Virus record (IMG/VR): IMGVR_UViG_3300035662_000107
Span: 1 to 32,082 of that record
DNA: 32,082 nt
Reading direction: 5' to 3' (one strand)
Origin: a virus
Both the position numbers and the translations under genes were made by a program. Under the pieces are notes generated by a model that had not been told where the DNA came from, made no database searches, and saw only the letters and a list, made by a program, of their open reading frames with translations. Below are positions 1-32,082 of this stretch, piece after piece (positions within the stretch are counted from its first letter, which is position 1; each line of letters starts with the position of its first letter).

Positions 1-50
1 TCCACGGCTGGTATCAATACCGAAAGCGCCTCGAAAGCCGCGCTTTGTAA
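1..50 (+). CDS. possible 3' end of an upstream plus-strand gene (partial)
   Basis: One frame entering the window reads HGWYQYRKRLESRAL and stops at TAA 48-50, just upstream of the first plus-strand promoter. That would fit the end of a preceding plus-strand gene. A second frame also stays open until 155, so the assignment rests only on the position of the stop and is weak. No family can be recognised from 15 residues. Confidence 0.25.
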   Translation, partial: HGWYQYRKRLESRAL

Positions 51-78
51 CAATCGACATCGGGCGTGTAAAAAAGAC

Positions 79-106
79 TTGCGCGCTGCGCTGGCTGCGC
101 TATTGT
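79..106 (+). promoter_or_regulatory. sigma70-like promoter, unit 1
   Basis: The -35 box TTGCGC (79-84) and -10 box TATTGT (101-106) are separated by 16 bp. The 14 nt TGCGCTATTGTCTC that ends this promoter is repeated exactly at the unit 3 promoter near 1258-1271. It reads toward the small gene at 153. Confidence 0.6.
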
Positions 107-115
107 CTCCGTACC

Positions 116-133
116 GACACCCCACAGCGGGAC
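116..133 (+). promoter_or_regulatory. conserved leader element, copy 1
   Basis: GACACCCCACAGCGGGAC lies 9 nt after the -10 box, so it should sit at the very 5' end of the transcript. A ribosome binding site (AAGGAG, 140-145) and a GTG start at 153 follow. Three further copies occur at 407, 1285 and 1570. It could be an operator or an RNA leader signal. Confidence 0.7.
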
Positions 134-152
134 GGCAACAAGGAGAGAACCA

Positions 153-371
153 GTGACCACGCGACAGAACTACATCGATTTCTGCCAGGAACATGGAACC
201 GATCCGGTCGAGTACGAAAACCAAGTGCTTTCGATCGGCAGCGAATACTTGCCCGGGTGTGCGCGCCGTGTCCGCGACAGCGGAAAAGCGAGCGCTGCCT
301 ACTGGCGCTGGTTGACAGAGCAGCTGGCTTTGGAAATCATGGAAAACGAGTGCCGACCCAGCTTTGATTGA
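153..371 (+). CDS. small hypothetical early protein (72 aa)
   Basis: No family is recognised. The GTG start at 153 is chosen because AAGGAG lies 7 nt upstream, directly behind the first promoter and leader element. The product is soluble and probably mostly helical, with an aromatic stretch YWRW near residue 50 and an acidic C-terminus. Its TGA stop (369-371) is embedded in the TTGACA -35 box of the next unit, so the end of this gene and the next promoter are fused. A role in early takeover of the host is only a guess based on position. Confidence 0.75.
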   Translation: MTTRQNYIDFCQEHGTDPVEYENQVLSIGSEYLPGCARRVRDSGKASAAYWRWLTEQLALEIMENECRPSFD

Positions 372-396
372 CACGACCTCTCACGCTACATACATC
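368..396 (+). promoter_or_regulatory. sigma70-like promoter, unit 2
   Basis: A consensus -35 box TTGACA (368-373) is followed after 17 bp by a poorer -10 box TACATC (391-396). The -35 overlaps the TGA stop of the preceding gene; the string TTGACACGA recurs in the same position at unit 4 (1533). The -10 is weak, so exact placement is uncertain. Confidence 0.45.
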
Positions 397-406
397 ACGA
401 CCACAC

Positions 407-427
407 GGACACCCCACAGCGGGACCG
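407..427 (+). promoter_or_regulatory. conserved leader element, copy 2
   Basis: Same element as at 116, GGACACCCCACAGCGGGACC then G. It is followed by AGGAGA (430-435) and the ATG at 438. The central variant CACAG is shared with copy 1; copies 3 and 4 carry CGAG instead. Confidence 0.7.
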
Positions 428-437
428 ACAGGAGACC

Positions 438-629
438 ATGACCATGATCATCAGCATCCAAGCGAACCAACTGCGAGTCGGCGACAAGCTCGTGCACATC
501 GAGTACGTGTACAACGAGCGCATCACCAAGCTCACCACGCTGCCAAACGGCAACGTCGAGATAACCATGGGCCGCGGGCGTCGCGTGCGCACCGTGGCGC
601 CCACCACCGAGTGCGGTGTGTCGCGATGA
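438..629 (+). CDS. small beta-rich hypothetical protein (63 aa)
   Basis: Starts at the ATG 2 nt after AGGAGA and the leader element; an in-frame ATG at 444 is an alternative with better spacing. The sequence alternates hydrophobic and polar residues (VGDKLVHIEYV, then VEITMGRGRRVRTV) and looks like a small SH3-like beta barrel with a basic RGRR turn. That is fold inference, not family recognition. Its stop overlaps the start of the next gene (ATGA at 626-629), so the two are translationally coupled. A longer reading frame from 368 runs across this gene in another frame, but its first 86 residues are His/Arg-rich shadow. Confidence 0.75.
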   Translation: MTMIISIQANQLRVGDKLVHIEYVYNERITKLTTLPNGNVEITMGRGRRVRTVAPTTECGVSR

Positions 630-910
630 CCATCTCACGCAAAGCACTCGCATCCATCCGAGCAGCGCTGCACCAGATCGGCGCTGCCATCCGAGACGAG
701 GTGCAGCGGGAGCGCTCCACGCTCATCGGCGCCGAGTACGTGCGTGGCGGCTGCGATGGTGTGTGGATCGTCAAGCTCGACACGGGCAACACCGTGCAGC
801 TGAGGTGCGGTGACCGCTACGCCTTCGTGGCGCGCTCCGAGCTCGACGGCCCGCTGTGGACTCGCCTCGACCGCGTCTACGGCACCACGCCCACGCAAGG
901 CGACGCGTGA
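626..910 (+). CDS. hypothetical protein (94 aa), coupled to upstream gene
   Basis: The real start is the ATG at 626 that overlaps the preceding TGA. An open frame extends back to 368 without a ribosome site and with junk-like composition, so I do not use it. The N-terminal 35 residues look helical and amphipathic; the rest is beta-like (GVWIVKLDTGNTVQLRCGDRY), perhaps a small barrel. No family recognised. The stop overlaps the GTG of the next gene (GTGA 907-910), giving a three-gene cassette under promoter unit 2. Confidence 0.7.
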   Translation: MTISRKALASIRAALHQIGAAIRDEVQRERSTLIGAEYVRGGCDGVWIVKLDTGNTVQLRCGDRYAFVARSELDGPLWTRLDRVYGTTPTQGDA

Positions 911-1179
911 CCACCGACTTCGATGTGCGGCTGCTCGAGCTGGTTGAGCAGCTGCGCGCGGGAGACAACACCATGCGACGAGAATACAACCACGGCCCGC
1001 TCGGCCTGCTACCGAGCACGGGCAAGCAAACAATCAACATCCGCTACAGCCTGCCCGTGGAGCTCGTGGACTGGGTGCGCTCGGAGTCGCAGGCGCTAGG
1101 CATCAGCGCGAGCGAGTTCGTCGAGGCCCAGCTCGACACCGCGCGCGACAACTGGGACGACATCCACAGCGACGACTAG
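907..1179 (+). CDS. ribbon-helix-helix-like DNA-binding protein (90 aa)
   Basis: Residues about 39-75 have the Arc/MetJ/CopG pattern: a short beta strand (QTINIRYSLP), a first helix (VELVDWVRSESQALG) and a second helix after ISASEFVEAQL. In this family the strand pairs in a dimer and contacts the DNA major groove, usually as a repressor. The GTG start at 907 overlaps the previous stop. An internal ATG at 973, with GGGAG at 960-964, could give a 68-residue form keeping the whole domain. The C-terminus is acidic. As the only evident DNA-binding protein in the early block, it is a candidate regulator of the repeated elements; that is inference. Confidence 0.7.
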   Translation: MTTDFDVRLLELVEQLRAGDNTMRREYNHGPLGLLPSTGKQTINIRYSLPVELVDWVRSESQALGISASEFVEAQLDTARDNWDDIHSDD

Positions 1180-1200
1180 TCAAGCGCAAAGCGACGTCGC

Positions 1201-1238
1201 AAAAAAACCCACTCATTTGCCATGGGCGCGTTTTTTTT
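1201..1238 (+). terminator. putative terminator between early units
   Basis: An A-run (1201-1207) and CCCA face TGGG (1223-1226) and a run of eight T (1231-1238), interrupted by a CGCG bulge. A perfect 10-bp dyad GCGACGTCGC lies immediately upstream. The T-tract and the following fresh promoter at 1241 support termination, but the stem is imperfect. Confidence 0.4.
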
Positions 1239-1240
1239 AC

Positions 1241-1268
1241 TTGCGCATTCAAGCCGATGCGCTATTGT
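1241..1268 (+). promoter_or_regulatory. sigma70-like promoter, unit 3
   Basis: TTGCGC (1241-1246), 16-bp spacer, TATTGT (1263-1268): the same boxes and spacing as unit 1 at 79, and identical over the 14 nt around the -10. It follows the terminator-like T-run directly. Confidence 0.6.
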
Positions 1269-1284
1269 CTCTCTTGTCAACAGC

Positions 1285-1304
1285 GGACACCCCGAGCGGG
1301 ACCG
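1285..1304 (+). promoter_or_regulatory. conserved leader element, copy 3
   Basis: GGACACCCCGAGCGGGACCG, identical over 20 nt to copy 4 at 1570. It lies 16 nt after the -10 box and is followed by AAGGAG (1313-1318) and the ATG at 1327. Confidence 0.7.
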
Positions 1305-1326
1305 CGACAACCAAGGAGCCGACACC

Positions 1327-1536
1327 ATGAAGAATGCATCCGCCATCGCCATCGCCCGCAAGATGCTCAAGATCGACATGGACGCCTGGAAGCGCGAAGG
1401 ATTTTATGGCAACATGAGCCACGAGTGCGAGTGGCACGACCGCACCATCTGCGAGCTCGTGGGCCGCAAGATGCGCGAGCAGAGCCTGAGCGACGTGCGC
1501 CGCGCATACGAGAGCATCATGCGCTCGATGGCTTGA
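1327..1536 (+). CDS. small hypothetical protein (69 aa)
   Basis: The start is the ATG at 1327, behind AAGGAG and leader copy 3; an open frame back to 1222 reads through the promoter and leader and is rejected. The product is basic and mainly helical, with a CEWHDRTIC stretch near residues 36-44 that could hold a metal, though this is weak. The TGA stop (1534-1536) is embedded in the TTGACA box of the next promoter, as seen for the first gene. Function unknown. Confidence 0.75.
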   Translation: MKNASAIAIARKMLKIDMDAWKREGFYGNMSHECEWHDRTICELVGRKMREQSLSDVRRAYESIMRSMA

Positions 1537-1560
1537 CACGAGCAGCCGCTAAGCTACTAT
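1533..1560 (+). promoter_or_regulatory. sigma70-like promoter, unit 4
   Basis: Consensus TTGACA (1533-1538), 16-bp spacer, TACTAT (1555-1560). This is the best match of the four promoters. Its -35 contains the stop codon of the upstream gene. Confidence 0.65.
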
Positions 1561-1569
1561 CTCACCAAC

Positions 1570-1589
1570 GGACACCCCGAGCGGGACCG
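1570..1589 (+). promoter_or_regulatory. conserved leader element, copy 4
   Basis: GGACACCCCGAGCGGGACCG starts 9 nt after the -10 box and is followed by CAGGAGA (1597-1603) and the ATG at 1610. It is identical to copy 3. Confidence 0.7.
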
Positions 1590-1609
1590 CTACAATCAGG
1601 AGACCGACC

Positions 1610-2017
1610 ATGGACAAGCTCAGCATCCGCAACCACGTGTATTCCACCGGCAGCTCGTACGCTCAGACCAAGAGCGTTACGCCGTGGCAACAGCGCCTCG
1701 CGCCCAGCGCCGGCAGCGCGTACCAGCCCGAGCCGCCGCGCGATGCGGTGCTCGAGATGATCGTAGTGATGGACAACCCCGTCACCGGCTACGGTGTTGA
1801 GTACGAGGTTCTGATCTGCGCAGACCTGATTCCTGCGCAAAACGGCGGCATGTGGGACCCCAGCTGGCCCGCCCACTTCGGCGAGGCCGAGGCATGGTAT
1901 CACCGCGAGAACCGAGGCTGGAAGCGCCTCGAGCTCGACAGGCAGGGCGTGGCTCAGGTGGAGCGCGAGCTTGAGCGCGAGATGAGCTACATCGAGGTAT
2001 ACGGCCGCGGGCCATGA
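1610..2017 (+). CDS. hypothetical protein (135 aa), last plus-strand gene
   Basis: The start is set by CAGGAGA and leader copy 4. The first 45 residues are polar and probably disordered (Ser, Gln, Pro). The middle is a mixed beta region with DAVLEMIVVMDN and YEVLICADLIP, and the C-terminal 45 residues are Trp/Glu/Arg-rich and probably helical. No known family is recognised. It is the largest of the leader-controlled genes and is followed by the convergent hairpin at 2041-2065. Confidence 0.8.
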   Translation: MDKLSIRNHVYSTGSSYAQTKSVTPWQQRLAPSAGSAYQPEPPRDAVLEMIVVMDNPVTGYGVEYEVLICADLIPAQNGGMWDPSWPAHFGEAEAWYHRENRGWKRLELDRQGVAQVERELEREMSYIEVYGRGP

Positions 2018-2040
2018 CTCGCTAGGCCACAAAAGCACGA

Positions 2041-2065
2041 AGCGCCCAGGTCATGCCTGGGCGTT
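2041..2065. terminator. bidirectional hairpin terminator between converging operons
   Basis: CGCCCAGG (2043-2050) and CCTGGGCG (2056-2063) form an 8-bp GC-rich stem with a 5-nt loop. It is followed by TTGTCGTTT on the plus strand and by CTTCGTGCTTTTGTG on the minus strand. It sits between the last plus gene (ends 2017) and the last minus gene (ends 2107), where a shared terminator would be expected. The U-tracts are broken, so strength is uncertain. Confidence 0.7.
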
Positions 2066-2106
2066 GTCGTTTGTGGGCAACGTGTAAGCTTAGCTTGCCG
2101 GTTGGG

Positions 2107-2385
2107 TCAACTCCATTTTTCGCGGTCGCTCCAGTAGGCCGCGCTCAGCTTGCCCTTGGCGATGTTCTTGGCGTGCCGAGCCTTGAACGATGCCCTGCGA
2201 GCTTTTGCCGAGGCCGACTCGCCCTCTCGAGGTGGCGAGCCCTTGGTGCCCTGCTCGCCGAACCTGATTAGCTTGATCACGTCGCCCTCTTTCGCGAGCA
2301 CGGCGTGGCTCTTGGTCGGGTGATTGGGCGTGCGCTTGGGCTTGTTGTAGCCCTCGAACCTCTCTCCTCGGTACTCAAGAGCCAT
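2107..2385 (-). CDS. DUF6321-like small basic protein (92 aa)
   Basis: The sequence carries the run HAVLAKEGDVIKLIRFGEQG followed by SFKARHAKNIAKGKLSAAYW. I recognise this as the conserved core of the DUF6321 phage family, whose function is unknown. The protein is highly basic and fits the usual short length. It is the last gene of the minus-strand operon, 9 nt after the previous stop. Assignment is by memory of the conserved residues, not a search. Confidence 0.75.
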   Translation of the reverse strand: MALEYRGERFEGYNKPKRTPNHPTKSHAVLAKEGDVIKLIRFGEQGTKGSPPREGESASAKARRASFKARHAKNIAKGKLSAAYWSDREKWS

Positions 2386-2394
2386 GATGCCTCC

Positions 2395-2937
2395 TCACCT
2401 TGCCTTGACGAGCACGACGGTCATCGAGTAGTCGACGTGCGCCGCGTTGTGCTTGGTCGTGCCGCCGCGCTGCACGATCGAGCCAGGGTCACGCGAGCGC
2501 AGGTAGAAGCCGAAGATGGCCGTGCGGCCCACGGGCGCCTGCACCCAGTGCTTGCCGATGGTCCACGGCATCTGCCCCGCCTCGAGCTGCGCGAGCTTCA
2601 GCGCGACGCACGCGTCGTGGCGCCGCGCCCACTCAGGGCTCGACATGCGGTGGTCGGGCGGCTGCGCGCACATCGACACGATGCGCACCTGCGGGTCGCG
2701 CGCGATGGCATCGCACTCTGCCGCAGTGGGTAGCCTGGCGCCGAGCTCTACCGCGACCTCACGCGCACGGCGCTCGCTCGCACGCGCCCACACGATGCCA
2801 TGCTCGGCCTCAGGCCCGGTGGTGCGTAGCGGCTCGCGCGTCACGAGCAGGCCAGGCAGCGCCGCGAGCTCGACCCACTCAGGCGCGCCAAAGTGCTCCA
2901 GCGCAGTCTCGTAGCGCCCGACGTTGGCCAGGCTCAC
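2395..2937 (-). CDS. hypothetical phage protein (180 aa)
   Basis: No family is recognised with confidence. The chain is soluble, with several Trp and His and a patterned C-terminal half (KHWVQAP, then AIFGFYLR, then VDYSMTVVLVKAR) that suggests a compact beta domain. It overlaps the upstream gene by ATGA at 2934-2937. It follows small beta-rich tail-tip-type proteins, so a role in the tail tip or host interaction is possible, but an enzyme cannot be excluded. Confidence 0.7.
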   Translation of the reverse strand: MSLANVGRYETALEHFGAPEWVELAALPGLLVTREPLRTTGPEAEHGIVWARASERRAREVAVELGARLPTAAECDAIARDPQVRIVSMCAQPPDHRMSSPEWARRHDACVALKLAQLEAGQMPWTIGKHWVQAPVGRTAIFGFYLRSRDPGSIVQRGGTTKHNAAHVDYSMTVVLVKAR

Positions 2938-3137
2938 GACAGCCTCATCGCGCCGTCAGCCGTCACGGCGATGGGCATCAGCACGCCAGCGCTCGTGCGG
3001 CCATACACGAGCACGCCAGGGCCCTTGGCAAGCGTCACGCTAGGCGTGCCTGCGTCGGCAATGGATAGCTCGCCCGTAGCCGTCACGCGAAGCGCGACCT
3101 GGGGACCGGTAGAGGTGCGACCGAAGGAGGGGAGCAT
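2934..3137 (-). CDS. small repeat protein related to the LamG protein N-terminus (67 aa)
   Basis: The protein is two copies of a short beta motif: FGRTSTGPQVALRVTATGEL and YGRTSAGVLMPIAVTADG. The same motif opens the next upstream protein (YGRDASGNQVPLLVDGSG). This looks like an attachment or trimerisation module shared by tail-tip proteins, and the gene may have arisen by duplication of that module. It starts 3 nt after the stop of the LamG-like gene. Function is inferred only from this shared motif. Confidence 0.7.
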   Translation of the reverse strand: MLPSFGRTSTGPQVALRVTATGELSIADAGTPSVTLAKGPGVLVYGRTSAGVLMPIAVTADGAMRLS

Positions 3138-3140
3138 AGA

Positions 3141-4061
3141 TCAAGCCGCCTTCAATAGAAGCGTGTTGTCGCGAATCTGCGATGCTGTTTTGGCACTATT
3201 GGTTAAGCTAACCCAACCTACGATTCCGGCTCCTCCCAACAAAAGAGCCAGTTGTGTGAATGGGTTTGTGAATGCTGCAAAAGAGCCGAGCGAAATGCTG
3301 CTTGTGCCACCTGCCGCTGATGAAACGACAAATCCGTCTACGTACAGAGTTAAAGTTACTGCCGACGAATTTGTCCTGTCTAGCACGATCGCCAAGTGAA
3401 CAGGTCTTGATGTAATCAATCCAGCCGGTATTCCAATCGTGCCAACCGTACTGCCTGCTCGCTGAACTTCCAAACTAAACCCAATGTTAGAACCTCCGGT
3501 CGAAGTGCTAGTGATGTTGATAGCATTCGCGCCGATTCCAAAGTCATTCAAGATTAGTGGAAAAGTTCTTCCTACTACTACGATCCAAGAAAAGTCAAGT
3601 TGCAAGTACGCCTCAATCGTAATCGAGCTATTTTGCCATGCGGCGCTGAACGTATTTGCAGCGGTTAGCACTCCTTCGCTTGAGCTGTTGATTGCATATC
3701 CGCGAAGCCCGGTGCGTCCAGATGTCCACAATCCTTGGCTGGAAGGCGTAGTGCCTGGTGATGTGCTTCCTGCCGTTGCCTGTGCTGCACCTGCGGTGCC
3801 TTGATTTGCATATGGTCCAGCGCCGGATGGGATCCACGTGTAATCACCAACCGATGGCAAGCTGCCACCATTCCTTAATGTTCCAGAAGATAACGTGAGA
3901 CCTGTGCCGACGTTGACCGCCGTGCCATCGCCTGCGGTAAGCTGCGAGCTGGTGCCAGGCCACGATGCGCCGCCACCACCGCTCGTCTGCACGATGCCGC
4001 TGCCATCCACGAGGAGCGGCACCTGGTTTCCACTTGCGTCTCTGCCATAGAGTAGAGTCAT
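3141..4061 (-). CDS. LamG/concanavalin-like putative receptor-binding protein (306 aa)
   Basis: Residues 1-25 carry a GRxASG beta motif shared with the neighbouring 67-aa protein, then a Gly/Ser-rich linker. From about residue 90 the sequence has LamG-type features: SITIEAYLQL, HLAIVLDRTNSSAVTLTLYVDG, and a closing VGWVSLTNSAKTASQI. LamG folds bind glycans or glycoproteins, so this is a candidate host-surface adhesin or accessory fibre. The start is supported by GAGGAG just upstream. The DNA is visibly more AT-rich than neighbouring genes, which suggests later acquisition. It lies after the lysis genes, apart from the main fibre. Confidence 0.75.
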   Translation of the reverse strand: MTLLYGRDASGNQVPLLVDGSGIVQTSGGGGASWPGTSSQLTAGDGTAVNVGTGLTLSSGTLRNGGSLPSVGDYTWIPSGAGPYANQGTAGAAQATAGSTSPGTTPSSQGLWTSGRTGLRGYAINSSSEGVLTAANTFSAAWQNSSITIEAYLQLDFSWIVVVGRTFPLILNDFGIGANAINITSTSTGGSNIGFSLEVQRAGSTVGTIGIPAGLITSRPVHLAIVLDRTNSSAVTLTLYVDGFVVSSAAGGTSSISLGSFAAFTNPFTQLALLLGGAGIVGWVSLTNSAKTASQIRDNTLLLKAA

Positions 4062-4073
4062 GGTCTTAGCTCC

Positions 4074-4250
4074 TCAATCGTTGTAGCTCTCGCGCTTGGA
4101 CAGGTCGTCATCGTCGCCCACGAAGCGCATGCGCGGGCGCTCGTGGGGCTCAGGCTGTGCGAGCATGGTGCGCACCCAGTCGAGCAGCGGCTCTACGCCA
4201 CGCGCAAGCGCAGCGGCACGCAGCTCGGACTGCGCAGCCCGCGAGAGCAT
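4074..4250 (-). CDS. short hypothetical protein (58 aa)
   Basis: This short gene fills the gap between the transglycosylase and the LamG gene. It begins at an ATG that shares its A with the preceding TGA (TGATG, 4252-4248), the coupling style used throughout this operon. The product begins MLSRAAQSELRAAALARG and ends in an acidic segment GDDDDLSKRE. It is probably a single helix with a charged tail. No family recognised. Confidence 0.65.
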   Translation of the reverse strand: MLSRAAQSELRAAALARGVEPLLDWVRTMLAQPEPHERPRMRFVGDDDDLSKRESYND

Positions 4251-4990
4251 CACTTGCCGCCGCTCAGCGCATCGTTGCGCGCGTCGTGCATGGCCCTGCT
4301 CGCATCGGGTGCGGCCACCTTGCGTAGCTCCAGCTGCTGGCTCTGCAGCGCGGCCACGATGGCCTCGACCGCGACGCCCAAGGCCTTCGCAAACGCTTCG
4401 ATCAACGATGCATCCATCTCTTGCTCCTCTTCGATCTCGACCCAGCCAGCAGCCTCGCTCGTGCGCAAGATGCTCAGCACGCGCGCTCGCACATCGCCAG
4501 CGGTGATGCGCCCGTCGCGGTTGCCGTCGAGCCCACTGTTTTGCGCATAGACTCGACCGCGCGTGAACTTGGCATTGGGCACGAACTCGGTGGAGTCCTT
4601 CTCGCCGATGAGAAACGAGTCAGGCTTGCCTACGCCGGACGGCCAAAAGACTTGCAGATACGCATCACCAGGCATGCGCCACTTGGGCATGCGCGCGAGG
4701 TACGCCTTGACGTAGTCGAGCTGCTGCACGGCGCTCATGGCTGCGAGTTGATCGGTGGTGGTGCCAAGCATCTTGGCCGTGCTGGGCATAAACTGGATCA
4801 GCCCCGTGGCGCCGCCGCTTGGATTGCGCACGCTGGGCGACCACGTCCACGACGACTCAAACCCCATGAGCGACGCGAGCTCGCCCGGTGGGATGCCCAC
4901 GTCGATCGCGACCTGATAGAGCTTGCGTCGAAACTCGGGCGTCGTGCGCTGGATAAGATTTTTTACCTTAGGAAGCTTTCGAGCAGTCAC
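4250..4990 (-). CDS. SLT-family lytic transglycosylase with EF-hand loop (246 aa)
   Basis: The N-terminal half is a soluble lytic transglycosylase domain: catalytic Glu45 in GFESSW, then the SGGATGLIQFMPST block at 58-71. Such enzymes cleave the MurNAc-GlcNAc bond of peptidoglycan. Residues 155-166 form a 12-residue EF-hand/dockerin-type loop with D155, N157, D159, G160, I162 and D166. A Glu-rich stretch and an Ala/Leu helix follow. No signal peptide is seen. The GTG start at 4990 overlaps the previous stop (GTGA); an open frame to 5095 is rejected. It could be the endolysin or a virion-associated enzyme for genome entry. Confidence 0.8.
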   Translation of the reverse strand: MTARKLPKVKNLIQRTTPEFRRKLYQVAIDVGIPPGELASLMGFESSWTWSPSVRNPSGGATGLIQFMPSTAKMLGTTTDQLAAMSAVQQLDYVKAYLARMPKWRMPGDAYLQVFWPSGVGKPDSFLIGEKDSTEFVPNAKFTRGRVYAQNSGLDGNRDGRITAGDVRARVLSILRTSEAAGWVEIEEEQEMDASLIEAFAKALGVAVEAIVAALQSQQLELRKVAAPDASRAMHDARNDALSGGK

Positions 4991-5232
4991 TGCACCACCT
5001 CCTCGCGTCGAATCACCGTACCGCATGCGATGCACAGCGTGACGCCGTCTCCTATCTCGAGCGTCTGCGCATGGTACACCTTGCGCGCGTCCCATGTCTC
5101 GCGGAACGCATCACCAACGATACAGATGGCGTCGTCGCTCGAGGTGGCACCACGAGGCGCGTGCAACACGTGGAGCCTGTACGGCAAGCCCACGTGGTCG
5201 TAGTAGGACACGTTCGCGCCGACGTTGATCAC
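4987..5232 (-). CDS. small hypothetical CxxC protein in the lysis region (81 aa)
   Basis: I choose the GTG at 5232, overlapping the previous stop as GTGA; an ATG at 5268 is an alternative that would overlap the upstream gene by 40 nt. The protein is beta-rich (VSYYDHVGLPYRLHVLHAP) and ends with TLCIACGTVIRREE, a CxxC that could bind a metal or form a disulphide. It sits between two peptidoglycan-lytic genes, so it may be an accessory or inhibitor, but nothing in the sequence proves this. Confidence 0.6.
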   Translation of the reverse strand: MINVGANVSYYDHVGLPYRLHVLHAPRGATSSDDAICIVGDAFRETWDARKVYHAQTLEIGDGVTLCIACGTVIRREEVVQ

Positions 5233-5798
5233 GGTTTCTTCGGGCTCCACGCTTCGACGGTGTGCCATCTGTCCCAGCGTGCGGCGGCGCCGCGGAGCCC
5301 TGTAGCGCATGTCCCTCGCATGTACGCGCTGAGCCTGTCGCGCGTCTCTAGTTTGCGGCACATCGAAAGAGAGCCCACGGCCAGCGCCAACGCCTTGCGC
5401 GCTGCGAGCTTTCGGTCGGCCTGCAGCATGACACCCGTCACGCGCGAGCCATCGGCCTTGGTGTACGCCTTGAGCTGCCACACGCTGTAGCTGGTGCCAC
5501 CATCGCAGCGCGACCACCACCCACCGCCTGGCTTGCCTCGGTAGCAAGGCCCCACGTCCACATCCTGTGAGAGCGCGCTCTCCTCGAGCGCCAGCGCAAG
5601 CAGCAGCGCGGCTTCGCTCTTGTCGCTGAGCCCCGTGCCGTTTACGTTGAGTGCCGCGGCTTCGATGGCCTCTGCGATGGCCTGATAGCGCGTGCGCGCC
5701 TCGGCCTCGGTCTCGTTCCAACCAGGAAACTTGCGCGCTCCAGACGGTGGCGCGAACGCCATCATCGCAGCCACGAGCCACGTCACTAGCGAGCTCAC
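5229..5798 (-). CDS. secreted lysozyme/transglycosylase-like protein (189 aa)
   Basis: Residues 1-20 form a hydrophobic signal peptide or anchor (SSLVTWLVAAMMAFAPPSGA), pointing to export. The mature part resembles the lysozyme-like fold of lytic transglycosylases: a helix with LALALEESAL (Glu72/73, candidate catalytic acid), then GGTSYSVWQLKAY in the place of the usual SxGxxQ block, and SAYMRGTC near the end. Four Cys residues suggest a disulphide-bonded periplasmic form. The GTG start at 5798 overlaps the lipoprotein stop; the longer frame to 5990 is an Arg/His-rich shadow. With a second lytic enzyme downstream, either could be the main endolysin. Confidence 0.65.
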   Translation of the reverse strand: MSSLVTWLVAAMMAFAPPSGARKFPGWNETEAEARTRYQAIAEAIEAAALNVNGTGLSDKSEAALLLALALEESALSQDVDVGPCYRGKPGGGWWSRCDGGTSYSVWQLKAYTKADGSRVTGVMLQADRKLAARKALALAVGSLSMCRKLETRDRLSAYMRGTCATGLRGAAARWDRWHTVEAWSPKKP

Positions 5799-6241
5799 TT
5801 GCGCTCCTGCATGGCCCTGACGCTCTCGGCCAAGCTCTCGCCCGCCTTGGCTGCCTGCACGCCGATACCGAGCAGCGTGGCCGCGTCGGGAGCCTTGCCC
5901 TTCTCTGCAGCCTGCGCCGCGATGATGGCAGCGATGGCCGCGATGTGCGCCGCTCTCGCGCTGTCGTACGCCGTGGCCAGCGGGAGGCACAGCTCGTCTA
6001 GCTTGGTCACCGCTGCAACCCGCTTGGCATCGTCCATTGTCGCCGCGTGGTCAGCGATGGCGCGATATGGCCGCGTGCACCGCTCCTCGACGATGGGCGC
6101 CGTGGCGTCGAGCATGTCGCCGAGGCCGTTGCTGCTTGCGATCGCGACGTTGAGCGCGCTGACGCAGCCAGAGCAGCACCACGTCGAGATGATGAGCAGC
6201 ACCAGGGCCGCGATGGTGAATGTGCGTTCGGGGTGTCTCAT
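5795..6241 (-). CDS. putative lipoprotein, spanin candidate (148 aa)
   Basis: The N-terminus has basic residues, a hydrophobic core IAALVLLIIS and a Cys cluster WCCSGC; Cys26 after SG is the likeliest lipidation site, although the -3 residue is not the usual Leu. The mature protein is Ala-rich and helical. An outer-membrane lipoprotein next to a holin candidate fits an outer spanin, which joins inner and outer membranes at lysis, but it is longer than typical Rz1 proteins. Start and stop overlap neighbours by 4 nt on both sides. Confidence 0.6.
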   Translation of the reverse strand: MRHPERTFTIAALVLLIISTWCCSGCVSALNVAIASSNGLGDMLDATAPIVEERCTRPYRAIADHAATMDDAKRVAAVTKLDELCLPLATAYDSARAAHIAAIAAIIAAQAAEKGKAPDAATLLGIGVQAAKAGESLAESVRAMQERK

Positions 6242-6456
6242 GGCGTCTGTCCCTTTTTCGTCTTGCGCATGCGCTCGAGCGCCGCTGGCGCATCCGTCGT
6301 GAGTAGAGCTCGCAGCGCACCGACCATCTTTGCCTCGCGCTTGTAGCCGCGCTTCTCGAGCATGCCCTCCAGCTGGTGGAGCAACACCGAGAGCAGCGAC
6401 AAGCCAGCGACGATCGCCACCACGAGCAGCACGTCGGGCAACTCGTCGAGACTCAC
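6238..6456 (-). CDS. single-helix membrane protein of the lysis cassette (72 aa)
   Basis: One transmembrane helix near the N-terminus (PDVLLVVAIVAGLSLLSVLL) precedes a basic cytoplasmic-looking tail (EKRGYKREAK). It could be a holin partner, antiholin or inner spanin. The GTG start at 6456 overlaps the previous stop (GTGA). A longer open frame back to 6606 is His/Arg-rich and rejected. Confidence 0.6.
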   Translation of the reverse strand: MSLDELPDVLLVVAIVAGLSLLSVLLHQLEGMLEKRGYKREAKMVGALRALLTTDAPAALERMRKTKKGQTP

Positions 6457-6833
6457 CGCCGCGGCCCTTTCATGGCGGCAACGATGCCCACCACCATGGT
6501 GGCGATGACCACGCCGACCTCGCGCGCCATGGGCGATAGGTCGGTCATGCTGCCGAGCAGCGACTGAGCCAACAGGAACGTGCCGCTCGAGCTCGTCACC
6601 ACCCAAGTGCGATCGACGGTTGGCAGCTTGCTCTTGATCTCGGCGATGTCTGCTTCAATCCGCGCGAATCTGTCTTTGTTGCCGCGGCTCTCTTCAATCA
6701 ACCGACGCAGCGCCGCAGCCGAGGCGATGGGGTCGCTCGAGATGACGTCGGCGTCATCGTCAGCCGGTGGCGATGGCGGGACCGAGAGAGTGGGCATGGA
6801 TGCGCTAGCGCCGTTCATATTCGAGGCTCCCAT
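6453..6833 (-). CDS. putative holin (126 aa)
   Basis: After a Pro/Ser/Asp-rich leader, residues about 40-80 form a helix (RFARIEADIAEIKSKL) like the N-terminal helix of XhlA-type lysis proteins. The C-terminal 50 residues hold two hydrophobic segments (VVTSSSGTFLLAQSLLG and REVGVVIATMVVGIVAAM) and a basic end KGPRR. Two membrane segments and a position first in the lysis cassette fit a holin. Start at ATG 6833, with GGAG 10 nt upstream; ATG 6818 with GGGAG upstream is equally possible. Confidence 0.6.
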   Translation of the reverse strand: MGASNMNGASASMPTLSVPPSPPADDDADVISSDPIASAAALRRLIEESRGNKDRFARIEADIAEIKSKLPTVDRTWVVTSSSGTFLLAQSLLGSMTDLSPMAREVGVVIATMVVGIVAAMKGPRR

Positions 6834-6835
6834 GG

Positions 6836-8644
6836 TCAGATGGCTCCGATGTTTCCGACGATGTGGGCATCCCACTCGTATGTTTGTCCTGTGACTCCAA
6901 GCACCTCGAGGATGATGTCGTTTCCGCTCACTGACCAACGCCAGTTAGTGGACGCATCGTCCTCATGGCTAAAATCTGTTTGGGTGCTGGAAACGACAGG
7001 TGCCGCGCTACCAGTGCGCTTGCACGCTGCGTAGGTGTACACCACGGTAGCGTTGCCCTCCACGTCCGTGCGCTTGCCCACGAGGTAAGCCGTCAGCATT
7101 GCGACCGAAGAAACAGGCATCGAGATGGTTGCGCATGTCGTGTACGTGCTGTTCGTGGTCTGCACTCGCCCATGCTGGTGATGGTAGTGCTTGGTCGTTA
7201 GACCACCCGACACGCCGATCGGCGACATGTCAGTGGTGACGCCGTTGGGCGAGCGCGCTGCGAGCGCATGGCCTCCTGCGTAGAGCAGCTGCCCGCTGAC
7301 CGGATTGGCCGTGGGGGCCGTCGCATAATCGGCGATGTACAGCACGCGGTCACCGGTGCCAGCAGGGAGTTCCGTCGCTGTCACAGCGGCACCGAGGCCG
7401 AGCACGACCGCTCTGCGCCCCGTGGCGACCTCCGCGACCTCGACCATGGGCTCTGCGCTGGTCTCGTCGAGCGAGAGTCGCACGCCGCCCTTGAGGCCCG
7501 TGCCGTGCGGCGAGCCCCCAGCGAGCGCAAGCGTGCCGCCGTTGCCGTTGCCTCCCAGCGAAGTCTGCGCGGCAATGGTCAGCGTTGTGCCGTTGCCGGT
7601 GGTCTTGTCCTCCTGGTTGATAAGCGGAGTTGCTAACGTTTCGTCAATAGCGATCGTGCCGCCGCTGGTCGGGCCTGGGATGTAAATATATGGACCGCCG
7701 CTAAGCCCAAGGCTGACGAAGTTGGTGCTATCAAGCACCAGATTGTTTCCAGACGTCAGCGTAATATCGCTTGGTGCTGTGACGGTGACACTGTTGCCAT
7801 CGACGAACGTCGGATAGCTTGACGTGCCTAGCTCGACCACGTCGGCGTTGACTGCGCCGAACGCGAGCACCGTTGCATCTGCCGCGTCGGCAAAGTCTCG
7901 CGCCTGCACCGTGAACGCCTGCGGCAAACGCACCTCGCCAGCTGTGGCGATGGGGTTTCCGCCTTGCGTAACTGCCAGATACGACAGAGCCGTCGCGCTG
8001 TTGAGCTGCGTGCCCGAGACGTCTGCAGTTGCGCTCAGCACACCCGAGCCGTTGGTGATTACCACGCGGTCAGCCGTGAGCGAGCTTGGAAGGATGGCGT
8101 CGACCTTGGCCTTGTCTGCCGCCGACATGCTGCCAGCAGCCACCGAGCTTGCCGCAGTGATGGCAATGTTTGGCGATGCGCCGCCGCTCGACGTGATGGG
8201 CGCGCTAGCCGTCACGGTCGAGACGCCGCCAGAGGCCACGTTGCGCACGGCGCTGTTGACGATGCCAGTCCAGCCGAACGCAGCCGAGCTCTCCGCGTTC
8301 TCGCCCACGCACGCGACCTCGAGGCTGGTGCCAGTGGCAGGAACCCACCACTTGCGCGTGGTGCTGTAGCTCGTGTCGAGCTGACCTAGCTGGTTAATGC
8401 CGCCGTTGATCGTGCACCGAAGGATCGCAGCCGTGCCAGCTGCGCCCGCTGTGATGGTGGCCACGCTGCCCAGCGTGCCGCTCGTGGCGATGGTGTATGT
8501 GCCGCTCGTCTCGTCCGTGCCGACGATGCTCCACGACACCGACGACACGCCCGTCAGCGATGTGAGCGTTGCGACAACAGAACCTGCCGCGGTGGCCTGG
8601 TACTTGTTGACGCTGCCCGTAAATGTAAACGCAGGAGAAGGCAT
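6836..8644 (-). CDS. tail fibre protein (602 aa)
   Basis: A long Thr/Ser/Gly/Ala-rich beta protein. It includes the tail-fibre hallmark MSAADKAKVDAI near residue 170, a repetitive segment rich in TSGNNLVLDS and GGTLALAGGS motifs, an HYHHQHG metal-like cluster near residue 483, and a compact C-terminal domain ending YEWDAHIVGNIGAI. Such trimeric fibres attach the virion to the host cell. The start follows a GAGG site. Residues around 300-370 are coded by AT-richer DNA than the rest, which hints at domain exchange. Confidence 0.8.
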   Translation of the reverse strand: MPSPAFTFTGSVNKYQATAAGSVVATLTSLTGVSSVSWSIVGTDETSGTYTIATSGTLGSVATITAGAAGTAAILRCTINGGINQLGQLDTSYSTTRKWWVPATGTSLEVACVGENAESSAAFGWTGIVNSAVRNVASGGVSTVTASAPITSSGGASPNIAITAASSVAAGSMSAADKAKVDAILPSSLTADRVVITNGSGVLSATADVSGTQLNSATALSYLAVTQGGNPIATAGEVRLPQAFTVQARDFADAADATVLAFGAVNADVVELGTSSYPTFVDGNSVTVTAPSDITLTSGNNLVLDSTNFVSLGLSGGPYIYIPGPTSGGTIAIDETLATPLINQEDKTTGNGTTLTIAAQTSLGGNGNGGTLALAGGSPHGTGLKGGVRLSLDETSAEPMVEVAEVATGRRAVVLGLGAAVTATELPAGTGDRVLYIADYATAPTANPVSGQLLYAGGHALAARSPNGVTTDMSPIGVSGGLTTKHYHHQHGRVQTTNSTYTTCATISMPVSSVAMLTAYLVGKRTDVEGNATVVYTYAACKRTGSAAPVVSSTQTDFSHEDDASTNWRWSVSGNDIILEVLGVTGQTYEWDAHIVGNIGAI

Positions 8645-8653
8645 GGTGTTACC

Positions 8654-9280
8654 TCAGGCCCAAGAGTCCTCGATCGCCGCGAGCACCTGCAAGGTGGTCG
8701 GGCTCCACGTGATGGGCAGCCACTGCGACCCAGTCCACATGAGGTGCAGATATGCCCACTTTTCCGCGCGAAAGTTGATCGGTGTTCCACCGAAAATGAT
8801 TGTGGACACATGATTGCTAGGAGCGGTGTTGGCCATGTTTACGCTTGCTCGCACAATGCGAAGCACGTGCCCAGTCTTTGGCACAGGTGACGTGCCTAGG
8901 ATGGTGTAAATGCGATTGCCGGTCAGCGTCACCGGAATCATGAGCACGTCACGCGTCGCGCCCTGCACGGTCTGGTCGGCATCGTTGAGCGTAAGCAAGC
9001 GAAGGCCGATGCCAGCGTTGTTGCCGCTGAGTACGACCTGACCCGTCACCGTCTCGGTGCCGCTCACGTTGAGCGCGCCTGCTACCGCAAGCGTGTTTGA
9101 TGCGCCGATGGTGACGCCAGCGCTGCCGCCTAACGTAAGCGCTCCACTCGGCGTGTACGTGCCGCCAGCGTTGCCATCGATCGCGAGCGACTGGTTCAGA
9201 TCGATCTGATTGATCTGCGCGGCTGTGATGATGTCGACGTTGTCCGTCCACCCGGTTGGCTTTGCTCTTGAGAACGTCAT
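8654..9280 (-). CDS. tail fibre-associated protein, paralogue B (208 aa)
   Basis: Exactly as long as the upstream neighbour and clearly homologous to it: both start MTF-RA-P-GWTD-VD-ITA-Q-NQID, contain an ALT(L/I)GGSAGV block and LTGNR(I/T)YT-L-TSPVP-TGH, and end WSPT then AIEDSW. The beta-rich sequence suggests a trimeric baseplate or fibre-tip protein. It follows the gp48-like baseplate protein and precedes the large fibre, where fibre adaptors normally lie. RBS GAGG lies upstream of the ATG. Confidence 0.75.
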   Translation of the reverse strand: MTFSRAKPTGWTDNVDIITAAQINQIDLNQSLAIDGNAGGTYTPSGALTLGGSAGVTIGASNTLAVAGALNVSGTETVTGQVVLSGNNAGIGLRLLTLNDADQTVQGATRDVLMIPVTLTGNRIYTILGTSPVPKTGHVLRIVRASVNMANTAPSNHVSTIIFGGTPINFRAEKWAYLHLMWTGSQWLPITWSPTTLQVLAAIEDSWA

Positions 9281-9289
9281 GGCATCACC

Positions 9290-9916
9290 TCACGACCACG
9301 AATCTTCAATCGCCAGCGCCAGGTCAACGTTGGTCGGCGACCACTCGACTGGATACCACGCGGCGCCGTCCCACATGATGATCCAAAAGGCAAACTTATC
9401 GTGGAGCAAATCGGTGTTGACTGCTCCACCAAAGTCGATGGTAGCGCGATGGCTGCTCGGCTTTGCGCTAGACAGATCACGCAACGTCCTCACGATCTTT
9501 AGCATGTGCCCCGTGACTGGCACGGGCGAGGTTGCGAGCACCGTATAGGTGCGATTGCCAGTCAACGCTGCCGGAATGCGAAACACGTCCACCCGACCAC
9601 CCTGAAACGCAAGGTCGGAGTCCGACGCATCAAACACGCGCTGCGACAGCTGACCGTTGCCAGACAGCACAAGTCCGCCCGTCTGCGTCTGCGTGCCAGA
9701 CATCGCTAGCGTTCCTGCCACTGTCAGCGTGTTGGACGTGGTCACGTTGACGCCAGCAGAGCCGCCGATCGTCAACGCCACATTCGGCAGGTACGAACCA
9801 CCAGCCGAGCCGTCGAGCGCGCGCGAGATGTTGACGTCGATCTGGTTGAGCTGCGGCGCAGTGATGGCGTCCACACCATCGGTCCAGCCTGCAGGTAGTG
9901 CGCGCGTGAACGTCAT
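9290..9916 (-). CDS. tail fibre-associated protein, paralogue A (208 aa)
   Basis: Tandem paralogue of the next gene with the same length and ends. The start is the ATG at 9916 overlapping the previous stop (ATGA), not the open frame to 9988, whose extra residues are Arg/His/Trp-rich. The C-terminal half carries LTGNRTYTVLATSPVPVTGH, a beta motif also visible in the 169-residue neck protein at 22563. Probably a fibre or fibre adaptor attached to the baseplate. Confidence 0.75.
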   Translation of the reverse strand: MTFTRALPAGWTDGVDAITAPQLNQIDVNISRALDGSAGGSYLPNVALTIGGSAGVNVTTSNTLTVAGTLAMSGTQTQTGGLVLSGNGQLSQRVFDASDSDLAFQGGRVDVFRIPAALTGNRTYTVLATSPVPVTGHMLKIVRTLRDLSSAKPSSHRATIDFGGAVNTDLLHDKFAFWIIMWDGAAWYPVEWSPTNVDLALAIEDSWS

Positions 9917-10566
9917 ACGAACGTACTCCCAACGATGCCAACGCCAGCGATGAACGACGACCCGACGCCGATGCGATAGGACATCCAAGCCGGGATCATG
10001 CCGTCGATAAGCTCCGCAGCTCTAGCCTTTTGCTGCAGGAACTCGGTGTCAGTCAGTGCGCCCTGTTGCACTTGCACGCCGACGATGGCTCGGTTGCTGG
10101 TCCACTCGAATCCAGGTGGGCCTGGATTGACGCCTGGCCAGTACACGACCTCGCCAGCCACTGGCACAAACACCAGCTGCACGAAGCTCGCGCCTAGCAG
10201 CTCCTCAAGCGCCGCGCTCATGTCGCCTACGGTCACGCCGATGAGACCACGCAGCCGCGAAGCCACGCGAGCCCTGCGCACCTGCACGCCATCGCTCGAG
10301 CTAGGACGGGTGCGACACGCCGTCTCCCACGAGGTCAACGTCTCGAGCATGCGCGCTGGGATGAGCGAGCACCGCGCGCGCCCAGCTGCCACCCACGCCA
10401 CAGTCACGCCAAGCGCCTGCGCCAGCGCCTCGGGGTAGACCTCGGAGTCGGTGGTCACGTCGAGATACGGCGTGAGCGCGTCGAGCAGCGCCTCGTGCTC
10501 GAGCTCGACGGTGTGTTTCTGCCCGCCCCAACGGCGAGGAAACGGAGAGCGACCCCACCTAGCCAT
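9913..10566 (-). CDS. Mu gp48-like baseplate protein (217 aa)
   Basis: Position right after a J/gp47-like wedge and another small protein, length near 200, and a C-terminal pattern of a DUF2313/YmfQ-type protein support a gp48-like assignment. Mu gp48 joins the baseplate wedges and precedes fibre genes, as here. The N-terminus is basic; residues about 100-125 (RLRGLIGVTVGDMSAALEELLG) form a helix, and the C-terminus is Gly/Val-rich. Family call is mainly contextual. Confidence 0.6.
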   Translation of the reverse strand: MARWGRSPFPRRWGGQKHTVELEHEALLDALTPYLDVTTDSEVYPEALAQALGVTVAWVAAGRARCSLIPARMLETLTSWETACRTRPSSSDGVQVRRARVASRLRGLIGVTVGDMSAALEELLGASFVQLVFVPVAGEVVYWPGVNPGPPGFEWTSNRAIVGVQVQQGALTDTEFLQQKARAAELIDGMIPAWMSYRIGVGSSFIAGVGIVGSTFV

Positions 10567-10569
10567 ACG

Positions 10570-11052
10570 TCACCAGGCCACCACGCCGACCTTGGTGCCA
10601 GCGGTGTAGTCTACCAGGGTGCCTGCCATGTCGAACGTGTAGACCGTCGCCACGGCGCCGGAAACGGTGCATTGCACCACGCCTGGCACCGTGCCGCTTT
10701 CGACAGTGCCGATGGCCTTGAACAGTGAGAAGGTTTCGGTGGTGTTGAGCCCGTCGAGGTAGCTCGTCGAGAACGTCGCCGTGTACGTACCCGTGCCGGT
10801 GCGCACCACCACAGGCTTCGTGCTAGCGCCGAGACCGTACTGCTGGCGACAGTTGACGTTGGCTGCCGAGACCGTGCCCGAGGCCACGCACAGGAAGTCA
10901 AACACCGCCTTGGGGCTCGTGCGCGTGCCCTGCGCGGTGTCCTCCGCGTGCCGGTTGTAATCGTCGGCTGGCTGCTCGTTTACAGGGTTTTCGACGGGCA
11001 ACGCGTCCTGGTATGGCGCGCCGTACGTGGTGAGGTCTCGCGGTAGCGTCAT
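10570..11052 (-). CDS. hypothetical baseplate-region protein (160 aa)
   Basis: The N-terminal 40 residues are polar and Pro-rich (LPVENPVNEQPADDYNRHAED) and may anchor the protein; the remainder is a Thr/Val/Gly-rich beta domain. It is inserted between the gp47-like and gp48-like genes, which are adjacent in phage Mu. It is probably a structural baseplate accessory. No family recognised. Confidence 0.65.
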   Translation of the reverse strand: MTLPRDLTTYGAPYQDALPVENPVNEQPADDYNRHAEDTAQGTRTSPKAVFDFLCVASGTVSAANVNCRQQYGLGASTKPVVVRTGTGTYTATFSTSYLDGLNTTETFSLFKAIGTVESGTVPGVVQCTVSGAVATVYTFDMAGTLVDYTAGTKVGVVAW

Positions 11053-11056
11053 GGCG

Positions 11057-12586
11057 TCACGTCGTGGGCCGCAGCGCGGCGTTTGCTAGGGTGATGATCT
11101 CTGGTGGCTGGCTCGTCGTCGCTGGCACCACGGGGCTCGTGCGCGGCGTGCTGGTGCCTTCATCTACTCGAGCGAGCCACGATACGTCCTCGATCTCGTC
11201 GAAGTTGCCATCGAGGTCGCTGAGCACCTGCGAGCTCAAGTTGGCAGGGTTAGCCACGTCGATTGCTGGCTGTCTGCGACCACGAGGCAAGATGTCCGTG
11301 CTCGTTGTTTTTTCGCCAGGTCCCAACGCTCGGATGCTCTGCGCGATGCGTAGCCCGTAGTCTAGGATGCGCGTTGCATCGGGCGACACGTAGCTGTTGA
11401 GCGGCGAGACGGTGAACCCGCCGTTGACCTGGATCTGCCAGGCCGATGCGCTGCCTGCCACGTTGGTCACGACGTACTGACGGAAACCACCGAACGCCCC
11501 CGTGATGCCGTTGATCGTCACCACCTTGGCCGCGTCCCAGATCGCGATGTGCTGGCCCACCACTGGTGCAATCACGGTGCGCACGTAGGCCGTCGAGCCG
11601 ATGAGACCGATGACCTTGCCATCGTCACCACCCATGATGAACGTGCCTCGAGGCCACGGCGAAGCGTCAAGCCAGCCTCCACCGCTGCCACCTGCCGTGA
11701 TGGCGTACGGAAGGCTGATGCCGATGAGAACGTCGACGCGGCGTGGCGTGACGGTCGTCACGTTGACCGACTCGTGCCCAGGTAGCTGCGAGGTGATGTA
11801 GCTCGCAACGCTCGAGACGTATTGAGCGTCGACGGTGCGGTTTGCCGCCGTGCTGGCCAGCGCCACGTCGATGCTTGCTGGCCCTCGCACGGCAGCGTAG
11901 ACGTACGCCTTTTCGACGGCTGCCGTGGTGGTCTCGGCCCAGGCCTTGACCTGCGCGACGTTGCCGCCTCCCTGCGGAAACGACAGCCGATCAAAAAGTC
12001 TCTGGCGTAGCACCTCCTCGGAGTCCGCATCGCTGCCGCCAGTCAGCCCACCGCTCACCGTGCACGTGGGGAGCAAGAACCCGATCGACGCGCTGTCCCA
12101 CGTGCACGCCACACCCGCACCAAGGTTGCTCGAGGCGCCACCCTCTTGCGCGATGACAGGCACGAGAGCGCCGTTGGCCACCGATACGCTGGTGCCAGTG
12201 GTCTGGTACTTGATGCCGCTCGGGCTAGTGAGCACGTAGCCCGCGGGGATGGTCACAGTGCCCGACGAGACCTGGATCGCCACGTTGCCCGCTGCGGGGC
12301 TCGCCTCGCGCCTGGTGACGCCGTAGACGCTCGCCAGGTCCTCGAGATACTGACCCGTGGCCTCGGTCGGCGAGAGCTGCGCGATGGTCGCCTGCAAGTT
12401 GGCGAACGCGATGCTCACGCGCTTGGAGATGGCGTCGTGCCGGATGTAGTGGTCGCTACCCGGCAGCACGTTAGCCGAGATGCCACGCCGCGCAAAGCCG
12501 AGCACGACGGTGCGCAGCAGCGCCGCGCGCAGCTCGGACGGTGTCGGGTAGTTGGCTTGGTCGACCGCAGGAAGCGTCATGGTCAC
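11057..12586 (-). CDS. baseplate J/gp47-like wedge protein (509 aa)
   Basis: Typical J-family features: an N-terminal helical part with LSPTEATGQYLEDLASVYGVTRREA, then SSGTVTIPAGYVLTSPSGIKY, and the ATAGA-like block DADSEEVLRQRLFDRL with PQGGGNVAQVKAWAE. J/gp47 proteins form the wedge of contractile baseplates. At 509 residues it is longer than phage Mu gp47 because of an inserted beta region (about residues 300-400) with WPRGTFIMGGDDGKVIG. GTG 12586 overlaps the previous stop; ATG 12580 is an alternative start. Confidence 0.85.
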   Translation of the reverse strand: MTMTLPAVDQANYPTPSELRAALLRTVVLGFARRGISANVLPGSDHYIRHDAISKRVSIAFANLQATIAQLSPTEATGQYLEDLASVYGVTRREASPAAGNVAIQVSSGTVTIPAGYVLTSPSGIKYQTTGTSVSVANGALVPVIAQEGGASSNLGAGVACTWDSASIGFLLPTCTVSGGLTGGSDADSEEVLRQRLFDRLSFPQGGGNVAQVKAWAETTTAAVEKAYVYAAVRGPASIDVALASTAANRTVDAQYVSSVASYITSQLPGHESVNVTTVTPRRVDVLIGISLPYAITAGGSGGGWLDASPWPRGTFIMGGDDGKVIGLIGSTAYVRTVIAPVVGQHIAIWDAAKVVTINGITGAFGGFRQYVVTNVAGSASAWQIQVNGGFTVSPLNSYVSPDATRILDYGLRIAQSIRALGPGEKTTSTDILPRGRRQPAIDVANPANLSSQVLSDLDGNFDEIEDVSWLARVDEGTSTPRTSPVVPATTSQPPEIITLANAALRPTT

Positions 12587-13011
12587 TCACTCAGGGCCGC
12601 AAGGGCCGTCTGTTTCGTGCGGGTCTTGAGGTTGGTGAATGCGATGCGCGCGGCGAGCTGGCCTGCGCGCTCCGATACGACGTCGATGGTGTCGAGCGTG
12701 ATGGATCGCTCGACGTTGATCATGTCGCTCAGCGCTGCGATGACGGCCTCTCGGATGCTCGAGATAGCCCGCGGCGTAATCTTCGGCGGCACTCGCACGG
12801 CACCGCTCACGAGCAGCACCACGCGCTGGCCTGTGTCGTCCATGCCCTCGAATCCGCCCTGCGCGTTGCCCACGTAGCGCTGCGTCACGAAGTCAATCCG
12901 CCTCGAGCTCGTCAGCGTCGTCGGTGGCTTCGCGTTGGCTGCCTCTGGCACGGCGTACCCTGCCGTAACCACGCCGAACGGACCCACGCCCATGGCCGAG
13001 TAGATGCTCAT
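12583..13011 (-). CDS. Mu gp46/gp25-like baseplate wedge protein (142 aa)
   Basis: Located between a spike-like and a J-like gene, where gp46 (a T4 gp25/gpW-type protein) lies in Mu-like tails, and with the family length. It shows RRIDFVTQRYV near residue 37, a central VSGAVRVPPKITPRAISSIREAV and a beta C-terminus. These proteins start sheath assembly on the baseplate. Overlaps the spike gene by 4 nt. Call is partly contextual. Confidence 0.65.
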   Translation of the reverse strand: MSIYSAMGVGPFGVVTAGYAVPEAANAKPPTTLTSSRRIDFVTQRYVGNAQGGFEGMDDTGQRVVLLVSGAVRVPPKITPRAISSIREAVIAALSDMINVERSITLDTIDVVSERAGQLAARIAFTNLKTRTKQTALAALSE

Positions 13012-13697
13012 GGCAGCGCGTACACCCTCGTCGAGGGCACCGTGCCAGGCCCCGACTGGATAGCGACAGGCAGCAGAGCGCCAGATGGCGCGCCCGCAGT
13101 CACCTCGAACACAGGCACCCCGCCAAACGTCACGGTGACGTTGCCGCTAGGTGCGATGGTTAGCTCGGTGGCGCCCACGGCTGCAGTGATACCAGAGCTC
13201 GCGCTCACTGTCGCGGTCGAGCTGCCTGCTGTCACCGTCGTCGAGTCGCCGCTGATGCTCACGCTTGTTGCCTGCGCGTTCTCGAGCAGGATGGTATCGT
13301 TTGGCCCGTCGAGCACCACCTGCACGGGGGTGCCCGCGTTCTCGGTGTAGAGTTCGACCACCTCGCTCTGCTTGACGATGCGGATACGCGGCGCGCCATC
13401 GGTCACGATGGCTCGGTCACCTGGAGCTAGCGCACCAGCTCGCGTTGCGATGCGATTGTCGCGGCACGCAAACACGCGCTTCATGTTGCCGTCGACCAGG
13501 TACAGCGCGCGGCATGCCGAGCCCTGCGACGCCGCGTTGGGTACAGCGATGTACCCATCGGGACCCCACATCGCTGCATCTGCGCCCCAGCCGTCGCCAT
13601 CGATGCTGTCGCCGATCGTGACATAGACCTCGCCAGATGAAACCTGCGAGCCGAGCACATCCGAGATGTCGGTGAGGTAATCTGCGTTGCGCGGCAT
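13008..13697 (-). CDS. Mu gp45-like central spike protein (229 aa)
   Basis: The N-terminal two-thirds resemble the gp45 family: GDSIDGDGWGADAAMWGPDGY, then CRDNRIATRAGALAPGDRAI, which is the OB-fold region. The C-terminus (about 150-205) is a regular Thr/Ser/Val repeat (SISGDSTTVTAGSSTATVS) expected to form the trimeric beta-helix needle that pierces the outer membrane. The start is ATG 13697, one base after the previous stop; the longer frame to 13853 is shadow. Confidence 0.75.
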   Translation of the reverse strand: MPRNADYLTDISDVLGSQVSSGEVYVTIGDSIDGDGWGADAAMWGPDGYIAVPNAASQGSACRALYLVDGNMKRVFACRDNRIATRAGALAPGDRAIVTDGAPRIRIVKQSEVVELYTENAGTPVQVVLDGPNDTILLENAQATSVSISGDSTTVTAGSSTATVSASSGITAAVGATELTIAPSGNVTVTFGGVPVFEVTAGAPSGALLPVAIQSGPGTVPSTRVYALP

Positions 13698-13698
13698 G

Positions 13699-14184
13699 TT
13701 ATGCCCCCACCTGGAGCGCCGACCAGATGTCGATCCACTGGATGGCGAAGTCGGAAGGTCGCTGAATGTAGAAGTGCAGGTATTTGCACACCGTGTCGAG
13801 CTTGGCCTGGCTGTCGATCGGGTCTTGACCGAACGGCCCCACGATGCTGCCAAACTCGGCGATGCCCGCGGCGCTCACCGAAATCTCCCACCCCCCGATG
13901 CTGGCGGGATCTTCGATGAGCGTGAACAGTGGCGACGAGCTCTCGCGACGCTGCGAGAGATACGCTCGGTATGCAGGCGGTCCGGCTACGTTGCCCGAGA
14001 TGTAAAACACCAACGGAAACGAGAACGGCACCGTCGGCGCGCGCGTCGGCAGGTTGGTGAATCCTGCGTCGAAGCCGTTGGCTCGCACGAGACTCGACGG
14101 ATACACCTCGTATCCATCGTTTCCGATGACCTTGCTCTGCGAGAACGCGTAGCGGAAATCGCTATAGCTGTTCAGGATCGCCAT
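13699..14184 (-). CDS. hypothetical baseplate protein (161 aa)
   Basis: A mixed alpha/beta protein with aromatic residues (NSYSDFRYAFSQSKV at the start, KYLHFYIQRPSDFAIQW near the end). It lies between the gpP-like hub and the gp45-like spike, which are neighbours in phage Mu, so it is probably an added baseplate component. The C-terminal IQWIDIWSALQVG is strongly hydrophobic. No family recognised. Confidence 0.7.
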   Translation of the reverse strand: MAILNSYSDFRYAFSQSKVIGNDGYEVYPSSLVRANGFDAGFTNLPTRAPTVPFSFPLVFYISGNVAGPPAYRAYLSQRRESSSPLFTLIEDPASIGGWEISVSAAGIAEFGSIVGPFGQDPIDSQAKLDTVCKYLHFYIQRPSDFAIQWIDIWSALQVGA

Positions 14185-14191
14185 GGTTGCC

Positions 14192-15379
14192 TCACTGTGG
14201 GATCTCGCCGAGCACCAGCGCTCCGAGCGGGATGAGCTTCAAGCGTGTACGCTGGCCAGAGTTGCGATCTTGCGAGAGCTCTCGCTCGAGCACGTACATG
14301 GGCTCGTTAATACCAAATGCCTCGCACACGACGTTCGCCACCGTGTCCACCTGCCACACTGCGCCCGTCGCCGACACAATACCAGGCACCTCGCACGTAA
14401 ACTGGTATGCGCTCACCGCTGGCAAGCTAAGCGCAAGCGTGGCGATGTTTTGGCTGCGCTGGATGTCGCGCGCTGTCTTGTCCTTGATGATGCGTGGCTT
14501 GCTTAGCTGAAAGGTCGACGAGTACGCGCTGCGAGCTGGGAGCGCGCTTGCTGGCACTGTGACGTCAGGCTCTGCCACCGTTTGCACTGCCTGCTTCTCG
14601 GCGCGGGTTCCACGCACGCGCACCTCGGAGAACTGTCCGTCATTCGTGGAGGTGTCGCTGCACGAAAGCATGACGTCGGCGTCGACCGGATATCGCCCGT
14701 TGAAGCTCTGCGCCACGGTGTAGAGCGGCGCCTGTGTGTAGTCAGGCGCGCAAACGAGTAGCTTGCCATCGTAGCTCTGACGCAGCACCACGCCGAGTCG
14801 ATTGACGATGCGCGCGCAGAACGCATAGGCCGTCTCGCCCTCTTGCGCCTGACAATCTTGGTGCTTGAGCGCTGGCACCGGCACGCCTGTGCCTCGGCCT
14901 GATACCGGCTTGCCACTCGCCGCAAACACGCTCGCCGTGTTGTCGCCGATGACAGTGCCGAAGCCGAACGGAGCCATCACCTGGAGAATCAGATCGGCGA
15001 CAGGCACATCGGTTGTTGCGCTAAAGGTCAGGCGCGGGTTGACGCTGGCCTCGTACGCGGCATGGAGCAGCGTCTTGGCAGTGCACGAGAACACCACGCC
15101 GTTTTGCCGCGACAGGTTGCGGCTCACGCTCGAGATGACGTAGGCACCCTGAACAGCGCCGTTCACGTAGATCAGCACGAGCTTGCCCTTGACCAGAAGC
15201 TGATTGACGCTGGGCAGCATGTCGCGCGTCGGGATCGTCTCGAATGACAGATCGCCCACCGGGTCAGTGAACGTTTCGCGCAGCGAGAACGATATCCACG
15301 AATCGATGACGATCTGCTGGTCATCAAACGCGCGCATCTCGACGACGACGCGCTGTCCGCTGTAGGTTTGCGTGGCCAT
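14192..15379 (-). CDS. Mu gpP (gp44)-like baseplate hub protein (395 aa)
   Basis: The order after the DNA-circulation protein, the size and internal features (SLRETFTDPVGDLSFE, then SCTAKTLLHAAYEA, then QEGETAYAFCARIVNRLGVVLRQSYDG) match the gpD/gp27-type hub that connects the tail tube to the spike. Phage Mu gp44 is about 379 residues. It overlaps the upstream gene as TGATG. The C-terminus (YVLERELSQDRNSGQRTRLKLIP) is the usual closing beta region of this family. Confidence 0.8.
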   Translation of the reverse strand: MATQTYSGQRVVVEMRAFDDQQIVIDSWISFSLRETFTDPVGDLSFETIPTRDMLPSVNQLLVKGKLVLIYVNGAVQGAYVISSVSRNLSRQNGVVFSCTAKTLLHAAYEASVNPRLTFSATTDVPVADLILQVMAPFGFGTVIGDNTASVFAASGKPVSGRGTGVPVPALKHQDCQAQEGETAYAFCARIVNRLGVVLRQSYDGKLLVCAPDYTQAPLYTVAQSFNGRYPVDADVMLSCSDTSTNDGQFSEVRVRGTRAEKQAVQTVAEPDVTVPASALPARSAYSSTFQLSKPRIIKDKTARDIQRSQNIATLALSLPAVSAYQFTCEVPGIVSATGAVWQVDTVANVVCEAFGINEPMYVLERELSQDRNSGQRTRLKLIPLGALVLGEIPQ

Positions 15380-16263
15380 CAGCCGCCGTAGAACGCGAGC
15401 GACGTGCCCGCCTTGATGATGGGCCCAGTCACCAGGCCCGAGTTCAGGCCAAGCGCATCCTCGAACGTGTTGCCGTAGAGCTTCGCAAACGCGTCAAGCG
15501 AGATGTCGTTGGGCAAGGTGATCTGCTGGACATTGCGGTAGTTCTGCGAGGCGCCAGTGGCAGCCTGCGCGCGCAAGCCCATCGTCAGGCACTCGGACAG
15601 CCACTCGACCGGCACGTCGCGCAACAAGTCCTTGACTGCCACTTGCAGCGAGACGGTGTCGGCGTAGCCAGCGATTCGCTCGGCCTCGCGCGTATAGTCC
15701 AGGCTCTGCGTTGGCAACGTGCTCAAGTTGTTCACCGCGAGCTCGAACGACTCGAACCCAAGGCCCTCTGGCACGCTATAGCCCGTAAGCTGCATCGCCT
15801 GGTCGAGTGCCTTGCCGTACACCTTCGGCGAGAGCTCGGAGCCTGGCAGGCGCACCGTCAGCTCGGTCGGGTCGAAGAAGCTCTCGACCCACGTCACTTG
15901 CAGCGTGATGCCTCCACGGTCCTTCGACGGGTCGACAGTGGCCGACCACGTCATGACGCGGGCGAACATGTTGCCCAGCACCGGATGCGATAGGCCGTCG
16001 ATCTTGCCGTTCTCGAGCGAGTCTAGCCACTTCTCCAGCCTTGCTGGAAGCAGGTCAGATGCGATGGTGTTATTGAACACCAGCGTCGCGCGGATGCTGT
16101 ACGGCGTGCGGCCAGTGTTGTCGTGTGCGGCGCCGTCAACGTACGGATACTTGCGCTCGGCTTGGTCATGCCCTCCGTCGAATGACGTTTCAAGGCACGG
16201 CGCTGTAAGCGCGCCCCACGTGATCTCTTGGAGATTGCCGATCCAATCGTATGCGCCGGACAT
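15379..16263 (-). CDS. DNA circulation/gpN-like tail protein with LysM-like end (294 aa)
   Basis: The N-terminal 90 residues match the DNA-circulation N-terminal domain of Mu-like tails: LQEITWGALTAPCLETSF, then HDNTGRTPYSIRATLVF. The C-terminal part (about 235-280) has the LysM-like pattern ITLPNDISLDAFAKLYGNTFEDALGLN, a peptidoglycan-binding fold also used as a tail-tip joint. It is shorter than Mu gpN, which is near 490 residues. It follows the tape measure and precedes the hub, as expected for a tail-tube cap or hub protein. Confidence 0.8.
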   Translation of the reverse strand: MSGAYDWIGNLQEITWGALTAPCLETSFDGGHDQAERKYPYVDGAAHDNTGRTPYSIRATLVFNNTIASDLLPARLEKWLDSLENGKIDGLSHPVLGNMFARVMTWSATVDPSKDRGGITLQVTWVESFFDPTELTVRLPGSELSPKVYGKALDQAMQLTGYSVPEGLGFESFELAVNNLSTLPTQSLDYTREAERIAGYADTVSLQVAVKDLLRDVPVEWLSECLTMGLRAQAATGASQNYRNVQQITLPNDISLDAFAKLYGNTFEDALGLNSGLVTGPIIKAGTSLAFYGG

Positions 16264-16265
16264 GA

Positions 16266-18545
16266 TTAGCCGCCTCCCAAGGCAATGGCGCTACCAGTGA
16301 TATTTGCCTTGCCAGCTGCGCCGACTGTCTGAAGCGCAGTCGCTGCCGCGTTTGCGGCTTGCATGAGCTTGTCGAGGGATGCTGCGTCAAGTTCTTCAGT
16401 TGGCGCAAAACCAAGCGCCTTTTGCTGTGCACCGCTGGCCATCAAACTACGTTCCGAGATGAGTCGATCCACTAGCGCGGAAGCTTGGTCCGTCTCTTGG
16501 CCACCCGTCATTTTTTGACCAAGCGCTCGACCAATCATTGTTGCTGGATTGATCGACTCACTCAGTGTGGGCGTCATGCTGCCAGTGGTTGCGATTCGCT
16601 CAAACGTGGTTCGTGCGCGCGATTCGAGCATCGAACGTTGCATGTCGCCCATGTCGGCGCCGCCCATCGCTGCGGTATATTTGGCGATGAAGTCCTTTTG
16701 AGACAGGAACTCCTTGCCGCCGCCTTTGCCAGTTGCAGCAGATGCGCCAGCTAGAGTGCCGGTCGACATCTTGCCTTGTATTTGTGCAATTTTGCCAGTG
16801 GCTTCCATGTGTGCAATCATGGCAGCAGCTTTTTCCTCTGGTGTCTTTGCCGCAGCCAGTTTGCGACCAGCCTTCTCTTGCTCCTTCTTTGCAACCTCCA
16901 TCTGCTTGTCTAGCGATGGTCGTTTCTTCTCAAATCCAAGCATTTCGGCAAAGTCCGAAAACGCTTGCATGTTTTCCGAGATGACGTCAGCCGCAAACTC
17001 GAACGCATCAATCATTGCGTCGAGAGCACCGCTCTCTTCAAGCTTCGTAAATGCATCAGCCAATGCTGGGAGTACTCGATCCGTAACTTTTCCAGTCGCT
17101 TTTTCCCAAGCTGCTGTGATCTTTGCGCTTGTGGATTGCTGCGCCGCAGTTGCCGCTTCTTCGATGGTGTTGCGCGCGTTTGTAACGTTGGCCGCTTCTT
17201 CCAGCTGTTTCCTAACGGCTTCACCAGCCTTGTTTAGGTCTTTGCTGCGTTTCATCTCCTCATTGAATACATCCGAAAGGATATTGATGATCGGGTCCGC
17301 CTGAGCTCCGAACATCTTTCCGAGTTGCGTCTTGTTGCCCTCGGTTTTCTTGAAGGACTCCACCAACACGTCGTTGGTGTTGCGCAGTTGCCTACCCTTA
17401 GAGCCTGCAACAAACACATCCACGCCAGACTTTTGGAACACGTCGGCGTGTGAGGTCATAGCGCGGAACAGGTTTTCGACGGCGGAGGTGGCTTGCTCTG
17501 CGGAACCACCGCCACGTCTCGCAATCTGCGCAAGCGCACCGACCTGAGCCACACCCCTGACGGTTTTGTCTACGTTGGCGCCTGCAGCGGCTGCGCTAAT
17601 GCGGCCCATAAGCGACGCCATGTCCTTTAGCTCAAACTGGCCTTGTGCGCCTTGAATGGCGAGCACTGACAGCGCATCAGCCATATCCTCCGCGCCTTTG
17701 ATGTCCATGTTGTTTGACAGTGCCGCCGCTGCTTCGGCCACATCTTGAATCTCTGCACCTGCGGCGCTGGCGACAGTGGCCAGACTCTTGAGTGTACTCA
17801 CGTCGAGCACTTGCCCCGTAGCGCCTTGGAAGGCCAACGTGGCCTCGGCCAAACCCTTTGCGGTCTGCCCTGGCATCTCGCCCGCGGCCTCGTACATGTT
17901 CTGCCGGATGGTGCGTGCGTCTAGCATCTTGCCGCCAGACAGGCGCGAGTTGATGGCGATTCGACGAGCCATCTCGTCGACCTCCATGCCTTGGGCCGTC
18001 ATGCTGCCGATCGTGGCTACGCCAGCCATCAGACCGGCACCAGCTGCGCCTACCGCAGCCATGCCGAGGTCGCCCATCAGAGCTCGACGCGACTCGGCTC
18101 TTGCCTCACGAGCGCGATCCATTTTGGCCTGTGCCTTGGCTACCTCTCGCGCTCTTGCCTTGGCCGTAGCTTCTGCGGCTTTGACCTCGGCCTTCGCGGA
18201 GCGCTCACGCTCGCGTTCGGATGCCTTGCGAGCCTTGTCCTCGGCGCGTGCCTTGTCTCGTGACGCGCGGGCTTGCTCTCTCTCAATCTCTCGCAGCACG
18301 GCCTTCTCGCGCCCTACACGAGGGTCCGTTGCGGCTGGGCCAGCTCCAGCCCCACCTGCGCCTGCGCCACCGCCACGAGGCGCGCCAGGGCCACCAGCGC
18401 CTGCTGCACCCATAGAGGCTCGCATGCGCTTAGCGGCACGCTCGGCGCGCACGGCTGCGTCCTCTGCGGCCTTGCTAATGCCCTTGTAGGCCGCGACCAC
18501 CGAGTCGGCGCCCGACGCGATGAACTGATAGCGGATGACAGCCAT
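16266..18545 (-). CDS. tail tape measure protein (759 aa)
   Basis: The largest tail gene, placed after the chaperones and before the gpN-like gene. After a Gly/Ala-rich linker, residues 80-150 are Arg/Glu/Lys/Ala coiled coil. A hydrophobic stretch (LGMAAVGAAGAGLMAGVATIG, about 152-172) follows, then a TP901-type helical core (GLAEATLAFQGATG, and so on) and long helices. The tape measure sets tail length and helps DNA entry; at about 0.15 nm per residue, 759 residues would mean a tail of roughly 110 nm. The 3' half of the gene is less GC-rich than its neighbours. Confidence 0.85.
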   Translation of the reverse strand: MAVIRYQFIASGADSVVAAYKGISKAAEDAAVRAERAAKRMRASMGAAGAGGPGAPRGGGAGAGGAGAGPAATDPRVGREKAVLREIEREQARASRDKARAEDKARKASERERERSAKAEVKAAEATAKARAREVAKAQAKMDRAREARAESRRALMGDLGMAAVGAAGAGLMAGVATIGSMTAQGMEVDEMARRIAINSRLSGGKMLDARTIRQNMYEAAGEMPGQTAKGLAEATLAFQGATGQVLDVSTLKSLATVASAAGAEIQDVAEAAAALSNNMDIKGAEDMADALSVLAIQGAQGQFELKDMASLMGRISAAAAGANVDKTVRGVAQVGALAQIARRGGGSAEQATSAVENLFRAMTSHADVFQKSGVDVFVAGSKGRQLRNTNDVLVESFKKTEGNKTQLGKMFGAQADPIINILSDVFNEEMKRSKDLNKAGEAVRKQLEEAANVTNARNTIEEAATAAQQSTSAKITAAWEKATGKVTDRVLPALADAFTKLEESGALDAMIDAFEFAADVISENMQAFSDFAEMLGFEKKRPSLDKQMEVAKKEQEKAGRKLAAAKTPEEKAAAMIAHMEATGKIAQIQGKMSTGTLAGASAATGKGGGKEFLSQKDFIAKYTAAMGGADMGDMQRSMLESRARTTFERIATTGSMTPTLSESINPATMIGRALGQKMTGGQETDQASALVDRLISERSLMASGAQQKALGFAPTEELDAASLDKLMQAANAAATALQTVGAAGKANITGSAIALGGG

Positions 18546-18546
18546 G

Positions 18547-18906
18547 TCACTTCACCAGCTTATCGAGCGCCCGTTGCACGGCAGGCACAGCTCGAGCCGA
18601 TAGGTCGTCGATATTCATGAGGCCACGGTCGTTCACGTAGCTCGCGTAGGCCATGCTGCCTTTCGGGTTTGGTGCAAACGGACCTGCAACGAACTCCACC
18701 GCAGGGTCGGACACGTCGAGCGCCTTGACGAGCGTACTGGCCTCGAGATAGCCGGTTCGGTTTTGATAGCCATGGGACCGCCTTGCCTGCTCCGCAAACG
18801 GAGCCACGGCCTCGAACATCGCGCGCTCGACGCTGGCGTGCGAGAGCGCCTTGATCGCGTCGCGCGCCTCGCTGACCACGTCCGACATGTCGACCTTGAC
18901 GATCAC
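18547..18906 (-). CDS. HK97 gp10-like tail completion protein (119 aa)
   Basis: Shows the family pattern of a short helical N-terminus, RTGYLEASTLVKAL and the diagnostic MAYASYVNDRG near residues 85-95, at the usual 110-140 residue length. HK97 gp10-type proteins act at the head-tail joint. Here the gene sits next to the tape measure rather than in the neck cluster, which is unusual. The start is 9 nt after the previous stop. Confidence 0.6.
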   Translation of the reverse strand: MIVKVDMSDVVSEARDAIKALSHASVERAMFEAVAPFAEQARRSHGYQNRTGYLEASTLVKALDVSDPAVEFVAGPFAPNPKGSMAYASYVNDRGLMNIDDLSARAVPAVQRALDKLVK

Positions 18907-18915
18907 GCTGCCACC

Positions 18916-19659
18916 CTACTCCGTTCCGCTAGCCTTGTCGCGCTCGGCTGCGGCCTGCTCGGCTGCGGCCTGCTCGGCTGCGACTTGCGCATCGTCATGA
19001 ATAGCGGATGCCTGCCTAGCTGCGACCAGGCGCGTGGCGAGCACCACGACCAGATGCGACAGCGCCTCTCTCTGAAACCTTGCCAGCGCCACCTGGGATG
19101 ACTCAAGGTCGCTCTGCGAGATGACCGTGACGAGCACGTCGATCTCCTCAGGCGTGAGCACGCGTACACCACCGGCCTCGCTCGAGCGCACTTCGTTCAC
19201 GAGCGACAACAGGCTGGCGATCTGGTCCGCTGTCAGCTTTTCGATGATCCACCGCACGCTCGGAAACGCCGGGTGCATGCCCTCGACGCCTGGGTCGTTG
19301 CCTCGCACCGCCGCGTGCAGGATGGCCGCGGCCTTGGCATCCTGAACGATGTCGTCGTCGCTTTTCAGTTGCTCTCCACCCTCGCCAGTTGCGAGCCGAG
19401 CCACGTACTCATGCGCGCGTTTGATGGCTATGTCTTGCTCGCCCTTCGTTGGCACCCTCACCCACACCTTGGCTCCAGGCGTGCCCAAGAGCTCGGACAC
19501 GTCGTACTCGACTTTGCGCCGGTTGCCTGCGCGCTCGCGCAACGCCTTCGCGAGCTGGCTCTCGTACTCGCCAGGCGCCACGTCGGGCGAGCTCGCAACG
19601 CCTCCGCGTCCGTTCATCTGCCCGAGTCGCTGTGAGATGTTCCCCTGCTGAAACGTCAT
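18916..19659 (-). CDS. putative tail assembly chaperone, second gene (247 aa)
   Basis: The core (VPTKGEQDIAIKRAHEYV, then AAAILHAAVRG, then HPAFPSVRWIIEKLTADQIASLL) fits tail assembly chaperones that bind the tape measure. The C-terminus is a low-complexity helix with three QAAAE-type repeats. It lies in the same reading frame as the preceding chaperone-like gene, separated by a TAA and one codon. Such pairs usually use a frameshift; that is not possible in this arrangement. Confidence 0.65.
   Translation of the reverse strand: MTFQQGNISQRLGQMNGRGGVASSPDVAPGEYESQLAKALRERAGNRRKVEYDVSELLGTPGAKVWVRVPTKGEQDIAIKRAHEYVARLATGEGGEQLKSDDDIVQDAKAAAILHAAVRGNDPGVEGMHPAFPSVRWIIEKLTADQIASLLSLVNEVRSSEAGGVRVLTPEEIDVLVTVISQSDLESSQVALARFQREALSHLVVVLATRLVAARQASAIHDDAQVAAEQAAAEQAAAERDKASGTE
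18943..18987. repeat. 15-bp tandem repeat, three copies
   Basis: The unit CTCGGCTGCGGCCTG occurs at 18943-18957 and 18958-18972 exactly, and at 18973-18987 with two changes. It encodes the QAAAE repeats at the C-terminus of the chaperone-like protein. Copy number could vary by slippage without breaking the frame. Confidence 0.9.
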
Positions 19660-19662
19660 GCG

Positions 19663-20226
19663 TTACCCCTTCGTGCTCCATGCTGCGTCGAAGGCCATCC
19701 ATTGGCCGTCCGTAAGTTGTCCCAGTGGCATGCCGAAGAACCGATCGGGCTGCGGCATAAAATGCGCCGTCATGGCGAGATGCGAGGCGCTTTCGATGAT
19801 GCCTCGGCGCAGAGCGTGATTGCTTGGATGCTGCGCGCCTTCTCGCAGTACGACCTCCCACGCGCGGAGGTCCGAGCGCCCGTAGATCGGCGACATAACC
19901 CCAAGCGCCTCCAGCGTCGCGTTGCTGATGCCTAGCGCGTCCTCGTGAGGCGCAAGGCCGAACTGCTCCACGCTAGCAAACGCTGGCGAACCATCTGCGT
20001 TGTGCAGGCATCGCACGACTAGCTCGTCGAGCACGACATCTTGCTTGCTCGTCATATCCTCGCCGATTGGCAAAAGCTCCTCCAGCTCGTGCCCTGTCAT
20101 GGCCTCGACGTAGAGATCTGGCAGCTCAAGCGCCGCAAACGAAACACGCCACCGAGGGCGCCTCGCAACCGAGCACAGCGTTCGAAACAGCTGAGCCGGG
20201 GAGACATCCTTCGGTGGCGTGCGCAT
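19663..20226 (-). CDS. putative tail assembly chaperone, first gene (187 aa)
   Basis: Located between the tube and the tape measure, where chaperones of myoviruses lie. The protein is helical, with a motif MTGHELEELLPIGEDMTSKQD near residue 43 and a C-terminus MPLGQLTDGQWMAFDAAW that recalls short tail chaperones. It ends AAG GGG TAA CGC ATG, so the downstream gene continues in the same frame after the stop. No clear -1 or -2 slippery site links the two frames. Call mainly from position. Confidence 0.55.
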   Translation of the reverse strand: MRTPPKDVSPAQLFRTLCSVARRPRWRVSFAALELPDLYVEAMTGHELEELLPIGEDMTSKQDVVLDELVVRCLHNADGSPAFASVEQFGLAPHEDALGISNATLEALGVMSPIYGRSDLRAWEVVLREGAQHPSNHALRRGIIESASHLAMTAHFMPQPDRFFGMPLGQLTDGQWMAFDAAWSTKG

Positions 20227-20252
20227 GATGCCTGCCTACCAGGTCGCGAGCG

Positions 20253-20621
20253 TCAGGAGAAGGGCGCTGCCTGCACCGTCATGCTCACGTCGAGGCGGCT
20301 CGGGTCAGCGGGCGAGCTCGAAAGCGCGGGGCCGTTGATCATGCCCTGCGCGATCATGGTCTCGCCGCTGTCGGTGCTGACCTTGACCGACACGATCGAG
20401 TTTGCGAGGAAGTAGCCCACGTAATCCACGCGGTCGCCGCTCGAGGGGATGAAGCCCTTGATGCTCACGGTCGCGTTCTTCGGCGGGATGTAGAAGCCCG
20501 CAAGGTCTTGCACGAGTGTGCTGATGGGCATCGGGTCGCCGTTGTACTTGACGTCGACGCTCTCGGCCTCTCCGTCAAGTTTTCCCTCGATGCTCACGTA
20601 GTAGCGCGCGTAAAATCGCAT
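20253..20621 (-). CDS. Mu gpM-like tail tube protein (122 aa)
   Basis: Placed directly after the sheath and of the usual length of Mu-like tube proteins (about 118 residues). It is beta-rich with YVSIEGKLDGEAESVDVKYNGDPM, YVGYFLANSIVSVKVSTDSGE and MTVQAAPF at the end. It polymerises as the inner tube through which DNA passes. RBS AGGAG is upstream. Confidence 0.7.
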   Translation of the reverse strand: MRFYARYYVSIEGKLDGEAESVDVKYNGDPMPISTLVQDLAGFYIPPKNATVSIKGFIPSSGDRVDYVGYFLANSIVSVKVSTDSGETMIAQGMINGPALSSSPADPSRLDVSMTVQAAPFS

Positions 20622-20639
20622 GGTCGTTCTCGGCTCCTA

Positions 20640-22193
20640 TCAGTAGGCGGGAGATGCCTCGCGGAGCGTGAACTCCGAGAAGAGGTTGTGCTGTACGGCG
20701 TACAGGTTGAAGCTCGCGGCGAGACCACCGGGCCGACGCTGCACGAGGATGCTGTCGAGCGAGCTCGCGAGCACCGAGGGCGACGGGTCGAGGATGGGCG
20801 AGCCGTAGAGCCCGAACGGCGCAGGGCCAGAGGCGGCGACGAACACGTTGCGGATGAGCGCTCCGAGCGTCTGCGGCGTGTCCACACCGGGCACAGGCTT
20901 CGCGCCAGGCAACGGATCGTCGGCTACCTTGCCCTGCTTCTGCTCGCGGTAGCGCGTGCTGATGACGTCCCAGATGGTGAACATCACCGAGGTGATGTGA
21001 CCTTCGCTCGCGCGATAGTCCTTGGTGCCTTGGTCGTTGAGCGACCTCGAGGTGATGTGGCGCACGAGGTATGCCTGGCCGAGGGCGCGCGCGCCGATGG
21101 GGCAAACGCCGTCCTTGAGCAGCTGCTCGATCTCGGTGGGCGTCCACCAGTCCGACTTGCTGTACGGCACCGGGCAGTCGAACCTGGTGGTGTCGGTGTT
21201 GGTGTAGCCAGCGAGGTTGGCCGCAGGGTCGGCCATCTGCTGCGAGCGCATCACGCCGCAGAGATGCGCAGCGATCATGCCTGGCGTCCAGTCGCTGTTC
21301 TTCGATGCGAAGAAGAACGCGTAAACGCTGTTGGCGTCGCTGTCCGTTGCGACGGTGGAGCTCTGCGCTTGCGTGCCGACCAGGCCGAACACCACCATCT
21401 GGCTCTTGCCGTTGATCGGCAAGGCTTGATCGCGGATCATGGCGATGTGCTCGCCCACGCCGTTGTCGGTCGCGGTCGGAGCCGACGTCGAGAACTTGGG
21501 CGAGATCTGGTAGGTGTACTCGCCGAGCGCCGCGGTCGTGATGGCAGTCGAAAAGTCATCCTCGTTGGTGCCGTTGGTCAGAGCTCCGACGCTCACGGTC
21601 GTGGTCACGATGGACGTGGGCGCGACGATGTAAGCGCGCACGCGAGCAAGCACGTAGTCCTGTCTCACGCCAAGGTTGGCCGTGGTCAGAGTCACAACGC
21701 CGGTCGAGGCGCTTGCGGTCAGTGGGAGCGAGCCATCGGCGAACGCGTTGATCGCATCGCGGCAGGCTTCGCCGATCTGCGTGGCAGTCTGCGCGTTCGT
21801 GATGGGGAACGTGATGTCCTGTCCCAGGATGGTCACCACGCCCGTCGTCGCAGCCGTCGAGGTGTTGGTGAACGTGATGTCGATCGTCGCCGCCGTGCCG
21901 CTGCCGCTCTCTGGTGGAGCGATGATGTACACGCGCGCCTCTGGATTGATGGCGACGAACTGCCGATACAGCAGGCGCGCCTCGCTCTTGCGCCCGAAGC
22001 GCAGCACGCAATCCTCGTCGCTCGCGATGGGAGCGCCGATGGTGTTGGTGGTCTCGCTGCCTGCGCTCGTCTTGTTGCCGAAGATGAGCACGGGCCGGTC
22101 GCTCGAGACACCGGACGAGATACCAGCGCCGAACACGAACTCGCGCACGATGCCGGGCGTGCGTCGAGTGGGGGAGAGTCCAGTAAGTGCCAT
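20640..22193 (-). CDS. tail sheath protein, Mu gpL-like (517 aa)
   Basis: N-terminus LTGLSPTRRTPGIVREFVFGAG followed by DRPVLIFGNKTSAG is characteristic of Mu gpL sheaths, and length is near the usual 495. The C-terminal half (CGVMRSQQMADPAANLAGY, then PTEIEQLLKDGVCPIG) contains the conserved sheath core that contracts. A TTG at 22199 overlaps the previous stop, but AGGAG lies only 3 nt from it and 9 nt from ATG 22193, so the ATG is preferred. This gene defines the phage as a contractile-tailed myovirus. Confidence 0.9.
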   Translation of the reverse strand: MALTGLSPTRRTPGIVREFVFGAGISSGVSSDRPVLIFGNKTSAGSETTNTIGAPIASDEDCVLRFGRKSEARLLYRQFVAINPEARVYIIAPPESGSGTAATIDITFTNTSTAATTGVVTILGQDITFPITNAQTATQIGEACRDAINAFADGSLPLTASASTGVVTLTTANLGVRQDYVLARVRAYIVAPTSIVTTTVSVGALTNGTNEDDFSTAITTAALGEYTYQISPKFSTSAPTATDNGVGEHIAMIRDQALPINGKSQMVVFGLVGTQAQSSTVATDSDANSVYAFFFASKNSDWTPGMIAAHLCGVMRSQQMADPAANLAGYTNTDTTRFDCPVPYSKSDWWTPTEIEQLLKDGVCPIGARALGQAYLVRHITSRSLNDQGTKDYRASEGHITSVMFTIWDVISTRYREQKQGKVADDPLPGAKPVPGVDTPQTLGALIRNVFVAASGPAPFGLYGSPILDPSPSVLASSLDSILVQRRPGGLAASFNLYAVQHNLFSEFTLREASPAY

Positions 22194-22195
22194 CG

Positions 22196-22552
22196 TCAAT
22201 CGCTCCTATTGCGTGAGTCGTTTTTGCGTGTGGAACCAGGCTGCGCCACGGGCGCAAGCTTCGCTTCTGCGAGCGCACGCGTCGGAGCGTCGCACTCGCC
22301 GAGCAATCGAATCTCCCCGTCAGCTGCTGCGCGTCGGATGCGCAAGTGCTCCGAGCGCTTCACCTCCACGAGCTCGCGCACGACGTCGAACGCCTCAATG
22401 GCCTTGCGCGTGTCTCGCGTGCCTTGCTGGTCAGCTGGGCGCGCTACGAACTTGAGGCCGATGTACCGCGGCGGCTGCCCCTCCGACGCAGCCCCATCGG
22501 GATGCGCCACGAGCGAGCCCTTGATCCCCTCGACATGTACCCAGAGCGGCAT
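22196..22552 (-). CDS. hypothetical neck/tail protein upstream of sheath (118 aa)
   Basis: The start is ATG 22552 with a strong GGAGGGAG site; a frame to 22672 adds only an Arg/Ser-rich shadow. The middle is helical and charged (IEAFDVVRELVEVKRSEHLRI) and the last 25 residues are basic and disordered. It occupies the position of Mu gp38, directly before the sheath, but I see no DUF2635 signature. Function unknown. Confidence 0.65.
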   Translation of the reverse strand: MPLWVHVEGIKGSLVAHPDGAASEGQPPRYIGLKFVARPADQQGTRDTRKAIEAFDVVRELVEVKRSEHLRIRRAAADGEIRLLGECDAPTRALAEAKLAPVAQPGSTRKNDSRNRSD

Positions 22553-22562
22553 GCGCTCCCTC

Positions 22563-23072
22563 CTACCAGGTTGAGACGCTGCGGAGCAGCCAGTTGTTGC
22601 CGTCGAAACACGCGCGCACGTTCGCCGCGCTCGAGACGGGCATCGTGTAGAGCGTGCCGCCACCGACGCCACCGTTTACGACGGCAACCGTGTAGGCGTT
22701 CGTGTCTGTGCGAGTGAGCTCAAGCACGTCGCCCGCGGCGGCGTTCGTGGTGCTCAAGGTGATGGTCCGGTTGCCCGAGAGCGGGCCAACAACGCGTCGC
22801 CACGCGCCTTGCCCCACGGTGATGGTGGGCGACGCGTCGGCGATGTCTGCGCCCTTGTCGTCGTTGCGACAGAGCAGCCAGCGCCCTTCGTAACCGCTCG
22901 TGCCAGCGATGACCGTGCGACCATCCGCCGTGCTCTGGTCGTTCGGCACCCAACGAAAGAGTTGCGAGCCGCTGTCGAGCGTGTGCCCGAACCGATAGAA
23001 CGGCACGCCATAGACGCCCGCCAACAGCGCGCGCGACTGGTAGACATCCGGCTTGGCATCTTGCGTGGTCAT
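22563..23072 (-). CDS. beta-rich neck or tail protein with GNRT domain (169 aa)
   Basis: The start is ATG 23072 overlapping the preceding stop; the frame to 23219 is shadow. The C-terminal half has LSGNRTITLSTTNAAAGDVLELTRTDTN and a closing CFDGNNWLLRS. This is the same beta motif seen in the two 208-residue fibre-associated proteins (8654 and 9290), and is common in surface proteins of tailed phages. It may be a surface-exposed neck or collar protein. Exact role unknown. Confidence 0.65.
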   Translation of the reverse strand: MTTQDAKPDVYQSRALLAGVYGVPFYRFGHTLDSGSQLFRWVPNDQSTADGRTVIAGTSGYEGRWLLCRNDDKGADIADASPTITVGQGAWRRVVGPLSGNRTITLSTTNAAAGDVLELTRTDTNAYTVAVVNGGVGGGTLYTMPVSSAANVRACFDGNNWLLRSVSTW

Positions 23073-23839
23073 GGCAGATAGCCCTCTTTCACAAGCACCA
23101 CGTCGCCTGGGTCTGCGACCTCGGTATTGGTGTAAATCCCAGCGTCGACGAATGCGTTTTCGTCGGCTGGCAGCGAGAACGTGTCGAGCCCGATGAGCTC
23201 CCAGATCGTGAGCTTGCACAGGAGCCCGAGAAACACGCGCTGCACGCGTCCATCTGCGTCCATGCCTCGCCCGCCTGCGCCGCCTGGAATGGCTGCGAGT
23301 AGCTGTGGCTCGCCACCGCCATACTCGACGCTAAAGTCCTCTAGCTTACCCGTGAGCATGCCGCGGATGTTCTCGCCAGCCGGGTAGCCGTTGAAGGTAA
23401 ACGTCGGGTGCGCGAAGCGGTCAAACGCACGCACGAGCACGGCGTCAACGTCTTGCATCAGGCCAGCGCGCATCGTCATCGCGCTCGGCATGTGCATCTC
23501 GGCGAAGATGTAATACAGCGACAACGGACGAACGCGATACGAGTAGACCAGCGTGCGGTCCACCATCGTGCTCGGCCCACTCTGCCACACGAATAACGCA
23601 GGCTTGCCGATCTCCTCGCGTAGCCACACCTGCTCAGGATTCCACGAGTAGACGTTCGCCGCTGGGCATGCGTCCGCGCTCGTGGGCGTCTGCACTGCTA
23701 GGCGCGCGTCGAGCATGGCCTTTAGCCAGTGCCTCGCATACGCTGCGATGAGGTCAATCGCGAGGTCGCGTGTCGGGTCTGCGATGGTGCCCGCTGCGAG
23801 CGGGAGCGAGACGCCGCCGACGTTGCTATCGACAGCCAT
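23069..23839 (-). CDS. putative tail terminator or neck protein (256 aa)
   Basis: Lies between connector genes and the sheath, where tail terminators occur. Features include LAIDLIAAYARHWLKAMLDARL near residue 27, a central RTLVYSYRVRPLSLYYIFAEMHMPS and a hydrophobic FLGLLCKLTIWELIGLDTF near residue 205. It is larger than a typical terminator (about 130-180). No family is recognised; assignment is by position only. Confidence 0.6.
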   Translation of the reverse strand: MAVDSNVGGVSLPLAAGTIADPTRDLAIDLIAAYARHWLKAMLDARLAVQTPTSADACPAANVYSWNPEQVWLREEIGKPALFVWQSGPSTMVDRTLVYSYRVRPLSLYYIFAEMHMPSAMTMRAGLMQDVDAVLVRAFDRFAHPTFTFNGYPAGENIRGMLTGKLEDFSVEYGGGEPQLLAAIPGGAGGRGMDADGRVQRVFLGLLCKLTIWELIGLDTFSLPADENAFVDAGIYTNTEVADPGDVVLVKEGYLP

Positions 23840-24249
23840 CAGAAGGGCCTCGTGCGCTCAAGCGTGCGCAGCATGAGGTGCATGCGAAAGGGTCGGCTCG
23901 TGTCAATATCCACGAGCTCGTAGCGGCGTGTGCCGTTGTTGCCGATGACCAAGAAAAATAGCTCTTGATTGCTCGACATCGTCGGCCTCACGTCGGCGTA
24001 CGTGTACCCCACGCCGAGCATGTTTGGCGTGATGGGTCCGACGTCGACCTCGTCTCCAGATCTCATCTCGCGAGCCTTGGGGATTGGGCTGAACTGCAAG
24101 ACGTCGTCGGTATACGAGCCAAGGTTGACGCCTGGCCCGGTCCACGTGCGCACCACGCGCTGCACGATGTTCGTTCGCACGCCGAGCTGTTCGGGGATAG
24201 CTCGGATGCCGTCGATCTCTGGGATGAGACCATCGCGCAGGGTCGTCAT
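23839..24249 (-). CDS. putative head-tail connector/stopper protein (136 aa)
   Basis: Overlaps both neighbours as TGATG. The central part (GDEVDVGPITPNMLGVGYTYADVRP) and the C-terminal beta segment ELFFLVIGNNGTRRYELVDID suggest a small beta barrel, as in neck stopper proteins. It is third after the capsid gene, the usual stopper position. Call is contextual. Confidence 0.55.
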   Translation of the reverse strand: MTTLRDGLIPEIDGIRAIPEQLGVRTNIVQRVVRTWTGPGVNLGSYTDDVLQFSPIPKAREMRSGDEVDVGPITPNMLGVGYTYADVRPTMSSNQELFFLVIGNNGTRRYELVDIDTSRPFRMHLMLRTLERTRPF

Positions 24250-24860
24250 CAGTAGATGCTCACAGTGGCGGCGCTATCGCTGACGCGGCGCCAGTAGTTC
24301 GGCACGCTGAGCGCGCTGCACAGCTCGTCGCGGATGCGCATCTGCGCTTCGTAGAGCATGCGAATTCGCGAGCCGCCAGTGGGGTAGCTGTTGCCGTAGA
24401 ACTCGACCTCGTCGACCTTCTTGATTCCGGCAGACTGGTAGCCGATGGCGATGGCTGCTTGCACCTGGTCGAGCCGTCGCAGGAGCGACCGCACCATGCC
24501 CTCGCCACCGTCCACCGTGACTGGATAGGTCCCGGTGTGCGGGTTTTGCAGCTGCACCGTAATGGTGCTGCCAGCGATGCTTTGCACCGTTGCTGATTCT
24601 TGCCGCGTGTCTACGTCAATCCACACGCGTTGTCCTGCGGCAAAGCCTGTGGCGCTTGCGAGCGTGAGCGCAACTGGCACGGGCGTGGTCACGTCCACCA
24701 CCGTGGTCGAGCTCGTCGTGGTCGCGCCCGCTTGCATGTAGGTTGCAATGACCTGATTGAAGATGGCCACCACGGACACGTATGGCTCAGCGCCTGCATT
24801 TAGCACGTTGTATCCGCACTCGAAACGCAGTCGCATGATCTCGGATTCTAGGAGTGCCAT
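24249..24860 (-). CDS. putative head completion/connector protein (203 aa)
   Basis: N- and C-terminal helices (MALLESEIMRLRFECGYNVL and YEAQMRIRDELCSALSV) flank a beta insertion of about 90 residues containing ASATGFAAGQRVWIDVDT and VQSIAGSTITVQLQNPHTG. Helical proteins with this N-terminus form the ring under the portal. The inserted barrel resembles common phage surface domains. It follows the capsid module. Assignment is inferred from position and helix pattern. Confidence 0.6.
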   Translation of the reverse strand: MALLESEIMRLRFECGYNVLNAGAEPYVSVVAIFNQVIATYMQAGATTTSSTTVVDVTTPVPVALTLASATGFAAGQRVWIDVDTRQESATVQSIAGSTITVQLQNPHTGTYPVTVDGGEGMVRSLLRRLDQVQAAIAIGYQSAGIKKVDEVEFYGNSYPTGGSRIRMLYEAQMRIRDELCSALSVPNYWRRVSDSAATVSIY

Positions 24861-24897
24861 GCGTGCCTCGTGGTGGTCATGATGTCGCCGTTACGCC

Positions 24898-25323
24898 TCA
24901 GGCGCCGCGGACGTACTTGTACTGGATCGAGTAGGTGTCCGTCGCGCCGCCCGTTGCCACGCCGTTCACCACGACGAGACGAGCGAACGACCAGGCGTAC
25001 ACCGCGGAAGGCGCAGGAAGCACCTCGGTTACAGCCGCGTCAGCGCCAGCCGTACCGGTGGCAAGCGCCACGTTGGCGGGGTTGTTGGCTGCAGCCGAGA
25101 CGTCGTACCAGGTCGAGCCGTCCTCGCTCACCTGCCAGTAGGCCGTCAGGGTGAGCGTGTTCGTCTCGGCGTCGACGATGACGAGCCCAGCGAGCGTGCC
25201 GTTGACCACGCCGCCAGCGGGACCCCAGATGCTGACGCTTGCGCCAGGCTTGACGGTGCCAGCGACGTCCGTGTTGAAGTTGCCCGTCGTCGCGGGCGTG
25301 AGCGGAATGCGTTTGCCGTCCAT
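24898..25323 (-). CDS. capsid decoration-like protein (141 aa)
   Basis: Beta-rich protein after the major capsid gene, with a strong site AGGAGG. Residues 70-90 read LTLTAYWQVSEDGSTWYDVSA. The motif S-x-DG-x-TWYD is also present in the protein between terminase and portal (30895), so the two share a fold, perhaps an Ig-like or jelly-roll decoration domain. Immediately 3' of the capsid gene is a common site for head decoration proteins. Confidence 0.65.
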   Translation of the reverse strand: MDGKRIPLTPATTGNFNTDVAGTVKPGASVSIWGPAGGVVNGTLAGLVIVDAETNTLTLTAYWQVSEDGSTWYDVSAAANNPANVALATGTAGADAAVTEVLPAPSAVYAWSFARLVVVNGVATGGATDTYSIQYKYVRGA

Positions 25324-25343
25324 GGTCTAGTCCTCCTGTTGGC

Positions 25344-26426
25344 TCAGGCCGAGCGGACCGAGACCACGAAGCGGTTATCGGCGAGTCCGAAGGCGGCGTA
25401 CATGAGCCACACCACCAGCACCTGCTCGCCGTAGTTGTCGTTCGTGTTGGGCATCACGCGCGGCAGGTCGCCGATCGCCGAGAGCAACACGCCAGGCCCG
25501 AATGCGTGGCCGTACTGCACCGGCACGCTCGAGGTGTTAAGCGTCGTCGAGAGCGTCTGGCTTTTGTAGATGCTCAGGCGTCCGATCGACTTGTAGTAGC
25601 TCTTGGCGAGCAACGGGTTGGCCGGGGGCTCGAACACCGCGAGACGCTGCGCCGAGGGGTCCACCATGAGCTGCTGGATCTGGAGCGGCGTGAGCACGCA
25701 GATGTACTTGCCATCGCCGAAGGTGGGGATCTTGGCGTCCTCGAGCGTGCGCTCCACGCGGGTGAGCTGCTCGAAATCGAGCGGGAACGAGTTGGCGGCG
25801 AGCGCATCGTTGGGCGCGCTCATGCCGGTGGGGTACACGGCGGACGAGGCTTGGTCGAGCAGAGCCACGAGCCACGAGTCGATCGACTTGTCGAAGTCGC
25901 GCTTGAGGTAGTGGCCGACGAGCTCGGACACGTTGTGGATCGCGCGGGTCGCATCGAAGCGATCCACGCCGTAGGGCTGCACGCTCGAGGCGCCGTAGGG
26001 GCCAGCGTAACGCTGGATGGTCAGCGGCACCTGCTCCATGGAGATGTTGAGCGGCGTGGTCGAGATGGTCGCGCCAGCGGCGATGGTGCGGCTCGTGAGG
26101 GTGTACGTCGAGTCGGTGTAGAACGGGCGGTTGATGCGCACCGTGTGGCCGACGCCAGCGCCGAGCTCGGGCACCACCTTGATGGTCTGCGAGCTGACGA
26201 CGTCGTCGAGTACGAGGCGCATCGACTCGATCGGAGGCACAGCCGCGCCGGTCTGGAGCAGCTGACGACCGGGGAGGCCGAGGCCCGCGGGCTGCGGGAG
26301 AGCGGCGCCGAGCGCGCTCTTCCACATCTGGGCGTACATGTACTGAGGCTCGGGCTGGATGAGGAGCATCGCCGACGTGATGTCGAAGAACTCCTCGGGA
26401 AGAGACGCGCGAGAGATGACGGGCAT
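25344..26426 (-). CDS. major capsid protein (360 aa)
   Basis: Follows the scaffold and has typical capsid size and composition without low-complexity tracts. The N-arm MPVISRASLPEEFFDITSAML, E-loop-like region with SRTIAAGATISTTPLNISM and a hydrophobic C-terminus (VLVVWLMYAAFGLADNRFVV) fit an HK97-fold shell protein. RBS GGAGG precedes the ATG. A short GCCCG/CGGGC hairpin (26443-26463) lies in its leader without a T-run. I infer the fold; no catalytic or unique motif proves it. Confidence 0.8.
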   Translation of the reverse strand: MPVISRASLPEEFFDITSAMLLIQPEPQYMYAQMWKSALGAALPQPAGLGLPGRQLLQTGAAVPPIESMRLVLDDVVSSQTIKVVPELGAGVGHTVRINRPFYTDSTYTLTSRTIAAGATISTTPLNISMEQVPLTIQRYAGPYGASSVQPYGVDRFDATRAIHNVSELVGHYLKRDFDKSIDSWLVALLDQASSAVYPTGMSAPNDALAANSFPLDFEQLTRVERTLEDAKIPTFGDGKYICVLTPLQIQQLMVDPSAQRLAVFEPPANPLLAKSYYKSIGRLSIYKSQTLSTTLNTSSVPVQYGHAFGPGVLLSAIGDLPRVMPNTNDNYGEQVLVVWLMYAAFGLADNRFVVSVRSA

Positions 26427-26472
26427 GGTTCAGTCCTCCACAGCCCGAGCGACAGTGCCGGGCATGATCTGG

Positions 26473-27144
26473 CTACTTCTGCGGATAGATCTCGGTGCGG
26501 TACGCCGCGAGATAGTGCGCGGCGAACACCGGGTTTTGCGCTCGGAGTCGATCGTACTCCGCGCGATGGTCCACGAGCTGTGCCGCCGTCGTTGACGCTG
26601 GCTGGCTCGTGGCGGCGCTGGTAGACGCAGGGGCGACTCGCGGTGCCGCTGCGGGCGTTGGCGCTGCTGTGGGCGCCGTAGGGGCCGCTGCAGCCGCTGC
26701 CGCTGCCGCTGCTTGCCACGTGGGCCGCAGGGCAGTGATGGCGCGCAGCTGCGAGGCCTTGTCGTCACCGGCGAGCGACGTTACCGCCGCGCGCTGGGCA
26801 TCGGTGAGCGTCGAGAGCTCGACATCGGCGCGTTGCGAAAGCACGCCCTCGAGCTGCTCTGCACGCTTGGCTGCGGCCTCGAGAGCGACGGTGCGCTCGG
26901 TGAGCCGCTGCAGTTCGGTCTTGCGCTCGTCCTCCAGCTTGCGTGCCGCCTCGAGCTGGGCCTTGGCCTTGTCGAGGTTTTCCACGCCGAGCATGCGCGC
27001 GATGTCGTTCATCGCTGCGGCCTTGGCGCGCTCGAGGCGCGCGTTGAGCCACGACGGGTCTGGCTGCTCGGCTGCGACGGGCGCATCGGGCACGACCTTG
27101 ACGTCGGCGGGGTTGACGAGTTCTTCCGTGTCGGGCGTTTCCAT
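26473..27144 (-). CDS. scaffold protein (223 aa)
   Basis: An acidic N-terminus, a long coiled coil (about 45-110: NARLERAKAAAMNDIARML, then QLEAARKLEDERKTELQRL), then an Ala/Pro/Thr-rich linker with a run of ten Ala, and a short basic C-terminus ending YLAAYRTEIYPQK. This is the usual architecture of a capsid scaffold, whose C-terminal helix binds the shell protein. It lies directly upstream of the capsid gene. No protease is encoded nearby in the window. Confidence 0.75.
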   Translation of the reverse strand: METPDTEELVNPADVKVVPDAPVAAEQPDPSWLNARLERAKAAAMNDIARMLGVENLDKAKAQLEAARKLEDERKTELQRLTERTVALEAAAKRAEQLEGVLSQRADVELSTLTDAQRAAVTSLAGDDKASQLRAITALRPTWQAAAAAAAAAAPTAPTAAPTPAAAPRVAPASTSAATSQPASTTAAQLVDHRAEYDRLRAQNPVFAAHYLAAYRTEIYPQK

Positions 27145-27214
27145 TCGCTATCTCCTGCCGTGATTGCCGCTCACGTGGGCGTTGGTTGTGGAGATGCGAC
27201 CGAGCCTCCTAGAA

Positions 27215-27646
27215 TCAGGAGAGCGAGATCGCGACGATGAGCTGGAAGGGCCGATCCTCGACGCCAGAGGCCGCGTTGACCTCGGTGCCGCTGCTGTTGG
27301 CCACGTTGAACGTGAGGTTTCCGCTCGAGATGACGAAGCTGCCAGCGAAGAACTCGGTCGACCCTTGGAGGCCCGACTGCACCATCATCGCCGCGTTGAC
27401 GTTGGTGGCCGCGGGCAGGCCGAGGGTCACGGTCTTGCCGTCGCGGCGAGCCGCCTGGATGAGCTGAGCGAGCGTGCTCGTCGTGCTCACGCCGTTGTTG
27501 CTGCCGCCGCCTCCGAGCTGGCCGTTGTCGCTGGCGGCGGTGTACGCGCCGAGCGTAAACGAGACCAGAGCAGCGCCCTGCGAGCCGCCGGAAACGGGCT
27601 CTTGGATGACTTTGATACCGCGAATCGCACCGTAGATCGTTGCCAT
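27215..27646 (-). CDS. beta-rich structural protein of head module (143 aa)
   Basis: A Gly/Ser/Asn-rich protein with no transmembrane or catalytic motif. It contains FTLGAYTAASDNGQLGGGG, a loop GGGGSNNGVSTTSTL and an AQLIQAARRDGKTVTLGLP helix-strand unit. It sits between the zinc-binding proteins and the scaffold. A head decoration or vertex protein is likely. Family not recognised. A 70-bp gap follows, without a clear signal apart from a 5-bp hairpin at its edge. Confidence 0.65.
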   Translation of the reverse strand: MATIYGAIRGIKVIQEPVSGGSQGAALVSFTLGAYTAASDNGQLGGGGSNNGVSTTSTLAQLIQAARRDGKTVTLGLPAATNVNAAMMVQSGLQGSTEFFAGSFVISSGNLTFNVANSSGTEVNAASGVEDRPFQLIVAISLS

Positions 27647-27682
27647 GTGTCGTGGCTCCTAGTGAGAGAGTGAACGAGACGA

Positions 27683-27871
27683 CTAGAGACGCCGACGACG
27701 GCGCTCGGGGACGGGGGCAGGCGCGGGAGCTTCCTCGACGGGCTCAGGCGCGATCGCGACAGGTGCAGGCTTTGGCTCTGCCATCGGCTCCCACGATGCC
27801 TCGCCGCACTTGGGGCACGTCGCCGCGTTGCCGCTTTCGATGTGTTTGCAGATCTTGCAACGCCTCATCAC
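27683..27871 (-). CDS. small zinc-ribbon protein with basic tail (62 aa)
   Basis: The N-terminal 26 residues form a zinc ribbon: CKIC at 5-8 and CPKC at 19-22. A Pro/Ala-rich linker (PKPAPVAIAPEPVEEAPAPAP) and an Arg cluster RRRRRL follow. Zinc ribbons with basic tails usually bind nucleic acid or protein. It overlaps the upstream gene by 4 nt (ATGA) and starts with a tandem ATG. Its place inside the head cluster is unusual. Confidence 0.75.
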   Translation of the reverse strand: MMRRCKICKHIESGNAATCPKCGEASWEPMAEPKPAPVAIAPEPVEEAPAPAPVPERRRRRL

Positions 27872-28221
27872 TTCCGCTCCTGTGCCGCGCGCACCATTCG
27901 GCGCAGCATTGTGCGCTCGCGCTTGAGTTGCGCGAATCGCTGTAGCTCGGTCTCGACCTGCGCCAAGCGAGTGCGCGCCTGTTCGGCCAGATCCATGGCT
28001 GAGCTACTAGCCGATGGATGCGCTACGACCTTCGCAGGCTGACTAGGCGCTTGCGCCGCTGGCTTTGCCTGTGCCTGCTCACCAGGCATCGTGTCGATAG
28101 AGCGCTGCGTCTTGTACGCTTTGCCGCACTTGGTGCAGCAGTCTAGGATCTTGATGGCGCCGCCCTCTTGCACCATCGCCGCCCCTGCGATGGTGTCGAG
28201 GTCGCAGTATTCACAGTGCAT
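27868..28221 (-). CDS. CxxC-CxxC zinc-binding coiled-coil protein (117 aa)
   Basis: Start at ATG 28221 behind AGGGA; an open frame to 28278 overlaps the MuF gene and is rejected. Residues 1-34 hold MHCEYCDLDTI and DCCTKCGKAYK, two CxxC knuckles that should bind zinc. A Pro/Ala/Gln-rich linker follows, then a C-terminal basic coiled coil with AQVETELQRFAQLKRERTML. It is adjacent to, and similar in layout to, the 62-residue zinc protein. Function unknown; a head-assembly or DNA-binding role is inference. Confidence 0.7.
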   Translation of the reverse strand: MHCEYCDLDTIAGAAMVQEGGAIKILDCCTKCGKAYKTQRSIDTMPGEQAQAKPAAQAPSQPAKVVAHPSASSSAMDLAEQARTRLAQVETELQRFAQLKRERTMLRRMVRAAQERK

Positions 28222-28232
28222 GTCGTCCCTCG

Positions 28233-29048
28233 CTAGCGAGTGCCTGCGCCGTACGTAAGGATAACCATGCATCTGCAATACGGGTGGACAGGCGGCTCAA
28301 GGTCAAAGTCTTGATCGGCTGGAATGCGCTGGCCGTCAAGGGCTCGGCACACGGGACACGTTCGCATGTCGAGCTTAGCCACCCACTCACGCATGGCCTC
28401 TGGCGCGACCACCGAGGCCACAGCTTGTGCGCGTCGCATCTCCGCGTTTGCCTGGTCCCACGTCTCCACCGTGACGATTCGAGTGACGCCGCCTTGAGTA
28501 GCGTCGCGAGCTCGTTCGAGCGCGCCTGCCATGTCTGGCTTTGCCACTGCACCAGGTGGTGGCACTGGTCGGAACGGTGCAATCGGTCGAAACGGTGTGC
28601 CAGGTGCTGGCATCGGTCGAGATGGTGTAACGACCATCCGAGACGGCTCGACGCGGGTCAACGCCACGCGGCGGAAGCGGTCAGTCACCGATGCAACCGC
28701 GCGACGTAGCAGCGTCTCGGGCCTCGCCGTGGGCACCATGCGCACGCGAGTCAGGATGCCTCCCACAACGGCGCTGGCGAGGCCGATGCCGGTGAGGTTG
28801 CGCTGCGCTGCATCGATGCCAGCTCTGCTCGAGCTGCGCCGACGAAGTAACAGATAGGCAAGCAAGGCAACCGCTGCGACTTTGGCTGCGCGGTCAATCT
28901 TGGCCTTTGCGGTCTCGGGCGTGTCGCGCCGAGTCACCTCGTACTGTTTGACGATCGCTGCGAGCTCTTGCTCGGCGCCCCGCAGCGTTTCTTCCTCAGC
29001 TGCGAGAATCGGTTGCGCTATTCGCGCTGCCTCGCGATCGGAGATCAT
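28233..29048 (-). CDS. MuF-like minor head protein (271 aa)
   Basis: The C-terminal 60 residues match the Mu gpF family: ETWDQANAEMRRAQA, LDMRTCPVCRALDGQ (Cys231, Cys234) and HPYCRCMVILTYG (Cys258, Cys260). It directly follows the portal, as is standard, overlapping it by 4 nt. Unusually, residues 56-68 (KVAAVALLAYLLL, followed by RRR) and GIGLASAVVGGIL form hydrophobic segments, and a Pro-rich repeat (PFRPIAPFRPVPPPG) joins them to the MuF domain. The hydrophobic N-terminus might be an ejection-related membrane segment. Confidence 0.8.
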   Translation of the reverse strand: MISDREAARIAQPILAAEEETLRGAEQELAAIVKQYEVTRRDTPETAKAKIDRAAKVAAVALLAYLLLRRRSSSRAGIDAAQRNLTGIGLASAVVGGILTRVRMVPTARPETLLRRAVASVTDRFRRVALTRVEPSRMVVTPSRPMPAPGTPFRPIAPFRPVPPPGAVAKPDMAGALERARDATQGGVTRIVTVETWDQANAEMRRAQAVASVVAPEAMREWVAKLDMRTCPVCRALDGQRIPADQDFDLEPPVHPYCRCMVILTYGAGTR

Positions 29049-30895
29049 CGCGCACGACGGCGCTTGCTGCCCAGCGTCTCGGGCCGTTGCGTGCTCGGAA
29101 TGGGCTCGTCGTCATCCTCGCCAGGCTTGCTCGACGGCGGTGCACCTGGCTCGCTTGGTGGCGCACCAGGCACGCTCGACGGAGGCCCACTCGGCGGCTC
29201 GCTATCTGATGCCTCGTCATCGGCGCCTGCCTCGAGTGCCTTGGCGTTCTGCTTGGCCACCGCAGCCGCCTCGTGCATGGCTTGCTCGGTGAGCTCGTGC
29301 TCCATCTCCTCAGACAACTTCTCGCTGTCGTCGTGCGGATAGATGTTCTGCAGCTTCTCGAGCGCAAGGCGCAGCGGAATAACCTGCGCGTTGTATGCGT
29401 CGACGGTCATGCGCACGACCTCGGCCTCGTCCTGCGAGGTGAGCCCGAAGTAGTGACCCCAACGTGCGCGGAGCCGCGGCGGCATCCACATTGGCACGCC
29501 TGCCACGTCGACCGTGAAGGTGTCGAGGATGGGCATCACGCGCCGCACGCCGTGCACGTAGACCGAGCCTGGCGTGCGCTTCTCCTGCGTGTGCACGACG
29601 CGGTTGAGCAGGTTGATGACCGGGCACATCCAACCGTGCCAAAAGTCTTGCCGAAGGCCGTCCACGAAGCTCGTGGTGCGATGGTAGAGAAACGCAAGCG
29701 CCTTGCCGCTGATGGCGCCCTTGACGGTCTCGGGGCTCGCCTTGGTGTAGCCGAGCACCTCGCCGATCTTGTCGCAGATGTCGGCGACGTGGTCGCTGAT
29801 GCTGTTGAGCGCATCACCTGGGAGCGAAAGCAGGCCGACCTTGGCCTCTGGGTTCTCGTAGCTCCACACGGTGCCAGCGCCCTTCTTGCGCGCTGGCCTG
29901 CCACCGGTGGTCGAGCCGAACACGTAGCCGCTGCCATCCTTTGCGGGGACGATCGCAGCGCGGCCCATGCCACCAGCTGGTGGCGCTTGCGGGTCCACGC
30001 CCGTCTCGTATGCCTGCGGGTCGCCGCTGTAGATGGCCGCGCGCCCACGCTGCGAGAGCGAGTAGTTGAGCGCGTCGAGCTCGTCGAGCTGCGTGCCGTG
30101 AATGGGGTAGCCATCCAGGTCGCTCGCGTGCTCGTAGCTCGAGCGCAGCTTGTACCAAACCACGGGGCAGAACCCGAGGTTGTGCGTCACGCTCTTGGCT
30201 GCGTCCTCCTGCCAGTCAATCTGGCCGAGGCCCATCTGCATCATGTCGACCGGCTTGTAGACCACGTCGCGCGTCTCATCGATGCGACGCCGGTAGAGCT
30301 TGGCGTAGACCATCCATTGGCCCTGGTCGCTCTTTTCGTACGAAAAGAACGGGTATTGCACCTCGAGGGCTTTGATGGTCGAGCCGCTGTCGTCGAACTC
30401 TGGCTGACACCATTTTGCGCGCAGCGTGTGGATCGCAGGGCAGCCGTTGACGAGCGCCACCACGGAGACCGCCGTGCCGCATGCTTCGGCGTTGGCTAGC
30501 GCATCGACGCACGCCTCGGGGAAGCACGCGTGCCGCATGAGCAGCCGCAACCATGCCTCGTAGAGCTGCGCCATCTCATCGGGCATACCCTCGCCGAGTA
30601 GCCGCTCGTCGTCGTCTGCGGCGGCGCTCATGCCAGGGAATCGACCTTCGCCGAGCGCGAAGTCGCAGTGCTGCCGAATCGCGGCCTCCACGATGGAGTG
30701 CACGATGTTCGGCGCGCGCTCCATGAGCGGCACGTCTTGCTTCGGGTTGAAGAAGTCGGGGAGGCCTTCGTATTGCTCGCCAACGACGTAGCGCTCGAGC
30801 CTGTCGAGTTTGCGGTACCGCGGCGATAGCCACTGTTGCGCAAGTCGCTCGGCCTGCGTGAAGCCTGCGATATTGGTGGCGTAGAGGCCGTGCAT
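29045..30895 (-). CDS. portal protein (616 aa)
   Basis: Follows the packaging gene and precedes the MuF protein. The sequence has portal features: YRKLDRLERYVVGEQYEGLP, NIVHSIVEAAIRQHCDFALG, LDELDALNYSLSQRGRAAIYSG, and a helical stem with SPETVKGAISGKALAFLYHR (SPP1 gp6-like group). The portal is the dodecameric ring through which DNA is packed. The C-terminal 60 residues are a disordered Ser/Pro/Gly-rich acidic tail. TGATG overlap with the upstream gene. Confidence 0.85.
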   Translation of the reverse strand: MHGLYATNIAGFTQAERLAQQWLSPRYRKLDRLERYVVGEQYEGLPDFFNPKQDVPLMERAPNIVHSIVEAAIRQHCDFALGEGRFPGMSAAADDDERLLGEGMPDEMAQLYEAWLRLLMRHACFPEACVDALANAEACGTAVSVVALVNGCPAIHTLRAKWCQPEFDDSGSTIKALEVQYPFFSYEKSDQGQWMVYAKLYRRRIDETRDVVYKPVDMMQMGLGQIDWQEDAAKSVTHNLGFCPVVWYKLRSSYEHASDLDGYPIHGTQLDELDALNYSLSQRGRAAIYSGDPQAYETGVDPQAPPAGGMGRAAIVPAKDGSGYVFGSTTGGRPARKKGAGTVWSYENPEAKVGLLSLPGDALNSISDHVADICDKIGEVLGYTKASPETVKGAISGKALAFLYHRTTSFVDGLRQDFWHGWMCPVINLLNRVVHTQEKRTPGSVYVHGVRRVMPILDTFTVDVAGVPMWMPPRLRARWGHYFGLTSQDEAEVVRMTVDAYNAQVIPLRLALEKLQNIYPHDDSEKLSEEMEHELTEQAMHEAAAVAKQNAKALEAGADDEASDSEPPSGPPSSVPGAPPSEPGAPPSSKPGEDDDEPIPSTQRPETLGSKRRRAR

Positions 30896-31335
30896 CAGCG
30901 CGTGATCGCCTGACCAATGATCGTGACGGACTGCGAAGCACCGGCGCTTGTGCCGGTTCCACCGTCGAACAGCAGCCGCATCATGTCACCCCACGCGCCG
31001 CCTAGGATGGTGTCGACCGCGAGCGCGGCGCTGAGGCCAGAGCCGATCGTGGTAGCAGCGGTCACAGCCGTGGTGCGGTTGACCTGATACGCGCTAAGCG
31101 ATGCAGCAGCACCCGCGCTCAGCTGCGGAAAGTGCGCGTAGTCATACCAGGTCGTGCCGCCGTCGTATGACGTCTGTAGGTACACGTCGAGCGTGCCACC
31201 GGTGCCGCCTTGCAGGTTGCCGATGATGGTCAACGCATCGAAGCCGGAAAGACCGCCGACGATGCCAGTGCTGGGCGCGTTCGGGCTTGCTGCGCTTGGG
31301 CTTGTGGCCGTGATGGTGACAATCTTCGGGCGCAT
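30895..31335 (-). CDS. decoration-like protein between terminase and portal (146 aa)
   Basis: A Gly/Ala/Thr-rich beta protein. Residues 50-70 read LDVYLQTSYDGGTTWYDYA, matching the S-x-DG-x-TWYD motif in the protein at 24898 next to the capsid gene. The shared motif suggests a jelly-roll or Ig-like decoration domain. Its place between the terminase and portal genes is unusual for a decoration protein. It could also be a surface or portal-associated protein. Confidence 0.65.
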   Translation of the reverse strand: MRPKIVTITATSPSAASPNAPSTGIVGGLSGFDALTIIGNLQGGTGGTLDVYLQTSYDGGTTWYDYAHFPQLSAGAAASLSAYQVNRTTAVTAATTIGSGLSAALAVDTILGGAWGDMMRLLFDGGTGTSAGASQSVTIIGQAITR

Positions 31336-31338
31336 GGT

Positions 31339-32082
31339 TCATCCCCAGTCAAACGAGCCATCCGATAAGCCGGTGGCGCGGTAGGCCTTGGTGTGTAGTG
31401 CGTCGAACGCTGCAACAAACGCGTCGACCTGGTCATCGTGTCTGTCTTTGATGCCTGTGAAGCTACAGACCTCGTCGACAAAGTCTCGCAGCCACGGCGC
31501 CTCGCGCGGCACGTGCACGCGTTGGCTTGACCACGCCGCCGCGGTCGAGGTCGCTCGTGAAAGCTTGTCCATCTTGGCCGGGTCGGGCCGAAACGGAATG
31601 CCCTCGCGGCGCAAGAAGTCCACGGTGCCCTTCTCGGTGCCGCCGATGTAGCCGTACAGCTTGGCACCTGGGAAGCGCTCGGTGAGCTCGCGAAGCGTTG
31701 CGGCAAACTCGGTTGCCTTGGCCTGCATGCGCCGCACGTCGAGCACGTACCATGCGTCGAGCTGCGCGTTGTGCGCCATGACTACCGCGACGCTGTAATC
31801 GGCGTAGCTGCTTTCGCTGTACGCGAGGTCGATGCCGATGCTCACTCGATAGGTCTCGGGCAGCTTGTCGTAGAACGACACTCCAGAGAAAAGCTGCCCA
31901 CCTCGAGGTCGCGGGCTGCCCATGTAGAGCGCCCACCAATCGTGCTCGCCGACGTCGCGGCGCACGCGCTCGAGGAACTTGGGCGGTCGCTTGTACCAGA
32001 GGCTCTTGCCCTCGTCGTCGAGCGCCGGGAGGTTGATGACCTCCCATGATTGCCCCTCTTGTCGAGCAAGCTCGCCGATGAG
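31339..32082 (-). CDS. terL: terminase large subunit, C-terminal nuclease part (partial)
   Basis: Only the last 247 residues are in the window; the frame stays open to the right edge, so the GTG at 31965 is not the start. The RNase H-like nuclease is clear: the first catalytic Asp in SIGIDLAYSE (residue 85 of the visible part) and the last Asp cluster RHDDQVDAFV (about 216-222). The N-terminal ATPase would lie beyond the edge. WWALYMGSPRPRGGQLFSG upstream of the nuclease is the usual linker in this family. It cuts concatemeric DNA during packaging. The downstream decoration-like gene begins 3 nt later. Confidence 0.85.
   Translation of the reverse strand, partial: LIGELARQEGQSWEVINLPALDDEGKSLWYKRPPKFLERVRRDVGEHDWWALYMGSPRPRGGQLFSGVSFYDKLPETYRVSIGIDLAYSESSYADYSVAVVMAHNAQLDAWYVLDVRRMQAKATEFAATLRELTERFPGAKLYGYIGGTEKGTVDFLRREGIPFRPDPAKMDKLSRATSTAAAWSSQRVHVPREAPWLRDFVDEVCSFTGIKDRHDDQVDAFVAAFDALHTKAYRATGLSDGSFDWG

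Follow-up and report, generated by a model that had tools for sequence, protein, structure and literature searches.

An RNA hairpin conserved before the start codons of small phage genes as a probable leader element

An irregular hairpin of 21-25 nt stands shortly before the start codons of small genes in a viral stretch of 32,082 nucleotides (IMG/VR record IMGVR_UViG_3300035662_000107, analysed as a whole and called the window below) and in three related phages (G001-G003). Judged from comparison of the copies and from folding, the element is probably a post-transcriptional, cis-acting RNA leader hairpin. In total 19 copies were collected, the relatives contributing 4, 5 and 6 of them, and every copy lies on the coding strand shortly before GGAG and a start codon. 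The outer stem of the hairpin differs between copies with its pairing retained, and two copies in the relatives have no found promoter.

Four leader units are present in the window (Table 1), with cores at 116-133, 408-425, 1286-1302 and 1571-1587. The original prediction of a four-copy element was correct in this respect, as GGAG and a start codon follow each of the four cores. Its description as a promoter plus leader module is too narrow, since hairpin, Shine-Dalgarno sequence and gene stay together whereas the promoter may be present or absent. The label 'early' for the genes is putative and derives from the type of promoter and the neighbouring genes. The length of 20 nt was underestimated, since the outer arms belong to the element. 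Copy 1 had been given as GGACACCCC...GGGACCG; it actually reads CGACACCCC...GGGACGG, and the two positions at which it differs from copy 2, the only ones, are the two halves of a single base pair. Among the promoter-like sequences, P1 and P3 match no more than 7 of 12 consensus positions, and the boxes of P1 are also found at the start of the gene block in the three related phages.

Table 1. Features of the four leader units in the window.
Feature	Positions	Strand	Basis and remarks
Promoter-like P1: TTGCGC (79-84), 16 bp, TATTGT (101-106)	79-106	+	consensus scan
Hairpin copy 1: CCG-ACA-CCC-CACAGC-GGG-A-CGG	114-135	+	alignment and folding; from predicted +2
GGAG (142-145), GTG start (153-155) of 72-aa gene (153-371)	142-155	+	
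Promoter-like P2: TTGACA (368-373), 17 bp, TACATC (391-396)	368-396	+	consensus scan
Hairpin copy 2: CGG-ACA-CCC-CACAGC-GGG-A-CCG	406-427	+	alignment and folding; from predicted +4
GGAG (431-434), ATG start (438) of 63-aa gene (438-629)	431-440	+	
Two genes without hairpin (626-910, 907-1179), each overlapping its predecessor by 4 nt	626-1179	+	
Terminator-like A-run, CCC...GGG, T-run, 5' of P3	1201-1238	+	sequence; putative
Promoter-like P3: TTGCGC (1241-1246), 16 bp, TATTGT (1263-1268)	1241-1268	+	consensus scan
Hairpin copy 3: GCGG-ACA-CCC-CGAGC-GGG-A-CCGC	1283-1305	+	alignment and folding; from predicted +10 (counted to second stem column)
GGAG (1315-1318), ATG start (1327) of 69-aa gene (1327-1536)	1315-1329	+	
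Promoter-like P4: TTGACA (1533-1538), 16 bp, TACTAT (1555-1560)	1533-1560	+	consensus scan
Hairpin copy 4: CGG-ACA-CCC-CGAGC-GGG-A-CCG	1569-1589	+	alignment
GGAG (1599-1602), ATG start (1610) of 135-aa gene (1610-2017)	1599-1612	+	

The core occurs in two forms, which differ in the length of the loop centre by one base. Each form has two exact copies in the window. With up to three mismatches the form with a one-base centre gives four matches, two of them being the copies and two scattered, against a shuffle mean of 0.48 (0 of 100 shuffles reach 4); for the form with a two-base centre, shuffles average 0.56 matches, and 2 is reached in 11 of 100. At the level of sequence, the latter chance test is weak by itself, and the position of the element together with its recurrence in the relatives is the stronger evidence.

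The hairpin is separated from GGAG by 3-10 nt and, measured from the 3' end of the third outer pair, from the start codon by 10-22 nt; for the first listed start this distance is 14-22 nt in 17 of 19 copies, and in the two copies with 10 nt the next in-frame ATG follows at 16. The consensus scan assigned a promoter to 17 of the 19 copies, and in all 17 the hairpin begins at predicted +2 to +10, which bears out the claim that the predicted transcript includes the element close to the 5' terminus. A variable gap between the -10 box and the element, given as 9-17 nt in the original prediction, was also observed, with a corrected range of 7-15 nt over the 17 promoter-borne copies (counted to alignment column 2); for the four copies that follow P1, TATTGT was taken as the -10 box for distances and folding. 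No promoter passing the consensus scan was found upstream of G002:8081 and G003:1550, where an unusual promoter is possible, considering the low scores of P1 and P3. These two copies suggest that the element is tied to the site of ribosome entry.

The suggested search of the genome and of related phages likewise found the element tied to gene starts and not scattered (19 of 19 before GGAG and a start codon). Within the gene block, the 19 genes that carry it are standalone or follow a gap, and it precedes none of the 13 genes that overlap their predecessor by 4 nt; these 19 and 13 genes represent about six and four orthologue groups and are not independent cases. Three junctions in gene content fall in or just 5' of the element, which is left intact before the remaining gene. 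On comparison of the sequences, the stable unit is the hairpin with the Shine-Dalgarno sequence and the gene, and the promoter is variable between genomes.

The hairpin consists of an outer stem of 3-5 bp, an ACA/A internal loop, a CCC/GGG stem and an apical loop of 5-6 nt. The internal loop and the inner stem are invariant in all 19 copies, and six types of apical loop occur (CGAGC, CACGA, CACAGA, CACAGC, CACTGC and CCAGC). The outer stem is found as CCG/CGG, CGG/CCG or UCG/CGA, and its three innermost pairs are intact in 19 of 19 copies (10 distinct rows). A further example is the leader of the 69-aa gene with GUCG/CGAC in G002 versus GCGG/CCGC in the window and G003. Changes on both sides were detected at two stem pairs, with five double-change cells against 1.7 in shuffles and a covariation score of 0.210 against 0.070, neither value being reached in any of 500 shuffles; in six slid registers the score was 0 to 0.010. 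The number of pairs changed on both sides is not outstanding (44 of 500 shuffles reach 2), and neither are further pair types (468 of 500 reach the observed count). Only two of the seven pairs covary, the inner stem showing no variation at all. The four phages that supply the copies are related, so that independent events are few and the shuffles overstate the significance. Gene conversion between copies could have transferred whole arms.

Folding from predicted +1 gave the full hairpin in the minimum free energy structure for 16 of the 17 promoter-borne copies; for copy 4 this structure lacks the outermost of the three pairs in the outer stem, with pair probabilities of just 0.16-0.24. The folding energies are weak (z of -2.0 to +0.1 for six copies), and competing folds are predicted for copy 4 and for two copies of G002. 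The GG of the Shine-Dalgarno sequence is often partly paired in the predicted folds, and therefore the direction of any effect is not readable from them. An alternative fold of copy 4 (CGG-ACACC-CCG followed by AGCG-GGAC-CGCU) was rejected by inspection, since ACAGC and CCAGC loops are unable to adopt it. A larger hairpin, in which UCUCC would pair with GGAGA, was discarded because predicted +1 lies downstream of UCUCC.

The three related phages correspond to loci L004 (with its circular permutation L027), L015/L040 and L021. Long blocks shared by the four phages are mostly 85-99% identical, one being 79% identical. Exact-pattern scans of viral contigs gave 42 stretches for the AGC core and 31 when AGGAG was added to the core. 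Outside these phages, 63 core matches served as a control: six have at least three Watson-Crick outer pairs, seven have GGAG and a start codon, and none combines the two. For the three relatives, outer pairs as well as GGAG with a start codon accompany 19 of 19 core matches in their loci (15 places, one phage occurring twice). In bacterial and archaeal genomes, seven of the 80 matches to the core plus GGAG that were listed, out of at least 120, have at least three outer pairs, two of these with a start codon. Of 21 records searched with a covariance model, four have matches, the window and G001-G003; the other 17 are portal relatives, for which the result has little weight, as their fetched loci stop short of the gene block and the comparison with G001 covered some records (e.g. 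the 39-kb one of L156) only in part. One weaker hit on the minus strand (G001:44233-44256, 20.4 bits, E 0.007) falls within a called gene and was taken as chance, as were weak matches in two of 18 more distant terminase records (18 of 80 terminase loci; best E 0.02).

With the 63-aa and 208-aa proteins as queries, the same three phages were the only matches; a methyltransferase query was too unspecific, with 599 loci encoding relatives, and alignment of the portal with bacterial and archaeal genomes confirmed nothing. Against named phages, megablast gave no match, the portal protein reached 23% identity to the Komagataeibacter phages phiKX1/phiKX2, the terminase about 30% to many phages, and the baseplate about 25-34% over parts. 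In Rfam, no match in the window reached the gathering score of its family, and the two weak sub-threshold matches in 60-1650 do not overlap an element. Literature searches gave no description of the element among the papers listed; in a string search, the matches listed (10 of 126) contain the 9-mer GGACACCCC only.

As a leader element, the hairpin would act after transcription at the ribosome-entry site and jointly set translation and 5'-end stability of the small-gene messages. It may be read by an RNA-binding factor of the phage or the host, the outer stem having only to pair; such reading is suggested by the invariant internal loop and the half-conserved apical loop. Recognition by a specific factor appears about half as likely as the leader role itself. 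We tentatively consider an RNA regulon, in which such a factor would recognise ACA/A and the apical loop at the 5' end of several separate messages and switch the small-gene module as a whole, through either translation or decay; in that case the outer stems might, equally tentatively, change freely as long as pairing holds. Hairpin, Shine-Dalgarno sequence and gene would form a portable cassette, able to acquire a different promoter upstream or to stand behind another gene, and the repeat may double as a site where cassettes recombine.

Leader hairpins at the 5' end of a transcript stabilise mRNA, as in the case of ompA. A purely passive stabiliser, which overlaps with the preferred reading but has no reader, would be any stem-loop that blocks decay of the RNase E/RppH type and keeps the ribosome-binding site open. 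The position of the hairpin close to every predicted transcription start is consistent with this somewhat doubtful alternative. However, it does not need the invariant ACA/A and CCC/GGG or the constrained loop in 19 copies, which kinship of the phages partly explains, and two copies are away from any predicted 5' end. These two copies also bear on the idea of a DNA operator, an imperfect palindrome just 3' of each promoter at which a repressor or activator, encoded by phage or host, would coordinate transcription of the module. The original prediction had offered a repressor operator, a site for an RNA-binding protein and a stability element; the latter two stand, whereas the operator is disfavoured because of the compensatory stem changes, the variable loop and the two copies with no found promoter. 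Seventeen of the copies do lie 7-15 bp past a -10 box, where repressors act, and G001 encodes a small HTH_3 protein (1183-1419, minus strand). Yet the outer arms vary among copies, with compensating changes, unlike those of a fixed palindrome, all copies share one orientation within 10 nt of GGAG, and G001:1420-1505, between the HTH and RecT genes, has no copy by whole-record pattern and model searches. We regard an operator as unlikely.

An antitermination or anti-pausing site on nascent RNA, of the HK022 put or lambda nut type, would modify RNA polymerase to pass downstream terminators. An RNA hairpin directly after sigma70-like promoters and the terminator-like site within the block would suit it, but the element is repeated before each independently started gene beside GGAG, also after gaps with no found promoter, and one site per operon would suffice. 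HK022 put has two stem-loops and is not known to be repeated before every gene, whereas the element is one short hairpin, and a boxA-like partner was not noticed in an unsystematic look. This role is quite improbable. According to the excerpts of the source considered here, putRNA binds the elongation complex and suppresses pausing and termination (PMC9378689); the hairpin resembles put as a cis-acting RNA element of early phage transcripts, put however acting on RNA polymerase (PMC9378689). Least probable is a repeat kept mainly as a joint for cassette shuffling of the RecT/exonuclease type, with no role in expression. It would fit the three junctions at or just 5' of the element and the RecT and PD-(D/E)XK nuclease encoded in G001; against it, homology needs plain sequence identity and neither pairing nor a fixed place before each GGAG, and any repeated leader is expected to recombine.

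Comparison with known systems is based on excerpts of the respective papers. The likeness to the start-associated sequences (SAS) of cluster K mycobacteriophages, noted in the original prediction, is apt in kind, with unrelated sequence. SAS are short repeats that directly precede the starts of genes, often from different families, and almost all share one orientation; in about half of the cases a 17-bp imperfect inverted repeat (ESAS) lies upstream, and the authors assigned no function to these sequences in the text considered (PMC3203893). Common to both is a conserved repeat immediately before gene starts, here in one orientation in 19 of 19 copies (PMC3203893). The SAS, however, lies at the ribosome-binding site and is a 13-mer lacking symmetry, GGGATAGGAGCCC, whereas the hairpin has another sequence and precedes GGAG; the ESAS repeat is longer, and here GGAG is outside the element, sigma70-like promoters are usually directly upstream and the arms covary (PMC3203893).

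Microbacterium phages of cluster EG carry 18-bp inverted repeats and those of clusters EC, EF and EI repeated motifs, in short intergenic gaps, with a distance to the start of typically 14-22 bp (EG) or 22-30 bp (EC), and the EG sites are conserved amid differing surrounding DNA (PMC7302621). The placement of the hairpin is like that of the EG repeats (PMC7302621). The EG repeat is a fixed palindrome, GATCAACCNNGGTTGATC, equally readable as a DNA site; in contrast, the hairpin has another sequence, three arm types with compensating arms and an asymmetric internal loop (PMC7302621). In cluster O mycobacteriophages, 17-bp palindromes with invariant arms number more than 30, several of them located within genes and, as far as described in the excerpts, with no fixed place before starts (PMC4351075). 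They share with the hairpin dyad symmetry and the attribution of some insertions/deletions between genomes to recombination between copies, but not its varying arms and fixed place (PMC4351075).

In phage Mu, the small protein Com binds a hairpin upstream of the mom start and activates translation, with CC(N)2-3GAG proposed as loop motif (PMC6483171). The element is likewise a phage hairpin 5' of a start codon; Mu has one target gene (PMC6483171). Recognition of the Com type is unsupported, as by eye the motif is present in three of six loop types only (CGAGC, CACGA and CACAGA) and absent from the others. The Com family was not found among the 25 families matched by the 45 G001 proteins scanned (E up to 0.01, part of the proteome), and a 61-aa zinc-ribbon-like protein gave only weak zinc-ribbon matches. 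The region before a Mom-like gene in G001 has no such element by inspection, and the preceding short ORF is not Com-like.

Since 2011, reports from several actinobacteriophage clusters have described repeats ahead of gene starts, their role being left open in the excerpts considered (PMC3203893, PMC7302621). Compensatory changes and copies with no found promoter help to tell a role at the RNA level from that of a DNA operator. In a phage group that has no close match in the named-phage collection, a conserved motif near gene starts has now become a defined, testable RNA hairpin and, as we propose, a portable leader.

Within the 32,082 bases of the window, an entire IMG/VR virus record, the core GACACCCC-(AC or G)-AGCGGGAC occurs four times (at 116, 408, 1286 and 1571), always on the plus strand with a sigma70-like promoter on the 5′ side and a start codon on the 3′ side, just as the original prediction had described four units of promoter, element and start. 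Copies 1 and 2 are 22-base hairpins (CCG-ACACCCCACAGCGGGA-CGG and CGG-ACACCCCACAGCGGGA-CCG) that differ at just two positions, and these two pair with each other. The four genes behind the element gave no Pfam or PHROGs match at E values up to 0.1.

Searching with the core pattern led to three further phages, G001 (58,478 bases), G002 (58,059) and G003 (38,508); a further record, G004, is the G001 phage with a different cut point (blocks 100% identical). Long blocks of the window are 98.9% identical to G001 (93.2% in one shorter block), 85-92% to G002 and 79-92% to G003. A structure-based pattern (at least three outer pairs, ACA, CCC, a loop of 3-8, GGG, A) detected 4, 4, 5 and 6 copies in the window, G001, G002 and G003; every copy is plus-strand and sits within one block per genome, which agrees with the proposed association with gene starts. 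Allowing any GC-rich inner stem added seven scattered matches across the four genomes, which are taken as chance. In other viral contigs, none of 63 core matches had outer-stem pairing together with both GGAG and a start codon; among bacterial and archaeal genomes, 2 of 80 matches to core plus GGAG, out of at least 120 such stretches, had both paired outer stem and start codon. A solitary, lower-scoring hit of the hairpin model (20.4 bits) lies within a called gene at G001:44233-44256 on the minus strand and is likewise taken as chance.

The 19 copies align in 24 columns with one gap column and comprise an outer stem, an asymmetric internal loop with ACA in the 5′ strand and one A in the 3′ strand, an invariant CCC/GGG inner stem and apical loops of CACAGC, CACTGC, CACAGA, CGAGC, CCAGC or CACGA. 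Among the 10 distinct rows on which pair counts are based, three outer pairs are kept in all and the fourth in four, and two pairs have changed on both sides. RNAalifold predicted six core pairs unaided. Double-change cells (5 observed, 1.7 in shuffles) and the covariation score (0.210 against 0.070; 0 to 0.010 in slid registers) were each reached by none of 500 shuffles, a test too lenient since the phages are related: the sample is four related phages with few independent changes. The two doubly changed pairs (matched by 44 of 500 shuffles) and the number of further pair types (reached by 468 of 500) are not exceptional. At the 69-aa gene the entire outer stem differs, GUCG/CGAC in G002 versus GCGG/CCGC in the window and G003, with missing bases on the 5′ side and the matching change on the 3′ side. 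No distant relatives spanning the gene block were found, and the inner stem is therefore without covariation support.

Downstream of the third outer pair, GGAG comes after 3-10 nt and the first possible start codon after 10-22 nt. In the 17 promoter-borne copies the second stem column follows the end of the -10 box by 7-15 nt, so that the hairpin starts at predicted +2 to +10. The expected location near the 5′ end of the predicted transcript thus holds, as does the variability of the gap, though not its proposed range of about 9-17 nt. When each leader was folded from predicted +1 through just beyond the start codon, the minimum free energy structure contained the complete hairpin in 16 of 17; copy 4 of the window formed it incompletely (pair probabilities 0.16-0.24). 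With longer flanks folding was less clean, and competing folds were best in several copies.

The idea of a joint promoter and leader module was borne out for the hairpin before starts, and its tie to a promoter appears too narrow. The copies at G002:8081 and G003:1550 lie downstream of a gene and two GC-rich hairpins lacking a T-run, and no promoter there passed the consensus scan; the best boxes there, with 5 and 7 of 12 consensus positions, are separated from the hairpin by 32 and 35 nt. An unusual promoter may exist at either site, since this was a consensus scan and the promoter-like pairs P1 and P3 of the window themselves match only 7 of 12. The block genes are of two kinds, 19 with the element and 13 overlapping their predecessor by four bases, which represent about six and four orthologue groups and so are not 32 independent cases. 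The 15 element genes that do not open a block all have a gap of 64-148 nt before them, whereas none of the 13 overlapping genes has the element; judged by this arrangement, the element accompanies independent ribosome entry. On the minus strand at G001:46699, a strong promoter-like pair (TTGACA-17-TATTGT) has an ATG at the seventh base and no element, which suggests a leaderless message, unlike the hairpin leaders of the plus strand. A similar arrangement is seen at G002:47056 (minus).

Gene content differs at three places with one end at the element in the four-way MAFFT alignment, in which window 109-625 was misplaced and hence compared with G001 by eye. At G001:10863 the 69-aa gene's promoter and hairpin run into the Shine-Dalgarno sequence and body of the next gene. 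In the window and G001, P1 is joined to the 72-aa gene's hairpin; in G003 a 43-aa gene that carries a hairpin of its own is placed between the two. At G002:8081 neither the 72-aa gene nor the promoter after it is present, and the hairpin before the 63-aa gene is kept. RecT and a PD-(D/E)XK nuclease, both encoded by G001, could be agents of such joining. Separately, about 1.66 kb of G001 (8540-10206), including one hairpin cassette, is missing from the window at 622/626; this junction sits on an ATGA stop/start overlap, so that a coupled start would be another point of gene exchange.

Features of the phages outside the element (L058 and L060 are loci of G001 with their own coordinates)
Feature	Location	Strand	Remark
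Mom-like DNA modification gene	G001, L058 2715-3308	+	
Two PAPS-reductase-like genes	G001, L060 3044-4204 and 6717-7361	-	
DNA-methyltransferase-like genes	G001, L058 5104-7146 (+) and L060 5601-6242 (-)	+ / -	
61-aa zinc-ribbon-like protein	window about 27683-27868; G001:36972-37157	-	head-gene region, all four phages
Small HTH_3 protein	G001, L058 1183-1419	-	divergent from RecT gene
Adjacent GC-rich hairpins ACCCCGCAAGGGGT and GCACCGTCAAGCGGTGC, no T-run	G002:8031-8062; G003:1506-1537		3′ of 43-aa gene, just 5′ of element

Among the nearest known systems are the start-associated sequences of cluster K mycobacteriophages (PMC3203893), the inverted repeats upstream of starts in Microbacterium cluster EG with the motifs of EC, EF and EI (PMC7302621) and the recombination-linked palindromes of cluster O (PMC4351075); as a mechanism, Mu Com acting on the mom leader is nearest (PMC6483171). 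None shares the sequence of the element. The element behaves like a start-associated element, yet in sequence it does not fit any of the tested groups as these are defined, in accordance with the likeness to cluster K with unrelated sequence that had been proposed. No report of it was found in the open-access library searched. No Com-like gene was seen ahead of the Mom-like gene of G001. The 61-aa protein, which has a tail rich in Pro and Glu and five arginines close to the terminus and gave only weak Pfam zinc-ribbon matches, is a possible nucleic-acid binder, and the HTH_3 protein possibly a Cro/CI-like regulator of rightward genes.

The anatomy of the element, its pairing changes, its position and its behaviour as a cassette are established by the sequence comparison. 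Of the rival explanations of its action, that of a passive stabiliser is the most difficult to rule out. Since the internal loop is invariant, the hairpin may instead be read by a factor. The genes carrying the element may be early, and the hairpin would act on them post-transcriptionally, either on translation or on the stability of the 5′ end.
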